NCBI GenBank assembly: GCA_900095095.1
Contig: FMBT01000307.1
Span: 124,001 to 188,000, forward strand
Length of the DNA stretch: 64,000 bases
Origin: Fragilariopsis cylindrus CCMP1102
Lineage: Eukaryota; Bacillariophyta; Bacillariophyceae; Bacillariales; Bacillariaceae
Direction: 5' to 3'
In this document: positions 1-64,000 of the stretch, one piece after another
Layout: every line of letters starts with the position of its first letter
Numbering within the stretch: position 1 is the first letter of the stretch
The notes under the pieces: model-generated
The model's database searches: none
Seen by the model: only the letters and a program-made list of their open reading frames with translations
Told to the model about the DNA's origin: nothing
Made by a program: the position numbers and the translations under genes

Positions 1-1
1 A

Positions 2-682
2 TTTGATCCATCACGTGGGATACGATTTAGTACGTATGCAACAATCTGGATTAAGGGTTCATTAAGTCATTCACATATATTAGATGGATCAATTACATTA
101 CCGGCACGTGAAAAAACGAAATGGAATAAAATTGTTAAAGCACATCAAGATATTATAAAAGAAAAGGGTGGTTTTTCGGATGGTACTACGAACAATAACA
201 ACAAAGGTCTTGCATCAGGAGTATCCGTTCAAGATATTGCTAATCGTTTAGATATGAACGTAGAAGAGGTGATGACAATTCAAAGTAAAATGAATTCAGC
301 GAAGAAGGTACTTAGTTTAGATTATGAGTATCAAGCGCAAACACGTGGTGGTGGTGGAAGTAAAGGTGGTAGTGGTGGTCAACAATTATTAATGGATATG
401 GATAAATGCTTTCAAGCTGATTCTGATTTGGCAGAACGGACACAATTACAAGCTGATATAATTGCTGCTATGGTACGTAACTTATCTCCAAGAGAGGCAC
501 GTTTAATCCGATTACGGTACGGATTAACAACAGATGGACGGACACATACAGTGCAAGAATGTGCTGATGCAATGGGTGTTAGTCAAACACGTGCATCACA
601 ACTTGCAGCGAAATGTTTAAAAAAATTACGTGAGGCAGCCGAGGCTGATAGTCTAGAGGAATACCTATTAACTATTGCCTAA
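2..682 (+). CDS. Sigma-70 family RNA polymerase sigma factor, 5' truncated by the window edge
   Basis: A reading frame open from base 2 encodes the last 226 residues of a sigma factor, probably nucleus-encoded and acting on the plastid RNA polymerase. The first residues (RGIRFSTYATIWIKGSL) are the region 2.3-2.4 helix that melts and reads the -10 promoter element. A low-complexity Gly/Ser insert lies near residues 115-125. Region 4, with its helix-turn-helix for the -35 element, begins around residue 160 (SPREARLIRLRYGL) and continues through the QTRASQLAAKCLKKLR recognition helix. The stop at 680-682 fits the usual sigma C-terminus. The start, targeting peptide and region 1 lie left of the window. 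The family call is firm; plastid location is inferred from the diatom context. Confidence 0.92.
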   Translation, partial: FDPSRGIRFSTYATIWIKGSLSHSHILDGSITLPAREKTKWNKIVKAHQDIIKEKGGFSDGTTNNNNKGLASGVSVQDIANRLDMNVEEVMTIQSKMNSAKKVLSLDYEYQAQTRGGGGSKGGSGGQQLLMDMDKCFQADSDLAERTQLQADIIAAMVRNLSPREARLIRLRYGLTTDGRTHTVQECADAMGVSQTRASQLAAKCLKKLREAAEADSLEEYLLTIA

Positions 683-1494
683 TAAGTAAGAATAACAATG
701 ATGAAAGCAGGTAGAATAATAAGAAAGAGAGAAGTCGGAAATTCATGTTTTGAGCAAAATTCAATTCATTCTTTCTCTTTGAGGAGAGAGAGAGTGATAA
801 AATTGCGCACGCTAATCAATAAAATTATAAGAAATAGATTGTACACTACTAGCATACATATATATATATTATCTTAAACTTCGTTTTTACATAGAATACG
901 CATATTCAAGAATATCTTGTCATTAGGACCAAAACTGATTGTTGGATCTGTACACAAGCTTAAAGAAAGCACACATAGGGAGGAAATATGGGCGTATCTG
1001 GGATTTGGTTCATTTCCCAATATCACTGTGGATATGAAAGTGAAACAACAAGTAGGCATATCTAGATATAACAACAATATTGGAGTTGTGGCCTCTGGCG
1101 ACTTAGAGTCTAGAGATTTCTGTACAGAATCTGGTCTGAGGAATCTTGATAAGCCTCAAAAACATAGGACATTTCCGGCAGATTGCGAGAAGCAACAGTT
1201 GGGATTATGGCGTGGTGATCAATTTTGTGGTAATATGAAGGTGTTGAACGATGATCGAAGCATTTTACCTTGCTACAAGGCGCCGATTTCTTCCCAGAGG
1301 GATTCCAGAGGGATAATGCACATAATGTCAATGGCGTGCAAATATCAGACCACTCTATCATTCAAATATCACTAAGTATGCCTACTTCTGGTGGATGACA
1401 CAAACGATTATCTTTGTATAATTTTGCAGAACTTTCGAGGAGTTGATGTGTCACACTAGATAGCCGATTTTTGTAATATTCCCCCTGGTATACT
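683..1494. other. Intergenic DNA without a convincing gene
   Basis: Downstream of the sigma factor there is a GA-rich stretch (about 720-800), a short TA run (about 860-870), and two short overlapping open frames near 917-1375 on opposite strands. Neither resembles a known protein or has a clear start context. I see no RNA gene. Confidence 0.4.
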
Positions 1495-1672
1495 ACCAGT
1501 AAATAATATAACAGCGTAACGCGCAGAGACACCTTTGGATGCCTTATAGTGTGTTGATTCTTTAAATATAATTACTGAACTAGACGAAATCCAAATATAC
1601 AGTCTTCATCAATACATTAAAAACTGTTATTCTTTATATTCAATAGTTAGAGATTAGATCACGAATCATCGT

Positions 1673-1833
1673 GTATTTGTCGACGTTACACTTGCCTTTT
1701 TTTGAAATTAATTTCATATTTACGCACTTTCCTCTACGTAGAAAAGTGTACTGCGCGCGTGTACAAGAGTGACACCAAAAAAATTAATGATTTTATCTTA
1801 AAAAAAAAGGCAAGTGTAACGCCGACAAATATA
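1673..1833. repeat. Inner 30-bp inverted repeat around a 100-bp spacer
   Basis: Arms 1673-1702 and 1804-1833 are reverse complements with a single difference (core GTTACACTTGCC). They lie wholly inside the larger inverted-repeat element and could form a long hairpin or mark a second, smaller element inserted in the first. Confidence 0.6.
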
Positions 1834-2010
1834 GAATTTTCCCCAAATGACCAAATCCACTCAAAACTTTTTGTCTCTATTGGCAGTATAAGTATCTATA
1901 TTTCGTCTAGTAAGTTTGTATTCAACAGATCGATATCTATGGAGGTTCGATTCATTACATTCCCATCGTCATGATGATGGGATAAGGTAGTTTTCCATTC
2001 AAATTCTAAT
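1834..2010 (+). repeat. Dispersed repeat, copy A (related to 29195-29375)
   Basis: This stretch shares scattered identity with 29195-29375 in the same orientation, including a nearly identical core TTCGATTCATTACATTCCCA and a following segment ending TTTTCCAT, TCAATTCT. It shows that the element at 1.5-2.3 kb and the one at 28.6-29.6 kb share internal sequence although their ends differ. Confidence 0.5.
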
Positions 2011-2562
2011 GCGCATCGTTGCGCGATATTTTTTGGTGTCACTCATCCATTTTTTGAAAAATTCAACGCCAAAAAAGAAGCAAGGTAGTAAGCTATCTAT
2101 ACAGACATGAATACCAAATATAAACATTATTCCTTCTATAGCATGCTTCCTTTATGTGTTACCTGTAATTGTATATAATATCATACACTGATTGGAACAT
2201 GTTAACGGATACTTAATAGAGTTGGCAAATCTGGTGTCTTATTTTTTACGCAGATTGCGCGCGTTACGCTGTTATATTATTAACTGGTACCACTAGCTCT
2301 TTTTTGACGATATTTTGTCCAGTTTTTGTTTTCGACGCGTCATGCGCTTTAAGTAACGTTTTGGCACGTGTCAAATATATTAAGTAATTTATTGAAAAAA
2401 CTTTTTACAGCTACTAGCTAGCTTTGATTGATTCGCGGTATCTTCAAAATAATTTGCATTCACGTTCACAAAAGTAACTTCACACAGCACAAACTTAAAA
2501 AATATCGAAATACAGTATCACAAGTGTATCAAGCAGGCCAAGGCAAACATTTTCCTTCGACC

Positions 2563-3939
2563 ATGGCAAACACGGTAAGTACAATAGGATAATTACTCGT
2601 ATGCTGTTCGTGTCTTGGTAATTGATAATTTTGTCATTGTGTGTTAAAGTTTTCTTATGGTTATTCATGTATACCGTTTTATAGAATCAAGTCGATGATA
2701 TAAATATCGACGACGCCAGTTCCTTCGATTTAATAGTCGAAGGAGACGCAGATATAGATACAAAATTTGATGACATGAATAATACTTCTGCTGCATCATC
2801 AATAAAATTGAAAGAGAAAATGAAGAAGAAAAAAGACAAATCAACTCTTCGAAAGGCACCACAAGCTCCCAAGAGATTTAAAAGCAGTTACATATGTTTC
2901 TTCACTTCAAAACAAGCAGAATTCAAGAAAGAACTGGGAGATACATCAACAATTGCAGAAATATCAAAACTATCGGGACAAAAATGGAAGGCTCTTCCAG
3001 CAGACGTTCGTAATTATTGGGACGATGTGGCAGCTAAGGATAAAGTACGGTATGCGTCAGAAAAGGCTTCATACACTGGGCCGTGGCAAGTACCTAGTAA
3101 ACGAGCCAAGAAGGATCCTTCGGCACCAAAACGATCAATGTCTGCATTTCTATTTTTTTCACAAGGCCGGAGAAGTCAGATTAGGGCAAAGAATCCAGAA
3201 TTGAAAAATACTGAGGTATCAAAAATGCTAGGCGATCTTTGGAGAAATTGTCCCGACGACGATCGAAGACCATATGTTGAGAAAGAAAAAATTGAACGTG
3301 AGAAGTATAAAATTGCCATGGCAAGGTGGAAAGTCGAATTTAAAAAGCTTGAGGAAGAGGAAAAGGAACGAGAGCAGTATCATTATCATCAACAAAACCC
3401 ACTGTTACTACCAATATCCCAACGTCAACAACAACAGTACGTTCAACAGCCGCCGCCGCCTACATATGGTATGGAGGGTGGAATTGCTGATGGACACATT
3501 ATTAATAGTGGGCAGCATCAACAGGTGCAACAGCATTATCCACAAGTTGCAGGACCATACATGCAACTTCCTTTCCCAGGATTTACACAACAATATTGTA
3601 AGTTATCTGTTAATTGTCTTCAATACCGCCTCGCTTTTAAATTCATTCCTAATGTTTCGCACTTTTATACGCCGATGTTCCCTGTTAGCGCCATATGCAG
3701 CATCCCAACAGACCGCATACAGCGTTGGTATCGGCGGTAGTGGTGGTAAAAATCAACTAGTTATTCTTGGTTCGAACGGGATGCCCCATCACTATCAGAT
3801 ACCACACGCTAATGCTGCTGCTGCTGCTGCTGCTCCGTCACCATCACCACAAGAACAACATAATATAGACACCAATAACGTTCCTATACCAATCCTACCA
3901 AACGTCGGCCTCATCGACAACAACAATAGTATAGTATAA
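2563..3939 (+). CDS. Protein with two HMG boxes (three exons)
   Basis: The exons are 2563-2574, 2685-3597 and 3701-3939, with GTAAGT donors and AG acceptors; the phases agree and give 387 residues. The first exon is tiny (ATGGCAAACACG). Box 1 (about residues 60-135) starts at APKRFKSSYICF and box 2 (about 148-220) at DPSAPKRSMSAFLFF. Both show the usual HMG pattern of Pro-Lys-Arg followed by aromatics and a late Trp. A Lys-rich stretch precedes box 1. The tail is Gln/Pro/His-rich with a poly-Ala tract in exon 3. Such proteins bend DNA in the nucleus as chromatin architectural factors. Two boxes in tandem recall HMGB, but without an acidic tail, so orthology is open. Confidence 0.85.
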
Positions 3940-3979
3940 CGAAGTACGAATCGTTCTCAATATTACTTACTGGTTTCTA

Positions 3980-3996
3980 GGGGGGGGGGGGGGGGG
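3980..3996 (+). repeat. 17-base poly-G run
   Basis: An uninterrupted run of 17 G lies 40 bases after the HMG gene stop, in its likely 3' untranslated region. It could form a G-quadruplex on the coding strand or be a place of length error. Confidence 0.8.
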
Positions 3997-4148
3997 TATC
4001 TCATTATATTGTAACTCATGGGGGGAATGATAGGGAAAACGATAACAGAATCAAAAATAGCAAAATGATTATGATTTATTTTAGTGTACTTTAATATAGT
4101 TAAATTTACCCTATTGCTTCCAAGGTTGTTCTCACCCATAAGATTTTT

Positions 4149-5804
4149 CTACTTTAATATCAATCTGAAAATTTCAACTAGATACTGGCCGTTTCGAGCA
4201 GAAATTCGTATGTTGCAACTTAGCTCTTTCCTCTCTAAAATTTTTCGAGCAAAATTGACAGGAAAATGTATCTGATCCTTCTGTAGGTACAAAGTCTTGA
4301 AGATGCTGTGTGAACTTCGACCTACAAGTTTCAATCCACATATATGACATTCCTCAACTTTAGTTTTATCAGCTACATTCGAATCATCATCGTTATCACG
4401 ATTATTGGTCTGCTCGTGATTATCTGTATCATTGTTGTTTTTCTCCTTCTGTTTGACTATACTCCAATCTGGTGCAATATATGTATAGATAGCCGAATGC
4501 TTAGCACGAATGTGAGTTTCTAAAGCCTTGGCACTTTGAAATATCCTTCGCCGCGAAGATTCATCTGCTGATATACTATCCTGACAATGCGGACAGAATA
4601 TAGATGGATGACCATCATCACCTGGTGTAGATATAGACGTTTCCTCTTTCTTCTGCCTCTTCTTTCTTCGCTGCTTTGATCTATCATCGATTGGAACCTC
4701 ATTTGGATGTTTGTCATGTATATGACACTTTCTAGATCGCTCTTCTAAAAATTCCTTACCACAAAAAGGACACAATAATGTACTTTTACTTTACTTGTAC
4801 TTGTCGTTTGTATTTTTGTTATTGATGATGATGGCTTTGTTACTACTGTTTCACCAGCAGCATTCGTAGATGAAGAACATTCTGATTGCTGCCAAGGAAG
4901 AGCAGTTGCTACATACATGCTTTTATCGGTAGTTCTACCAAAGGTATAGGTAGTACTCGTACTTTTAGGTCTACGAGATGCGAATGATTTTCCTGTTTGA
5001 TGGCGTCGATAATGGTATCTATTGCAATTTAAATCCACATTGCCATTGTTGAGTTGCTATCCAGTATGTCGTCGTTCTTTTTTGAATGATGTGAAATCGG
5101 TGGAGGAGTAAAAGGTGCTGGTGAAGCAAAATCAAGCCATGACGTTTAGCCTGTTCCTGGCATTCCCATCGATCGTACTGTCCTTCCACTAAGGTTAGAT
5201 GGAAGATTCCACCATTTCTTTTCATCCAATGATTCGTTGCAGAATGGAATAAGTGAGCTAAAAATCTTTTATGTAAGGAACAATTTTCTGTACCCAAATG
5301 TGGATGCTGAAAAGTACATGATCGGCTGCTGACATATTGAACGTCTCCTCAACTGTTTTATCGACGACGATGCCGACGTTGTGACTTGAATTTTTATGAA
5401 CAATAGCGTTAACACCATGTCGAATCGATACCAAAATTGATGGCATTTTCTCTTGCTGTTTTCTGATTTCATCAAGGATGTTTGGTGTATCAGTATATTT
5501 AGAAGTTAATGTTTCAAAAGAGTCAATACCAGAAAGAATTAATTTCAAGGTCTTGTCTCGGCATACTTGTCGACAAAGATGATGATGATGATGATGATGA
5601 TGATGACGATGTAAAATATCTTACCAAGTCAAGAGAGTACGTAAAATCGCCATCACCAAGAGTTAGGTATACGGTATGATCGGAAACGGCATCTTTCGTA
5701 TTAATTGAAATGCTGGCCGTTTCTGTATTTGCATTTGTAACTGTAGTTCGAGTCTTACAATCATCATCTCTGGTACAACTATTGGCAGCCGTTGACGCTG
5801 TCAT
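4149..5804 (-). CDS. DUF2431 (BMT5-like) methyltransferase-fold protein with C2H2 zinc fingers
   Basis: Reading leftward from ATG 5804, the product has the DUF2431 Rossmann-type signature YLTLGDGDFTYSLDL, then LILSGIDSFETLTSKY, ADHVLFS, HPHLGTENCSLHKRFLAHLF and the Gly-rich block MKRNGGIFHLTLVEGQ. This family includes 25S rRNA uridine-N3 methyltransferases, so a role in rRNA modification is likely. After RYHYRRHQTGKSFASRR come zinc-finger blocks (CPFCGKEF, a second finger spaced CPHC...H...H, and CHICGLKL). A 73-nt intron is likely at 5552-5624 (GTAAGA...CAAG), restoring phase. Apparent frame changes occur near 5315, near 5125, near 5045 and near 4790, with conserved sequence on both sides, so consensus indels are more likely than a dead gene. 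The C-terminus is uncertain. Confidence 0.72.
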
Positions 5805-6744
5805 TATATTCAATATGGAAACAGAATTTTGTAATTTTGTTCAATCGTCTTTCTTTCTCGCAACTAAGACAAAATCAAAGTAGATACCTCTATCCAAATT
5901 TTCTATTGATGCGAAAAGAGAAAAGTGTCTAGTCGAGAGTTTATCGTCCTCGTCGTCGTTTCGAAGTTCAAATTTCATCGTCGTAGCAGTTTGATTTTTG
6001 ATCATGGTGTATATTTATTTGAAATTATGTTTATTATATTATTTAAATGAACGGTCAATAATTGCGCGCGACAATTTTTGAACTTTTACATAAAGCATAA
6101 AGTTTACTCATACAACGCACATATAAAAAATTCAACCGGTGTGTAATAGGCCGTGCAAAAAAATACTACCCACCCGCGCTGGATGGTGGATTTCATAGTA
6201 AATAATCAACCCATGGTTGATAGTAAAGTTGATTATTCAATCCTTGTTATTTGCACTTGCATTTCTCAACACACGTCGATTATTTCATTATTTACACGCG
6301 ATTGGAATTACGGAGTATTTAAAAAAGCTGCCAGCTTGTCGAAGCCTTTGATAATTTTTTTACTGTAACTTGACGGACAAAAACTGCACCTCACTTAACC
6401 CCAAAATCCCACCTCAGTCGCTTATAAATAAGTCACTCACTCTGGTAAATAAATAGAACGAAGTCGAAGCCACGAGCGATTTCTACGTACTGTACATATT
6501 TCGAATAGGATGAACAAAAGAACAACCGGGATATCTCCGAATCTCCAAAGAACGAAGGAACAAGAACACTACATGTACAACTTTACTGGCTAGCAAAAGT
6601 AATGTAGGATGTTTGCGTAATCATTATTCCTTTTTGTAAATTAATTCAGATCAGAAAAACAAGAGACATGTAAAGCACATAATTTCAATTTCACAAAAAG
6701 AAGAAGAAGAAGAACATAATATATCAGAAATCTCCCAACCAACA
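5805..6744. other. Divergent intergenic region between the DUF2431 and DUF285 genes
   Basis: This 940-bp AT-rich region separates two head-to-head genes and must hold both promoters. It includes a perfect 10-bp inverted repeat (6201-6210 with 6228-6237, AATAATCAAC) around the palindrome TCAACCCATGGTTGA. I see no gene. Confidence 0.5.
6423..6430 (+). promoter_or_regulatory. TATA-box-like element
   Basis: TATAAATA lies about 315 bases before the start of the DUF285 gene in an otherwise mixed-composition stretch. It is a plausible core promoter element, supported only by sequence match and position. Confidence 0.25.
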
Positions 6745-9425
6745 ATGAGATTTTCCTCTGCGTTAATTTCATTTCTTCCAAGCCTTTCGAAGACTTTGGT
6801 CACAATGGCTATGGAAGAATCCCATGACTCTGTCATACATAAAATAACAGCATCGATCCTTGAAGAATCACTCGAAGTCAAATACAGGAGCAAAAAGAAC
6901 CATCTTGAGCCATTAAAAATTCAAAATAGCAATGATGGTCGTCCTAACAAAGCAAATGATGTAGAGCTTGCTGATGGTAGAGGTGATATCATGCAGAAGA
7001 AGGAAATGATTCGTCATCTAGTAAACCATCAACAACATCAGGAAGGAAAATCATTGGAGGAATGCAATATTTCTCCTACTGCTACTGCTACTGCTACTGC
7101 TACTTCTGGTGATGATTCTTTAATGGAGAGGAAAATCTCTTTGAATAAAGAAAACTTTCACAAGGAGGAGGAAATAACTGATTCCTACTATCATTACCAC
7201 CCACACTATGATCAACATCACCGTCAACTTGATTCTTTGGATTGTACTTTTGCATGCCCTGGTGAACGTCCAGACGTTTCTACTTTTGTTACTGATGATA
7301 AATCCTTCAAAGATCTAATTTATCAATGTACAAAGGAAGATGGAGATTGTCCATCAGATTATGGTAAAATTAGTTGCTGGAATACGGCGGGCATTACTGA
7401 TATGGTAAATGCGTTTGAGGAGAATACTTATAATGCTCCATTAAAGTGTTGGAATGTTGGACAGGTTACATCAATGATTGGTATGTTTTTTAAGGCAATT
7501 TCTTTCAACCAACCTATTGACTCTTGGGATGTCTCTCAGGTGGAGAATACGTTTTTCATGTTTGACAGTGCCACTAATTTCAACCAACCAATTGACTCAT
7601 GGAATGTCTCTCAGGTGGAAAATATGTTATTCATGTTTAAAAGTGCCACTAATTTCAACCAACCAATTGACTCATGGAATGTCTCTCAGGTGTATAATAT
7701 GTTTGGAATGTTTTCCTATGCCACTAATTTCAACCAACCAATTGACTCATGGAATGTCTCTCAGGTGGAGGATATGTTTGGAATGTTTTCCGGTGCAAGT
7801 GATTTCAATCAATGTCTTTCCACGTGGGCTAGAAAAACTTCAGATACTGTGGATACATTTTCTATGTTTGAAAACACTGGTTGTCCTAATGGTATAGGTA
7901 ATCCAAATGCAACCATTGGACCATGGTGTCAAACCTATACACAAGGATGCTTTGCTCCTGGTCTTGAGCCGTCTAGTACACCTAGTGATACACCAAGTGG
8001 TACACCAAGTGGTACACCGAGTGGTACACCAAGTAGTACACCAAGTGGTACACCAAGTAGTACACCAAGTGGTACACCGAGTGGTACACCAAGTGGTCCC
8101 CGAGTGGTACACCAAGTGGTACACCGAGTGGTACACCAAGTGGTACACCGAGTATTACACCAAGTGGTACACCAAGTGGTACACCAAGTGGTACACCAAG
8201 TGATGTACCTAGTTCTGCTCCTAGTGTTGAACCAAGTTTTGCACCAAGTCCTTTACCTAGTGCGCGTCCAAGCTCTGGTCCAAGCTTTAAGCCTAGTCAA
8301 TCAGCAAGTGATGTGCCTAGTTTTGCCCCTAGTCTGGATCCAAGTAGTGTACCGAGTGCTGTTCCAAGTTTCGAACCAAGTTCTTTGCCCAGTGGTGTTC
8401 CTAGTGCTGGTCCAAGCTTTAAGCCTAGTCAATCATCAAGTGGTGTACCTAGTTCTGCTCCTAGTGTTGAACCAAGTTTCGCACCAAGTTCATTACCTAG
8501 TGCTAGTCCAAGTTCTGGTCCCAGCTTTAAGCCAAGTCAAGCACCAAGTAATGTACCTAGTTTTGCCCCTAGTGCTGATCCAAGTAGTATACCGAGTACT
8601 GTTCCAAGTTTCGAACCAAGTTCTTTCCCTAGTGGTGTTCCTAGTGCTGGTCCAAGCATTAAGCCTAGTCAATCACCAAGTGATGTACCTAGTTCTGCTC
8701 CTAGTGTTGAACCAAGTTTCGCACCAAGTTCATTACCTAGTGCTGGTCCAAGTTCTGGTCCCAGGTTTAAGCCAAGTCAAGCACCAAGTAATGTACCTAG
8801 TTTTGCCCCTAGTCTGGATCCAAGTAGTATACCGAGTACTGTTCGAAGTTTCGAACCAAGTTCTTTGCCCAGTGGTGTTCCTAGTGTTGGTCGAAGTTCT
8901 GGTCCAAGCTCTAAGCCTAGTCAATCACAAAATGTTGTACTAAGTTCTGCTCCTAGTGTGGATCCAAGTAGCAATCCAAGTACTGTTCCAAGTTTGGTAT
9001 CTAGTTCTGAACCTAGTACTGGTTCAAGTCTTTTGCCTAGTCCTGTACCCACCATTGACTGTTCAAATGATCTTGACTTTAGATTCGAAGGCGATTCATC
9101 AAGAACATGTGATTCATATGTCGCTGTCAAACCAATCAAGAGATGTACAAAGATACAACCTCAATCTGGTGGTAAGAAAGTTAGAGAATTTTGTCCTGGT
9201 ACATGCAAGAAGAAATGCAAGACTCCGCGTGGTAAGTGTGAGAATTTGAAGACATTCCGGTTTCAAGGCAGGCAGAAGTTTACATGTGATTCATATGTTG
9301 CTGTAAAACCCGTCAAGAGATGTAAAAAGGATGTCAAAGGTACCAATGATAAAGTTACTGGTAAATTAAAGAAAGTAAGATTCTTCTGTCCTGCTACATG
9401 CAAGAGGAAATGTAAGATTTTGTAA
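6745..9425 (+). CDS. DUF285 (BspA-like) repeat protein with long PSxxPS Pro-Ser stalk
   Basis: From ATG 6745 the protein has a hydrophobic N-terminal stretch that may act as a secretion signal, a polar spacer, then four to five copies of a 25-residue DUF285 repeat (FNQPIDSWNVSQVENM...MF; 7480-7860). A very long Pro-Ser stalk of SGTP/PSxxPS units follows (7975-9050). The end carries two copies of a Cys-rich block (CDSYVAVKP.KRC...FCP.TCK.KC). This architecture is common in diatom surface or secreted proteins and suggests wall or extracellular adhesion. The frame changes once within the SGTP tandem repeat near 8095-8102 and remains open to 9425; replication slippage or a consensus error would both fit. 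The exact start is uncertain because no upstream stop was used to decide it. Confidence 0.8.
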
Positions 9426-12204
9426 GATGTATAACATCAAAATCAGCACACAAATTCACACGCACACACACACACTAAGGGCATAAACACATCGACACTT
9501 GCATCCACATTCAATCCGTTAATAAACTACAATACCACTCAATTTAAACTATATATTGAAATACAATAAACATGCATTTTACGTAGGGGACCAAAAAGAT
9601 ACATTGGCTGCGTCGCCCAGCCCGTCCACTGTGACGTAAAGCAAAACAAGATGAAAATAATAATAAAGTAATCACTAAAATTTACAACATTTTCACTGTA
9701 GGTACATGTCTATCTTTTCAAATTATAATATAGATAACCTTCATCTTAATACCCTAGTATCAAAAGAAATAATGATGCATATGCAACAACAAAAAGTGGA
9801 GGAAAAATGAGACTTGAGTTTGGGACAGGACAAGAAAAACTTGTAGTCTACCCAAAGCTTGACAGTTAAGAACTGTTACATTCCACAAACAATGAGTGAA
9901 ATAGATGCTATTAATCCTCCTATTAATATGGTGAGGGTTGCTATTCACTTCCCTTGAAAGACTGCTGCGGTTGTTCTACCAGGCTATTCACCCTTCTTGG
10001 ATACTGACCTTCCTTTCAGATGGTGGTTATTCTTCCTGTAGATATCTCAATTGATGTTGCTATTGCAATACAACGGTTGTTCAGACTCAGAAGGTTGTGA
10101 TTAACGCACTTGTATATTTAGTCTATGGTTACTACAATTCATCAACAATAAAAGCTAGAGATGGGTCTTTTCTCGTAATCGGGTCTTTTTTTTGTCTTTT
10201 TGGTAAACAGTAACTTCGTACACAACGTTATTTGTAATATCAGTTTGACTAATACATATATATTAGCGTTTCGCGGCGGACACTCCAAGGACACAACTGT
10301 ACATCTCTCATGTACATCGAAGAATTATATTCTGATAACAATGCCACATCATGTTACGATAGGATACTATGCTCCGTAGCAAGTTTGGCAGGAAGAATAT
10401 ATAGCATCCACAAAGATATAATCTCCATCCATGCACAAACTTTGGAAGAGGCAGAATTATTCAAACTGAAAATGTCAACCAAGATATCAGCAACCACCTA
10501 TAAACACTGCATCACATAGTACAGGACAAGGGTCAACATTCAATTGAGTTTCGTACCATACTTGACTTTGCTCGACTGACTGAGTGGCCGTACAATCCAT
10601 AATTTCGACTTCTTTTGGCTGATTGGAATAGTTCGTAAGTGTCGAGAAGAATCTCAACCTCAACCTCATCACCGGATCATACACTCGACCACGTTCGCGA
10701 TCTTCTTAATTATCATCGTCACCATAGCAAATCTTAAAATAACCGCTATCGCATCCAACAGACATGAAAGAGTTGTAACTCAAGATAGAAAATGCGGAAT
10801 TCTGAAATTTGGAACATTTTGCATGATGGAACTAAAGGTGAGAGAGGGCAGCTCGAACTAGAGAACTGAACCAAAGACTACAAATTTCTTTTGCGTTTTT
10901 GCTTTCAGAAAACAATAAACGAAGAAGAAAAATGAAAAAAAGACTTCAATTATTGATTGCGGCCAACCGAAACATTATAAACAGCAATTTACCACGGAAA
11001 GAATACTGGCAAAAGTATTGCATGCCAAAAAAGAAAATGACGCGTTTAGGCACATAAGGCTCAAAAAAGTATTCACACCCAAGACGGAGAAAAGAGCATT
11101 GGCAGAGTACATGGACCAGCGCGAGTTACCGAAGAACCATTGGGTCCACCCGTCCTTACTGTATTTGCAGTCAGTATCGGCATTGGCAGAAGGGAAATTC
11201 TCATCATTAAATTCGACGTCGGTCATGGTGAAATGGTTCTGGTTCCAGATGTTTTGCTTTTTCTTAGTTTGGGTTTGTCGTTTTGACTTTGAATCAAAAA
11301 TGAATGGGAATGTTATTTATTGTGTCAACAAAGTGTCAAAAAATCTAAAGAGTGGTATGCTACCACGAACATAAATCCCGCACGCAACCATGTCACTTGA
11401 GCTCATATTGCTTCCGTTTGCTGTTGTAGCTAAAAGGTGTACAGTACTACTGGTAGTAATGTTGTATGTGTATGTTTCATGAAAAGGCAGCATGTATTCG
11501 CTGAGTAAAAAGACGGGAGATACTAGTATGCATTACTGTACGTAATTCGCATCGCATTCCATTTTTCGTCGAATTAATGTCATTGATTCTTGCTTTTATC
11601 ATAGTATTCTTAAATTTAAGCACGGTAGTCGCACATAACAACGGCTGTAGTACAAGAGTTACGTATAGTAGTAGTGAGTACAGCTAGTTCTGTTAAATTG
11701 TTTCAGTTCGGTGGTGATGTCGAAACGCTTTAATCGTCGGATCTGCTATGCTGCTTTGTCACAACGACAGTGGTCGAATTATAGATTCCCTCCTATCCGC
11801 GATGAAAAGGCGTATGTTATTACCTCGAATTATAGATTCCCTCCTATCCGCGATGAAAAGGCAATTATTGCATGCTGAAAATGATATTGTATGTTGTACA
11901 GTACAACATGTATCCCGTTATGTTAGCTGTGCATTTAGTAGAGGGGACATACGACCATCCAATATTGAATATTCATCTATCGATTGATGACGAATGATGA
12001 GTAAAATATACGAAGTAATCGAATAAGAAGTGGCAACGAGATGTTCATACATAACTTGGAAATTACTGTACCGTTTTCTCAAATATGAGTATCCAGTGAC
12101 GAACGATCATGCATAGTGTATCAACAATGATTCGTGATGGTATTGTACTATTGCTATTGCTATTTCTCTACAGTATGTCAATAAATAGTAGTAACTAGCT
12201 GTTT
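9426..12204. other. 2.8-kb intergenic region without a supported gene
   Basis: It lies between convergent genes. It holds a short (CA)n run near 9460-9475, a likely shared 3' region, and scattered short open frames (for example about 10310-10519 and 11018-11374) with no recognisable similarity or splice structure. A direct repeat lies at 11774-11862. I see no RNA gene or transposon ends. Confidence 0.4.
11774..11862 (+). repeat. 38-bp direct repeat, 51-bp period
   Basis: The 38 bases beginning TCGAATTATAGATTCCC occur at 11774-11811 and again, identical, at 11825-11862. Perfect identity indicates a recent tandem duplication. Confidence 0.85.
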
Positions 12205-13989
12205 TTAGTTATCACTTGTATTTATTGTTTTCTTTTCTTGCTCATTATCGTCATCTGCTTCGTCGTCTGATTCATACTTGTCTATGTCGGTAGGATCGGC
12301 AACAAATGATGTATCGTTCACTGGATCGTACCACTGTGGTAAATGACTAGATGCTAAACGATAATCGTAAAATATTTCTTCATTACAAATATCTCGTGTG
12401 GCTACTAGAACCAATGAATGCATTTCGATAACGTCACGATCCCATAAACTATCCATTAAAGTTTTATTCCTCGGTCGAGCGTACGTATTTGGTATATAAC
12501 GTTTGAGAGTAGTTGAAGAATCTATTTCCATTTTCTGTGTAAAGTTAAACATTGCCGAACGGCAATTGGGTCCATTTGATGGAGTGGGATGATTGACGAT
12601 ATGACCTAGGGCCATAAGATTGCTATTTTCATCAGTAAGAACTGTGTAGGGAGAGCTTCTCGAATCGACCATGTAATCATCGGGTCGGAGGGACATTTGG
12701 TATGTATCGTTTCGTTCTAAGTCACGTTCCTCGTCTATTGAAAGATTCACTAGATTTTCCTTGGCCCACACTTTTCCCGGTTGAAAAGCCAATATCGATC
12801 CAGCTCGAGCATATCCATCTACGTACACACCGCGACCAGCACCGGGGATGGACGACCGGAGAGCTATGACGCTGTATCCTACATTGTCTCTCATTTTGGC
12901 TGATCGACATAAATTAATACTTTGGTAGTACCGCATGAGCCGGTTCTTTTCTTCATCGACAGATAAATGGTAGCCAAATTCGTCATCTTTGGTCCAGCTT
13001 ATCTTTTCCTTTTCGTTGTTGTTCTTTTCGCCGGAAGCAGTAGTAAAAGTAGTCTTAGAATCCTCATCATAATTATTTTGTTCCCCCTCACAATTTAAGA
13101 TCGTTTCGATGGCACCCCGTTTGAGTTTTAAGAATTCTTTTGGATCGGATCCCTTTGGGGCCTTACTTCGTTTTGTGTTGGACAAATCGTCAATGGTTCG
13201 TTCCAATTCCAATCGTAATATTTCTTCTAGGTACGAGTCGATTTGACTGGTAGTGCTATTTGCACCCGCCAAATCATCAGCCGCCGTTGACGGTACCTGT
13301 TCCAACAAGAGCAATTCCTCGTCGATAGATCCAAATAAGCTAGAATATTCCTCAACTTGTTCCTCCAACAATGTTTGCAATGAATACCTCAATTGCATCG
13401 TGCTTTTATTATCGATCTCAATTTCAACCAGTCGATCAAAAGCCATATCAATCATCTTCTCCCTATTTTCTAGATAAACATCGCCAGAAGTGTGTTGTTG
13501 CTTTTCGTCTTCTTCTTTTCGTTTTCGATCTTCTTCTGCCGCAATATTACGAAATTCTGTAGCCAACATCAACAACGTTAAATCTTTACGTTCCTGAATC
13601 TTTCGAGGATTTTCTGCTTCGCTTTCAGATTTGGTTCTAGCCGAACTCATTATGGCGCCCGTGTCACGAGTACCACTTTTAGAGAAGGGATTCCACCACG
13701 AAAAACATCGCCTACTTTGATGATGATATGGCAGGGGTATACGAAAAGGAGAGGAGTCACCGATACGTAACGGTGATGGGTACGAATAAGACAGAGTTTT
13801 CGTACTACTACTTCTTGTACAGCAATTACGGTGTTGTTGTCGATGTATGTGTTTAGTCGAATTATCTGCAAAAACAACACCAAGAAAAGATGATGATCGT
13901 TTCAGTTCAAGACGATGGCATTGTCGAAGAAGTAGCAGCGGTTGTTTGTTGCTATTCAAGCAGGTCGATTTCATCAGTAAAACCGCCAT
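12205..13989 (-). CDS. SET-domain protein resembling SETD9
   Basis: One uninterrupted exon from ATG 13989 encodes about 594 residues. The N-terminus is rich in Leu, Arg and Ser and could be an organelle leader. Residues about 90-330 are charged and helical. The SET domain occupies about 370-560: SSIPGAGRGVYVDGYARAGS, then LMALGHIVNHPTPSNGPNCR (the usual N-H-S-C region), LKRYIPNTYARP, and SLVLVATRDICNEEIFYDYR with the closing tyrosine. The order and wording match SETD9-type proteins, whose substrates are poorly known; lysine methylation is the family activity. The N-H-P sequence in place of N-H-S is noticeable. It is head to head with the Rce1-like gene, 385 bp apart. Confidence 0.82.
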   Translation of the reverse strand: MAVLLMKSTCLNSNKQPLLLLRQCHRLELKRSSSFLGVVFADNSTKHIHRQQHRNCCTRSSSTKTLSYSYPSPLRIGDSSPFRIPLPYHHQSRRCFSWWNPFSKSGTRDTGAIMSSARTKSESEAENPRKIQERKDLTLLMLATEFRNIAAEEDRKRKEEDEKQQHTSGDVYLENREKMIDMAFDRLVEIEIDNKSTMQLRYSLQTLLEEQVEEYSSLFGSIDEELLLLEQVPSTAADDLAGANSTTSQIDSYLEEILRLELERTIDDLSNTKRSKAPKGSDPKEFLKLKRGAIETILNCEGEQNNYDEDSKTTFTTASGEKNNNEKEKISWTKDDEFGYHLSVDEEKNRLMRYYQSINLCRSAKMRDNVGYSVIALRSSIPGAGRGVYVDGYARAGSILAFQPGKVWAKENLVNLSIDEERDLERNDTYQMSLRPDDYMVDSRSSPYTVLTDENSNLMALGHIVNHPTPSNGPNCRSAMFNFTQKMEIDSSTTLKRYIPNTYARPRNKTLMDSLWDRDVIEMHSLVLVATRDICNEEIFYDYRLASSHLPQWYDPVNDTSFVADPTDIDKYESDDEADDDNEQEKKTINTSDN

Positions 13990-14374
13990 CGTTTTGTTCA
14001 AATCGTTCAGCGTTCTTCTCTTTTAACTCTTTGTCACTTTTGTATCGGCACATACATCAACCATCAACCAACAAAAGCAAAATAATATGCACGCACGTTC
14101 GACGATCGCTTCACGACTTTTCATTTTTCCTCATTCACGCAAGTCAAGTCCCGCCATATAACTCGAAGAAACGGCCCTGAAATAAAATAAATACAGAACA
14201 TAAATTTCGAAATTTAAATAATAACAAGAATGTTTTATTATTCATGAAATATTATGAAAATGTAACTTCAAACTATGAAAATAAACGAACAATACAATCA
14301 TTAATACTTTTTCCTCGAATCTTCAGATTACAACTACAAATAGACGAAATTAAGAAAAAGACTTGTGGGACAAC
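13990..14374. promoter_or_regulatory. Divergent promoter region of the SET and CAAX-protease genes
   Basis: This 385-bp region between two outward-facing starts must hold both promoters. It is strongly AT-rich from 14180 to 14350 (several AAATA/TTATT stretches). No specific factor site is recognisable. Confidence 0.45.
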
Positions 14375-15405
14375 ATGACGATCAGTTCTCGTGGGATCAT
14401 TGAACCGTGCCGTCACCTGGAATGTGACGTGAAGACAGCAATATTATATTGTACCATAATTTCTATTGCATATGTCGGATCTCTTTACGTTTTCGTACCA
14501 TCCTCAATTCGATCATTACCCAGAGATCATCCTACACAAATCCAATTTCGATCTCTTTCTTGCCTTATCGTATGCGCTGGTGCCATTTGGAGTTATCCGT
14601 ATCTATTTTGTGCCGCCAAAGAAGACTTTGACGACGAATCCTCGTCAGATAACTACACAAAAAGTAATGAGACCAATCTACATAATCGGACCGTATTTTC
14701 AATATCGAAAATCATATTTTTTCGGTTCCAAAATCATCATCATCATTTCTTAAGCATGTTTGGTGTTTTATTACACACCTTCGTTTTATTCGTTGGTTCA
14801 AGCTTTGCGAGCTTCTTTCGACTCTACAAAATTCGCAAACGATCCTTCGGAGAAGCTAATACATTCGATATGATTCGATGGTATTGTTTTCTATTGTACC
14901 CGATAGCAAAGAAAAATTCTGGATTGTAATGCGGAATTATATTGTAGCCCCATTAACTGAAGAAATCGTCTTCCGAGGCTGTATGGTACCTCCCCTACTT
15001 GCTTCTGGTATGTCCACGTTGAAGGTGTCACTCATAGCTCCTCTCTTTTTCGGTATCGCTCATGTCCATCATGCCATGACAAGAATATCCAAGGGAGAAA
15101 GAGTGTCATCGGTGGTACTTATTACGATCTTTCAGTTTCTCTACACATCACTATTTGGAAGTTATGTTTCATATGCTTTCATTCGATCTGGATCTATCAT
15201 AGCTGTTACGTTCAGTCATTCCTACTGCAATTGGATGGGATTGCCAGATCTGAGCTTTGTCAATAACAAGCATCATCTTCTTTTCCAATACAGGATGATC
15301 ATTTTACCGATATATGTGGTTGGAATAGTTCTATTTTGGTATATGTTTCGAATAGATTTATTGTTGCCCCTTCCACCTAGATTAATCAACGACGTGATAA
15401 TTTAA
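14375..15405 (+). CDS. CAAX prenyl protease 2 (Rce1-like, CPBP family)
   Basis: Starting at ATG 14375, the protein has several hydrophobic segments (about residues 22-45, 62-80 and 125-150). It then shows the Rce1 core RNYIVAPLTEEIVFRGCM with the catalytic E-E-x3-R, followed by FFGIAHVHHAMTR with the essential His and FSHSYCNWMG with the second His and Asn. This membrane glutamic protease of the endoplasmic reticulum removes the last three residues of prenylated CAAX proteins. The frame changes once between about 14880 and 14920, just before RNYIVAPL, where family members are continuous. A 26-nt GT-AG gap could formally bridge it, but a single-base consensus error is more likely. It shares a promoter region with the SET gene. 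Confidence 0.85.
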
Positions 15406-16024
15406 GTAAGTAAAAAACTTACTATGCGCATTTTTCATTACCATGATTTCCGAACACATCATAGTTTCTGCACAGCGAACTTAGCATGAGATTAAAATGA
15501 CTGGGCCAATTTTTTTCACGCTTGTATTCCAAAATATGCTATTACAACATACAGTCTTGTGAGAAATGTAGGATTTGGTCTGGTCCAGTATTATAGCAAA
15601 AGGATAAAAAGTCCTCCTACTAATAGTAGAAAATGCATACAACACAGTATGAGTCTCCTCTCACTATCTCTACTAAATAACCACCACAAATCTTCACTCC
15701 AGCCTATTGCAGCTGTGATGACCTCAAAGAATCACACCATAATCTATTTATTAAAGAATTGTTCAGTGACTTTCGTACTAACAATCATGAATAGCATTAA
15801 TTTTAATTGGGGGTTGACGTATGGACGAAAAACAACTTTTTCTGCGAAACGAACGAAAGACTGATTTTAAATTGTTTCATTCGACGGATATTGTTTTAGC
15901 AGAGGACAGACAGCAGACACATTTAACCATCAAAAACATCATTATTATTGAAAATCAAAAATAATCAATACGTGCACTATTATCTCTTGGATATTAGTGA
16001 GATCATACTAGTATACAAGGACCC
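15406..16024. other. Intergenic region upstream of FBPase
   Basis: 619 bp of AT-rich DNA between the Rce1-like gene and FBPase (same strand). It should hold the FBPase promoter. Short open frames here (for example 15559-15864) show no similarity to known proteins. Confidence 0.4.
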
Positions 16025-17224
16025 ATGATGACTTCATCCTGCTTATATTTCACATCTATTGTATCGGTATGGATTCTGACTACAAGTATTGCGTCAGCAT
16101 TTCAATCCAACCATTATAACACAAAAGAACCATCATTGGCGAGGAGTACGAGTACGAGTACGACGCAATTGCATGTAGCAAGTACAAAGAAGAATCTTAA
16201 AACATTTGAACGGTATCTTGAAATAGAATGTTGGAGGCATACTGAATTACGTGAATTAGAACCTGTTCTTAAATCTGTTGCGGGATCATGCAAAGAAATT
16301 AATCGGATCGTTCAACGAGCACAAACTGATGATTTGTTTGGCGCCGCTATGGGTGCGGATGGTCTACCCTTAGACGACAACATCCAGGGTGAGGTTCAAC
16401 AACAATTGGATGTATTATGCAACACGCATATGCTTCGTGCATTTTGTGGGGGTGGATCTTCCTGTATTCACTCTGTCGCATCTGAAGAAGAAGATGAACC
16501 TAGATGTTGTTCGGACGTTATGACTGATTCTGCATTTGCTGTTGGTGATTACATTGCCGTATTTGATCCTATAGATGGATCGAAGAATATTGATGCAAGT
16601 TTACCGGTGGGTAGTATCTTTGGTATATACAAAAAACAACCAGGGTCGGATGTGGGCGAACAAACTTTCCTACAAGATGGTGGAGCTTTGGTCGCGGCTG
16701 GGTATTGCTTGTTTTCAGCATCAACTGTCTTAGTATTGACACTTGGAAGTGGTGTAGATGGATTTACATTAGATCCAGATAGTGGTAAATTCCTTCATAC
16801 GTTGAAAGATATTCGTATACCACGAAAGGGATCTATTTTTAGTTTTAACGAGGCCAATTATCGTGGATTTAGTGAACCGATTAAAAGATATTTGAAATTA
16901 TTAAAGGAGGGGACAAGTAAAACGGGTGTGTCAATGACGGCACGATACATTGGTGCGTTAGTAGCAGATGTACATAATATTCTTATTAACGGTGGCATCT
17001 ACGGATATCCTGGTACAACGTCGAATCCGAAGGGTAAACTACGACTACTATACGAATGTGCTCCAATGGGTATGATTATGGAGCAAGCAGGTGGTGCAGC
17101 CTCTACTGGACATAAACGAATATTAGACGTCAAGCCAACAGAAATCCATGAAAGAACTCCAGTCTTTTTAGGTAGTGTCGAAAATGTCTTTGAATTGGAT
17201 CAATTCTTCCAATATGATGAATGA
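16025..17224 (+). CDS. Fructose-1,6-bisphosphatase, plastid-targeted
   Basis: A single intact exon of 399 codons. Residues 1-25 form a hydrophobic signal peptide ending SIASAF|Q, the ASAF-type motif that sends diatom proteins through the ER into the complex plastid; a Ser/Thr-rich transit-like stretch follows. The mature enzyme has the metal-binding DPIDGSKNID block (about 181-190), the sugar-phosphate binding region (GYPGTTSNPKGKLRLLYE) and the C-terminal EQAGGAAS and IHERTPVFLGS. It removes the 1-phosphate of fructose-1,6-bisphosphate in the Calvin cycle or gluconeogenesis. The substrate split from sedoheptulose bisphosphatase rests on overall wording, so a dual or SBPase-like role is not excluded. 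No frame changes are seen. Confidence 0.92.
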   Translation: MMTSSCLYFTSIVSVWILTTSIASAFQSNHYNTKEPSLARSTSTSTTQLHVASTKKNLKTFERYLEIECWRHTELRELEPVLKSVAGSCKEINRIVQRAQTDDLFGAAMGADGLPLDDNIQGEVQQQLDVLCNTHMLRAFCGGGSSCIHSVASEEEDEPRCCSDVMTDSAFAVGDYIAVFDPIDGSKNIDASLPVGSIFGIYKKQPGSDVGEQTFLQDGGALVAAGYCLFSASTVLVLTLGSGVDGFTLDPDSGKFLHTLKDIRIPRKGSIFSFNEANYRGFSEPIKRYLKLLKEGTSKTGVSMTARYIGALVADVHNILINGGIYGYPGTTSNPKGKLRLLYECAPMGMIMEQAGGAASTGHKRILDVKPTEIHERTPVFLGSVENVFELDQFFQYDE

Positions 17225-17483
17225 TGATGCTATCGACGTAGACGATGAAAAACGATAGAAATTCCTAGCTATTAGCATGTTCAAATATGCATGATACCAA
17301 ATTGAAACTAATGAGATGAGTAGGAGTAAAAGTAATGCAGGAAATAGCTAAATAAGATAGTAAATCCTGGAAAGAACTATGAAGATATTCTTTTTTTAAT
17401 TGTTCCTTATCATTTGATGTAGATGAAACTAACTACTAGAATGTTACTTATCAGTTATTTAATCTATGATGCAATATGAGAAG

Positions 17484-19098
17484 TTATAGACATGGAGATG
17501 GAGTACAACAACGAGATCGAAGAATTCGATTCTTCAAACGTACACTAGCAGATGTGTCATCCAACCGAGCAATCTCTCTCCATAAATTCTGAATACCATG
17601 AAAAAGATCTGGATCATAGTATTGGAGTTGTCCGCGTGTGAAAGGGTAAAACTTATTGCAATGATAAGTGTTTATACAATTCATACTTATTGCATCCTCT
17701 TGGAAACAGCATCGACCATTCGTAATTGATTATTATAACCGTTGGTATTTGTATCATGTCGTCGTCGTTGTTGTAAGGCGAAACTTACTTTTCGTACTAG
17801 TTGGTGTATTATAGGTAATGGTGCCCTACAGCACACCGACAACGTTTTTTCGTCGCCCTCCGTCTTAAAATCATTACTATCGTTTGTACGTGATGCTTAT
17901 TTTCAACATGATGATAATAATGATAATCATTGGAGGTAGGAACAGTAGTCTTTGTGTTGTTGTTTGTATTATATTCCTGTTGTACCGCCAACACTCGTTC
18001 TGTAACATCCGGATGTAATAGCGGCGGATTGCAATCATTCATATCATTAGGATCGGCTTTGTCCATAGCATGATATCCATTGCACAAGAATGCTACAGAT
18101 ATTTCAGCAAAGAACTCCTTCTTGTCACCATAGCATATGCCAGATCAAAATCAGCGGGTTGGTGATCTATTGCTTGTTGTTGTTGTTGTATTATTATTTC
18201 TTCTTCTACCGTATTGAAATAATTATTACTTGTATTAGAATTTGAATTACTCGTACCATTTGTTATGTTTGTTGTTTTACCAGCCCAATCTCGCCGTAAA
18301 ACTTTTTCATACTTTCCTGAAATATTCGCACGTTCATATAAAGCTTCAACTTTTGGTTCTCCAATCCATCCTTTAAACAGCATTGATGAATAAGATGACA
18401 TAGTTCATGAATTAATAGTCCACTTCCATTCCAATGTAGACGCATTTTTTGATAATCGACACAGGAATAAATTTCAATCCCCATCGCCTTTTGAGGAGTA
18501 TCAATTGCGCATTCCATTAACCAGCCAGGACTATGATGCGTCGTTACATGCTTAGTATAGTCGGATTAGCTTGTTTTCCGTACGCATATCCTCTCCAATT
18601 CAACCATAGATTAGTTCTTTTTCGGATTAGTTTATGAACCGACAAAGGTAGTATTTTAAATGCTCGAGTTAAATCAGCTTGGATACATCTCAAGACCATA
18701 GGACAATTGCTCAAAACATCAGGACTGCAATATACACAAACACCACAAGCCAATCGAATTGGAATGTACGTCAATTGTCGGTTATCAATCATCGTCGAGT
18801 CTGCAGTAGTGTTTAAATAATCCTGATACGGATTCTGTTGTAGATTTTTGCTTTCGTCGTTACTGTTGCCTTCTTCGCCGTAGCTTCCGTTATCATCCTC
18901 ATCGATGTTGCCTTCGTTGTCATCATCATCATCATCATCATCATTGCTGTTGGTCGACGCAATTGTAGCAGTAGTAGTAGAGTCAGTACATGTAGTTCCA
19001 AAATCGACCGTATCATCAACGTACACTTTCGAAATATCATTCACGTCATCTTCTCCTTGTTCTCCGTAGCCAACGCTATTACTGTTAATCTCGTTCAT
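17484..19098 (-). CDS. Predicted zinc metallopeptidase (HExxH) of an uncharacterised protist family
   Basis: Leftward from ATG 19098, an acidic low-complexity leader (about 100 residues, Asp/Asn-rich) precedes a conserved domain: ILPLSVHKLIRKRTNLWLN, then TTHHSPGWLMECAIDT, SCVDYQKMRLHWNGSGLL and IHELCHLIHQ. The HELCH sequence is a HExxH zinc-binding helix. It is followed by FKGWIGEPKVEALYERA, KVLRRDWAG, KKEFFAEISVAFL (a possible third zinc ligand, Glu) and CNKFYPFTRGQLQYYD near the end. The conserved text jumps frame near 18555, 18375 and 18130, and probably between 17684 and 17809, always by a single-base step, so I treat it as one gene with consensus indels. Substrate and location are unknown. 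It is head to head with the ParB-like gene. Confidence 0.65.
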
Positions 19099-19507
19099 TT
19101 TTCACATGGATCGAATCGAATCAAATTAGGATTGAATTATGAATTGAATTGAATTGAATTGAATTGAATTGGAATAGGCAAACGCTTGACCTTTTGGAAA
19201 TATAATTCATATTGTTTTTGTTTCGTTTTCATATACACTGACTAATCCGTTTTTTTACTAGTATCAAATATCCTACTAATTCAGTCCCGTGATCCAGTCC
19301 CGTCTCTAAGTTTAAATTTCAAATTGATGTTATATTGTCGTTTTTCCCATAAATAAAATACTTCGTAATCAATGTACTGATCTGATGTAACGATAATAAT
19401 CTGATCAACAACAGATAAAATCAACATAGAAATCGGCACTTCTTCTTAACAAACAACGAGAAACGAGTCAACAGTAGCTAGGCTAGGTAACTTTCTTTGG
19501 ACGGATA
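19099..19507. promoter_or_regulatory. Divergent promoter region with a (GAATT)6 tract
   Basis: 409 bp separate two outward-facing genes. A pentamer microsatellite, six copies of GAATT, occupies 19141-19170; a related pentamer tract recurs near 61510-61550. No factor site can be named. Confidence 0.45.
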
Positions 19508-20290
19508 ATGGCTAGAAAGAAACAATCTAGTAAGAAGAGCAACAAAGATAAATCAAATCCAGGAGCAGCAGAAGCAGAAGCCATCGATAGTAATGGTTTT
19601 ATCCTGGTAGATCCGGCACGATGTCGGTTTCAGCATCAAAAATCCGACCAGTATTCTCCGGATGTGGTAGGGATGTAACTCAAGTATTGGAAGATATAAA
19701 AAGTGGAAAAACGATCTTCAAGATTTGCCACCCATACAAGTGTTGGTCGGTGATTATTCCGACGACGAGATGATGGTTCCATTTGGTATTTTAGTCTTAA
19801 CAATCGTAGATTGTGGATACTCAAACAATTACGTGATGGTGGATATCTAGAGAAACAGGGGAATAAAGTGAAAGTACGGGTACGACACCAAAAAGTCAAT
19901 CAGAACGTGAACGATATAGTATAGCCAACTGTGCCTTAAATGCTAAAATCATGGTCGAAAAGCCGAGGAAGAAGAAGGAAAAAAACTTCCGCGGTGGCGG
20001 CAACAAACAAATCACCATCGGATGAAAACAATGACATCGAGGATGACGCGAAGTGTAGGAGTGATAACAATGAAGATACCCATGAAATTAAGAAGAAACT
20101 GGTTGCAATTGAAACGACAAAGATTTCTACAGATAGTGATGGTAATAATGATGATGATGATGACGATGATAGTGATTCTGATCACGATAACGATAGGGAG
20201 TCACGCAAAATAAAGACAACAAAAAATTATTTTGGTAGCATGGTAATGGATTCTAGTAGTAGCGACGACGATGATGATGACGACGATTAG
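19508..20290 (+). CDS. ParB/sulfiredoxin-fold domain protein with acidic tail
   Basis: ATG 19508 starts a Lys-rich leader, then CRFQH followed by RPVFSGCGRDVTQVLEDIKS, DLPPIQVLVG, WYFSLNNRRLWILKQLRDG and KVKVRVRHQK. This matches the eukaryotic branch of the ParB/sulfiredoxin-like fold; the S-L-N-N-R-R-L block corresponds to the nucleotide-binding helix region. The next block, SEREREYSIA-like ERYSIANCALNAKIMVE, continues the conserved region. The tail (from about 20000) is acidic, with Asp and Ser runs ending near 20290. Single-base frame changes appear near 19635, 19715, 19785, 19895 and 20000, several at short homopolymers. The biochemical role is unknown; related folds bind ATP or nucleotides. 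Gene unity rests on the conserved text across the breaks. Confidence 0.62.
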
Positions 20291-20421
20291 TCTTTATATA
20301 TATATATATATTTCTTTTTGTGAAACAAATAACTTAACTCTTATACTTTTATAAAAATTTATTATACAGCTGGCTGATCAAATAGTATATTGTACCGATC
20401 AAGCTAGTAGGGGGAACTCTA
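20291..20421. other. Short convergent 3' region with a TA run
   Basis: A (TA)n run at about 20297-20311 lies between the ends of two convergent genes; it probably holds both 3' untranslated regions. Confidence 0.5.
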
Positions 20422-23400
20422 TTATAAGTGAAACATAGAAAGACATAACACAACCAACGAAAGAAGGCATGATGTCGTCGATATAATCCTGAATGAGGAT
20501 GAATCGGAAGTTTTTTTATTGTTTTGCTCCGTATCTTCCTCGTCGTTTTCAATAAGAGATTGAGTAGGAGCAATAGTAGGCGAAGACGTAGGTCCTTGAC
20601 TAAAGGAACAAACGTTGGCATCGGACATTTCACATATTGGAGTGGTTTCCGCCATGTCATCCTGGGAGCTGAAGAGTGCACCAAACTCACAGGATAGGTC
20701 CGTTTGAGAGGATTCTACGTAGTTGTCTATTGCTGAATATTGAGCACCGTACACTAAGACAGGACCGTGCTTGAGGAAAACATTGTCAATGAAGCAAGAT
20801 GATTCCATTGTTAAAGGGCCAAAACTCCTAACAGCATATCCAACATTCGATGGGTTGTTGATGCTACCGTACACATTGTCTTGAAAAAGACAATTAGTTA
20901 GAATCACTTCACTGTTAAAGGTGTTCTCGATGATTCCTGGAAAGCTAGCAGAATCGTCGATTATGTTGTCCCTGAAGACGCAATCTTGGAAGTAACAACT
21001 TGCTTCAACTCTTCATCATCATCATCATATTCTTCAAAAGTTTGGTTCCCTGTAGATGATATCGTTGTTGGGGGAATATCCATTGATGATTCTTCTCCCT
21101 CCCACTGGATAAGAATAGGGGCATTGTTGCTATTACCCTACAATTATTATTAAGAAATAACGTTGAATACATAAATGGAATAGGATGTTAGATTATATTG
21201 TATTGTTTGAATTCCCGTATCATTTAATTTTATAATGTATTGGATGCATATGAACTTACCTTAAATGCACATCCAATAAATGTAATATCACCGGCTGACT
21301 TCAATAGAACCGAGAACAGGTTCTGAGATTCAAACGTAAGACCTCGAACTTCAACACCTGGTACAGTTTCGGATATTCCTTCTATCATTTCATAGTATGA
21401 TGCAAGACCAAAGTCACCTCCCTTAAGCACGCAATTATTTGTGCGGCTACCGTCCTGACCACATTGATATATCACGTTAGGTCGTAGTGCCAAAAATGGT
21501 TGTCCGTCTTTAATCTCTCCTTCTTCCGTCCAAACTCCCATTTGATATGTTCTGCCTGGGCATAGTATATACAATCGTGCTATTGATGTATCTTCTACTC
21601 CTCTTTCCATCATCTGGATATCACGTAAGTCAGAAAAGCAATCTCCACGCATAGTGACATCAGTAGGTTGTGGGCTATAAGTGGGACCTGTCGGAAATTC
21701 TGTTGGCATATATGTTGGCTCACCATCTGAAGAAGTACTGACACACTCGCACGGAGCTTGAACAAATGGATGAAGAAGAAAACATTGTTGCTGGTTGATG
21801 TTGCCGATAGCTGCAGCATCCACGAGTTCAGAACAGGTACGATCAGGTTGTGTAGGAATCGTGACGACGCCGTCAGGATTCGTAACTCTTAAACCATCTC
21901 CACAAATTGAACATTCATCGACCTTGGGAGCTTCCGAATAAGGCTTATTTATACATCCACAGTATTCAGAAATAACAGGCTGGATTTGAGCACATTGGAA
22001 CTCTTGAATTATTCCTGCTTCAGCACGTTTTAGTACATCCCCACAAGACATTTTCTGTAGATTAGGCAAGATAAGCTCAGCATCTGGTAGTCCGATCATC
22101 CGTCCCATACCACATATCTGACATTCATATGATGTGGGAGCAGCAGTAGGAATAGCAGGAGGATCTTCGCATCCGCACGGCTCACCAGATACTTGCTGAA
22201 GAACTGAACACTGGTCTTCAGATATTCCTCCCTTCACTGCCACTGCTTCGTATTGGGCACATGTAGTGTTATTTGATACGTCGATTATACTATCAGGACG
22301 AGTGACCACCCTTCCATCGTCACATACCGAACATACAAATGGGGGTTCAGATGGGGCAGCGGTCGGGTATTCTAGGAAACAGCCACACTCCTGTTGGACA
22401 GCGACCTGTACATTTGCACATTCATCCATATCAATTGCACCTATTAACCCTGCACCGTAAATGCTATAACAGGTGAACATACCGGTAGATGTTGCGACCA
22501 TTTTACCAGGAATACCAATTTCTGGGCTGGTCCTCCGCAAACATGACAAATCAGAGACTCGTCGATTTCTTGACCCATAGAGGTCTGTCCAAATGCGTTA
22601 CTATCGTCGGTGGTATTACTTTCAGGGGGAGTGGTACATCCACATGGTCATTAGCAATTGCCTGAATCGTTGGGCATGCATCCTCTGGAATTGTATTCGC
22701 GTTCGCTTCTAGGACATCACATCTTGCGGCTTGACCTTCGGGCGTCGCAGCGGCTCCATCTGGAATCGTAATTTCTCCTCCGTTACATATGGAACATTTG
22801 AATGGGACTATAGTATTCAATATGTCTGTATCTGGTTCAGGGAAAACACATCCACAAGGATATAAAGAAAGACCCTGAATGTTAGCACAAGCAGTAATAG
22901 AGACATTTTTAGGATTTTCATCAATAATATCACATCTTGCTGATTTTCCCTGGCGTGTTGTGACTATTCCCTCTGGTAGTGTCATCTCTCCGTGTCCACA
23001 TACTGAGCATTCAACGAGGAACTCGTCGTCGATAGAAAAATTACCTACTAGACCAGTCGAATTACTTCTACTACTGAATTGTTGATCTCGGGGATTACAC
23101 ATCCACAAATTTCACTTGCGATAGATTGAATGTCGGGACATGTATCTTGTGAAAATTTGTGTGCATTGACCTCTAAGGCACCACACAATACTTCTGGCTG
23201 GCCTTCGCGTATACGTACGACACCTTCCGAGTTTGTCATCACTTTTCCATCACCACAAATTGGACAAGCAAATGGTACTCCGTTAATATATTCCTCTTCA
23301 AATGGATTAGCAGATATTTGATTGAAATCGCATGCACATGGTTCTAGTGCCGAAGCTTGTAATGTGGAACAAGTATTTGCTGGGATGCTCCCTCTGCTGG

Positions 23401-24059
23401 CTTCAAGTTCAGCACACGTCCTTTGTTGGCCCCGATCGTTCGTTACGAGTCCCGTGGGATTTCCAATCCAACCATCCCCACATATCGAACACACAAAAGA
23501 GTCAGAATTACGAGTACCTCCTCCTCCGAACAGTGTATCGATTGTAGAACTAGTAGTAGCCATTTCAGTTGTATCACCGCAACCACATGGAATACCAGCA
23601 AAGGATTGTACGGTGGCACATGAACTTTCTGAAGTAATACTTTCCCGCGTATCATGTAGTTGTTGGCAACTAATAGGCATTCCTGTACTACTTAGAGTAT
23701 ATGCATTCGGGTTTCCCATTTCTCCATTTGGACAAATTGAACACACAAATGAACCGTATTCAGCTCGTGGTGTCAGCCCCATCATTTTGTGTAGTTCTAC
23801 CAGCTGTTGTTATTGTCGCATCAAATCCTGGGCATCCGCATGGACTACCTGCTATAGATTGTAGACTCTCACATGCATCAAAGGGGAGTGAGGCAATATG
23901 TTCATTAAGTGCTCCACATGTTGCTGTTTGGCCGTGGGCTGTCGTAACCAATCCAGATGGGTTTGCTACCGGTTTTCCATCCCTACAAACAGTACAAATG
24001 AATTCGGATGCAGCTGGTGCCCATAGTAAGGCGGTAAGAAAGAGACGCAGCAGCCTCAT
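20422..24059 (-). CDS. Secreted/surface protein: ten Cys-rich modules plus a beta-helix-like region
   Basis: ATG 24059 begins a clear signal peptide (MRLLRLFLTALLWAPAAS). About ten modules of roughly 60 residues follow, each with C-x2-C-x-DG...NP.G...C...C....C-x-C (23990 down to about 21720). The second part (about 21640-20600) has a non-repeating start (GDCFSDL...LYILCPGRTY) and then beta-helix-like strands such as VEVRGLTFESQNLFSV and VILTNCLFQDNVYGS, recalling right-handed parallel beta-helix proteins. A 122-nt intron lies at 21138-21259 (GTAAGT...GTAG). The end is Thr/Ser-rich with a C-terminal hydrophobic segment (CLLSLVVLCLSMF), suggesting a membrane or GPI anchor. Single-base frame changes appear near 23770, 23080, 22650, 22545 and 21015. 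A cell-surface or wall role is inferred from architecture only. Confidence 0.7.
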
Positions 24060-24987
24060 GGTTAATACTTATATTTTCCAGTTTATTTCTTTTTAATTTG
24101 ATTATATTGTTATTTCCTCTGGTATTTACTGTTATATTCGGTACAACTACTTGTTGTTTTGATTGTAAGTTGCATCCATATCCTTGGAGAAGAAAAAATC
24201 AAAAATACCTACCTACCGCTCGTAGCACGAATAAGAAATATAATTTCTTTTACGGTCGGTCGGTTGAGTAAACAAAATGTGACTCGAAAAGAGCACATCG
24301 AGTTTTTAGCGCGCGCTATGATGACAATTATCCAAGTATGAGCGAGAGCAATCAATACTTAATGCGATTTTTTTCGCCACACCGGGTGATCACGTGCTCG
24401 AAGAGATACTCACAAAAAGGGACATTTCTTCGAAATAATAAAAATAATCTAGCCGATTCATTCGATTCATTCCTCGATATGCAACTGCTTCATAGCTTAG
24501 CTCCTAATACTCTTGCGCTAATCTTCTTAGACTTTTTCCTCTCGAATTTCAATTATCTTGTACTGCACTGTAAAGTAGATATATCAATGATTAATACGAT
24601 ACATAATCTTTAGAAAGCATCCTCTATCTAAATGGGTAGGCAAACGAATATTAAATACAATTTATGTACCATTTTATTTCCTAAAATCTAATAGTATTGA
24701 TGCATCAGCCCATAACCTTATCGTTTAGTGATGAAATAGAGAATTTTGTACCAGTAAAATGAGGTAGTTTATTGTCGAAGTTTTCGTTCTTTGCGTATAA
24801 TTTTCTGCAGAAGCCAAATTTGGGGGAAATGCGAGACTGACATCATTATGTACAGGTATTAATAATGCTATTTTCAAATGATTCTGAAGTCTATGGTTCG
24901 ACTATCACAATCAATTAGTTCTATAGCAGGAATATGTTTATCCCTTCTATACATTTATCTACATTCATTCATGATGTCATCGTTTCT
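24060..24987. other. Intergenic region without a supported gene
   Basis: 928 bp upstream of the surface-protein gene and downstream of the APP1-like gene. It is AT-rich, with short open frames lacking similarity. It presumably includes the promoter of the leftward surface-protein gene. Confidence 0.4.
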
Positions 24988-26536
24988 TTAGGTAGAAGTC
25001 TCAAATAAAATTTCAGCACGCGATAGATCTTTTCGTATATCTTTCCATTTGTCGGAAGTTTCTGGAACATCGGAAAGCTTTTCTATTGCTGCATTGATAA
25101 CTGATTGTAAGCCATCTAAATTCATCAAACCAAGTTGGACTGCATCAACAGCAGCACCAACATATGTCCGAAAGAACACAATAGGTCGTCCATTAATAAA
25201 TTTCGGTGCCGGGATTATTGGTGGTACATCTGCTTGATCTGTAACTACATGTAGAAACACAGCTTTGACAACTTCTGGATATTCTCTTACCATAGTTTCC
25301 CCAGCCTCCTGATCTAATTCTCCTACATCTCCAACGTAAATATACTATTTTAGCAGCAGCAAGAAATCAAAATAGGACAAATAATAATGATAATAATAAT
25401 AATAAAGATGCAATAGAAGTAGGTCAAGTTAGTTCTTCTTCTCTTCTAGAAAAAGTGCTGCACATTTCAATATACACTCATATCATCACAAACTCAATCA
25501 TACACACTACTTATACTACAATATCATTGTCATGAGCATATTGTTATTATCATTGTTATTATTATCGTTATATCGCGTACCTGGAATATCACACCGGCCG
25601 GATCTTGTTGCATCAATCGTTCAAAGTTAGTAAACTTTCGTAGACCTTTTCGATCTTGGATGATCCATTCCGCGACGCTACCATACAAAACAGGACCAAC
25701 CTGAGAAAAAAATAGTGATGTTTTGAAGAGAAAAGAAATAGAAAGTAATCATCCCGACAATTAATTACGAGAAAAAAAAGGAAAGAGAAGAGAAGGGATA
25801 ATACACATTTTTAAATGATGAGAGATGGAGAAAGCCAGAGCGAGGGATACTGTCCGTCAACCAATCGACCAACTCGAACTGTAAACTGTAAACTGGATAG
25901 AACCATTGCTATAACAAACATAGTAATAATACGTACCCCCCAACCTTCAATACCAGCTTTTTCTCCTGCACTACGTAATGCAATTGATAATTTACTACCA
26001 TCTTTAATTTCTAATGCAGCTTTAAATTCTTCAGCTCGTGCTGTTAATATAGCAATATTTGCTGGATAATTCGAATCTTGTTGTAGTAATTTGTATAAAG
26101 ATAGTTGTAACATAAATTCTGCCACACCAGGATAAAAATCACCACGACCATATTGTACATCAATTCCCCCCAATGCAACACCACCAACATTAACACCACC
26201 ACTACTTTTTAATGTATCATCTACATCTGATATAACTTGTGTAAATCGGTGTGTTCTTGTTGTATCTATCGAAACACTTCGAAGCTCGGTACTTGTGCTT
26301 ATACTGGTAGTTGTCAACAACTTTACGAACGACGACGACGACGTTCGAGATGTCGTGATAGTACGTGGAACGAAGTTGTTGTTGTTGTTGTCGCATCTCT
26401 GCTGCAATGATAACGCAGATAACATTTGGATCAACATTAGCATAATAACCATTATCCTAACTGGTAATAGACACCATTGAAAAGATGATGATGGAGAACA
26501 AATATTATACGTCAACATTTTTTTTTTCTCTTTCAT
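24988..26536 (-). CDS. APP1-like (DUF2183) HAD-type phosphatase, three exons
   Basis: The exons are 26536-25937, 25700-25581 and 25344-24988; the splice sites (GTACGT...AG) keep phase and give 358 residues. Residues 24-45 are hydrophobic (signal anchor or plastid leader). The HAD motif DVDDT is at about 104-108 in VISDVDDTLKSSGG, the DxDxT arrangement of the phosphatidate phosphatase APP1 catalytic domain. FYPGVAEFMLQL and IAILTARAEE follow as motif II-like text, and IYVGDVGELDQEAG in exon 3 supplies the last acidic motif. It probably dephosphorylates a lipid or small phosphate, but the substrate is not proven. The gene is intact, unlike several neighbours. The first intron (236 nt) also contains read-through open frame, which can mislead prediction. 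Confidence 0.85.
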
Positions 26537-27194
26537 TCGATATATATTATTATATCGAATATTTTGTACACGTCAACGTTAACGTCGGAAGAATCAATCA
26601 ATCAATCCATCGATGTCGCAAAAAAAATATATTCCCCGTGTATAATTTCTTACTGTATTATTAGCAGCACAAGTGTAGTATCAATATTGTCTTTCCGAAA
26701 ACTAGTAGATAATAAATACTTTATAGTACTCTCGTTGTTTTACTCTCTTTGTGTATCGGTATGAAATAGCATACTGTACCTTGTCATCTTGTGTATCTTG
26801 GCTGTGCTGAATGAATAATTCTTATGCTTTCTTTGACATCTGATGTTACTTGCACACGACAAATTTCGACTTTTAAGATAAAATACTATTTTTAATATTA
26901 GATTCAAGATTACCGTACGCTCCTGTACTTATCACGAGCGAGAACAGACCGAAAACAAGACAAAATAAAACATAGCAGCTTTCAATTTAAAAGTTCAAGC
27001 AATCGACAGCAAAAATTCGTTGCATTCGAGTTCTGTTAGAATACAAAGTAATAAGAAAGCTACAAAACTGACGTAACATCTATCTGAGAAAAGGAAATCA
27101 CAATAAGAGTCTGGTGGAACAGAAGCTATCATTTCTCTCTCCCTCATAACATAAAGTAATAACAACAACAACAATAATAATAATAATAATAATA
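26537..27194. promoter_or_regulatory. Divergent promoter region of the phosphatase and mL41 genes
   Basis: 658 bp between outward-facing starts. An (AAC)n/(AAT)n tract at about 27160-27194 runs directly into the mL41 start codon. No specific site is recognisable. Confidence 0.4.
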
Positions 27195-27579
27195 ATGAAC
27201 GCGGCTCGATCTTTTTCTCGTCTTCGACCATCATCTCTGTCGAATACTACAGGATTACTCAATAATTCGTTTCAGGCGTTGGCGGCAAACATTAATAGTC
27301 AATCATTACTATCTTATCAACAACAACAGTCTCAACCTCAACATCAACAACAGCAAATTCGTTTCATATCAGCGAAATATATTTCAAAAGCAGCAAGAAA
27401 ACGTATGCCATTAACAACAAAACGTGCTGGGAAAGGATTTTATAAAGGAAAAGGCGGAACAAAAGAAGGTAGATTAAATTCAAAAGCAAAATTTATAACT
27501 GATCCAAGAAAGCAAGTTGAATTAATTGTTCCTGATTTAGAAGGATTTACAGTAAGTTTTTGTTTTTGTTTTGTTTTGT

Positions 27580-27617
<38 letters not shown>

Positions 27618-27838
27618 AGTTCTCCCTCTTTTTGCAAATGGTTTGATGTCTTGCGAATCATTATTGAATCGATGATTTATTTCTTCTCATTGTATTTCAA
27701 CTTGTTTTCCCCTTTTTTTTGTATTTTTATAATATTATCATGATTGATTCAATAATTTACACACAGTTAAAGGCATATATTGCTAGAACAGCATCAAAGT
27801 TCGCCCCTGAATTACGACGACGACCTGGACAAGTCTAA
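27195..27838 (+). CDS. Mitochondrial large-subunit ribosomal protein mL41
   Basis: Two exons, 27195-27551 and 27767-27838, joined in phase (ACA|GTAAGT ... CACAG|TTA), encode 142 residues. The first 50 residues are Arg/Ser- and Gln-rich, as in a mitochondrial presequence. The mature part has KRMPLTTKRAGKGFYKG and VELIVPDLEGFTLKAYIAR, matching the mL41 (MRPL41/MRPL27) core with its VPDL.GF.L.PY block. Length and organisation fit the family. It is a structural protein of the mitoribosome. The intron carries a (TA)n microsatellite. Confidence 0.85.
27586..27614 (+). repeat. (AT)n microsatellite in the mL41 intron
   Basis: About 14 AT dinucleotides in the 215-nt intron, an expected spot for length variation. 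Confidence 0.8.
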
Positions 27839-28577
27839 AAGCTGTGGTAGTTTGTTAGTTAGTTTTAGTAGTGTATTCGCTTTAAAAAAAAGTTTCCATT
27901 GTTCGTTGTGTACCTTTTTGTTATCATACCGATATTGCTACCACATGAGAAAATATACTACAATTTTTATGCTACAAAAAAAATACTACTAGTGCGATTT
28001 GGAGACGAGAGAAGATATGGGAGAATTAACTTACATTAGTTTGTTGTGAATGCACCACTGAATACTTGTATCGTATTTCTTTTGAAGTTCTGTTACTAGT
28101 AGCGCAGGATCATCGATAACAATTATTATTAGGGACAATAACGCTAGATATTTAAATACAACAGGTAGTTTGATCTTTTTAATCAAGAAGTCCTTGTTGC
28201 ACTTACAGTATTGTATTACTATATAGTACTTTCGTAGTAGACTGACTAGACAGAATAAATGAACTGCATTCTGCCGAATTCTGAATAGTTGGTGGTCAAT
28301 ATTATACTGTAGTTGTGAAAAGGAAGAAGAAGGTGAAGAGCAAACTATGTAAACCATCACGATGTAATGTTACAGGGGGAAAATCGAATGTTTGTAACAT
28401 AATCCTCAACGACGTCAAAAACTACTCCAGAAATTGAAGAGACGGTATTAAGGGTACACATCAGCATCATTCACCTCGAGACTTACAAGATTGAATATGA
28501 CAATATGCGCTTGATGATTCATCATTCGTGATTCCATTAGATTGCATATATGAAAATGGGGATAGGGGCGTCACTTA
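27839..28577. other. Intergenic region without a supported gene
   Basis: 739 bp after mL41. It contains only short open frames on both strands without similarity. It ends at the TTA flank of the inverted-repeat element. Confidence 0.4.
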
Positions 28578-29575
28578 GGGCCGTTATACTCGTGCGAAAA
28601 TCAGTGTACTTTTTCATGTACTTATGACTAAAAAAAAAGTACATCGATCGAAATGCCAGGTACATGAAATAACCTACCCAAATATGGGTGGAGGTTTTTT
28701 CATGTACTTTTTTTTTTTGCACTGTCTTTTTGGTCTGTCCTGCCGTATGGGTCCCCATCCTTTTTAATTTTTTCATCTCCATTAACAATCTTGTTTTTTT
28801 TACATGTACTAGTACGGTATTCCTATCCATACAACAACAACAGATCAATCAATTGAATTAAAATAAACCATGGTAATTTAATGTGAGGAGAATAATGAAG
28901 ATGAGGATCCACCCAGCGGCATGGAGGTGCGGCTACTATTTATTTAAATAAGTTGATTCTACTAAGACACACATGATCGGATTTTTCGAAAAAAACGCGT
29001 CCTACATACCCGTTGGTAATGGGTCCTCTCTTAATGTAACAATAACAATAAAAATTAACGCATTGACTAATAGAACAGTAATAGAGACATCTGTATTAGC
29101 ACTTTGTCTATTAATCCATTTTCTAATTTTTAATTCTTCTCTCTTATGCACCTCTTGTGACATTTCGAAATTCGACTCTCTATGTATTCGCACCTCTCTA
29201 GAAAATTCCCCATCCGTTCAAATCAATCCCAACTAATTTTCCCTGATTAACCGTATTCATATCTAAAATCCGACACCTTATTTGTATTGATCCAACCGAT
29301 ACAAGTGGAGCTTCGATTCATTACATTCCCATTTTCATGTTGTTGGAAAATAATTTTCCATTTCAATTCTTACTGCACATAAAAATGATAAAAATTGGGG
29401 GTTGTTAATTTCACAAATAAAATACAAAAGAGGAGCCCAAAACCCCCTTAAAAAGTACAGCGAATTTTTACCCAACTGTTATACTCGCGCAAGGGCAATT
29501 TGATGTACTTTTGGTTAAAATGAGTCATAAGTACACCAAATAAGTACACTGATTTGCGCACGAGCATAACGGCCC
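28578..29575. mobile_element. Non-autonomous DNA transposon with TIRs and TTA target duplication (PIF/Harbinger-type)
   Basis: The ends are inverted repeats: 28578-28608 starting GGGCCGTTATACTCGTGCG and 29545-29575 ending CGAGCATAACGGCCC, about 31 bp with three differences. Weaker inverted similarity continues inward for about 60 bp (GTACTTATGACT; AAAGTACATC). TTA flanks both sides (28575-28577 and 29576-29578). A 3-bp TWA duplication and a GGG-starting terminus are typical of PIF/Harbinger elements. The 998-bp interior has no transposase-sized frame, so it would be mobilised in trans. It includes repeat copy B (29195-29375). Confidence 0.7.
29195..29375 (+). repeat. Dispersed repeat, copy B (related to 1834-2010)
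   Basis: Matches copy A in the same orientation, strongest at GCTTCGATTCATTACATTCCC and in the following 50 bases. It lies in the interior of the TTA-flanked element. Confidence 0.5.
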
Positions 29576-29578
29576 TTA

Positions 29579-29705
29579 CTTGACAGCACTAAAAAAAAAC
29601 GAACATATAAAACCATAAAATAACGAAGCTATTTAGGATTTCATCCTCGTTGCTTGACAGCACTGAAAGAAAACGAACATAGGAAAACATAGAATGACAA
29701 ATTTA
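29579..29705 (+). repeat. Imperfect direct repeat next to the transposon
   Basis: CTTGACAGCACT followed by an A-rich stretch and CGAACATA occurs at 29579 and again at 29653 (74-bp period, about 45 bp each). It starts immediately outside the right TTA of the element. Confidence 0.7.
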
Positions 29706-30199
29706 TTGGCCTCTTCAAAGGCAACACAACACAATACAAGATAAAAGCTAAATCCTGCATGAAACCAAGAAATAAAGACAAAATCATTTTTTCTTCCCCG
29801 CGCAATCGGGGAGTTATGGCGCATTGTCATTTGGTTTCACCAAATCGTCACCAAACCAAAAGTCATTGTCGCGCCAAATATTATTTTGATTCCCGCCAAA
29901 AACCTTTGCCCCCAAACAAATTTCAGCATTCCAATCCAACTGAAATTTTGGAGTGAACCCTCAAATTCCGAACGAAAAAAAAAAATATGAAAAAATTTAA
30001 GGCACGAAACTACCACAAACAGTCAAAATTTGCCTAGTAATACAATTCATTTTTAACCTAACAACCATTCTTCTCATAATTTCTAGATTGTATTTGATAC
30101 TATCCGGTTTTCAGTTTATACTTCCTTCCGCCCTTTACCTGTACCAGGTCCCCATCGTACTACTTACCTCCCATCCACCGATCTCTTTCTTAACCTACC

Positions 30200-33100
30200 A
30201 TGAATCCACCCACCCCCCCACCGATCCTGGATGCATCCTTGAACAATGTTTTAACTACAACCCTTGCCGAGGATATTAGTTACAACTATCGAAAAGCGCC
30301 GGATTTTGATAATTCCGCAGCCACTTCTTCCACTGCTCTCTCCGTCTTGGATTCCTCCACTCTGGCCTCTGATCCCCCTCCACCCATCCGTCTTCGCAAC
30401 ACCGGAGGAGCAGCCGATCATTCCGATCGCGGTCCACTTATTGTTGCTACAATCACTCCAAATCTGCAACGTAGGAGTGCTTCACGTACTACCAAGATAT
30501 CGGTTGCAAAGAAACAGTCGACGAAAAAGAAGCACATTAAGCCTGTTTCTAAGAAACCCAGTGTCCGTACAATGATGCCTTCGTACCAACATTCGCTTAG
30601 TTTACCACCCAGCAAAGCGTTAAAAGCTCTTCAAGATCCATTTTTACACAAAGCTGTTCAGGGCGTGAAAGACGTGTGCCTAAAGAATAACTTTATACTA
30701 TCCGACAAATCCATCAAAAGTTTGGATGATAGCAAAGGGTTATATGTTTCCTACATTAGTTCTACTATCATATCCAAGGCTACGCGCAAATTTACGCAAC
30801 AATTTGTTCTCTCCGGAGGCTCCAACGTAGAGGAGTACAATGATCAAGAGAACTCGGATAAAGCTCTCAAAATATCCAATCATGGTTCGAAACGGTTTGG
30901 TTCATATGTGGGTCCTAGTACAGCTCAAAACTGTGAACGTTACATGAGGCAGTTGTATAATTTTTTGGCCATGATTGGTGACTACCAATCGATGTTGATT
31001 TTACTGGAGTACCCACCCAAAAACCCTCCTCCCATGAATCCTCACTCCATTTTATTGTTCGTGTATCACCGTATGGAGGCTCCAACTACCCCCCTTTGTT
31101 ATGACCACGATCAGTCCAAAACTATTCCCCTGATTGATGTATTTAAAACTCCAATTCTCGCGGAGGGTTCGTGCCGATCCAAAGGGGGTCTTCTTCATTT
31201 GTTCCAGCCAATCAGTATCGTGCACCGATCACATAACTTAAATGCCAAGTATGTTGCGCCATGCCCAGATTGTCGCGAATCCTACCAGTTGCTGATTGAG
31301 GCAGGTAAAGATGCGTCTGATTTTGTTATGTGCAAATTTCATCTATTACAGCCACCTCCACACGGAATTATACATGGCTACGGTGATCCATGTACCTCTG
31401 AGAAAGTAATTCTTGCCAAATTAGCAATGGACAAACTTGAAAAGAAATCCGGTCATGTAGCTACCACACGTGATTGTTTAATGCCCCCCGAAGTCAAGCA
31501 ATTATGGAAGGTACTTTTTGCATCTGGATTTACTAAGGACAATTTCATGCGGTATACCATGCTCATCCAGGCTATCACATTAGGCAATCGAACGTGCGGT
31601 GTTCTGAAGACTACATTGGCCTCCCTCAACAATCATATGGAATTCGGTGTCAATTCCCAGGAGTATGGTATTGATTCCATCGGGATTAGTGTTTTTGAAA
31701 AAAACGAAAAAGAAAAGACTGTTTACAGTATCAAGTTCAAAGATAATCATCCCTGGTTCTGCTTTCTACGACATTTACTTGTATATGTTTGGTGTTTTCG
31801 GATGGAAGGTGGGTTGTACCCCGATCCTGTTTCAGATGGGTATGTTACCGATAAAGATGGTGAGATTGTTCCAGATGGGTATGCTACCGTTAAAGATGGT
31901 CCGCTTGTTCCACATACGGTGGATTTAGCAACCGAATTACTGTATCCCCTCCCAATTTCTTCCCTCTTACACAAGGAAATAAAAAAAGACCCCGTCATCT
32001 TTGTTGCAGGTGAATCGGCCGAAGATCGATCCATTAAAACTTTAATGCTAAAAGAACGATCCGCACGTGATTATAGATCCAAATGCGTCACAGTCTACAA
32101 TTTTATTTACAACGGCATGCTGGACAATAACATTATCAAACTTGAGGATGAAGTTAATCTCGGCAATCACAGCACCCGTAAAAGTACCTATATGTGGAGC
32201 ATTTTGGGTGGTGGTACCTATGCAACGGTGAGGGAGCATGTGCGTCACAGCACCGCCGATTGTGAGGCACTCTATCGGATGGATGCTTGCTCCATTAAGC
32301 GTATGGTCCTCGAGGGGGGTGATTCCCGATTAATCCAAGAAATGGGTGTATATCCATTCGTAGAGTCAATCGTTTCACATACGAATTCAAGTTTCAGGCG
32401 TCTGAACAAATTTAGATCCACTTCAAGAATTCCTAATATGACTTCCATTCAATGTTTGGCAGAATATTTCGTTACTGAAATGCTTCAAGTGAGTCCTACT
32501 CACAATTCTGCCAAAGATCACAACTATCTTCTTAACATTGCCTACAAAAAAAAGTTTGGCAGGGAGCACGTTCCTGATATGACCACCCTTATTAATACTA
32601 CCGATATGTCGTACGAACGACGGATGCAATTTCACCGTCAAAACGCTCTACAAGAAGGCCAGATACGGGAACTGAAAGCAAGTCTACAGGGTCTATCCAT
32701 TGGTAGTGGGACGATACGTCAACCAGGCGCCGGCCCTACCACTATCCCACTTTCTCCATCCCAACAGGGCCGTACGATCCCTTCAAATCATTCCCAATCA
32801 CCCCCGTCACTAACCGTATTTGGGCCTAGCTACGTAATTCATCTGGGCTGCAAAAAAGATCAACCCGTGGACGAATTCAAGTTGTTGGTGTACGATAAGG
32901 AAGAAAAACCAGCCAAAAATTATTTACTCTTCCGTATGGAGCAGAAGCTGTTCGATGCGTTTACAAAGTTGAATGGTCGAGTTCTTGTCTTTGCATGTAA
33001 TCGTCTCATACACGAGCTTGCATCACTTAAAGCCTATACATACAATATAACTGCCGCCGTCCATACTCGAATTGACACGGGTCCATTTTCGGTCCCACCT

Positions 33101-33358
33101 AATCTTTCATTCAGCCCCATCCGTCGTCACCGTCCTCACAAATTTACTCTTCAATACTTTGCTCACTGTCTTTATACATGCCACGATGGCAAGCCAGAGT
33201 TATTTCATCTCTACCACGAAAATTGGACGATTGCTTCTTCACGAGAAAAGCAAATTGCGTTCTGTTTGTGCCAAGCTGAGACTTGCCGTGCAAACAAAGA
33301 TATCATTTTTTCCGATAAACCCAAACACCCCCCCCAAAAAAAAAAACGACGATCTTAA
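30200..33358 (+). CDS. Large tyrosine recombinase-like protein (1052 codons)
   Basis: One intact intronless frame. Residues 1-130 are Pro/Ser/Thr-rich with a Lys-rich nuclear signal-like patch (KKQSTKKKH). A possible zinc site (CPDC...C..H) is near 355-390. The catalytic half resembles a tyrosine recombinase: YTMLIQAITLGNRTCGVLKT gives the first Arg (R464) in its usual helix. A beta-hairpin region with Lys follows. Then NHSTRKS gives H657 and R660, VRHST gives H683 and ALYRMDA the candidate nucleophile Y692. The steps +3, +23, +9 equal those of Cre and XerD. The stretch between R464 and H657 is longer than usual and includes a 13-residue tandem repeat (DGYVTDKDGEIVP). The C-terminal 200 residues are of unknown fold, ending in a KKKRR nuclear signal. 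This should be a DNA strand-exchange enzyme; the subfamily is undetermined. Confidence 0.72.
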   Translation: MNPPTPPPILDASLNNVLTTTLAEDISYNYRKAPDFDNSAATSSTALSVLDSSTLASDPPPPIRLRNTGGAADHSDRGPLIVATITPNLQRRSASRTTKISVAKKQSTKKKHIKPVSKKPSVRTMMPSYQHSLSLPPSKALKALQDPFLHKAVQGVKDVCLKNNFILSDKSIKSLDDSKGLYVSYISSTIISKATRKFTQQFVLSGGSNVEEYNDQENSDKALKISNHGSKRFGSYVGPSTAQNCERYMRQLYNFLAMIGDYQSMLILLEYPPKNPPPMNPHSILLFVYHRMEAPTTPLCYDHDQSKTIPLIDVFKTPILAEGSCRSKGGLLHLFQPISIVHRSHNLNAKYVAPCPDCRESYQLLIEAGKDASDFVMCKFHLLQPPPHGIIHGYGDPCTSEKVILAKLAMDKLEKKSGHVATTRDCLMPPEVKQLWKVLFASGFTKDNFMRYTMLIQAITLGNRTCGVLKTTLASLNNHMEFGVNSQEYGIDSIGISVFEKNEKEKTVYSIKFKDNHPWFCFLRHLLVYVWCFRMEGGLYPDPVSDGYVTDKDGEIVPDGYATVKDGPLVPHTVDLATELLYPLPISSLLHKEIKKDPVIFVAGESAEDRSIKTLMLKERSARDYRSKCVTVYNFIYNGMLDNNIIKLEDEVNLGNHSTRKSTYMWSILGGGTYATVREHVRHSTADCEALYRMDACSIKRMVLEGGDSRLIQEMGVYPFVESIVSHTNSSFRRLNKFRSTSRIPNMTSIQCLAEYFVTEMLQVSPTHNSAKDHNYLLNIAYKKKFGREHVPDMTTLINTTDMSYERRMQFHRQNALQEGQIRELKASLQGLSIGSGTIRQPGAGPTTIPLSPSQQGRTIPSNHSQSPPSLTVFGPSYVIHLGCKKDQPVDEFKLLVYDKEEKPAKNYLLFRMEQKLFDAFTKLNGRVLVFACNRLIHELASLKAYTYNITAAVHTRIDTGPFSVPPNLSFSPIRRHRPHKFTLQYFAHCLYTCHDGKPELFHLYHENWTIASSREKQIAFCLCQAETCRANKDIIFSDKPKHPPQKKKRRS
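31833..31911 (+). repeat. 39-bp in-frame tandem repeat inside the recombinase gene
   Basis: Two adjacent units starting CAGATGGGTATG encode 13 residues each (DGYVTDKDGEIVP / DGYATVKDGPLVP). They lie in the insert between the first catalytic Arg and the HxxR box, away from the expected active site. Confidence 0.8.
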
Positions 33359-33504
33359 TCAAAAAAAATAGCCCGAGTGAGAAAACAACCACGCCATTCC
33401 ACCCAAATTTCGTATCACCGTACCCACAAAAATAGCCTACTAATCTAAAGATAGTTCCTAAATTTATATTAAAGTTTTTTATAGTATGTATAATTATTAG
33501 TTGA
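33359..33504. other. Short convergent gap between recombinase and zinc-protein genes
   Basis: 146 bp, AT-rich, between the stop codons of two convergent genes; it probably supplies both 3' ends. Confidence 0.5.
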
Positions 33505-34131
33505 TTACAGGCACGCATATACTGCTTGCCTCTTTTTTCCGCTTCGTGTTTTTCTTTGCCCCAACTCCTTCGGGTTGAACGCTTGGAAGTCTTGCGATGT
33601 AATCAATTCTGTCAGCATTCTCAATTTTTTGTAGGTTTTTTGTTGTGCTTTTGCAACCCTTTTTTGTTTTTCCCCCTGGTCCACTACTAATTCTAATGCT
33701 GGGTTGCTAATCCCCCTTCTTTTGTTGTTGGACGTAGATACACTTCTAACTGTTTGCTCTCTATTGTTGATGAGCCTTTGGTTATTTCGTTTATTTGTGT
33801 TATCGATAGTTGAAACCGAAATCCCCAAGCCTTGGTCGGTTTTCCGCTTGTCTTGGAAGTGGGTGTGTGATATAATGCCTTCGTAAATTTGTTTATATAG
33901 TTTGCAATAGTTTTTATGTTTGTAAACTCCAGAATATGTTCGAATAAGAGCACCACATAATGAGCAAACAAAGTGCGGGGCTACAGCCATAGCAGGGTGG
34001 AAGTAAAATAGATCTGTTGCTCCACCCATTAATCCCAGGTCTGTTCTGACTATGTGCAATTCCCCATCTAGGATATTTTGTTGTAGATCACAGTCTGTTA
34101 TGGCGACACACCTGGGTCTATTACCATTCAT
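33505..34131 (-). CDS. C2HC zinc-finger-like basic protein of the island
   Basis: From the first ATG (34131) 208 residues; the frame stays open a little further upstream to 34188 without ATG, so an upstream exon is possible. The protein shows a single C-x2-C-x12-H-x3-C site (CSLCGALIRTY...KHKNYC, about residues 67-90), then a basic Asn/Arg/Lys-rich region and a C-terminal Lys-rich helix (KQKRVAKAQQKTYKKLR). No family is recognised. Zinc binding and nucleic-acid binding are plausible from composition only. It converges on the recombinase gene and could be a partner such as a directionality or targeting factor; that is conjecture. Confidence 0.5.
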   Translation of the reverse strand: MNGNRPRCVAITDCDLQQNILDGELHIVRTDLGLMGGATDLFYFHPAMAVAPHFVCSLCGALIRTYSGVYKHKNYCKLYKQIYEGIISHTHFQDKRKTDQGLGISVSTIDNTNKRNNQRLINNREQTVRSVSTSNNKRRGISNPALELVVDQGEKQKRVAKAQQKTYKKLRMLTELITSQDFQAFNPKELGQRKTRSGKKRQAVYACL

Positions 34132-35005
34132 GTTAACTCGATTGTATTTATAATACCCTGCGAACAAAATGATGTTGTGGCAGCACACAATATTACACCT
34201 TATTTTGAATTTGTTCTTTTTAAAAAAAATCCAAGTAACGGTAAATTAAGTGAATAAAGTAACGGTCCATTTTTTAATGATCCGGGTCTTTCTGTTTCTG
34301 TCATGGTTAGTACCGAAATAGTGTCATTTTCTCCTGTCTAAATAAAAAATCTAAATTCCAACGGCAACATTATGGCGCACAAATGTATACTACGACATGC
34401 GTTTTACCTGGGTGGGGCGTTGATTACCTTGGGTGTCGCAGTTATTTGTTAGTAGACCTAGGCGGTCATCCAAGCCGTACCTACTTTTAATTTTTACATA
34501 CTAGATGAAATAAATGTATTTTTGTATTCCAACGGCAAACTATTTTGACTTCATTTACATTGTAACTATTTTGCCCCCTACAGGTCGTGATATTGGTCAG
34601 TCCACACTCGGCGGATAAACACTCAACACGGTCATTGATAACGGAGTACCCACCGGCGAACTCGGAACCTTGCTACGGACTGTCCCTATTCGTGTATACT
34701 GATTGCATAAATCGTGCGGACTCGGTGGATGTACAATACCAATCTTGTGGAGGAGAAAGATTCGGTGGATGACAACTTTGTAGTGTCTAATTTGTAACGG
34801 AGTATCCAACGGAAAACTTGGAACGTTGATGCCGATCGTCACGACTTTGGTTGGTGGTTGTTCTTTTCGTACGTAACATATAAGGAAATGCATGTTGTCA
34901 ATTTTGCGTCGCGTATCACCCAAACAAGAGTATGGTTCTTAACCCTTTCACTCTTGTATTTTTGTGTGTCTCTTTTATCCCATTTAAAACAATTAAACAG
35001 CTACG
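34132..35005. other. Divergent intergenic region in the island with short direct repeats
   Basis: 874 bp between the outward-facing zinc-protein gene and the 357-codon gene. ATTCCAACGGCAA occurs near 34355 and 34526, and a 40-bp imperfect repeat starting TAACGGAGTA occurs at about 34638 and 34796. No gene is supported. Confidence 0.45.
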
Positions 35006-36079
35006 ATGAGTTCCTTTTCCGACCTGGACAAAGTTACCCTCCCCCAAACTGTCAACCAGGAGCAACTCGATGAAATTGGTACTGAAGCTTCCAAGTTGTA
35101 CCAGGGTGCAGCAGGGGATACTTTTGTTTACTTTGATAGGGCCACAAGTTTCTTTATCTTAACCTCGTACTCCAACACCGAGTTAACCTGCGAATTGCAC
35201 CGTTCCAAAAGTATTGATGAACAAAAATTATTGCGTGCGGAGTTATACTATCGGGAGTCGGATTCACCCAAATATCAGCCGCGTGGGGAGTCGGATTCAC
35301 CCAAATATCGGCCGCGTGGCGACAGTAGTACGACCTCCAGTGATTCTTCTTTATGCTTTAGCTTGAAAGGTACATTGGGCTATATGACTCGTAAGCCGAA
35401 AGCTATGCGAACGACCCCACATAAATTACTTGGGACAACCATCCAAATTAAAGGGAACCCTAGCGTGGTGGAAACCACAAAGAAACCACCAGGCAGCACC
35501 ATCGCGATACCGCACCCTGGGTCTCTTCTAGACGTATCTTCCCCCCTCCCCCAGGGTGATGCAATTGTACCAAATAGCGTTGCCAAGTTACCGAACCGCC
35601 CAAATTCAGTATTGGCTGCGGCTTGTGTTGGAGAGACGTCACCTGGAGTTGCTGTAATGTACTCTGCAGCAACTTCTGAATTTGCTGGACCTGAATCTGC
35701 TGCCGCATCGCAACCCGCAAAGAATAAAAAGCGTAAAGTAAATACTGCAATTGATCGAATCCATTTGAGACCACGGTCCGGTCCACAAAAGTGTTGTTTG
35801 CCCCGTGATTACGACTATCTTGATGGGAGAAGATTCGACCAGAAGGCTCTAAAAGATTTTCAAAAGAAACAGAAGTATCTAAAAGATTTGCAAAAGAAAC
35901 AGGAACAGGTTCGAAAGACCGGTGTTCCGGAAAATAGTAATTTAAATGCAGTTGAGGCTGACCAACCCTGGGATCCCGCCGAAGAGCAGGATCGTCTGAT
36001 GATTAGGCAACTTAGAAAGCAGCACGATGATATCGAAAAGAACGGTCACCGGCTAAGAACTGATGAAGACTCGTATTAA
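35006..36079 (+). CDS. Island protein with internal repeats and charged C-terminal helices
   Basis: 357 intact codons from ATG 35006. Residues 1-80 look folded (DTFVYFDRATSFFILTSY), with no family recognised. An 11-residue tandem repeat, ESDSPKYQPRG, occurs twice (33-bp period at 35253 and 35286). The middle is Pro/Ser/Thr-rich and probably disordered. A nuclear-signal-like KNKKRKV follows, then a Lys/Gln-rich coiled-coil-like stretch containing a 10-residue repeat (KDFQKKQKYL, KDLQKKQEQV), and an acidic end. The C-terminal coding stretch is duplicated just after the stop codon. The gene is intact but its function is unknown. Confidence 0.55.
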   Translation: MSSFSDLDKVTLPQTVNQEQLDEIGTEASKLYQGAAGDTFVYFDRATSFFILTSYSNTELTCELHRSKSIDEQKLLRAELYYRESDSPKYQPRGESDSPKYRPRGDSSTTSSDSSLCFSLKGTLGYMTRKPKAMRTTPHKLLGTTIQIKGNPSVVETTKKPPGSTIAIPHPGSLLDVSSPLPQGDAIVPNSVAKLPNRPNSVLAAACVGETSPGVAVMYSAATSEFAGPESAAASQPAKNKKRKVNTAIDRIHLRPRSGPQKCCLPRDYDYLDGRRFDQKALKDFQKKQKYLKDLQKKQEQVRKTGVPENSNLNAVEADQPWDPAEEQDRLMIRQLRKQHDDIEKNGHRLRTDEDSY

Positions 36080-36159
36080 ATGCGAGAATTAAAAATCGGT
36101 TCGATATTATCGAACAGGATGGTCACCGAGTAGGAACCGACGAAGACTCGTATTAAATG
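36025..36159 (+). repeat. 77-bp offset duplication of the gene end
   Basis: About 58 bp covering the last codons and stop of the preceding gene (GGTCACCG ... GAAGACTCGTATTAAATG) recurs 77 bp downstream with about ten differences, giving a second, non-coding copy of the TDEDSY-stop end. Confidence 0.8.
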
Positions 36160-36270
36160 TCAACCAAACCCCCGTTATTCTAGAATATCCAATAGAAGTT
36201 ATGTAATAAGTACCCCCAGTTAATCACTCAACAACTTGTTTACTCTTTGGTTTTTGTCGGGAATTGTGTA

Positions 36271-36500
36271 TTTTAGCAACAATTTTTTAGGTGTAAAACG
36301 GAGCACTTACGTGTACTAATTACCCCCAATTAGCATAGCAGGTTAACGATTATTTGCTGAATTCACCGACCCAAACTTGTATTGAGTGTTTTAGCAATAA
36401 TTTTTTAGGTGTAAAACGGTGCACTTACGTGTGCCAAATACCCCCAATTACCATAGCTTGTTTACGATTTTTTGCTGAATTTGAGGACCCAAACTTGTAT
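36271..36500 (+). repeat. 118-bp-period direct repeat, two copies
   Basis: TTTTAGCAAC/TAATTTTTTAGG with GTAAAACGG and GCACTTACGTGT occurs at 36271 and 36389, followed in both copies by TACCCCCAATTA and CCCAAACTTGTATT. It leads into the satellite array. Confidence 0.75.
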
Positions 36501-36639
36501 TTTGGGCTCAAGTTTACCCCAACAAATTTGGGGTAAAAATACTAAGTTTTACCCCAATTTTACTACTAGTTGGTATTGTAGCACACAATATCAATTTTAG
36601 CATCATGTATGTAGTATCCTACCACATTTTTATTTTTTT

Positions 36640-39200
36640 TGCACCATGTGTACTTGATTAATGCATTATATGTGGTTTGAATATATTCCCACCCATTCTA
36701 CTAAGCACACACATCTATTTACTGGTTGTGCCAATGGGCTTCATAGCACATTTTCACCCCAACAAAAAGGCAATGGTAAAATTAGAAGTGGTTCCACACA
36801 CTACAACCCAACCCATATGGATGCAATAGCCTCATTCATTCTTGGTTAATTAATTTTATGTGGTTTGAATGTATTCCCACCAAGTTTACTAAGTAAATAC
36901 ATGTATTTATTGGTTTTACCATCCGCTTTTGGTACATTCTTACACAAAAAATCAATGTAATGGTGAAATTGATAGGGATTCCCCCCACTAGAACCCAACC
37001 CACATGGATGAACTACTATCCTGTATACATTGTCAATCCATTCTACGTGAATTGGATGTAACACAACCAACTCTACTAAGTAAATCCGTGTATTTTTACT
37101 TGTTGTACCAGCAGATGTTAGTAGCACAGATGTTAGTAGCACATTTCACCAAAAAAGAATGCAACAGTAGTATTGAAAGTGATTTCACATATTACAACCC
37201 AACCCCCATGAATGATATAGTATCCTGTCTACATGTTTAACCAATTCTACGTGGGTGGAATGCATTCCAACCCATTGAGCATATAAACATCTATACTAGT
37301 CAAATTCAGGTATTTACTGGTTGTTCCACCAGATTTTAGCACATGTTACCCAAAAATAAATGTAATTGTATAATTAAAATTGGTTTCCCATACTAGAATC
37401 CAACCCACATGTATGAAATAGCATCATGTATACATGTTTAATCCATTTTATGTGGGTTTGATGTGTTCCAAACAACTCTACTGAGTACTTACATGCATAT
37501 ACTGGTTGTTCCACAAGATTTTAGCACATTTTCACCAAAAATATATGTAATTGTATAATTGAAACTGGTTTCCCATACCACAATCCAACCCACATGGATG
37601 AAATAGCATCATGTATACATGTTTAATCCATTTTATGTGGGTTTGATGTGTTCCAAACAACTCTACTGAGTACTTACATGCATATACTGGTTGTTCCACA
37701 AGATTTTAGCACATTTTCACCAAAAATATATGTAATTGTATAATTGAAACTGGTTTCCCATACCACAATCCAACCCACATGGATGAAATAGCATCATGTA
37801 TACATGTTTAATCAATTCTATGAGGTTTGAATGTATTTCTGCCAACTCTACTGAGTACATACATGCATATACTGGTTGTACCACTAGATTACTAGATTTT
37901 AGCACATTTTCACCAAAAATATATGTAATTGTATAATTGAAACTGGTTTCCCATACCACAATCCAACCCACATGGATGAAATAGCATCATGTATACATGT
38001 TTAATCCATTCTATTAGGTTTGAATGTATTTCTGCCAACTCTACTGAGTACATACATGCATATACTGGTTGTACCACACTAGATTACTAGATTTTAGCAC
38101 ATTTTCACCAAAAATATATGTAATTGTATAATTGAAACTGGTTTCCCATACCACAATCCAACCCACATGGATGAAATAGCATCATGTATACATGTTTAAT
38201 CCATTCTATGAGGTTTGAATGTATTTCTGCCAACTCTACTGAGTACATACATGCATATACTGGTTGTACCACACTAGATTACTAGATTTTAGCACATTTT
38301 CACCAAAAATATATGTAATTGTATAATTGAAACTGGTTTCCCATACCACAATCCAACCCACATGGATGATGTATACATGTTTAATCCATTCTATTAGGTT
38401 TGAATGTATTTCTGCCAACTCTACTGAGTACATACATGCATATACTTGGTTGTACCACTAGATTACTAGATTTTAGCACATTTTCACCAAAAATATATGT
38501 AATTGTATAATTGAAACTGGTTTCCCATACCACAATCCAACCCACATGGATGAAATAGCATCATGTATACATGTTTAATCCATTCTATGAGGTTTGAATG
38601 TATTTCTGCCAACTCTACTGAGTACATAAACATCTACACTAAGTAACTTAATGTATTTATTAGTTTCACCAGATGATTATTAGTACATTTCAACAAAAAT
38701 TAATGTAACAGTACAATTGAAACTGGTTTCACATACTACAACCCAACCCACATGGATGAAAAAGCATGTTGTACAAAAGTTTAATCAATTCTATTAGGTT
38801 TGAATGTACTTCTACCAACTCTTCTGAGTACATACTTGCATTTACTGGTTGTACCAGCAGATTTTAGCTCATTCTACCCAAAAATGAATGTAACAGTATT
38901 ATTGAACCTAGTTTTACAGACTAGAACCTAACCCACATGGATGAAATAGCATCATGTGCAAATGTTTAATCAATTCCATAAAGTTGGAATGATTTCCAAT
39001 GGACTCCACGAACTCACTAAATTTATTTACCTGTTTTACTAGCTAAATGAAACCCATTGTTACACAAAAATGGATCAAATGGTATGATTGAAAGTAATTG
39101 CACACACTCGAAGCAATCTCACCCGGAGGAAATAGCAACATGTATACATCTTTAATACATTTTTTGTTTGTTTGATTGTATTTCAACCAACTTTACTAAG
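36640..39200 (+). repeat. Satellite array, about 13 units of 185-205 bp
   Basis: The landmark CCAACCCACATGGATGAAAT, or a close variant, recurs near 36811, 36998, 37202, 37403, 37588, 37773, 37966, 38161, 38357, 38540, 38747 and 38931, with a decayed copy near 39118. Units also share TGTACCA...TTTTAGCACATTTTCACC and ATGTAATTGTATAATTG. Units from about 37400 to 38620 are nearly identical, whereas both edges are strongly diverged, as expected for an array homogenised by unequal exchange in its centre. No protein is coded; the short open frames here repeat with the unit. The period is near a nucleosome repeat length. Confidence 0.9.
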
Positions 39201-39338
39201 TAAAACAAATTCCGGTGTTGTTAGTAACTTTATATTTTATATATATTAGGTATATTATGTCTTCGAGTTGCTGTATCCTTTGCAGTATCGAGCTTCAGTT
39301 CCCTTTGGGTTCAGATTACCGATCGTAAACCTTCTATT
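39201..39338. other. Gap between the satellite and the acidic-protein gene
   Basis: Short AT-rich stretch, including a TATATATT run near 39236-39248; it probably holds the 3' end of the leftward acidic-protein gene. Confidence 0.4.
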
Positions 39339-40814
39339 TTATTCTTTGACATCATCGGATTCATCTGAAGAGCTGGATGAGTCCGAAGAGCTGGAGGAGT
39401 CCGAAGAGCTGGAGGAGTCCGAAGAGCTGGAGGAGTCAGATGATCCAGAATCGGTGGTACCCTCCTTACCCTCCTCACGGTCCTCACTTTTGGTTTCCTC
39501 ATCCGCGTTCTCCTCATCATCGCCACCTTCAACAATCTCATTTTCATCGGTGGTACCCTCCTTATCCTCGTCGTCATCGTCACTTTCGGTTTCCTCATCC
39601 TCAGGCTTCAGGTTATTACTCTCTTCAATGTTACCCTCTTCGTCATCCATGACATCGTTGTTGTCGTCCTTATCGTTCATGTTACCCTCTTCGTCATCCA
39701 TGACATCCTTGTTGTTGTCCTTTTCATTCTCCTCATCGCCGCCATCCTCAACAATCTCATCTCCATCGGTGGTACCCTGCTTATCCTCGTCGTCATCCTC
39801 ATCGTCACCATTCTCAACAATCTCATCTCCATCCTGAACATTGAGTTGTTGTGCTACTGGATTAGCCTGGTACCGTTCGACCTGGCTTTCGAAACTTTCA
39901 ACTGATGTACTCAACGCACGGAGAGATGCCCTAAACGTGTCCACATCTGATGACCTAACCGACTCCACATCTGATGCTACAATCTGTTGAAAGATAGCAG
40001 AGTAGTTGTTGAATAAGGTCGGTCCTTGGGTGATTACAGATTGAAAGCGGCAAATTTTCGTTGATCGAGTCGTTACGAGTGATTGCGTGGCTTCAGCAGT
40101 ACGTTTCAACGAATCTGTTGCCCCCTCTTGATCTTCTTCTTGTACTTCCTCCTCCTTTGCCTCATCTTCATCATCATCTTCCTCATCGTCCTCGTCGTCA
40201 TCATCATCATCTTCTACTTCTCCCTCATTGCCCTCATCTCCATCTTCATCGTCCTCATCGTCCTCGTCGTCATCATCATCATCATTATCATCGTTATCAT
40301 CGTTATCATCATCGTCATCATCATCGTCATCACCATCGTCATCATCATCGTCATCGTCATCGTCATCATCACCATCATCACACAGGGTTCTTCGAAAACC
40401 TTCATGCAAGCTGGTCATCTTGTAGGTTTCCTTGTTTTTGGGATCAGTTCCAAGTACAAGGAAATCGTGGTCCACCAAAAAATCAAGGGTCGTCTTTAAT
40501 ACAGGGTTTTGCCCCCGCGAGGGGATATTGCCGCCCCGGGCACGTTCGCTGTTTCCAAACCATCCCGGATTCTTGAACGCATCCAATAGAAGGTGGCATG
40601 CAACTTTGGAACAAGACCTGTCATGATCAATCTTACTTTCTGCTTTTTTATATTGCCACCAGTGAAGATAGCCTTTTTCATTTAGTTTCTCGCTGATTTG
40701 GGCTGCATCAACGATATAATTGGCGGGAAGTTCCGCAACAAACTCAGGGGTCCATGTAGTTTCGATATACTCTATGCATTTCTCTTCACGTTGGTTACGA
40801 CGGACGTTCGCCAT
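39339..40814 (-). CDS. Acidic repeat protein with an N-terminal winged-helix-like domain
   Basis: 491 intact codons from ATG 40814. Residues 1-150 appear folded (YIETTWTPEFVAELPANYIV; TTLDFLVDHDFLVLG followed by TYKMTS), resembling the helix-plus-wing of a winged helix, but no family is recognised. The rest is extremely acidic: long Asp and Asp/Glu runs (about 155-240), a polar helical segment (about 245-330: TQGPTLFNNYSAIFQQIV), then repeats of TTDGDEIVE and a Ser-Ser-Asp-Ser tail. Acidic tracts of this kind suit histone or basic-protein binding, so a chromatin-related role is a guess. All Asp runs use GAT/GAC and are potential slippage sites, yet the frame is intact. Confidence 0.55.
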   Translation of the reverse strand: MANVRRNQREEKCIEYIETTWTPEFVAELPANYIVDAAQISEKLNEKGYLHWWQYKKAESKIDHDRSCSKVACHLLLDAFKNPGWFGNSERARGGNIPSRGQNPVLKTTLDFLVDHDFLVLGTDPKNKETYKMTSLHEGFRRTLCDDGDDDDDDDDDDDDGDDDDDDDDDNDDNDDNDDDDDDEDDEDDEDGDEGNEGEVEDDDDDDEDDEEDDDEDEAKEEEVQEEDQEGATDSLKRTAEATQSLVTTRSTKICRFQSVITQGPTLFNNYSAIFQQIVASDVESVRSSDVDTFRASLRALSTSVESFESQVERYQANPVAQQLNVQDGDEIVENGDDEDDDEDKQGTTDGDEIVEDGGDEENEKDNNKDVMDDEEGNMNDKDDNNDVMDDEEGNIEESNNLKPEDEETESDDDDEDKEGTTDENEIVEGGDDEENADEETKSEDREEGKEGTTDSGSSDSSSSSDSSSSSDSSSSSDSSSSSDESDDVKE

Positions 40815-42025
40815 TGTTTGGTTAGATAGAGTGAACTTTTTAAATAAATTGCAAACAGATTATATTATGGATTGTGAGGACCGAAATGCAAGTTTGTTCG
40901 AAACTTGTACATGCAGTACCTAAATTTCTCACAGTAACACCGTCGTATTTTTTGATGTGATCGACGTTCCTAAACCCGTGTAAAGATTGGTTAGAGAATG
41001 CCAGCAATATCGTGGATGCCATATAAGGTGTAAAGTAGATTGAAATATCAGTTGACAATGGAGTGCAAACGGCACCGCTCTCATGGTTGCTGCGGGCTTG
41101 TGGAGACCTTTTTTGGTGTAGCGTGTTAATTCCGATTTTGCGATTTGCCCTCGAACTAAGTGTACCCACGGTGGCCCCATCGACCAACTATCTTAATCGT
41201 TCAAATTTTGTTTGTGAACCTAGTCAAAACGTGGTAGTGATCGATGTCCAACGTGGCAATCGTTTGTTTGTTACAACTTGATGCCACGACCACGATCACA
41301 AAAAATAAGTTCCGGTCTGTTGTTGTTTTTGGTTGTCATGAGATCTGAATCCCATGGGACCCCTTTTTTTTTAGAAACAGACAAACCTGCACCCGCCGTT
41401 ACAATTCCGCGTACATTCGCCACCAGTCGCCATAAATTCAAAATTACCTACTATTACGAGAAACGGTATAGGTACGTGGCCCAATATGTGCATATTAGAA
41501 TCATTCTTTAGGAAAACGGGGGATATGGATACGATTAATGTTAAGGGCATGTCAATAGGCTTTACGCTTTGACTTTCGATGCAGGGTTAGGACGGCAGAT
41601 ACCAAGTATAGTGTTATCCATGCAATAGTACCCTTTACGAAAAATGTCTTCGTCAAGTATTAGTAGTGGAGCAACAACCCATTCTTTTATTTCTTTCCAT
41701 GCACAGTGAGAAAGGCACGTACAAAGTATAGAACCATCCATTCCATTGCATTGCACCTGTTCTCCGATACCAACAGAGAATTATTGACAATGGACATTTC
41801 TAGGCACAGCAGCAGTACCAGCAAGGAGATAAACAAAATTGCACACTGCAGTAAGTACTAGCAAGAAGATCAAGTAAATTGCACAATGGAGTATATACGG
41901 AGGAGAAAACCTATCTACATGTAAAGAACAGATTTATACCAAAGAATTTTTTTTTAACAGTTAGGAGCATAAATTTTATATAACATAAATACATAATGGA
42001 AACATTGGTTCGTGAGTTCCTCTAT
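40815..42025. other. 1.2-kb island spacer without a supported gene
   Basis: It lies between two leftward genes. A short leftward frame at 41562-41756 has two related 16-residue pieces (MDGSILCTCLSHCAWK; MDNTILGICRPNPASK), possibly a remnant of a repeat protein. A short tandem (ATTGCACA near 41840 and 41880) is present. Nothing else is recognisable. Confidence 0.4.
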
Positions 42026-45000
42026 TTAAAAGGAAAAGGCAAGGCTCGATTTTTTTTGAATCAACGGAAAGGCAGCCATAATACGATCGGCTGCATCATC
42101 AACCAACAATTCACCCAAGGAGGGAAACTTCGAAGTGGTGGTCCAAAGTGAGTTGGCGAAAATCTGGTTGGCAATGTCGGAAGGTGCTACGTACATCCCA
42201 CCTACCAATTCCCATTCATTGCACAAGTAATTGGAATCCAGTGGAAGCAATTCTCCATCTGGAAACGAAATTGACAGTGAGGAGTGTCCCTGCACAAGCA
42301 GGACCTCATCCACTCTATGGACATCCACAAAATGGGAATCGGAACCATTTGGAGAAAGTATACGGTAGACCTTGCACATTACATTCTCCAGTGTAGAATA
42401 CGTCCACCATTCACGAATACGATGCTCAAAGAAGGTTTGAATTGTAGTCATGGTGCATCGACCCGGTTCCTTACTCCACTTGAGATCAGGGTAGCGTCCT
42501 TGGAAGAATTCCAACACACGACCACTGATGGGAGCATAATCACGAATCCAATCAGGAACACAACCGAAATACGACAAAACAGCAAACTGATGTTTTGCTT
42601 GCAGCGGACCAAAACCATATGTTGTATCCTGATAAAGTTTGGAGCAGGACTCGTATACACCACTAATCGAGGCCAAATTAGGTTTCGCAGGAGCAAGTAT
42701 CCAGATCCCCAGTATCACAGCGAGTTTGTTCCGCGTCCTTTCAATCCAGTCAGATTCATTGGGGATATCCGATTCTGTCTCTAATTTCTTGTAGGTGTTG
42801 TATCGAAATAGGGCCAGTTTCTTCCTCTTCCCACCCGGTGAAGTGTTACGGGCATAGAAGCGATCGCGTAAACGAAGCATATTCAATGCGATAAATCGAC
42901 CAATCAACCAAGGATCACCTTCAAATTGAATTCTCCCGCGAACAAGGTCATCCACCGCCAGGTCGTAGAAATAAGCACAGTTCGGGACAACGTCCATACA
43001 GATTATAGAACTGATGATCATTGGCAGTGTAAATCGAAACTTGTCAACAATACGGCACGTAGAATGCAGAAATAAAGCATGAAAACCTAACCGAGGTGCA
43101 AAAATTAGATCAACAATATAATAGGAGGGAGGAACAGGAATGAAGGAGGGGTGAGTACAAAAGATAGCTTTGTCGTTGGCAAAAAAAGAACGTAGATGCA
43201 AACATACCTAGGGGGTTCAGGTTACAAGGAACAGAAACATGATGCCTGTCAATAACAATGCCTTTCTTCGTGTATACCGCTAACGTTTCCGGATCCATAT
43301 GCTTGCGATCGTCAGGAAACTGCGAGTAGACTTGGAGCAATTCATCTAGCATGGGAGCATTTTTCGCCTTGCGAAGAATTGCGTCAGAAATACTTTTGCG
43401 AAAATAACCAGTTGCACCCACACGTACACCTTCCACCCATTTCGAAGCACCGACAACCAACGACAATTGATCATCATCAGTGCAATCAGGATTGTTTACA
43501 TCTCTGTGGGAAGCACATGGGTTTTTGGGGGAGGACCCGTGAATAGTTGCTCCCTCAATCTCATTCTTCTCAGCAATTGCCTCAGCGTATTCCTTACGCG
43601 CTGGATCAGCTTCGTAACATGCCCAGGGGGGGAGGTCCGGCAACTGAAAAATAGACGACAGACCCACAAATATATGCTGTGAAAAGGCAGAAGTGGTTCC
43701 TTTTAATAGGTTCGGAAAGGAGGAACCGGATTCATCACGACGCATACATGTATTGGTCGCGTACCCATACGACACTCGTGTATGATCCTTTTGCCTGGTA
43801 CATCCGTGAACATCCTTTGGATTTACTGTAGATACATGTTTGTGCATGGTGTCAAAATCCAATGAATCAATTACAGATGCCACAGATTGTTTTTCATTCA
43901 ACACCATACAAAATGAATTTTTATGGTTGCGATGATTGCGGTAGAAATGAACTGGAACATCTGGAGCTAACGTCGTACGAAGAAACGAACCCAACTTTTC
44001 TTGACGAACTTGTAGATGGTCGATGGTGGTAAGTTGTTTGAAAGCATACACTTGACCTGCTTGGCGATCTTCAATAACATGAGCCTCATCTTCTGTATGA
44101 GCCACCAGGTAAAGACCTTTGGGACAGTTCGCAGAACTCCAGAAAGCAGCATCAGCACGGTGAACTTCTGGAACTCCATCGTCAAAATCATCATCATCAG
44201 AACCGGACTCTACTACAACCACTGACTCGTCGTCGTATAAATCTTCATCTAGGTAATCATCCTCGGACCCATCCATGCTTGAATTGTTGTTGTAATCCGA
44301 GTCGGCCGTGGATTCATTAGAGCGTGCAACAGCACCACCACCAACACGAGCAGCACCTGCAACGGGAACAAGGGAAATGAAACGAGACTGAGCCTTCAGT
44401 GTTGGGCGGCGACGAGAGGAGGTAAAATCAACGATTTCACCGTCCTCGGTACTACATTCAGTATCACCACCAGTCGAATCACCCGATGAAACATCCTCCG
44501 AATTACTCGAAGAATCTTCTGGAAAATCATCCGATGTAGGTCCAGATAGTGGTGAAGATTTACGGCGACTTGCACCATGGACTGTACTTGCGGTAGATGA
44601 ACGGCGGCGAGCAGAAGTAGGTCCAGATAGTGGTGGAGATTTACGGCGACTGGAACCCAGGACTGTACTTGCGGTAGATGTACGGCGGCGAATGGAAGTA
44701 GGAACAGATAGTGGTGGAGATTTACGGCGACTGGTACCAAGGACCGTACTTGCGGTAGATGAACGGCGGCGAGCAGAAGTAGGAACAGATGGTGGTGGAG
44801 ATTTACGGTGACTGGTACCATGGACTGTACTTGCGGTAGATGTGCGGCGAATGGAAGTAGGAACAGATAATGGTGGAGATTTACGGTGACTGGAACCAAG
44901 GACTGTACTTGCGGTAGATATACAGCGGCGAATGAAAGTAGGACCAGATAGTGGCGGAGATTTACGGTGACTGGTACCATGGACTGTACTTGCGGTAGAT

Positions 45001-46232
45001 ATACAGCGGCGAATGGAAGTAGGACCAGATAGTGGCGGAGATTTACGGTGACTGGTACCATGGACTGTACTTGCGGTAGATGCGGTAGATGTACGGCGAG
45101 CAGAAGCAGGTGGCTGAATTGGGGAGTTTTTGCGGGAAGATGAACCAGACAAATTACATGTAAAATCACCAGCAAAATCACCAGCAAAATCACCGGCAAA
45201 ATCACCAGCAAAATCGCTAGCAAAATCGCCGGACAAATCACATGAAAAATCACCGGTCGAACCATCGGAAAAAGCATCAACTGCATCGTCAACGTCATCG
45301 TCATCCTCGCTGTCACTGCTATCATATGGCAATCTTTCTTGCAAGCTGGGCATGGATGCATTATCATCATCGTCATCATCGTCATCATCATCGTCATCAT
45401 GATCAAAATCATTGAAACGTTCATCATTGTTGCGACTGATTGTAGGATAGTCTGCTATACCGAGTTTACGCACCGTACGTCTGGAGGTAGCAGAAGAAAG
45501 TGGGGGTGATTTACGGTTAGCACGGCGAGCAGTAGCAAGTAGCTGAGCTGGTTGAGATTTACGGCGGGTAAAATCAAAGTCTTGATTTGTGGTAGATCTA
45601 CGGCGAGCAGCAGCAGGTGAATTGACTGGTGGAAGGGTGCGGCGAGCAACACCATGGTCTTGAGTTGAGGTGGAAATAGGAGAACCAAGATAAGATTCAC
45701 CAATTTGGTGGAATGGTGGTAACGAATCAATAAGGTCTTGTCTGGGTAGGTGACGGGTGCGGCGGGCTGGATGCAGTTCCGGTGAGGAAGTAAAAATTGA
45801 ATTGGATGAGATTGAGGACCCGGCATATGACGTATCGTAGAGTGACATATCATTGTTCTGTTCATCACGGCGTTCAACGGTGGGTTGGATATTGCAATGC
45901 TGGTACAACAGTAAATCAGGATTGTTGACAGAGTTAGAATCAATCGGAATACGGGCATGTTTGATGTCTCGGTGGCGACGACTGGAAATAGGTGGTTGGT
46001 GATGATGGTGATGGTGAGTACGGCGGTAATGAGGAGTAGCGGAGGGAGGGGTAGTAGGAGGTAACATGGCATGGTCAAGGTGATACCGAGTATCGTGGCG
46101 CAATTCTGGGGCAGTCGAATCCGAAGTAGGCATCCCCTTCGAAGAAGGAGCGGTACTTCGACGTTGACGACCCAGAGATTGGGGCCGAGATCTTGATCTT
46201 GGCTTAAAGTGCTTGGGTTGTTTCCTTAACAT
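42026..46232 (-). CDS. Two-exon Ser/Arg-rich repeat protein of unknown function (about 1361 residues)
   Basis: Exons 46232-43208 and 43086-42026 join in phase (CTAG|GTATGT ... GTTAG|GTTTT), giving NLNPL-GFHALF across the junction; ATG 46232 (MLRKQPKHFK) is the first in frame. The first 380 residues are basic, Ser/Pro/His-rich and disordered. Asp runs, GDFA tetrapeptide repeats and seven copies of a 27-28-residue unit (STASTVHGTSHRKSPPLSGP) follow. A more ordinary, probably folded region begins around residue 720 (AAFWSSANCPKGLYLVAHTE) and runs through exon 2 (WLIGRFIALNMLRLRDRFY; VPDWIRDYAPISG). No domain is recognised. The SPP and RRxS sites in each unit suggest phosphorylation. The gene is intact despite repeats, so it is probably expressed. 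Function unknown. Confidence 0.6.
44535..45095 (-). repeat. Seven-copy 81-84-bp coding tandem repeat
   Basis: Each unit contains GATTTACGGCGACT/GATTTACGGTGACT on the + strand and encodes STASTV.G.S.RKSPPLS.PTS.RR. All units keep the reading frame, differing by one optional codon (RR or RRR), evidence of selection on the protein. Confidence 0.85.
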
Positions 46233-46488
46233 TGTGTTGAATGTACAGTAAATGTAAATTATGAGAGTGTGGAACAGAACCCAAAAGGAAAATCGATCGG
46301 TGTATTTTGCGTGTAAATTAAAGAAGAAATAATATAATGGGTGTTCAGTTCCCTTCAAACGACGTAAATGGGTGCACCAACTGATTGATTCGTTAGAATC
46401 AAAAGAATCTACAGTAAAAGAGCCAAAAAGCGATGGAATTTAAAGAAAAAGAGCGAGTTGAAGCGCGGCGTTCAACGCATTTCGAGTA

Positions 46489-47160
46489 CACGGATTGGAA
46501 TAGTGCACAGTCGCTTAATCACTATTTACAGTTACAGTATTTACGATACAAGCACCAATAATTCATTGGGTAATTCATTGAATGATTCATCCTGTAATTC
46601 ACCCGGTAATTCATCTGTTAATTGATTGGTTAATTCATTGCATGATTCATTCATTAATTCATCCAGTGAAAGCGGGGAAGCGCACGCACGACGTGTGTTG
46701 GGTTAAGCGAGTTGGATTAAGCGAGTTGAAATATGATAGTACCGTGTTTAAGGGAGTTCTGCGATCGACTGGACACCTCACTGAGTGAGTGAATTCGCTT
46801 GCTAACGGTGCACGGGGTTCAGTGGAAATCGCTTGCTTACGGTGTACACGGATTGGAATAGCGCACAGTCGCTGGATCACTGTTTAGAGTAAAAAGCGTG
46901 GAAGCGCTTACAGTATTTACGATACAAGAAAGGAAGGAGATAGCCACTTAGCAAAAAAGCGATGATTCAACCAATAATTCATTCGGAAATTCATTCGTTA
47001 TTTCATTGGTTAATTCACCGTATGATTCATCGGTAAATTCATTTAGTGGAAAGCGGGGAAGCGCACGCAAGGCGTGTGTTGGGTTAAGCGAGTTGAAATA
47101 TGATAGTACCGTCTTTAAGCGAGTTCTGCGATCGACTGGACACCTCACTGAGTGAGAAAT
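46489..47160 (+). repeat. Duplicated block with (AATTCATT)-rich segments
   Basis: ACACGGATTGGAATAG.GCAC occurs at 46489 and 46848, each followed by ACAGTATTTACGATACAAG and then AATTCATT-rich DNA. The segment with GTGTGTTGGGTTAAGCGAG through CTCACTGAGTGAG occurs at about 46690-46790 and 47078-47155. The block therefore is a diverged duplication of about 350-390 bp. Confidence 0.75.
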
Positions 47161-47204
47161 TGTCACAGTATTTACGATACAAGCACAACGCTGGATTGCG
47201 AAAA

Positions 47205-47475
47205 AGGAAGTGTTGCTGTATTGATTCGAAGTCCTCAATTTCATTTATACTAACAAAGTACTAGTTATTTGTTGGAGATTTTGTCTACTCCGAAACAATC
47301 CAGCTGCATCTCTCGAATTGAAACAGGTCAAATATCATATTAATCAAAGTAAGTATTGCTGAATTTATTCGATGTCATCAATCGCATTACTACTAACGAA
47401 GTACTAGTTATTTGTTGATGATTTTGTCAACCATGAAGAAATCGAGCTGTGTGTCTTGTGTTCAAATCGATCACA
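47205..47475 (+). repeat. Imperfect tandem duplication, about 146-bp period
   Basis: GTGTTGCTG/GTATTGCTG, followed by AAGTACTAGTTATTTGTTG and GATTTTGTC, occurs from about 47208 and again from about 47352, with roughly 75 percent agreement by eye. Confidence 0.7.
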
Positions 47476-47480
47476 TCTAT

Positions 47481-47760
47481 CGGTTCGATCATCGATAATT
47501 ATTGGTGACGGACGCGAATACATGACGTCGGTGGGAGGTTATTTGCATGGTTGGACGTGCTATTATACAGCAAATAAAACACCGCCTTTGGAATTGATGC
47601 AATCGGTTCGATCATCGATAATTATTGGTGACGGACGCGAATACATGACGTCGGTGGGAGGTTATTTGCATGGTTGGACGAGCTATTATACAGCTAATAA
47701 AATACCCCCTTTGGAATTGATGCAATCGGTTCGATCATTGATAATTATTGGTGATCGGTT
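47481..47760 (+). repeat. 123-bp tandem repeat, two full copies and a partial third
   Basis: Units start at 47481, 47604 and 47727 (CGGTTCGATCATCGATAATT). The first two are nearly identical. The period is 41 codons and one forward frame stays open across all copies (repeat text SIIIGDGREYMTSVGGYLHG), but it has no ATG nearby, so coding is unproven. Confidence 0.85.
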
Positions 47761-48094
47761 CGATCATTCGAGCGTGTGGTTCTACCATGTAATAGCGCCA
47801 TCCATGAACTAACCCATTTGTTTGTTCTTGTACATCAACCTCATTTTTTCACTTTCAATTGCATTCATAACAAAAGACTCACCACATGCATTAATATTAT
47901 CGTCAAAAATATATTATGGCAAGAACAAAAGCAGTACGTACAATAGGAAAGAAATTCCTGCGATAATATTCAATTAAATACACCAGTTCGTAACTGACAT
48001 ATATATTCTATTTCTACCATAATACATGTAACAGGATTCTGGAAGAAAAACACCAAAGCCTAGGACGGAGGCAGAACAGGTACGATGGGACAGC

Positions 48095-48505
48095 ATGCCA
48101 AAAATAACAGCCACGAAAGCTGTAGCCAGATCGTACTCATCGTCGTCCTCATCGTCATCGTCATCCTCATGGTCATCCATAGAATGGGGACCACAACAAA
48201 TCGAAGAATATCAACAACATCAAGATTACAAATATGATAAGGAGATGGAGCGGCGAAAGCAATTAGCATCGGGTGGTAATAGTGAAGAGGCCAAGCGATC
48301 AGCCTCACCTACACCTGCAGCAGCACTCGGTACAATCGAACGACCTAACACCATCCCAAATGCAATCACCCCACAACAGATCTCGCACCCAAATCCAAAT
48401 CGAAGGGCAAGACGAAAGGCTCCCCCAAATATGGTGGTTGATTTGAGCAGCGGCGATTCTAATTCTGATCCTGTTGATTTGACCGGCTACCCGAGTAACC
48501 CATAA
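48095..48505 (+). CDS. Small disordered protein with SUMO-interaction-like motif
   Basis: 136 codons from ATG 48095. A poly-Ser run (residues about 13-26) is followed by a charged Gln/Lys/Arg stretch, a Pro/Ala/Asn linker, a basic patch (RRARRKAP), and a C-terminal VVDLSSGDSNSDPVDL resembling a SUMO-interaction motif with acidic flank. No upstream intron is evident. It stands at the right end of the island. It could be a remnant or the end of a longer protein; expression is not known. Confidence 0.4.
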   Translation: MPKITATKAVARSYSSSSSSSSSSSWSSIEWGPQQIEEYQQHQDYKYDKEMERRKQLASGGNSEEAKRSASPTPAAALGTIERPNTIPNAITPQQISHPNPNRRARRKAPPNMVVDLSSGDSNSDPVDLTGYPSNP

Positions 48506-48564
48506 GAGTGTTTAATATAAATGAATATTTGTTGTACATCTAGACAGTAATTTTTGCTTATTGA

Positions 48565-48800
48565 AGCAGTTCAATTAGGTGCATTTTCTCTTCGTGTAGA
48601 AGAAATGAAAATCTTAGTGCTATTTCAAAAAGTTTTAATTAGGGGAATTTTCGATTCGTCTAATAGAACAGAATTTCTTCGTGCTGTTTCAAAAAGATTT
48701 AATTAGGGGCATTTTCATTGCGTGTAATAGAAACGTAAATCTTAGTGCTATTTCAAACTGATTTACTTAGGGGCATTTTCGTTTCGTGATTAAATTAAGT
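48565..48800 (+). repeat. Tandem repeat, about 64-bp period, nearly four copies
   Basis: The landmark AATTAGGGGCATTTTC, or a variant, recurs at about 48573, 48637, 48701 and 48764, with ATCTTAGTGCTATTTCAAA between. It is non-coding and lies between the island and the host TcdA gene. Confidence 0.8.
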
Positions 48801-49327
48801 CAATAATACTTTTGGGCCAGCAAACTAAGTTTTGGTGAGCATTTTGGTCGGGAAAACCGATCTGGCCAAATACTTCGTGTTAATTATACTAACTAATTAC
48901 TCTCCGACAGAAATTCAAAGTATGAAAACATTGTAGTACTATAATCCATAAATATTGATCACAATGAATGATATGGCCCTTGTTAAATTATAAATGTGTC
49001 AATAGATTTAATCTTCAATACTGCTAGCTATTAGTGTTCTTCTTTAGTATAAGAGTTGCCGTAATTACTTTGTATAGCGAGCAATCAAGCTGAAGAGAGA
49101 AAATATCAGAGCAGCGAGTATACAGTATTCAGTATGTTCGTCTGGCCGTCCAACCATTTCACGCGCTTCATCGATGTTGATAAAAAAAATCTCTTCTGCA
49201 TTTCTGCAAATCATTGTAAATTTGAACGATGATGGGCGTTTGATTATCTATGATTGTGTTGAAGACAAGCTAATAATTGTTGATAGTATCGGCCGTTCAT
49301 ATCTGATCCACTCACATCACTGCAATC
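48801..49327. promoter_or_regulatory. Upstream region of the TcdA-like gene
   Basis: AT-rich DNA without a gene; it should hold the promoter of the following host gene. Any right border of the island is expected somewhere between the 64-bp repeats and here, but no terminal repeat could be recognised. Confidence 0.35.
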
Positions 49328-50998
49328 ATGGCATCCTCCTATCCGGGTAAGTCTCTTACACTAACGGGATGCTTCCTTGCGGGTGTAACTTCAGCCGCTG
49401 TCGTTGGGTGGCTCCTTGATCGACGACGACAAAATCAGCGGGATCAAAAATCCTCGTCGTCTACTTCTTCTCCCAGTAATACTGATTCTTCTTCTTCTTC
49501 TGTCACCGTTCCCGAACATATGCGTCAAGAGCAGCTATCAAGACATGCGCTCTATTTTGGAAACAAAAATATGGACTTGATCCGATCGTCCAATGTTTGT
49601 GTCATTGGCTTAGGCGGCGTTGGGTCTCATTGTGCTATGATGTTAGCCCGTGGAGGAGTAGAATATCTTAGACTTATCGACTTTGATCAAGTCACACTAT
49701 CCAGCTTGAATCGTCATGCTTGTGCAACATTGAAAGATGTCGGAATTTCAAAGGTCGAAAGTGTCAAAAAAGTGTGTTTAGAGCTTGGTCTTAAAGATAA
49801 AAATATCGACGATCGTGTCGAGATGTACAACACCGAGACGGGGCCGAGTCTATTGTCCACAGTGACAATTCCCACTAAGGACGGAGAAGACGACAGCAAT
49901 CAACAGAAATGGGACGTTGTCATCGACTGTATCGATGATGTTCCTACTAAGGCGGCACTCTTGGCATATTGCATAAAAAATAAGATTCGAGTTCTTTCGT
50001 GCATGGGTGCTGGGGGCAAAAGTGATATGACCCGTCTACACATCTCCGACTTACAAACCGCAGCAAAAGATCCTTTAGCTAGCAAATTGCGCCAAACAAT
50101 GAAAAAGAATATGAAAAAAACTCGAGCAGCTGAAGAAGCTAAGGCTGACAGTAGTGGTGGTACCGGCGAGAAAAGCAACGAAAAAGACTACGACGATTCG
50201 TATCTTGAGGACATGGATCAACTAACGATTATTTACAGCTCCGAAAAGACCGTCGCTAAGTTGGCCGACTTCACCGATGAACAAAAGGCCGAACGTGACA
50301 AATCGCAATTTGGTGCCGTGGATGGGATGAGAATTCGAGTTCTACCAGTTTTGGGGCCATTGCCCGCCATCATGGGACAGGTACGTTTCCAATAGTATAT
50401 ATATTTTTTATTTTTTCTCTCTACTCGTTATTTCTTACAAAAACATGTCCTCTTCTCATCAATGGTAAAGTCGTTGGCGGCAATGACCTTATGTGAGCTA
50501 GGAAAGAAGCCAATTAGCCAACCTGTTACTGGAGGTAAGTTTATCGCATGTTTAATCAGTGAATCGTTTTTGATGCATAATACAGTGTCCGACTAACAAT
50601 TATATTTTTTTGTGATAACAGAACGTGTGGGGCGAAATGTCAGACATAGAGTATATCAACACTTGACGAGTCGAGAACACAAGATAAAGACTGGTAAAAT
50701 TGTGCCCTTTGATAACGTTTCATACACTGGAACGGTAGAGATCGACAGTGACGACGTTGAATATTTGTACGGTGTATGGAGAAATAGATGTGCCATCACA
50801 GGTGCAAGATTGGGGTGTGTCCTTGCATTGGCTCGATGGGACACATCAAAACCAGCAACATCTGACAATCTAGTCTTGATGAGCTCACACGCCCTAAAGG
50901 ATTATGACACCCTAGGGAAAAGTTCAATCAAATCTTCTATACAGGAGCGCATCGAAAGTCGTTTAGCGATATGCCGAGATCTGAATTGTGATGCATGA
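49328..50998 (+). CDS. tRNA threonylcarbamoyladenosine dehydratase (TcdA/Tcd1-like, ThiF/E1 fold)
   Basis: Three exons (49328-50380, 50471-50534, 50622-50998) join in phase to give 497 residues. A membrane segment at about 12-30 (GCFLAGVTSAAVVGWLL) followed by RRR recalls the mitochondrial outer-membrane anchor of yeast Tcd proteins. The E1-like core has the nucleotide-binding VIGLGGVGSHCAMML, then RLIDFDQVTLSSLNRHA, DVVIDCIDDVPTKAALL and SCMGAGGKSD. The enzyme uses ATP to cyclise t6A at position 37 of ANN-decoding tRNAs into ct6A. A charged, Lys-rich insert sits near residues 255-300. Exon 2 is only 64 nt. The gene is intact. Confidence 0.88.
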
Positions 50999-51269
50999 TA
51001 ATCGTTCCTTTTTCCTGATTTACAATATAACTGGTAGGCCCTGTATGCTTGATGACTGAAATAATTCATACAGTCGAAAATTCCTGTTGAATTTTCTAAG
51101 GATAATAATCAGAAATTGCGATTAATTAGTTTACGAAGAACTTAAATAAACAAAGAAGCACGCACATTTGGGAAGGATATAAGAATCATAGTATTTCGAC
51201 ACTTATCGTCTAAAACCAACCAACTGATTTTCTACAGTATTTATAATAATATAAGGGATTTGCAAAAGA
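50999..51269. other. Convergent 3' region
   Basis: 271 bp of AT-rich DNA between the TcdA-like and TTC14-like gene ends; no gene is seen. Confidence 0.45.
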
Positions 51270-52748
51270 TTATCTATCAGTATCTGAATATTCGGATTTT
51301 TTTCGACGACGGTACTTCTTGTGACTTTTCTTCGAATCTTTCTTCTTTCGTTCGTGACGACGACGTTTTGTATCATCTGTATCTGTATAATGATTCCGTC
51401 TCCTTCGTTTTTTGTGACGCTGATACGAATCATTATCATCATCATCATCATCTTTGTCATTTTCTTCATTTTCATTTTCACTGTTATCCGAGTTTGGTGG
51501 TGGTACGTGTAGACGTTGTTTGGTTGTTGAAGACGGAGGACTGAAAGTTGGTTCCTGTCTATTCTTCGATGATGGGGATTTTTTTTCTTGTGGTGAATTT
51601 GTCTTTATTATTATTCTGTTTGACTCTTTTTCATCATGTTCACAGTTGATTGGTTTTTGCAAAGGCGTCGTCGATATTTCTGATGATGAAGATGACAATA
51701 ACGATGAAGATGACGACGAAGAAGATGAAGATGAATCGTATCGACGACTTGAGCGTTTTCGGTGTTTCTTTTCTTTCTTTCGTTTCCGATGACTACGTTC
51801 ACGTTTATGATGACGTTTCTTATCCTTTTTCTTTTTCTTCTTCTTCGATCGATTGGACTTGCGATAGCTATTCTCGAATTCCTCATCATCCTTATTCTTG
51901 TCGTTGTTGTTGTTGTTGTATTCGTCATCCTGCTGAGGATCTAACAATGCACGCTCCATTAGTGCATCCTGGTACGCAGATGATTTTCTTGTAATTATAT
52001 CCTTTTGTTTATAGTTATTACTATTATTATTAGCTAGAATTATGAGACGGCGCTGTTTCGATTCTTGTTCTGATTGCAACATGATCGGTCGTCTTTGTCG
52101 TTGTCGTTTATCTTGTAGGGTTGTAATATATTGTTGTACTTCTACATTATTCGGATCTACATCTAATGCATTCTTTAATGTCCGTTCTGCCTTGTAATAA
52201 GTTTCAGTCTTCGTCATAAGAAGTTTTGCATATCCGATTAGGGATTGAAGATGATTAGGTACCAGTTCTAAGGCTTGTTTATACAACGTTTTTGCCTTAA
52301 TAATATCTACAGTAGCAACATTATCAATGGATGATCCAGATCCAGACTGTGACGATGAAAATACAATAGCCTCTGCCTCACGACATTTATCGTTAGAGAA
52401 TTCGATATTTTGTTGCCGTCTTAGATCGAGATATGAGATAGATGGGAAAGATTGTATTATTGTTGCTGTTGGTGTTATTGTTGAATTCGCACCACTGCCA
52501 TCAATACAAGTAACTGTATCAACGATAGCTTTCACAGTCGATAACGAATCGTCTGCTGCTGCTTTCAGGGTTTCGTATCGAATCCTCCAGGGACGAAATG
52601 AAAGGGAAAATTCGCTGCTGTTGATAATATCCTGATTATGTGATGGTAAAATATTTACTTGTGGTTGTGGAAAGTACAATCGATTCGATAGTTCCAACAA
52701 ATATCTGCTGCTGTTGTCGTCGTCGTTGCAATCCCTTGGTTGCTCCAT
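51270..52748 (-). CDS. TTC14-like tetratricopeptide protein with basic/Ser-rich tail
   Basis: A single intact exon, 492 residues, from ATG 52748. After a polar N-terminus comes SISYLDLRRQQNIEFSNDKC, then a TPR region (about 135-215: AKTLYKQALELVPNHLQSLI; AERTLKNALDVDPNNVEV) with alternating small and aromatic residues typical of paired helices. The remainder is very basic and Ser-rich (KKKKKKKDKKRHHKRERS; poly-Ser; Asp run), as in splicing-associated proteins. The order of a short conserved strip, TPRs and RS/KR tail is like TTC14. A nuclear RNA-related role is likely but unproven. The start region overlaps no other gene. Confidence 0.7.
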   Translation of the reverse strand: MEQPRDCNDDDNSSRYLLELSNRLYFPQPQVNILPSHNQDIINSSEFSLSFRPWRIRYETLKAAADDSLSTVKAIVDTVTCIDGSGANSTITPTATIIQSFPSISYLDLRRQQNIEFSNDKCREAEAIVFSSSQSGSGSSIDNVATVDIIKAKTLYKQALELVPNHLQSLIGYAKLLMTKTETYYKAERTLKNALDVDPNNVEVQQYITTLQDKRQRQRRPIMLQSEQESKQRRLIILANNNSNNYKQKDIITRKSSAYQDALMERALLDPQQDDEYNNNNNDKNKDDEEFENSYRKSNRSKKKKKKKDKKRHHKRERSHRKRKKEKKHRKRSSRRYDSSSSSSSSSSSLLSSSSSEISTTPLQKPINCEHDEKESNRIIIKTNSPQEKKSPSSKNRQEPTFSPPSSTTKQRLHVPPPNSDNSENENEENDKDDDDDDNDSYQRHKKRRRRNHYTDTDDTKRRRHERKKKDSKKSHKKYRRRKKSEYSDTDR

Positions 52749-53148
52749 CGCATTTCTATCTATCTATCTATCTATCAATCTATATTTTCTGATAGTGATG
52801 AAGTCACGAACGAGAATACTTTCGACAGTTAGCTTCAACTGCCAATTCTCCATTCCATGTCTATTTGAAAATGCTTCGTAACAGCATCTCATGGTGATAC
52901 AATTTAATTTTTAATGTTTTGCTTCATGGAATTTTATTTTACTACAGTAAATGATAGGTTTAAAGTTAGGGGGTAGGGGAATTTAACATTTGTATTCCCA
53001 ATTTTTCAGGACACAGATGCTGTTCTTCGATCGTCACATCATCACTCTATTTTATTCATAATTCATAATATTGAATATGTTCATCGTTTGTTCTATATAT
53101 TGATCATCACTAATACTTGAAGTATATTAGGAGTACCATTAACATGAC
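52749..53148. promoter_or_regulatory. Divergent promoter region with (TCTA)n
   Basis: 400 bp between outward-facing genes. A (ATCT)n tetranucleotide run of about six units lies at 52756-52780, close to the TTC14-like start. Confidence 0.45.
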
Positions 53149-54630
53149 ATGTCTAGTTTAGCCGCAACACAGAGCGATGGGTACTATTTGCCTCCCGAAT
53201 ACTATGAGAGTGGCGCTTACCTAAAACAGACCAGGAATCAATTTGCCGCCGCCGCCAGCAAAAATAATAATAATAACAGTATTAACGGCACGACCGACAA
53301 GAAAATTAAAACTGGACACAATCAATGGCTCAAACATGGAATCGTCCGATTCGTATTGCAAGAGAAGGTAATGGAAATTTAAGATTATGGTTTTTGTTTC
53401 AAAGAAGAAAAAGAAAAAATCGTTCAACATAATTTTCTCTTCGAATACAATATTTCATCTCTAATATAATATTGTTTTCTGTATTGTTTGTGAATCATGT
53501 TACTGTTATTATTATAGTGTATTTGTTTGGGTACATGTCGGCAGTCAATAGGAAGAGGGACGAGATACAACGCAAAAAAAATTACGACTGATCAATTACA
53601 TCTTACAACAAAAATATATGAATTCCAGCTAAAATGTCGAAACTGTCAACAGTACGTATCATAGTTTTTGAATGTTATGTTATTTTTCATTAATAATAGT
53701 AATGATACCCCGTCCGTCTCACTAAAATGATTGTTTACACCTCGTCTCTATCTCTCTCCCTCTTTTCTGTCCTCTGTTATTTCTTTCAACCATTCAGTCC
53801 GTGGGTGATTCGAACAAATCCACAAGAAGAAGGTTTCGATTATGTATGTGGTGTCAAACGTCAAGCGGGCCAAGAAATGAACTTAATAACAGATCCGAAC
53901 GCTTCCCATAGTACAAATAATACTGCAGATTATACCAGTAAAGGAAATAATAATAATAACAGTAACAGTAACAGCAAATCGTCATGTTTAGATAAACTTG
54001 AATTATCCGTCAGTGAAAAGATGAAAAAAAGACAGACATTGATGAATTAGAACAAATACGTAAGCTAAACGATGTATCTGCATCGGTGAATGATGCCGAT
54101 ACAAATGCCACTATCCGAAAGTCCTTTCGTATTGAAAGGAAAGAAAACGAAGGCGAGTACAGGATGCTCAGAAAAAGGATGGAGAGACGGAATGGAACTT
54201 TTACCATCGAACGATAATGATACTATTGCCGCAAACGACACTTGCTATGGACGACCGAATATAGATGAAAGGCATAGACTTTCTTCTGTGAGGAAGTCCT
54301 CGATATTTTCTTCGCCTGCTGTTAGACTAGACGTAGCGGTAGCAAGCGTCGCCAAAGAAACCACAACCGGAAAAACGACCAGATGATACTGTTTCCTCCA
54401 ATAATACGGCAACCCGCCCGGATGAGATTGTTTCCACCTTGAACACTGGTAGTAGTGGAGCAGAGGAGAAATCGGTGAAAAAGAAGACTCTGCAACTGAG
54501 AATAGGGACCTCTGGTTTGTCCATCTTTGAGAAAGAAAAAAAATCCTCGTCGTCCAGTGTCATCTCAATAAAAGAGCCAACGCCCTCGTTTTTAGAAATG
54601 ATGACTGCGTACGATTCGAATTCGGATTAA
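53149..54630 (+). CDS. CWC16-family splicing factor (CCDC130/Yju2-related)
   Basis: Exons 53149-53367, 53518-53651 and 53798 onward. The start MSSLAATQSDGYYLPPEYYE is nearly the invariant CCDC130 N-terminus. Exon 1 ends at VRFVLQEK, exon 2 carries the zinc-site cysteines (CICLGTC ... KCRNCQ), and exon 3 HPWVIRTNPQEEGFDYVCGV. Both junctions preserve frame. CWC16 proteins join the spliceosome around the catalytic steps. After LELSVSEK the frame shifts at an A7 run (about 54022-54028) and the conserved reading continues as DIDELEQIRKLNDVSAS and KSFRIERKENEGEYRML. Further changes are likely between 54180 and 54440. The probable end, SFLEMMTAYDSNSD, stops at 54630. The breaks are best explained by consensus errors. 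Confidence 0.8.
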
Positions 54631-55214
54631 GATTAAGACAGCACGAGCTAGAAAATTAATACTGACGGGGGAAGGGAAGGTGATTGTTGATTACTATAAT
54701 AGTTAAGTGATTATGCCAATAATTAGAGCAATGCGTTGATAAAAACAATCAAGTGGAGACGAGGCTAATCAATTGTTTACTTTCCAATTTATCGATTGCG
54801 ATTTCCCCGTTTCATATTCATTTGTTACTATAATTAATGATTGTCATTATTTTTAGTCATGACATACGGTAGTACAAGAATGCACCAGAATATTGCTTTA
54901 CTAATAATTCAAATTTTTGTCTAGTTTTATTTATAGATTCATACCTATGTATGCAAATACAACACACTCATTATAATTAATATAATTATTTTAGTTTTTC
55001 AAAATGACGTTTAAGATGGTGGCAGATGATAAAGAAACTGATTATAATGATGAAAAAGAAAGCTGGCATCAAATCTATAGTAAATGTATTAAGTAGTATT
55101 TTACAGCAGCATAATGTGATAGAATGATTGATGACATTATGACCCCCCAAAAAGTATTGCATTTATTACTCACGATGATCGTTTTTTTTTGTACGTATAT
55201 CCATTTATTTTTGT
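54631..55214. other. Convergent intergenic region
   Basis: 584 bp, AT-rich. A 30-codon frame at 55004-55096 follows an acceptor-like TTATTTTAG, but nothing supports it as a gene or exon. Confidence 0.4.
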
Positions 55215-55930
55215 TTAACTTTGCATCATTGCCTTGAATTCATCAAAACTAATTTCTCCATCACCATTCACATCGACTTCGTCCATCATAGCATCGACTT
55301 CCGCTTCAGTTAATGCCTGTCCGAGTTTCTTCATAAGTCTCTTTAGTTCTTTACGATCAATAGATCCACTACCATCACTATCAAAGACAGCAAAGGCATC
55401 TCTTAATTCCTTTTCAGGATCAGAGACACAACGAGATTTCATTAAGATAAGAAATTCTTCAAAATCAATTTCTTTATCACCATTATCATCCACGGAACTA
55501 ATCATTTCTGTTAACTCAGCCTCGGTAGGATTCTGACCGAGTTTACGCATGACCTGCCTGATTTCGTCGAGTTCAATTGTGCCTTTTTTATTTTTCAATG
55601 AGTTTATAATAATATATTAGACGGGACGGGACGGGATTCAAATAAAGAGAGAGAGAGAGAGGAGAGAAAGAGAGTAGGAGTGAATAGTTAGATCTACAAT
55701 CACAAGGCATTAATCAATACTTACTAACTAAGAAAATACATGATTATGTTGCTAAAGAAGAAAAATATTAATTAATTTCATGATGGTTTTTGCTCGAAAC
55801 ATAACAAACAGAGCGATATATAGTAGACAAACCAAACTAAACAAAACTTACCATCTCCATTGATATCGAACATGGCAAACGCCTCCTTGAGGTCGGCAAC
55901 CTGATCTTCTGTTAAAGCTTTATCTGCCAT
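55215..55930 (-). CDS. Calmodulin-like four-EF-hand protein
   Basis: Exons 55930-55852 and 55582-55215 join in phase (GATG|GTAAG ... AAAAG|GC) to give 148 residues. Four canonical 12-residue loops are present: DINGDGTIELDE (split by the intron before its sixth residue codon ends), [24 protein letters not shown] and [12 protein letters not shown]. The length and spacing match calmodulin, but the sequence differs at many positions from the invariant calmodulin (for example [13 protein letters not shown] and [16 protein letters not shown]), so it is a paralogue, a Ca2+ sensor of unknown targets. It is intact. Its intron sits at the same codon as that of the calmodulin gene 4.4 kb away. Confidence 0.88.
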
Positions 55931-56479
55931 CTTGATGTTGTTGTATAATGTTTTTTATTTTACTTGAGTTAATTGGCGTATGTAGTTAATGCTATTGTCT
56001 TGTTCTTATTAGTGCGTGCTACAGTAAGTAAGATTGACAGTAATTCTGATCCGGAATGTCACGTTGTCAACGAGCGTTATGAAGTATTTTTAAGGGCATT
56101 ATGCGGTTTTAGTTTACGGGAATCCAATGCTCACTCTATTATGTCGCCTTCAATAATATCCAGGAGACATAAAGAGAAATTGGGGGATAATAATCCCCCC
56201 TTTAATCATCCAAGCAAGCATATTTACCAAAGAATCAACCCCCATTTATCGACATCATTATTTTGACAACAACTTCATCAGATTCGATGATTCTTCGAAT
56301 GAATCTTCAAACAAAATTCCGAATTCCGACAACGACGACGACATCACAAATAATGACATTATTTTAAGATCCAATCCCAAAGCTAACTTAACCTTCCTAT
56401 GAACGAACAATACGAAGAGGAAAGAGAAATGCGATTTTCCTGCATATTATAAAATAGAAATTGAGTTACATATAATATC
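55931..56479. promoter_or_regulatory. Divergent promoter region of the EF-hand and phosphohexomutase genes
   Basis: 549 bp between outward-facing starts. Short open frames here have no similarity. No specific site is recognised. Confidence 0.4.
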
Positions 56480-59085
56480 ATGATCGTAACAACAACAACA
56501 ACAACAACATCGTCTTCATCGTCGCTCGAAATTGCAAAGGAATGGGCAGATATCGATCCAAATCCAAACACATCGAAATACACACGTGATCTCATCGCTA
56601 AAGCAGGAGGGTGCGAATCATCAGAAATATCTTCTTCCACAAAAATGATGATGTTTCTTCCTCGTTATTAGAGTCGTTATTTCCATCAGATGGATCAAGA
56701 ATTACTTTTGGTACGGCTGGACTTCGATCAGAAATGAAACCTGGTCCTTTAGGAATGAATGATGTTACCGTTTATCAAACAGCACAGGGATTAGCAAAAT
56801 ATTGTCTGGAACAACAACAACAGCAGCAGCAGCAGCAGCAGCAGCAACAAGAAGACAGTAACAAAAAACCATTATGCGCAGTTGTGGGTTACGATCATAG
56901 ATGTAATCCATCTTTAAATATTTCTTCGTTATCATTTGCAATTTTAACGGCAATTGTATTTGCTGAAGCTGGTATTGATTGTATCTTACTTGATGGGTTG
57001 GTATTGACACCTCTTGTTCCATTTGCACTTAAAAAGTTAGATGCATGTTGTGGGATTATGGTAACAGCATCACATAATCCCAAACAAGATAATGGATACA
57101 AATTGTATGCAAGTGATGGATGTCAGATTCGTTCTCCTATGGATAAAGATATAGCAAATGAAATTCAAAATAATTTGAAACCATGGACGGACTACGGAAA
57201 AATACTTGAACAACGACGAGAAAATTTTCCCAATGATCCATGTTTAGGACTAAGTCGACCAGAATTAACACAAGAGATGCTTACGGAATATTTAAAGCTA
57301 TAGAAAATAGTGGTCTAAAGACCGGTCAAGCTACGGTTTCTAAAAAGAATGACTCCTCGTTGGATCCGCCGTCTTTTGCGTATACTGCAATGCATGGAGT
57401 TGGATACCAATTTGCTAAAAGGTATTTGATATATTTGAACTTCCGCCATTCAAGGCGGTTCCAGAACAAAAAGAACCTGATCCTACATTTCCAACTGGTA
57501 CGTACGTTTTACATTTGCATTGGGCAGATATTCTATGACAAAGGAAGAGAGTGTGTTGTGTTGTGATGTGATGTGATGTAATGCGATGTGTTTCGATTGA
57601 ATAATTGAATCTGACAATATTCTGTCATAATTTTCGCAACTAAATCAAAACAAATAATAGACATTATATAAATACAACGGGGACCGACACAATGGCAATA
57701 ACGATCGATATTGACAGTTCCTTTTCCCAATCCCGAGGAGAACGGAGCATTGGATATTGCGAAGAAATTTGCAACTGAGAATATGTGTGATATTGTGCTT
57801 GCCAATGATCCCGATGCAGATAGATTAGCAGTAGCGGAAAGGATCGATCAACAGGAGTATGGACAAGTTTCTCTGGAGATCAGATTGGTGTTATGCTAGG
57901 GTTGTGGATCTGGGAACAAATTGGAGTAAGTCGGACAAGGTGAGAATTTGTTTGTGAAAGTAAGCTCTAATTATTTGACCTTACACAAAAATTATGTCTG
58001 ACTGTGTTTTTCTTTCCTTCTACTTCAATCCTGGAGTAGCCTGTATCCATGTGTGCTTCAACTGTATCCTCCAAAATGCTAGCTGAAATCGGTAGGCGAG
58101 AAGGATTTCGTGTCGAAGAAACACTCACTGGGTTCAAGTGGATTGGGTCCCGGTCGGCTAGTTTACAAACAGAAGGTTATCGTAATCTTTTTGGCTATGA
58201 AGAGGCAATTGGATTTGCATGGTAAGTGTTGTAGTATTGCGATGAGAATATCATAACTCTGTAATATCACGGTGTCATCTTGCTTGTTGTTGTCTTGAGT
58301 ATTGGCCCATATCGGTTCTTTTTCTAACCAATGCCACAAATTAATTTAAAACTTTTTTAGTGGAGACGTTATATTCGATAAAGATGGTAAGTAACAAAAA
58401 AGAGCTGAAGTTAGAAATGTCGCTCATTCCACCTATAACCCATTATGAATCAACTCACGCCCGTCCGGTCATCATGATATTTGTTCTACTGTACACAAGG
58501 TGTCTCGGCAATGGCGGTTATAAGTGAAGTAGCCTTGTATGTTTACCGCGAACGTAACATGAGCTTGAAGAATCATATGCAAAGTCTGTACGAAAAGTAT
58601 GGAGAGTTTGTCTCGCACAATGGTTATTATTTCATGAGCGATCCTTCTATTATTGCAATAATCATGGACCGTCTCCGTTGTAATGGTACCTATCAAACAC
58701 TTATGGATGTGGTTCAACCCTATCAGATAGAATCGTTCCGTGACCTTGGAGAACCAGGTTACGATTCCCTTCAGTCTGATAAAAGACCTACTCTTCCATG
58801 TTCAAAGTCGGCTCCTATGTTGACTATTCGTTTTACCAATGGATGTGTTGTTCAACTTCGACCGAGTGGAACAGAACCCAAATTTAAGTAAGTACTGTGC
58901 TGTATGCAAAAATCATGGTGCTTGTGCTTGTGGGTGGAAAATATGCTTATACTGATATCCGATTTGCAAATCTTTACTATTCTATTTGTCTCTCTTTCTT
59001 GTCAATTTCCAGGTATTATATTGAAATGAAGGGACAACCAGGTTCTCCTCGAGAAGAAGTCGAGAATGATCTTGCAAATTTGTAA
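56480..59085 (+). CDS. Phosphoglucomutase/phosphopentomutase, PGM2 type (six exons)
   Basis: Introns are inferred at 57498-57717, 57926-58039, 58222-58360, 58387-58499 and 58888-59012, all GT-AG and in phase. Exon 4 (58361-58386) is a 26-nt microexon. Motifs in order: RITFGTAGLRSEM, the catalytic phosphoserine loop VTASHNPKQDNGYK, the metal loop DPDADRLAVAE, FKWIGSRSA, the sugar-binding GYEEAIGF and the phosphate-binding RPSGTEPKFKYYIEMKG. DPDADR with GYEEAIGF points to the PGM2 group, which interconverts sugar 1- and 6- (or 5-) phosphates. A poly-Gln tract (about 56811-56850) is inserted near residue 115. Single-base frame changes appear near 56645, 57295, 57420 and 57860, with family text on both sides. 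These look like sequence errors. Confidence 0.85.
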
Positions 59086-59537
59086 AAGTTGTTCTAGATC
59101 GACTACTTGAACCAGAGAAAAACAATCTAAAAAAGGTGGTATAAAGAAATAAAACAAGAACTATTATTAAGCTTAATACTTTCGACAGCTCAGAAATGAT
59201 CAAAACATACTATTAGCTAGCTAGTCACTCTTTTATTTAGTACTTACAGAGTACAGCCAGTAGCCAATAAAATCACTGTACGCATATCAAATGAAGTTAG
59301 GTGGAGTATGATTGTATTTAGAATTATGTGCTGCTCGTCTATGAATCCTGTGCCTATTATTGACCAAGTAAAGTGTATCAGTCGAAGTATTTGGCTAAAG
59401 ATGACTATAGAAGTAGATAGATGTTTGATTAGAAAGATAAGCTAAATGTTCTATTTTACTAGTAAGTTAAGTACAGTACATTAACCCAGTGTATTTACAT
59501 AACGTAAAGAAGTGCTGCTGCATGTGTGTATCTGCGC
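59086..59537. other. Convergent intergenic region
   Basis: 452 bp between the ends of the PGM2-type and calmodulin genes. No gene or RNA is recognised. Confidence 0.4.
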
Positions 59538-60327
<790 letters not shown>

Positions 60328-61052
60328 GGTTGCGTTTATTAGTATTTATTTGGAAGAATTGAATGTTTTATAAAAAAGCTTGTGTTGTGTTGTGTTGTGT
60401 TGTGAGTGTTGGGAATTGCGGAGGTAGAAAGCAGTGGATGCACGGCATTTGAATAGATCGTGTGCTTTCATTTGTTCATCATACAAAATATTAGGAAGGA
60501 AATATAACCTGGCAAGACAGGCACTTCAATGACTTTCAAAAAAAAAGCCTGCTTCACTCTCACGAGGTGAGTCAGGCTCGAAAAATGTGCTAACGATCAT
60601 ATTTGAAAAATTCTACAGCGCGGCAGGGATTCTTGAACCCAAACCCTAACTTTTTAATTCGGGGGAATATGGATACAAATTTTTTTTAGGTGATGACTCC
60701 TGGTTTTTTGACACAAAACCAACAATCGAAGTTACTATTAGCGACAATGATAAACAGAAAAACAAAAAGATGAAACGACCTCAAGCCCGGCCGTTGTCGA
60801 TATAACAAATTAAGTATGATTATATTATCAGTACCGTAGATAGAGCGAAGTAGAAGTAGCCACACGTGTATATTGGTAGTAAACAATTAATTGGACAAGA
60901 TGAACAATAATAACGTCGTCATAATAGTTTATTACTAAACAAGAATAGAACTCGTCGTCGTCGTCGTCGTCGTCGTCGCAGTACAAGAACCAAATTTCAT
61001 CCCATGCTGCTAAATTTCCTTCAATTATTATAGCTAATCATTACCTTTTTTG
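60328..61052. other. Divergent intergenic region with a hairpin and microsatellites
   Basis: 725 bp upstream of calmodulin and of the small membrane-protein gene. It includes a (TTGTG)n run at about 60381-60403, a stable hairpin (60546-60578) and a (GTC)n run at about 60953-60979. Promoters of both genes must lie here. Confidence 0.45.
60536..60640 (-). ncRNA. Possible small Pol III-type RNA (weak)
   Basis: On the minus strand a B-box-like GGTTCAAGAATCC (60639-60627, one base longer than the consensus) is followed 50 bases later by a hairpin (AGCCTG ... CAGGCT, 60578-60546) and a run of nine T (60546-60538), the layout of a Pol III transcript end. No cloverleaf can be drawn, so it is not a tRNA as seen. 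It may be chance or a decayed tRNA-derived repeat. Confidence 0.2.
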
Positions 61053-61506
61053 ATGAACATGAATACGAATACATCTCGTTGTGAAGGATCACCATCACTG
61101 TCGTCGTCGCCACAACATCAACAACAACAACAACAGCAGCAGCTTGATAGGCAACGTTCCAACGAACATGAACCACAAGCAGCACAACAAGAAGAACCAC
61201 CTTGTTCGGTTTGTAAATACACTGGAATGACAGTTTGTGCTGGTTATCACTATATTTTATCAAACTAGCAAACGAGGACACAACAGCAACATCAAGTAAC
61301 AGAACGACAGCAACCATCAGAACAACGAAAACGAATACGACGACCGCAACTGCAACTAACTACTTACCGCGTTGGCTAATGATGTTTTTGCTGCAAATAA
61401 AGCAACACCTATGAAAAATCATAGACCATTCTTCTATATTTGTTCTGCGGGATGGGCCATCGCAGGTGTTATCGTTGGTACCTTGATTGAAATTATTGTG
61501 AAATGA
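61053..61506 (+). CDS. Small membrane protein, DMAC1/DUF4536-like
   Basis: ATG 61053 starts a Ser/Gln-rich leader with a Gln run, then PPCSVCKYTGMTVCAG followed, after a single-base frame change near 61245, by SLYFIKLANEDTT. A polar Thr-rich loop follows, and, after another change near 61375, ANKATPMKNHRPFFYI and the hydrophobic SAGWAIAGVIVGTLIEIIVK with stop at 61504-61506. The C-x2-C plus two membrane segments resembles DUF4536 proteins such as DMAC1, a mitochondrial complex I assembly factor. The similarity is short, so the name is tentative. An intron instead of one of the frame changes is possible. Confidence 0.5.
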
Positions 61507-62931
61507 AGTGAATTGAAGTGAATTGCATTGAATTGAATTGAATTGCATTGAAATAAAGAGACGACGCCAGCGCAAAGACGTCGTCTTACGTATCATTCGT
61601 GAAAGAAGTTAAAAGTCGTGATGAAAGATTATGGAACCTTGGAGACTTAGCCAATAGAATACGTTGATGGATAATTATGACTCCAAGTGCAGTGGATACG
61701 ATGATAGCACCACAACAATGTTGTCTTTTACGTATATTTACGGTAACTTCCCTTGAAAGGAAAATGACACAGTAGTTATGGTTGGTCTAAACTCTTTGCG
61801 CAACTACCTAGCCGGAACTACAACTGCAGTATATTAATGGGATAAACAGTGAGTTACTCTAACACGTTATTTTTGCGTGGACAACAACGCGAACGAATTA
61901 TGTCAATCACATGTCTCGAGTATAAGTTCTCTGGAACCTTCCAGCGCTGCTGCTAGCTTAAATGAGAAAAAGTGATACTGCCTGTCGTTAAGCTTTGATA
62001 TCTTATCAACAATACATGTTGTGTGAAAGCCTACCCGTACTTTCTGATTTTTATGGGAAATCCGAGAGGACCAAATAATAATATACCGTAAATAATTACA
62101 GTATAGCAAGTACATTAAATAATATCATTCGTATTTTCATTAATGGTTTACATCCAATTTGTTTTCCAAAACAATATGCACCACGTACCGTAGAAACACG
62201 GTATTAAATATTGAGTCATTTTTCCGTATTGGATATGCCATTCATATTATCTTATTATACAGCAACAAATATCGGCAAGACAGATAGCTTTTTTTGGATT
62301 TGCTGACATACTAGCGTATGTTGCATCTTTCAAATCTGGGAACCATATACATACGTACATGCATACATGACACATACTCGAAGAAATCACAAATCGATCA
62401 TTACAAATTATGATTCTTTTCTTTTTCCTAAACTCATAAAATTATAATACTACCGTATATTGAATATTGTATTTTAAATAATAATTTGTTGGAAGTAATA
62501 CGCCTATTCCCTGATATACAAAGGCTGGAAAGAGAATCTATGAATCAAAGAGATCGATAGACTACACTAAATTAAACCAATAGAATAGTTAACAAAGTCA
62601 TTGAATTTTACTTAACAAAAAAAGTATAGCTAGATCAAATAATAGGACAAACACCCTCATTCCAATCCAACCTCATCACCATATTATTATCACATTACCC
62701 TGTAGTTTTATTATCTTTTGTTTGTTTTCTTTTGTTCAATGAGTAGGGTAACATTTTTCTTCTGCAACAACAGTATTATTTTTACTTTCGATACACCCTA
62801 TACGTCACATCACGACAATAGAATTCTTCCCCTCCGTCGTATATATATATTTTTTTAAATTATTATTTTTAATAATTATTTTCGTTCCATTTCCTACGAT
62901 ATCTTTTTCACTTCATACCGTATCTTCACAA
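61507..62931. other. 1.4-kb intergenic region without a supported gene
   Basis: Between convergent genes. A pentamer tract (AATTG/AATTGC) occupies about 61508-61552, and an 8-bp inverted repeat AGACGACG/CGTCGTCT at about 61558-61586 can form a hairpin just after the small membrane-protein gene. The remainder is AT-rich, without long frames. Confidence 0.4.
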
Positions 62932-63710
62932 TTATTTAGGAGCGACGATTCCTGCACGAGATGGATCGTGACGCATTAAGTACTGGGCTAAATATTCGAT
63001 AGGATTAGCAGGGCGTTCCTTAACCAATTCCGACATACCTAAATGATTGATTTAGAAAAGTATTGCGTATTAGAATAAATTGATAGGTAAAACATAGTAT
63101 GAAATATATAGTAAGAACATTGCAATAATAATTCCAAATGATATTGTGGGTCATTCAAGTCTGTTAAGTCATAGCGATTATAATACAAAAACAAAACAAA
63201 ATTTCCTCATTCATTCATATCTATATTTCATTTATTGTATCATCATCACAATGTATGTACTTACCATCAAGTAAAATTGGAACGACTGTCTGATCTAGAT
63301 ATGCTCGAATAGGCATCGATTGGACCTCTGGAGTTGGAGCGACAGCTGCTGCAGGTGCGGGAGGGGCAGCAACAGCAGCAGGAGCGGATTCAGTTTTGAC
63401 CGCCGGTACTGGTAGCTGTAGAGGAGGAGCGGCTGCCATCGTTGCTGGCTGCTGCTGCTGCTGCTGCTGCTGGTACGGATGCAGCCGCAGTTGTCGTATC
63501 CATAGCAGCAGCAATAGGTGCAGGTGCAGCCGCAACAGGTGCAACAGCAGGAATTACAGTCGGTGGTGGCATTTGCTGCGTAGGCTCTATATCCATTTTC
63601 TGGGGTTCTGATAATGATGCCTCCGCTGTTACCGGTACCGCCGCTGCTGGTGCCGGTGGTGCACTACTATTACTATCAGTAGGAAGTCCGGATTGTTCTG
63701 TAGTAGACAT
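62932..63710 (-). CDS. Dpy-30 homologue with Ala/Pro-rich N-terminus
   Basis: Exons 63710-63265 and 63038-62932, joined GATG|GTAAGT ... TTTAG|GT. The N-terminal 130 residues are Ala/Pro/Thr-rich and disordered, with poly-Ala coded by GCA/GCT repeats. The C-terminal 50 residues are the Dpy-30 motif: MPIRAYLDQTVVPILLDG, then MSELVKERPANPIEYLAQYL. This helical dimer docks on SET1/MLL-type histone H3K4 methyltransferase complexes and on dynein or flagellar complexes. One single-base frame change lies in the GCT repeat near 63440-63475. The intron splits the motif. Length beyond the motif is unusual, so orthology to the complex subunit is probable rather than proven. Confidence 0.85.
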
Positions 63711-64000
63711 GGTTGTTGTGGTTAATATACTTGGTGAAAGATTATGATGGTTACACAATTACGAGTAGGATGAATAGTTTTGTGACGAGTACAGGTACTG
63801 AATAACCGTTATGTGTTGAGTTAATACCGGAAGAGGTGCATTGGCTTGGGCAAGGGGATATTAAATGGGGATAATAGCGAAGATTGATTTGATTGAGGCA
63901 TGGATAAAAAAGTAGGTTATTCACCTATTGATAGAAATTTTAAAAAAAAACATTCCCTCAATTATTTTCTGCCCCTTAACAGTAGGTAAGGTGCGCCACA
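63711..64000. other. Upstream region of the Dpy-30 gene
   Basis: 290 bp at the window edge, presumably the Dpy-30 promoter; no gene is seen. Confidence 0.4.

Follow-up and report, generated by a model that had tools for sequence, protein, structure and literature searches.

The window analyzed here, a stretch of 64,000 nucleotides from the diatom Fragilariopsis cylindrus (C299:124001-188000), contains a gene that very probably encodes a tyrosine recombinase. The catalytic motif, its spacing, its conservation in a paralogue and one weak profile match of that paralogue all point to this assignment. Judged from its sequence, the protein is likely to be a known type of enzyme, with chemistry already known, from an unrecognized family that lies beyond the models searched. 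The gene probably serves a multi-gene DNA element, which extends from left of position 30200 to ~48850. What is new is a convergent, spliced partner gene for a protein of 1361 residues, found at five loci with a differing gene opposite: a recombinase of the window type at two loci, a probable CryptonS-like recombinase at one (C89), and a 1223-residue protein of another kind at two. This arrangement suggests exchange.

The putative recombinase gene and its paralogue

The reading frame is intact from the ATG at 30200 to the stop at 33358 (1052 codons, without internal stop), and has the following features:

30200-33358, forward strand: putative tyrosine recombinase gene (1052 aa), readable without an intron
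31262-31342, forward strand: zinc-like CxxC..CxxH, residues 355-381
31589-31591, forward strand: R464, candidate first catalytic arginine, kept in C83
31739-31741, forward strand: K514, candidate catalytic lysine (putative assignment), kept in C83
32168-32275, forward strand: box H657-x-x-R660..H683..Y692, residues 657-692
33167-33286, forward strand: C-terminal Cx3CH..CxCx4C, conserved, residues 990-1029

The original prediction had placed R464, H657, R660, H683 and Y692, with spacing +3, +23 and +9, in this frame, together with an N-terminal zinc-like site, and we find all of these. The protein carries the tyrosine recombinase hallmark R..HxxR..H/W..Y at canonical spacing. Among 40000 shuffles of the window protein, the exact box (HxxR+23H+9Y) occurred in 116, and a relaxed box (HxxR, then H/W/K at 18-32 residues, then Tyr 8-10 further) in 10956. 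Because the relaxed box is frequent in shuffled sequences, we regard the bare motif as moderate evidence, suggestive and not decisive.

Stronger support comes from the conservation of the catalytic residues in a paralogue. When the host genome (67.9 Mb, 818 contigs) was searched with the window protein, three candidates appeared, which all matched: the protein itself and two stretches of a single gene on contig C83. The C83 gene is an intact frame of 1606 aa, and the two proteins are 31-34% identical (BLASTP, 292/936 residues, 31%; refined alignment, 296/876). R464, K514, H657, R660, H683 and Y692 are all identical in the alignment, and the C83 box (H1231, R1234, H1257, Y1266) again has the spacing +3, +23, +9. 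The zinc-like motif of the C83 protein is located at 940-965; just the two N-terminal cysteines of CxxC..CxxH align with the window protein, with C378 and H381 out of line. Over the N- and C-terminal zinc-like parts together, six cysteines and one histidine match. Identity between the genes at the successive codon positions is 412/876 (0.470), 493/876 (0.563) and 278/876 (0.317), a pattern as would be expected of two protein-coding genes long under constraint, and dS is saturated. With the C83 protein as query only two further matches appeared, both weak (C356:142508-143083, E 0.01; C234:205-672, E 0.05), and these stretches are possible further relatives of the recombinase.

A fragment of the C83 protein matched phrog_216 (integrase) in the PHROGs library, over exactly the catalytic box and in the right register, as its sole PHROG match. 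The same box was matched with 90 aa (E 0.0036), 347 aa (E 0.03) and 907 aa (E 0.1) of the protein. None of 10 shuffles of the 90 aa matched an integrase, and one matched another family (function unknown, E 0.31). For the window protein and its fragments, Pfam, PHROGs and NCBIfam gave no recombinase match. Pfam-A, the most general library among those used, includes the DUF3435 and DUF3504 models, and the catalytic fragments matched no recombinase family in it at E up to 10. The original prediction of an active-looking recombinase of a Crypton- or Starship-captain-like type therefore holds in part: the evidence above is best read as a tyrosine recombinase whose catalytic set is intact, and the Crypton or Starship-captain type is not borne out by the Pfam-A scan. 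Weak matches in the profile scans were unrelated (Nop14, 0.69; SIP, 0.22; speE, 0.13).

Searched by sequence, the PDB gave no chains for the recombinase profile, and fragments matched unrelated chains (E 1.2-1.4 and 0.31). Two AlphaFold models (936 aa and 322 aa, from 2 sequences each) had mean pLDDT values of 29.0 and 35.5, which makes them unusable for fold or pocket; Foldseek on the 322-aa model, itself of pLDDT 35.5, gave six matches (E 2.5 to 9.9), none of them a recombinase. Pattern searches for the recombinase returned 113 stretches in viral contigs and 69 in the collection of genome contigs, of which none was confirmed, and tblastn against phage records gave no match. Within the host genome, PF00589 recognizes recombinases at ten places (nine above the cut-off), none on C299 or C83. 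One of this type (PF00589 E 3.4e-6) has HxxR, W at +23 and Tyr 8 further, and hhalign between the window family and a host recombinase recognized by PF00589 was insignificant. A literature search, with most subscription papers and all preprints outside its reach, found no description of the recombinase family or of the partner gene.

The probable element around the putative recombinase gene

To the right of the recombinase gene, the putative element comprises the following features:

33505-34188, reverse strand: zinc-finger-like small ORF, convergent with the recombinase gene, matched at C89 (33% over 60 aa)
35006-36079, forward strand: 357-aa ORF, weakly matched (24%) at C89, where the order is the same
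36641-39202: tandem array, unit ~185 bp, also in the C89 element (~73% identical)
39339-40814, reverse strand: 491-aa ORF, acidic towards the C terminus and matched in its N-terminal part (48%) at C89
42026-43086, reverse strand: partner gene exon 2; spliced protein of 1361 aa without stop
43087-43207, reverse strand: predicted partner gene intron, 121 nt, at the same place in the C83, C89 and C649 copies
43208-46232, reverse strand: predicted partner gene exon 1, with HxDxxN-like motif and low-complexity N-terminal part
48570-48850: right end zone with 64-bp repeats, after which similarity to C83 and C89 is lost (BLAST ends at 48788; ~48850 is read from the alignment)

The partner gene appears as two ORFs on the reverse strand, of 331 aa (42026-43021) and 1040 aa (43110-46232). 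We consider these to be exons of one gene, because matching splice sites occur at this position in C83, C89 and C649 as well, and the 1361-aa product is free of stops. Exon 2 had five candidates in the host genome, all of which matched: C299 itself, C89 (95%), C83 (93%), and C311 and C649 (46%). All four partner copies aligned retain the motif H[RK]D[VG]NNP. Two parts of the gene, compared among the window, C83 and C89 copies, gave dS values of 0.136-0.291 and omega values of 0.076-0.248. Judged by sequence, the partner copies at three loci share a recent ancestor, and those at two further loci are distant relatives. On the strength of the HxDxxN-like motif we considered an iron-dependent dioxygenase, and set it aside for lack of Pfam support. 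A search of viral contigs with the partner exon returned one stretch, which was not confirmed.

A left gene convergent with the partner is common to all five partner loci, and the recombinase is convergent with it in both copies found (C299 and C83). The C89 locus has the order of the window: left gene (+), zinc-finger ORF (-), 290-aa ORF (+), tandem array, 608-aa ORF (-) and partner (-). Apart from the zinc-finger ORF, array and partner, with the identities given above, the 290-aa ORF matches the 357-aa ORF over 327 columns, and the 608-aa ORF matches the 491-aa ORF over 142 columns. At C83, a zinc-finger remnant lies beside the recombinase, and the middle part (357-aa ORF, array and 491-aa ORF) is absent.

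On the right, the likeness of the window, C83 and C89 ends at a shared point, at ~48.79-48.85 kb in the window. The left end of the window element was not found by comparison with C83 and C89, and at none of the three loci did terminal or inverted repeats join the left and right sides at plausible places. The right flank is single copy except for eight matches of at most 63 bp. No empty site or haplotype copy of the window flanks was found in the host genome, where the left-flank search was dominated by a repeat at 28574-29580, with scores for 40 of 340 candidates. This repeat of ~1 kb (28577-29576), which adjoins the recombinase gene on the left, has 38-nt inverted arms (92% complementary) with TTA on both sides and many copies or fragments in the genome, and to our eye looks like a non-autonomous element of Harbinger type. 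Upstream of both recombinase genes, at 29800-29920 and at the corresponding position of C83, motifs resembling TTCCCGCC and GGCGCC can be seen by eye. We find these motifs reminiscent of E2F sites.

On balance, we take the window gene to be the recombinase of the surrounding element. By analogy with known enzymes, Tyr692 would attack one strand to form a 3'-phosphotyrosine bond, assisted by R464, R660, H657, H683 and, probably, K514, and DNA binding would fall to the zinc-like parts at the N and C termini. Such an enzyme would excise the element as a circle and rejoin it elsewhere. We infer the fold, the chemistry, the circle intermediate and the movement of the window element by the window enzyme.

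Alternatively, the recombinase may be a separate Crypton-like element beside an unrelated multi-gene element, in a neighborhood that was inherited or arose by chance. Partner exon 2 is 93% identical between the window and C83, compared with 31-34% for the recombinases, and therefore recombinase and partner do not have one shared recent history; moreover, no DNA ends enclosing both genes were found. However, the two recombinase copies both have the same convergent order with the partner, and C89, with a different left gene, retains the order of zinc-finger ORF, 357-aa ORF, array, 491-aa ORF and partner. We consider two separate elements rather unlikely.

It is improbable that the protein is not an active recombinase, but a DNA-binding or host protein that retains or mimics the motif. 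Such a protein could lack a match to recombinase models, as the window protein does, and passages in the accessible text of PMC3212892 describe a precedent in the DUF3504 proteins, which are recombinase-derived without the catalytic set. However, the same passages state that DUF3504 proteins lack most of the catalytic residues, whereas all five are kept in the C83 paralogue.

Differing left genes at the partner loci

The recombinase of C83 and the left gene of C89 are unlike each other. Nevertheless, the DNA of the two loci is alike (70 and 82% identical) to within 47 nt of the C83 recombinase gene's end and to within 104 nt of the end of C89's left gene. The argument for an exchange of recombinases rests chiefly on this likeness, which runs almost to the ends of two left genes that differ.

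We speculate that an accessory gene set, marked by the partner, is conserved in a mobile lineage in which the moving enzyme was replaced repeatedly: by an unrecognized tyrosine recombinase (C299 and C83), by a CryptonS-like one (C89), and earlier by another chemistry with inverted ends (C311 and C649). In this reading, which we put forward tentatively and hold to be somewhat less probable than its negation, the window recombinase represents a new eukaryotic family. The exchange of recombinases around a conserved backbone is the boldest of our readings; it draws on three related loci only, and is possible but not favored. The exchange of the moving enzyme is known for phage integrases. If the accessory genes are young and shared within one genome, and the recombinase is not, enzyme exchange in eukaryotic elements becomes directly testable. 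Likewise, if a eukaryotic family of tyrosine recombinases has been missed by sequence models, such elements are under-counted in algal genomes.

The C89 left gene is an open frame of 732 residues with the stretches RGAES, HSAKK, RVGW, DYI and GRTLSG. We read these stretches as CryptonS-like, and take the gene to be a probable recombinase of that type. Pfam gave nothing of recombinase kind for it, and hhalign with the window family lent no support either (probability 0.2). The expected second catalytic Arg reads Lys, and the Tyr is located 11, not 9, residues after the Trp, so the protein may be inactive.

That C299, C83 and C89 derive from a single large insertion or virus, now decayed, with a different part kept in each, would fit the absence from C83 of the region of the 357-aa ORF, array and 491-aa ORF present in the other two, but is quite improbable, since in all three the left gene is the immediate neighbor of the zinc-finger gene, the likeness of C83 and C89 extends so close to the ends of two unlike left genes, and the ORFs scanned include no viral family.

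In the distant copies, C311 and C649, the left gene encodes a protein of 1223 aa. It is intact in C649, and in C311 it is matched in four pieces, the first ~19 kb from the others. The protein has no Pfam match and no hhalign link to the window family. The largest blocks shared by the two loci show 92 and 97% identity, and 1849 bp upstream of the 1223-aa gene are identical. On the right, both copies break off abruptly at one identical base, and the sequences beyond it differ. C333 carries the C649 flank in a form that lacks the element (99.3% identity over 577 bp, with no likeness from the element end onward), which corresponds to an empty site; its far side was on no other contig. The 20 bp CACAGCAAACGAAGAACATG recur inverted at the other end of the C311 element (~C311:104005), and the flanks are compatible with a 2-bp duplication (TC), for which the chance is one in sixteen. 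From the inverted ends, the sharp right ends and the empty site we conclude that relatives of the window element have moved. The enzyme moving the C311/C649 element is probably not a tyrosine recombinase.

We had considered the C649 1223-aa protein as a third tyrosine recombinase on account of an HSARKG stretch, and rejected it: hhalign lends no support (probability 0.5), the relaxed motif is frequent by chance, and the element has 20-bp inverted ends. To us, its sequence is reminiscent of DDE transposases of the CACTA kind. The C311 element, with its 20-bp inverted ends, spans ~104005 to 139824, and ~19 kb of other sequence, which resembles a retroelement in the part examined, lies within the 1223-aa gene. 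A 453-aa ORF on C311 (5219-6580 of the extracted segment) resembles by eye the 608-aa ORF of C89 (6168-7994 of its segment), so that the accessory set may go back further than the likeness of the partner genes indicates.

Comparison with known systems

The CryptonS-like member among the loci described here would be the C89 left gene, by its motif, and not the window gene. Crypton was compared through Pfam models, not through a Crypton sequence itself, and the Pfam-A scan of the catalytic fragments gave no relation to Crypton/DUF3504. In the accessible text of Kojima and Jurka (2011; PMC3212892), CryptonS elements are known from oomycetes and one diatom, Phaeodactylum, and have terminal direct repeats of 5 or 6 bp, many of them TATGG. 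The window element resembles CryptonS, as described there, in having a putative tyrosine recombinase without reverse transcriptase and in the second gene that some CryptonS elements carry. In contrast, the window protein has no profile match, and direct repeats are described for CryptonS while the left end of the window element has not been located.

In outline, the window element is similar to the Starships of fungi, which have a DUF3435 captain: a large recombinase would lie at one end, with several other genes in the same element. The window protein differs in giving no Pfam-A match of DUF3435 kind, and only the right end of the window element is located. The host is also different, and, as far as the accessible descriptions of Starships go, cargo and ends differ or are not comparable.

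Polinton-like viruses with a tyrosine recombinase are, in the accessible parts of two sources, multi-gene elements in protists (PMC12747079, PMC12220804), to which the window element is similar in this respect. In contrast to these viruses, the six neighboring or paralogous proteins scanned gave no capsid, packaging or polymerase family in Pfam.

The host PF00589 family, probably of DIRS type, shares with the window protein HxxR, a residue 23 further (W in the host family) and then Tyr. However, Pfam recognizes this family (E 3.4e-6) and not the window protein, which has no PF00589 match, and no reverse transcriptase or RNase H family was found by Pfam among the neighboring ORFs of the window element scanned, whereas both are found in the same element in DIRS/Ngaro. 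On C60 (1-1401 of the extracted segment) and at other PF00589 places, a multi-copy recombinase is accompanied by an overlapping frame like the end of an RNase H. We take this family to be a DIRS-type retrotransposon, which it probably is.
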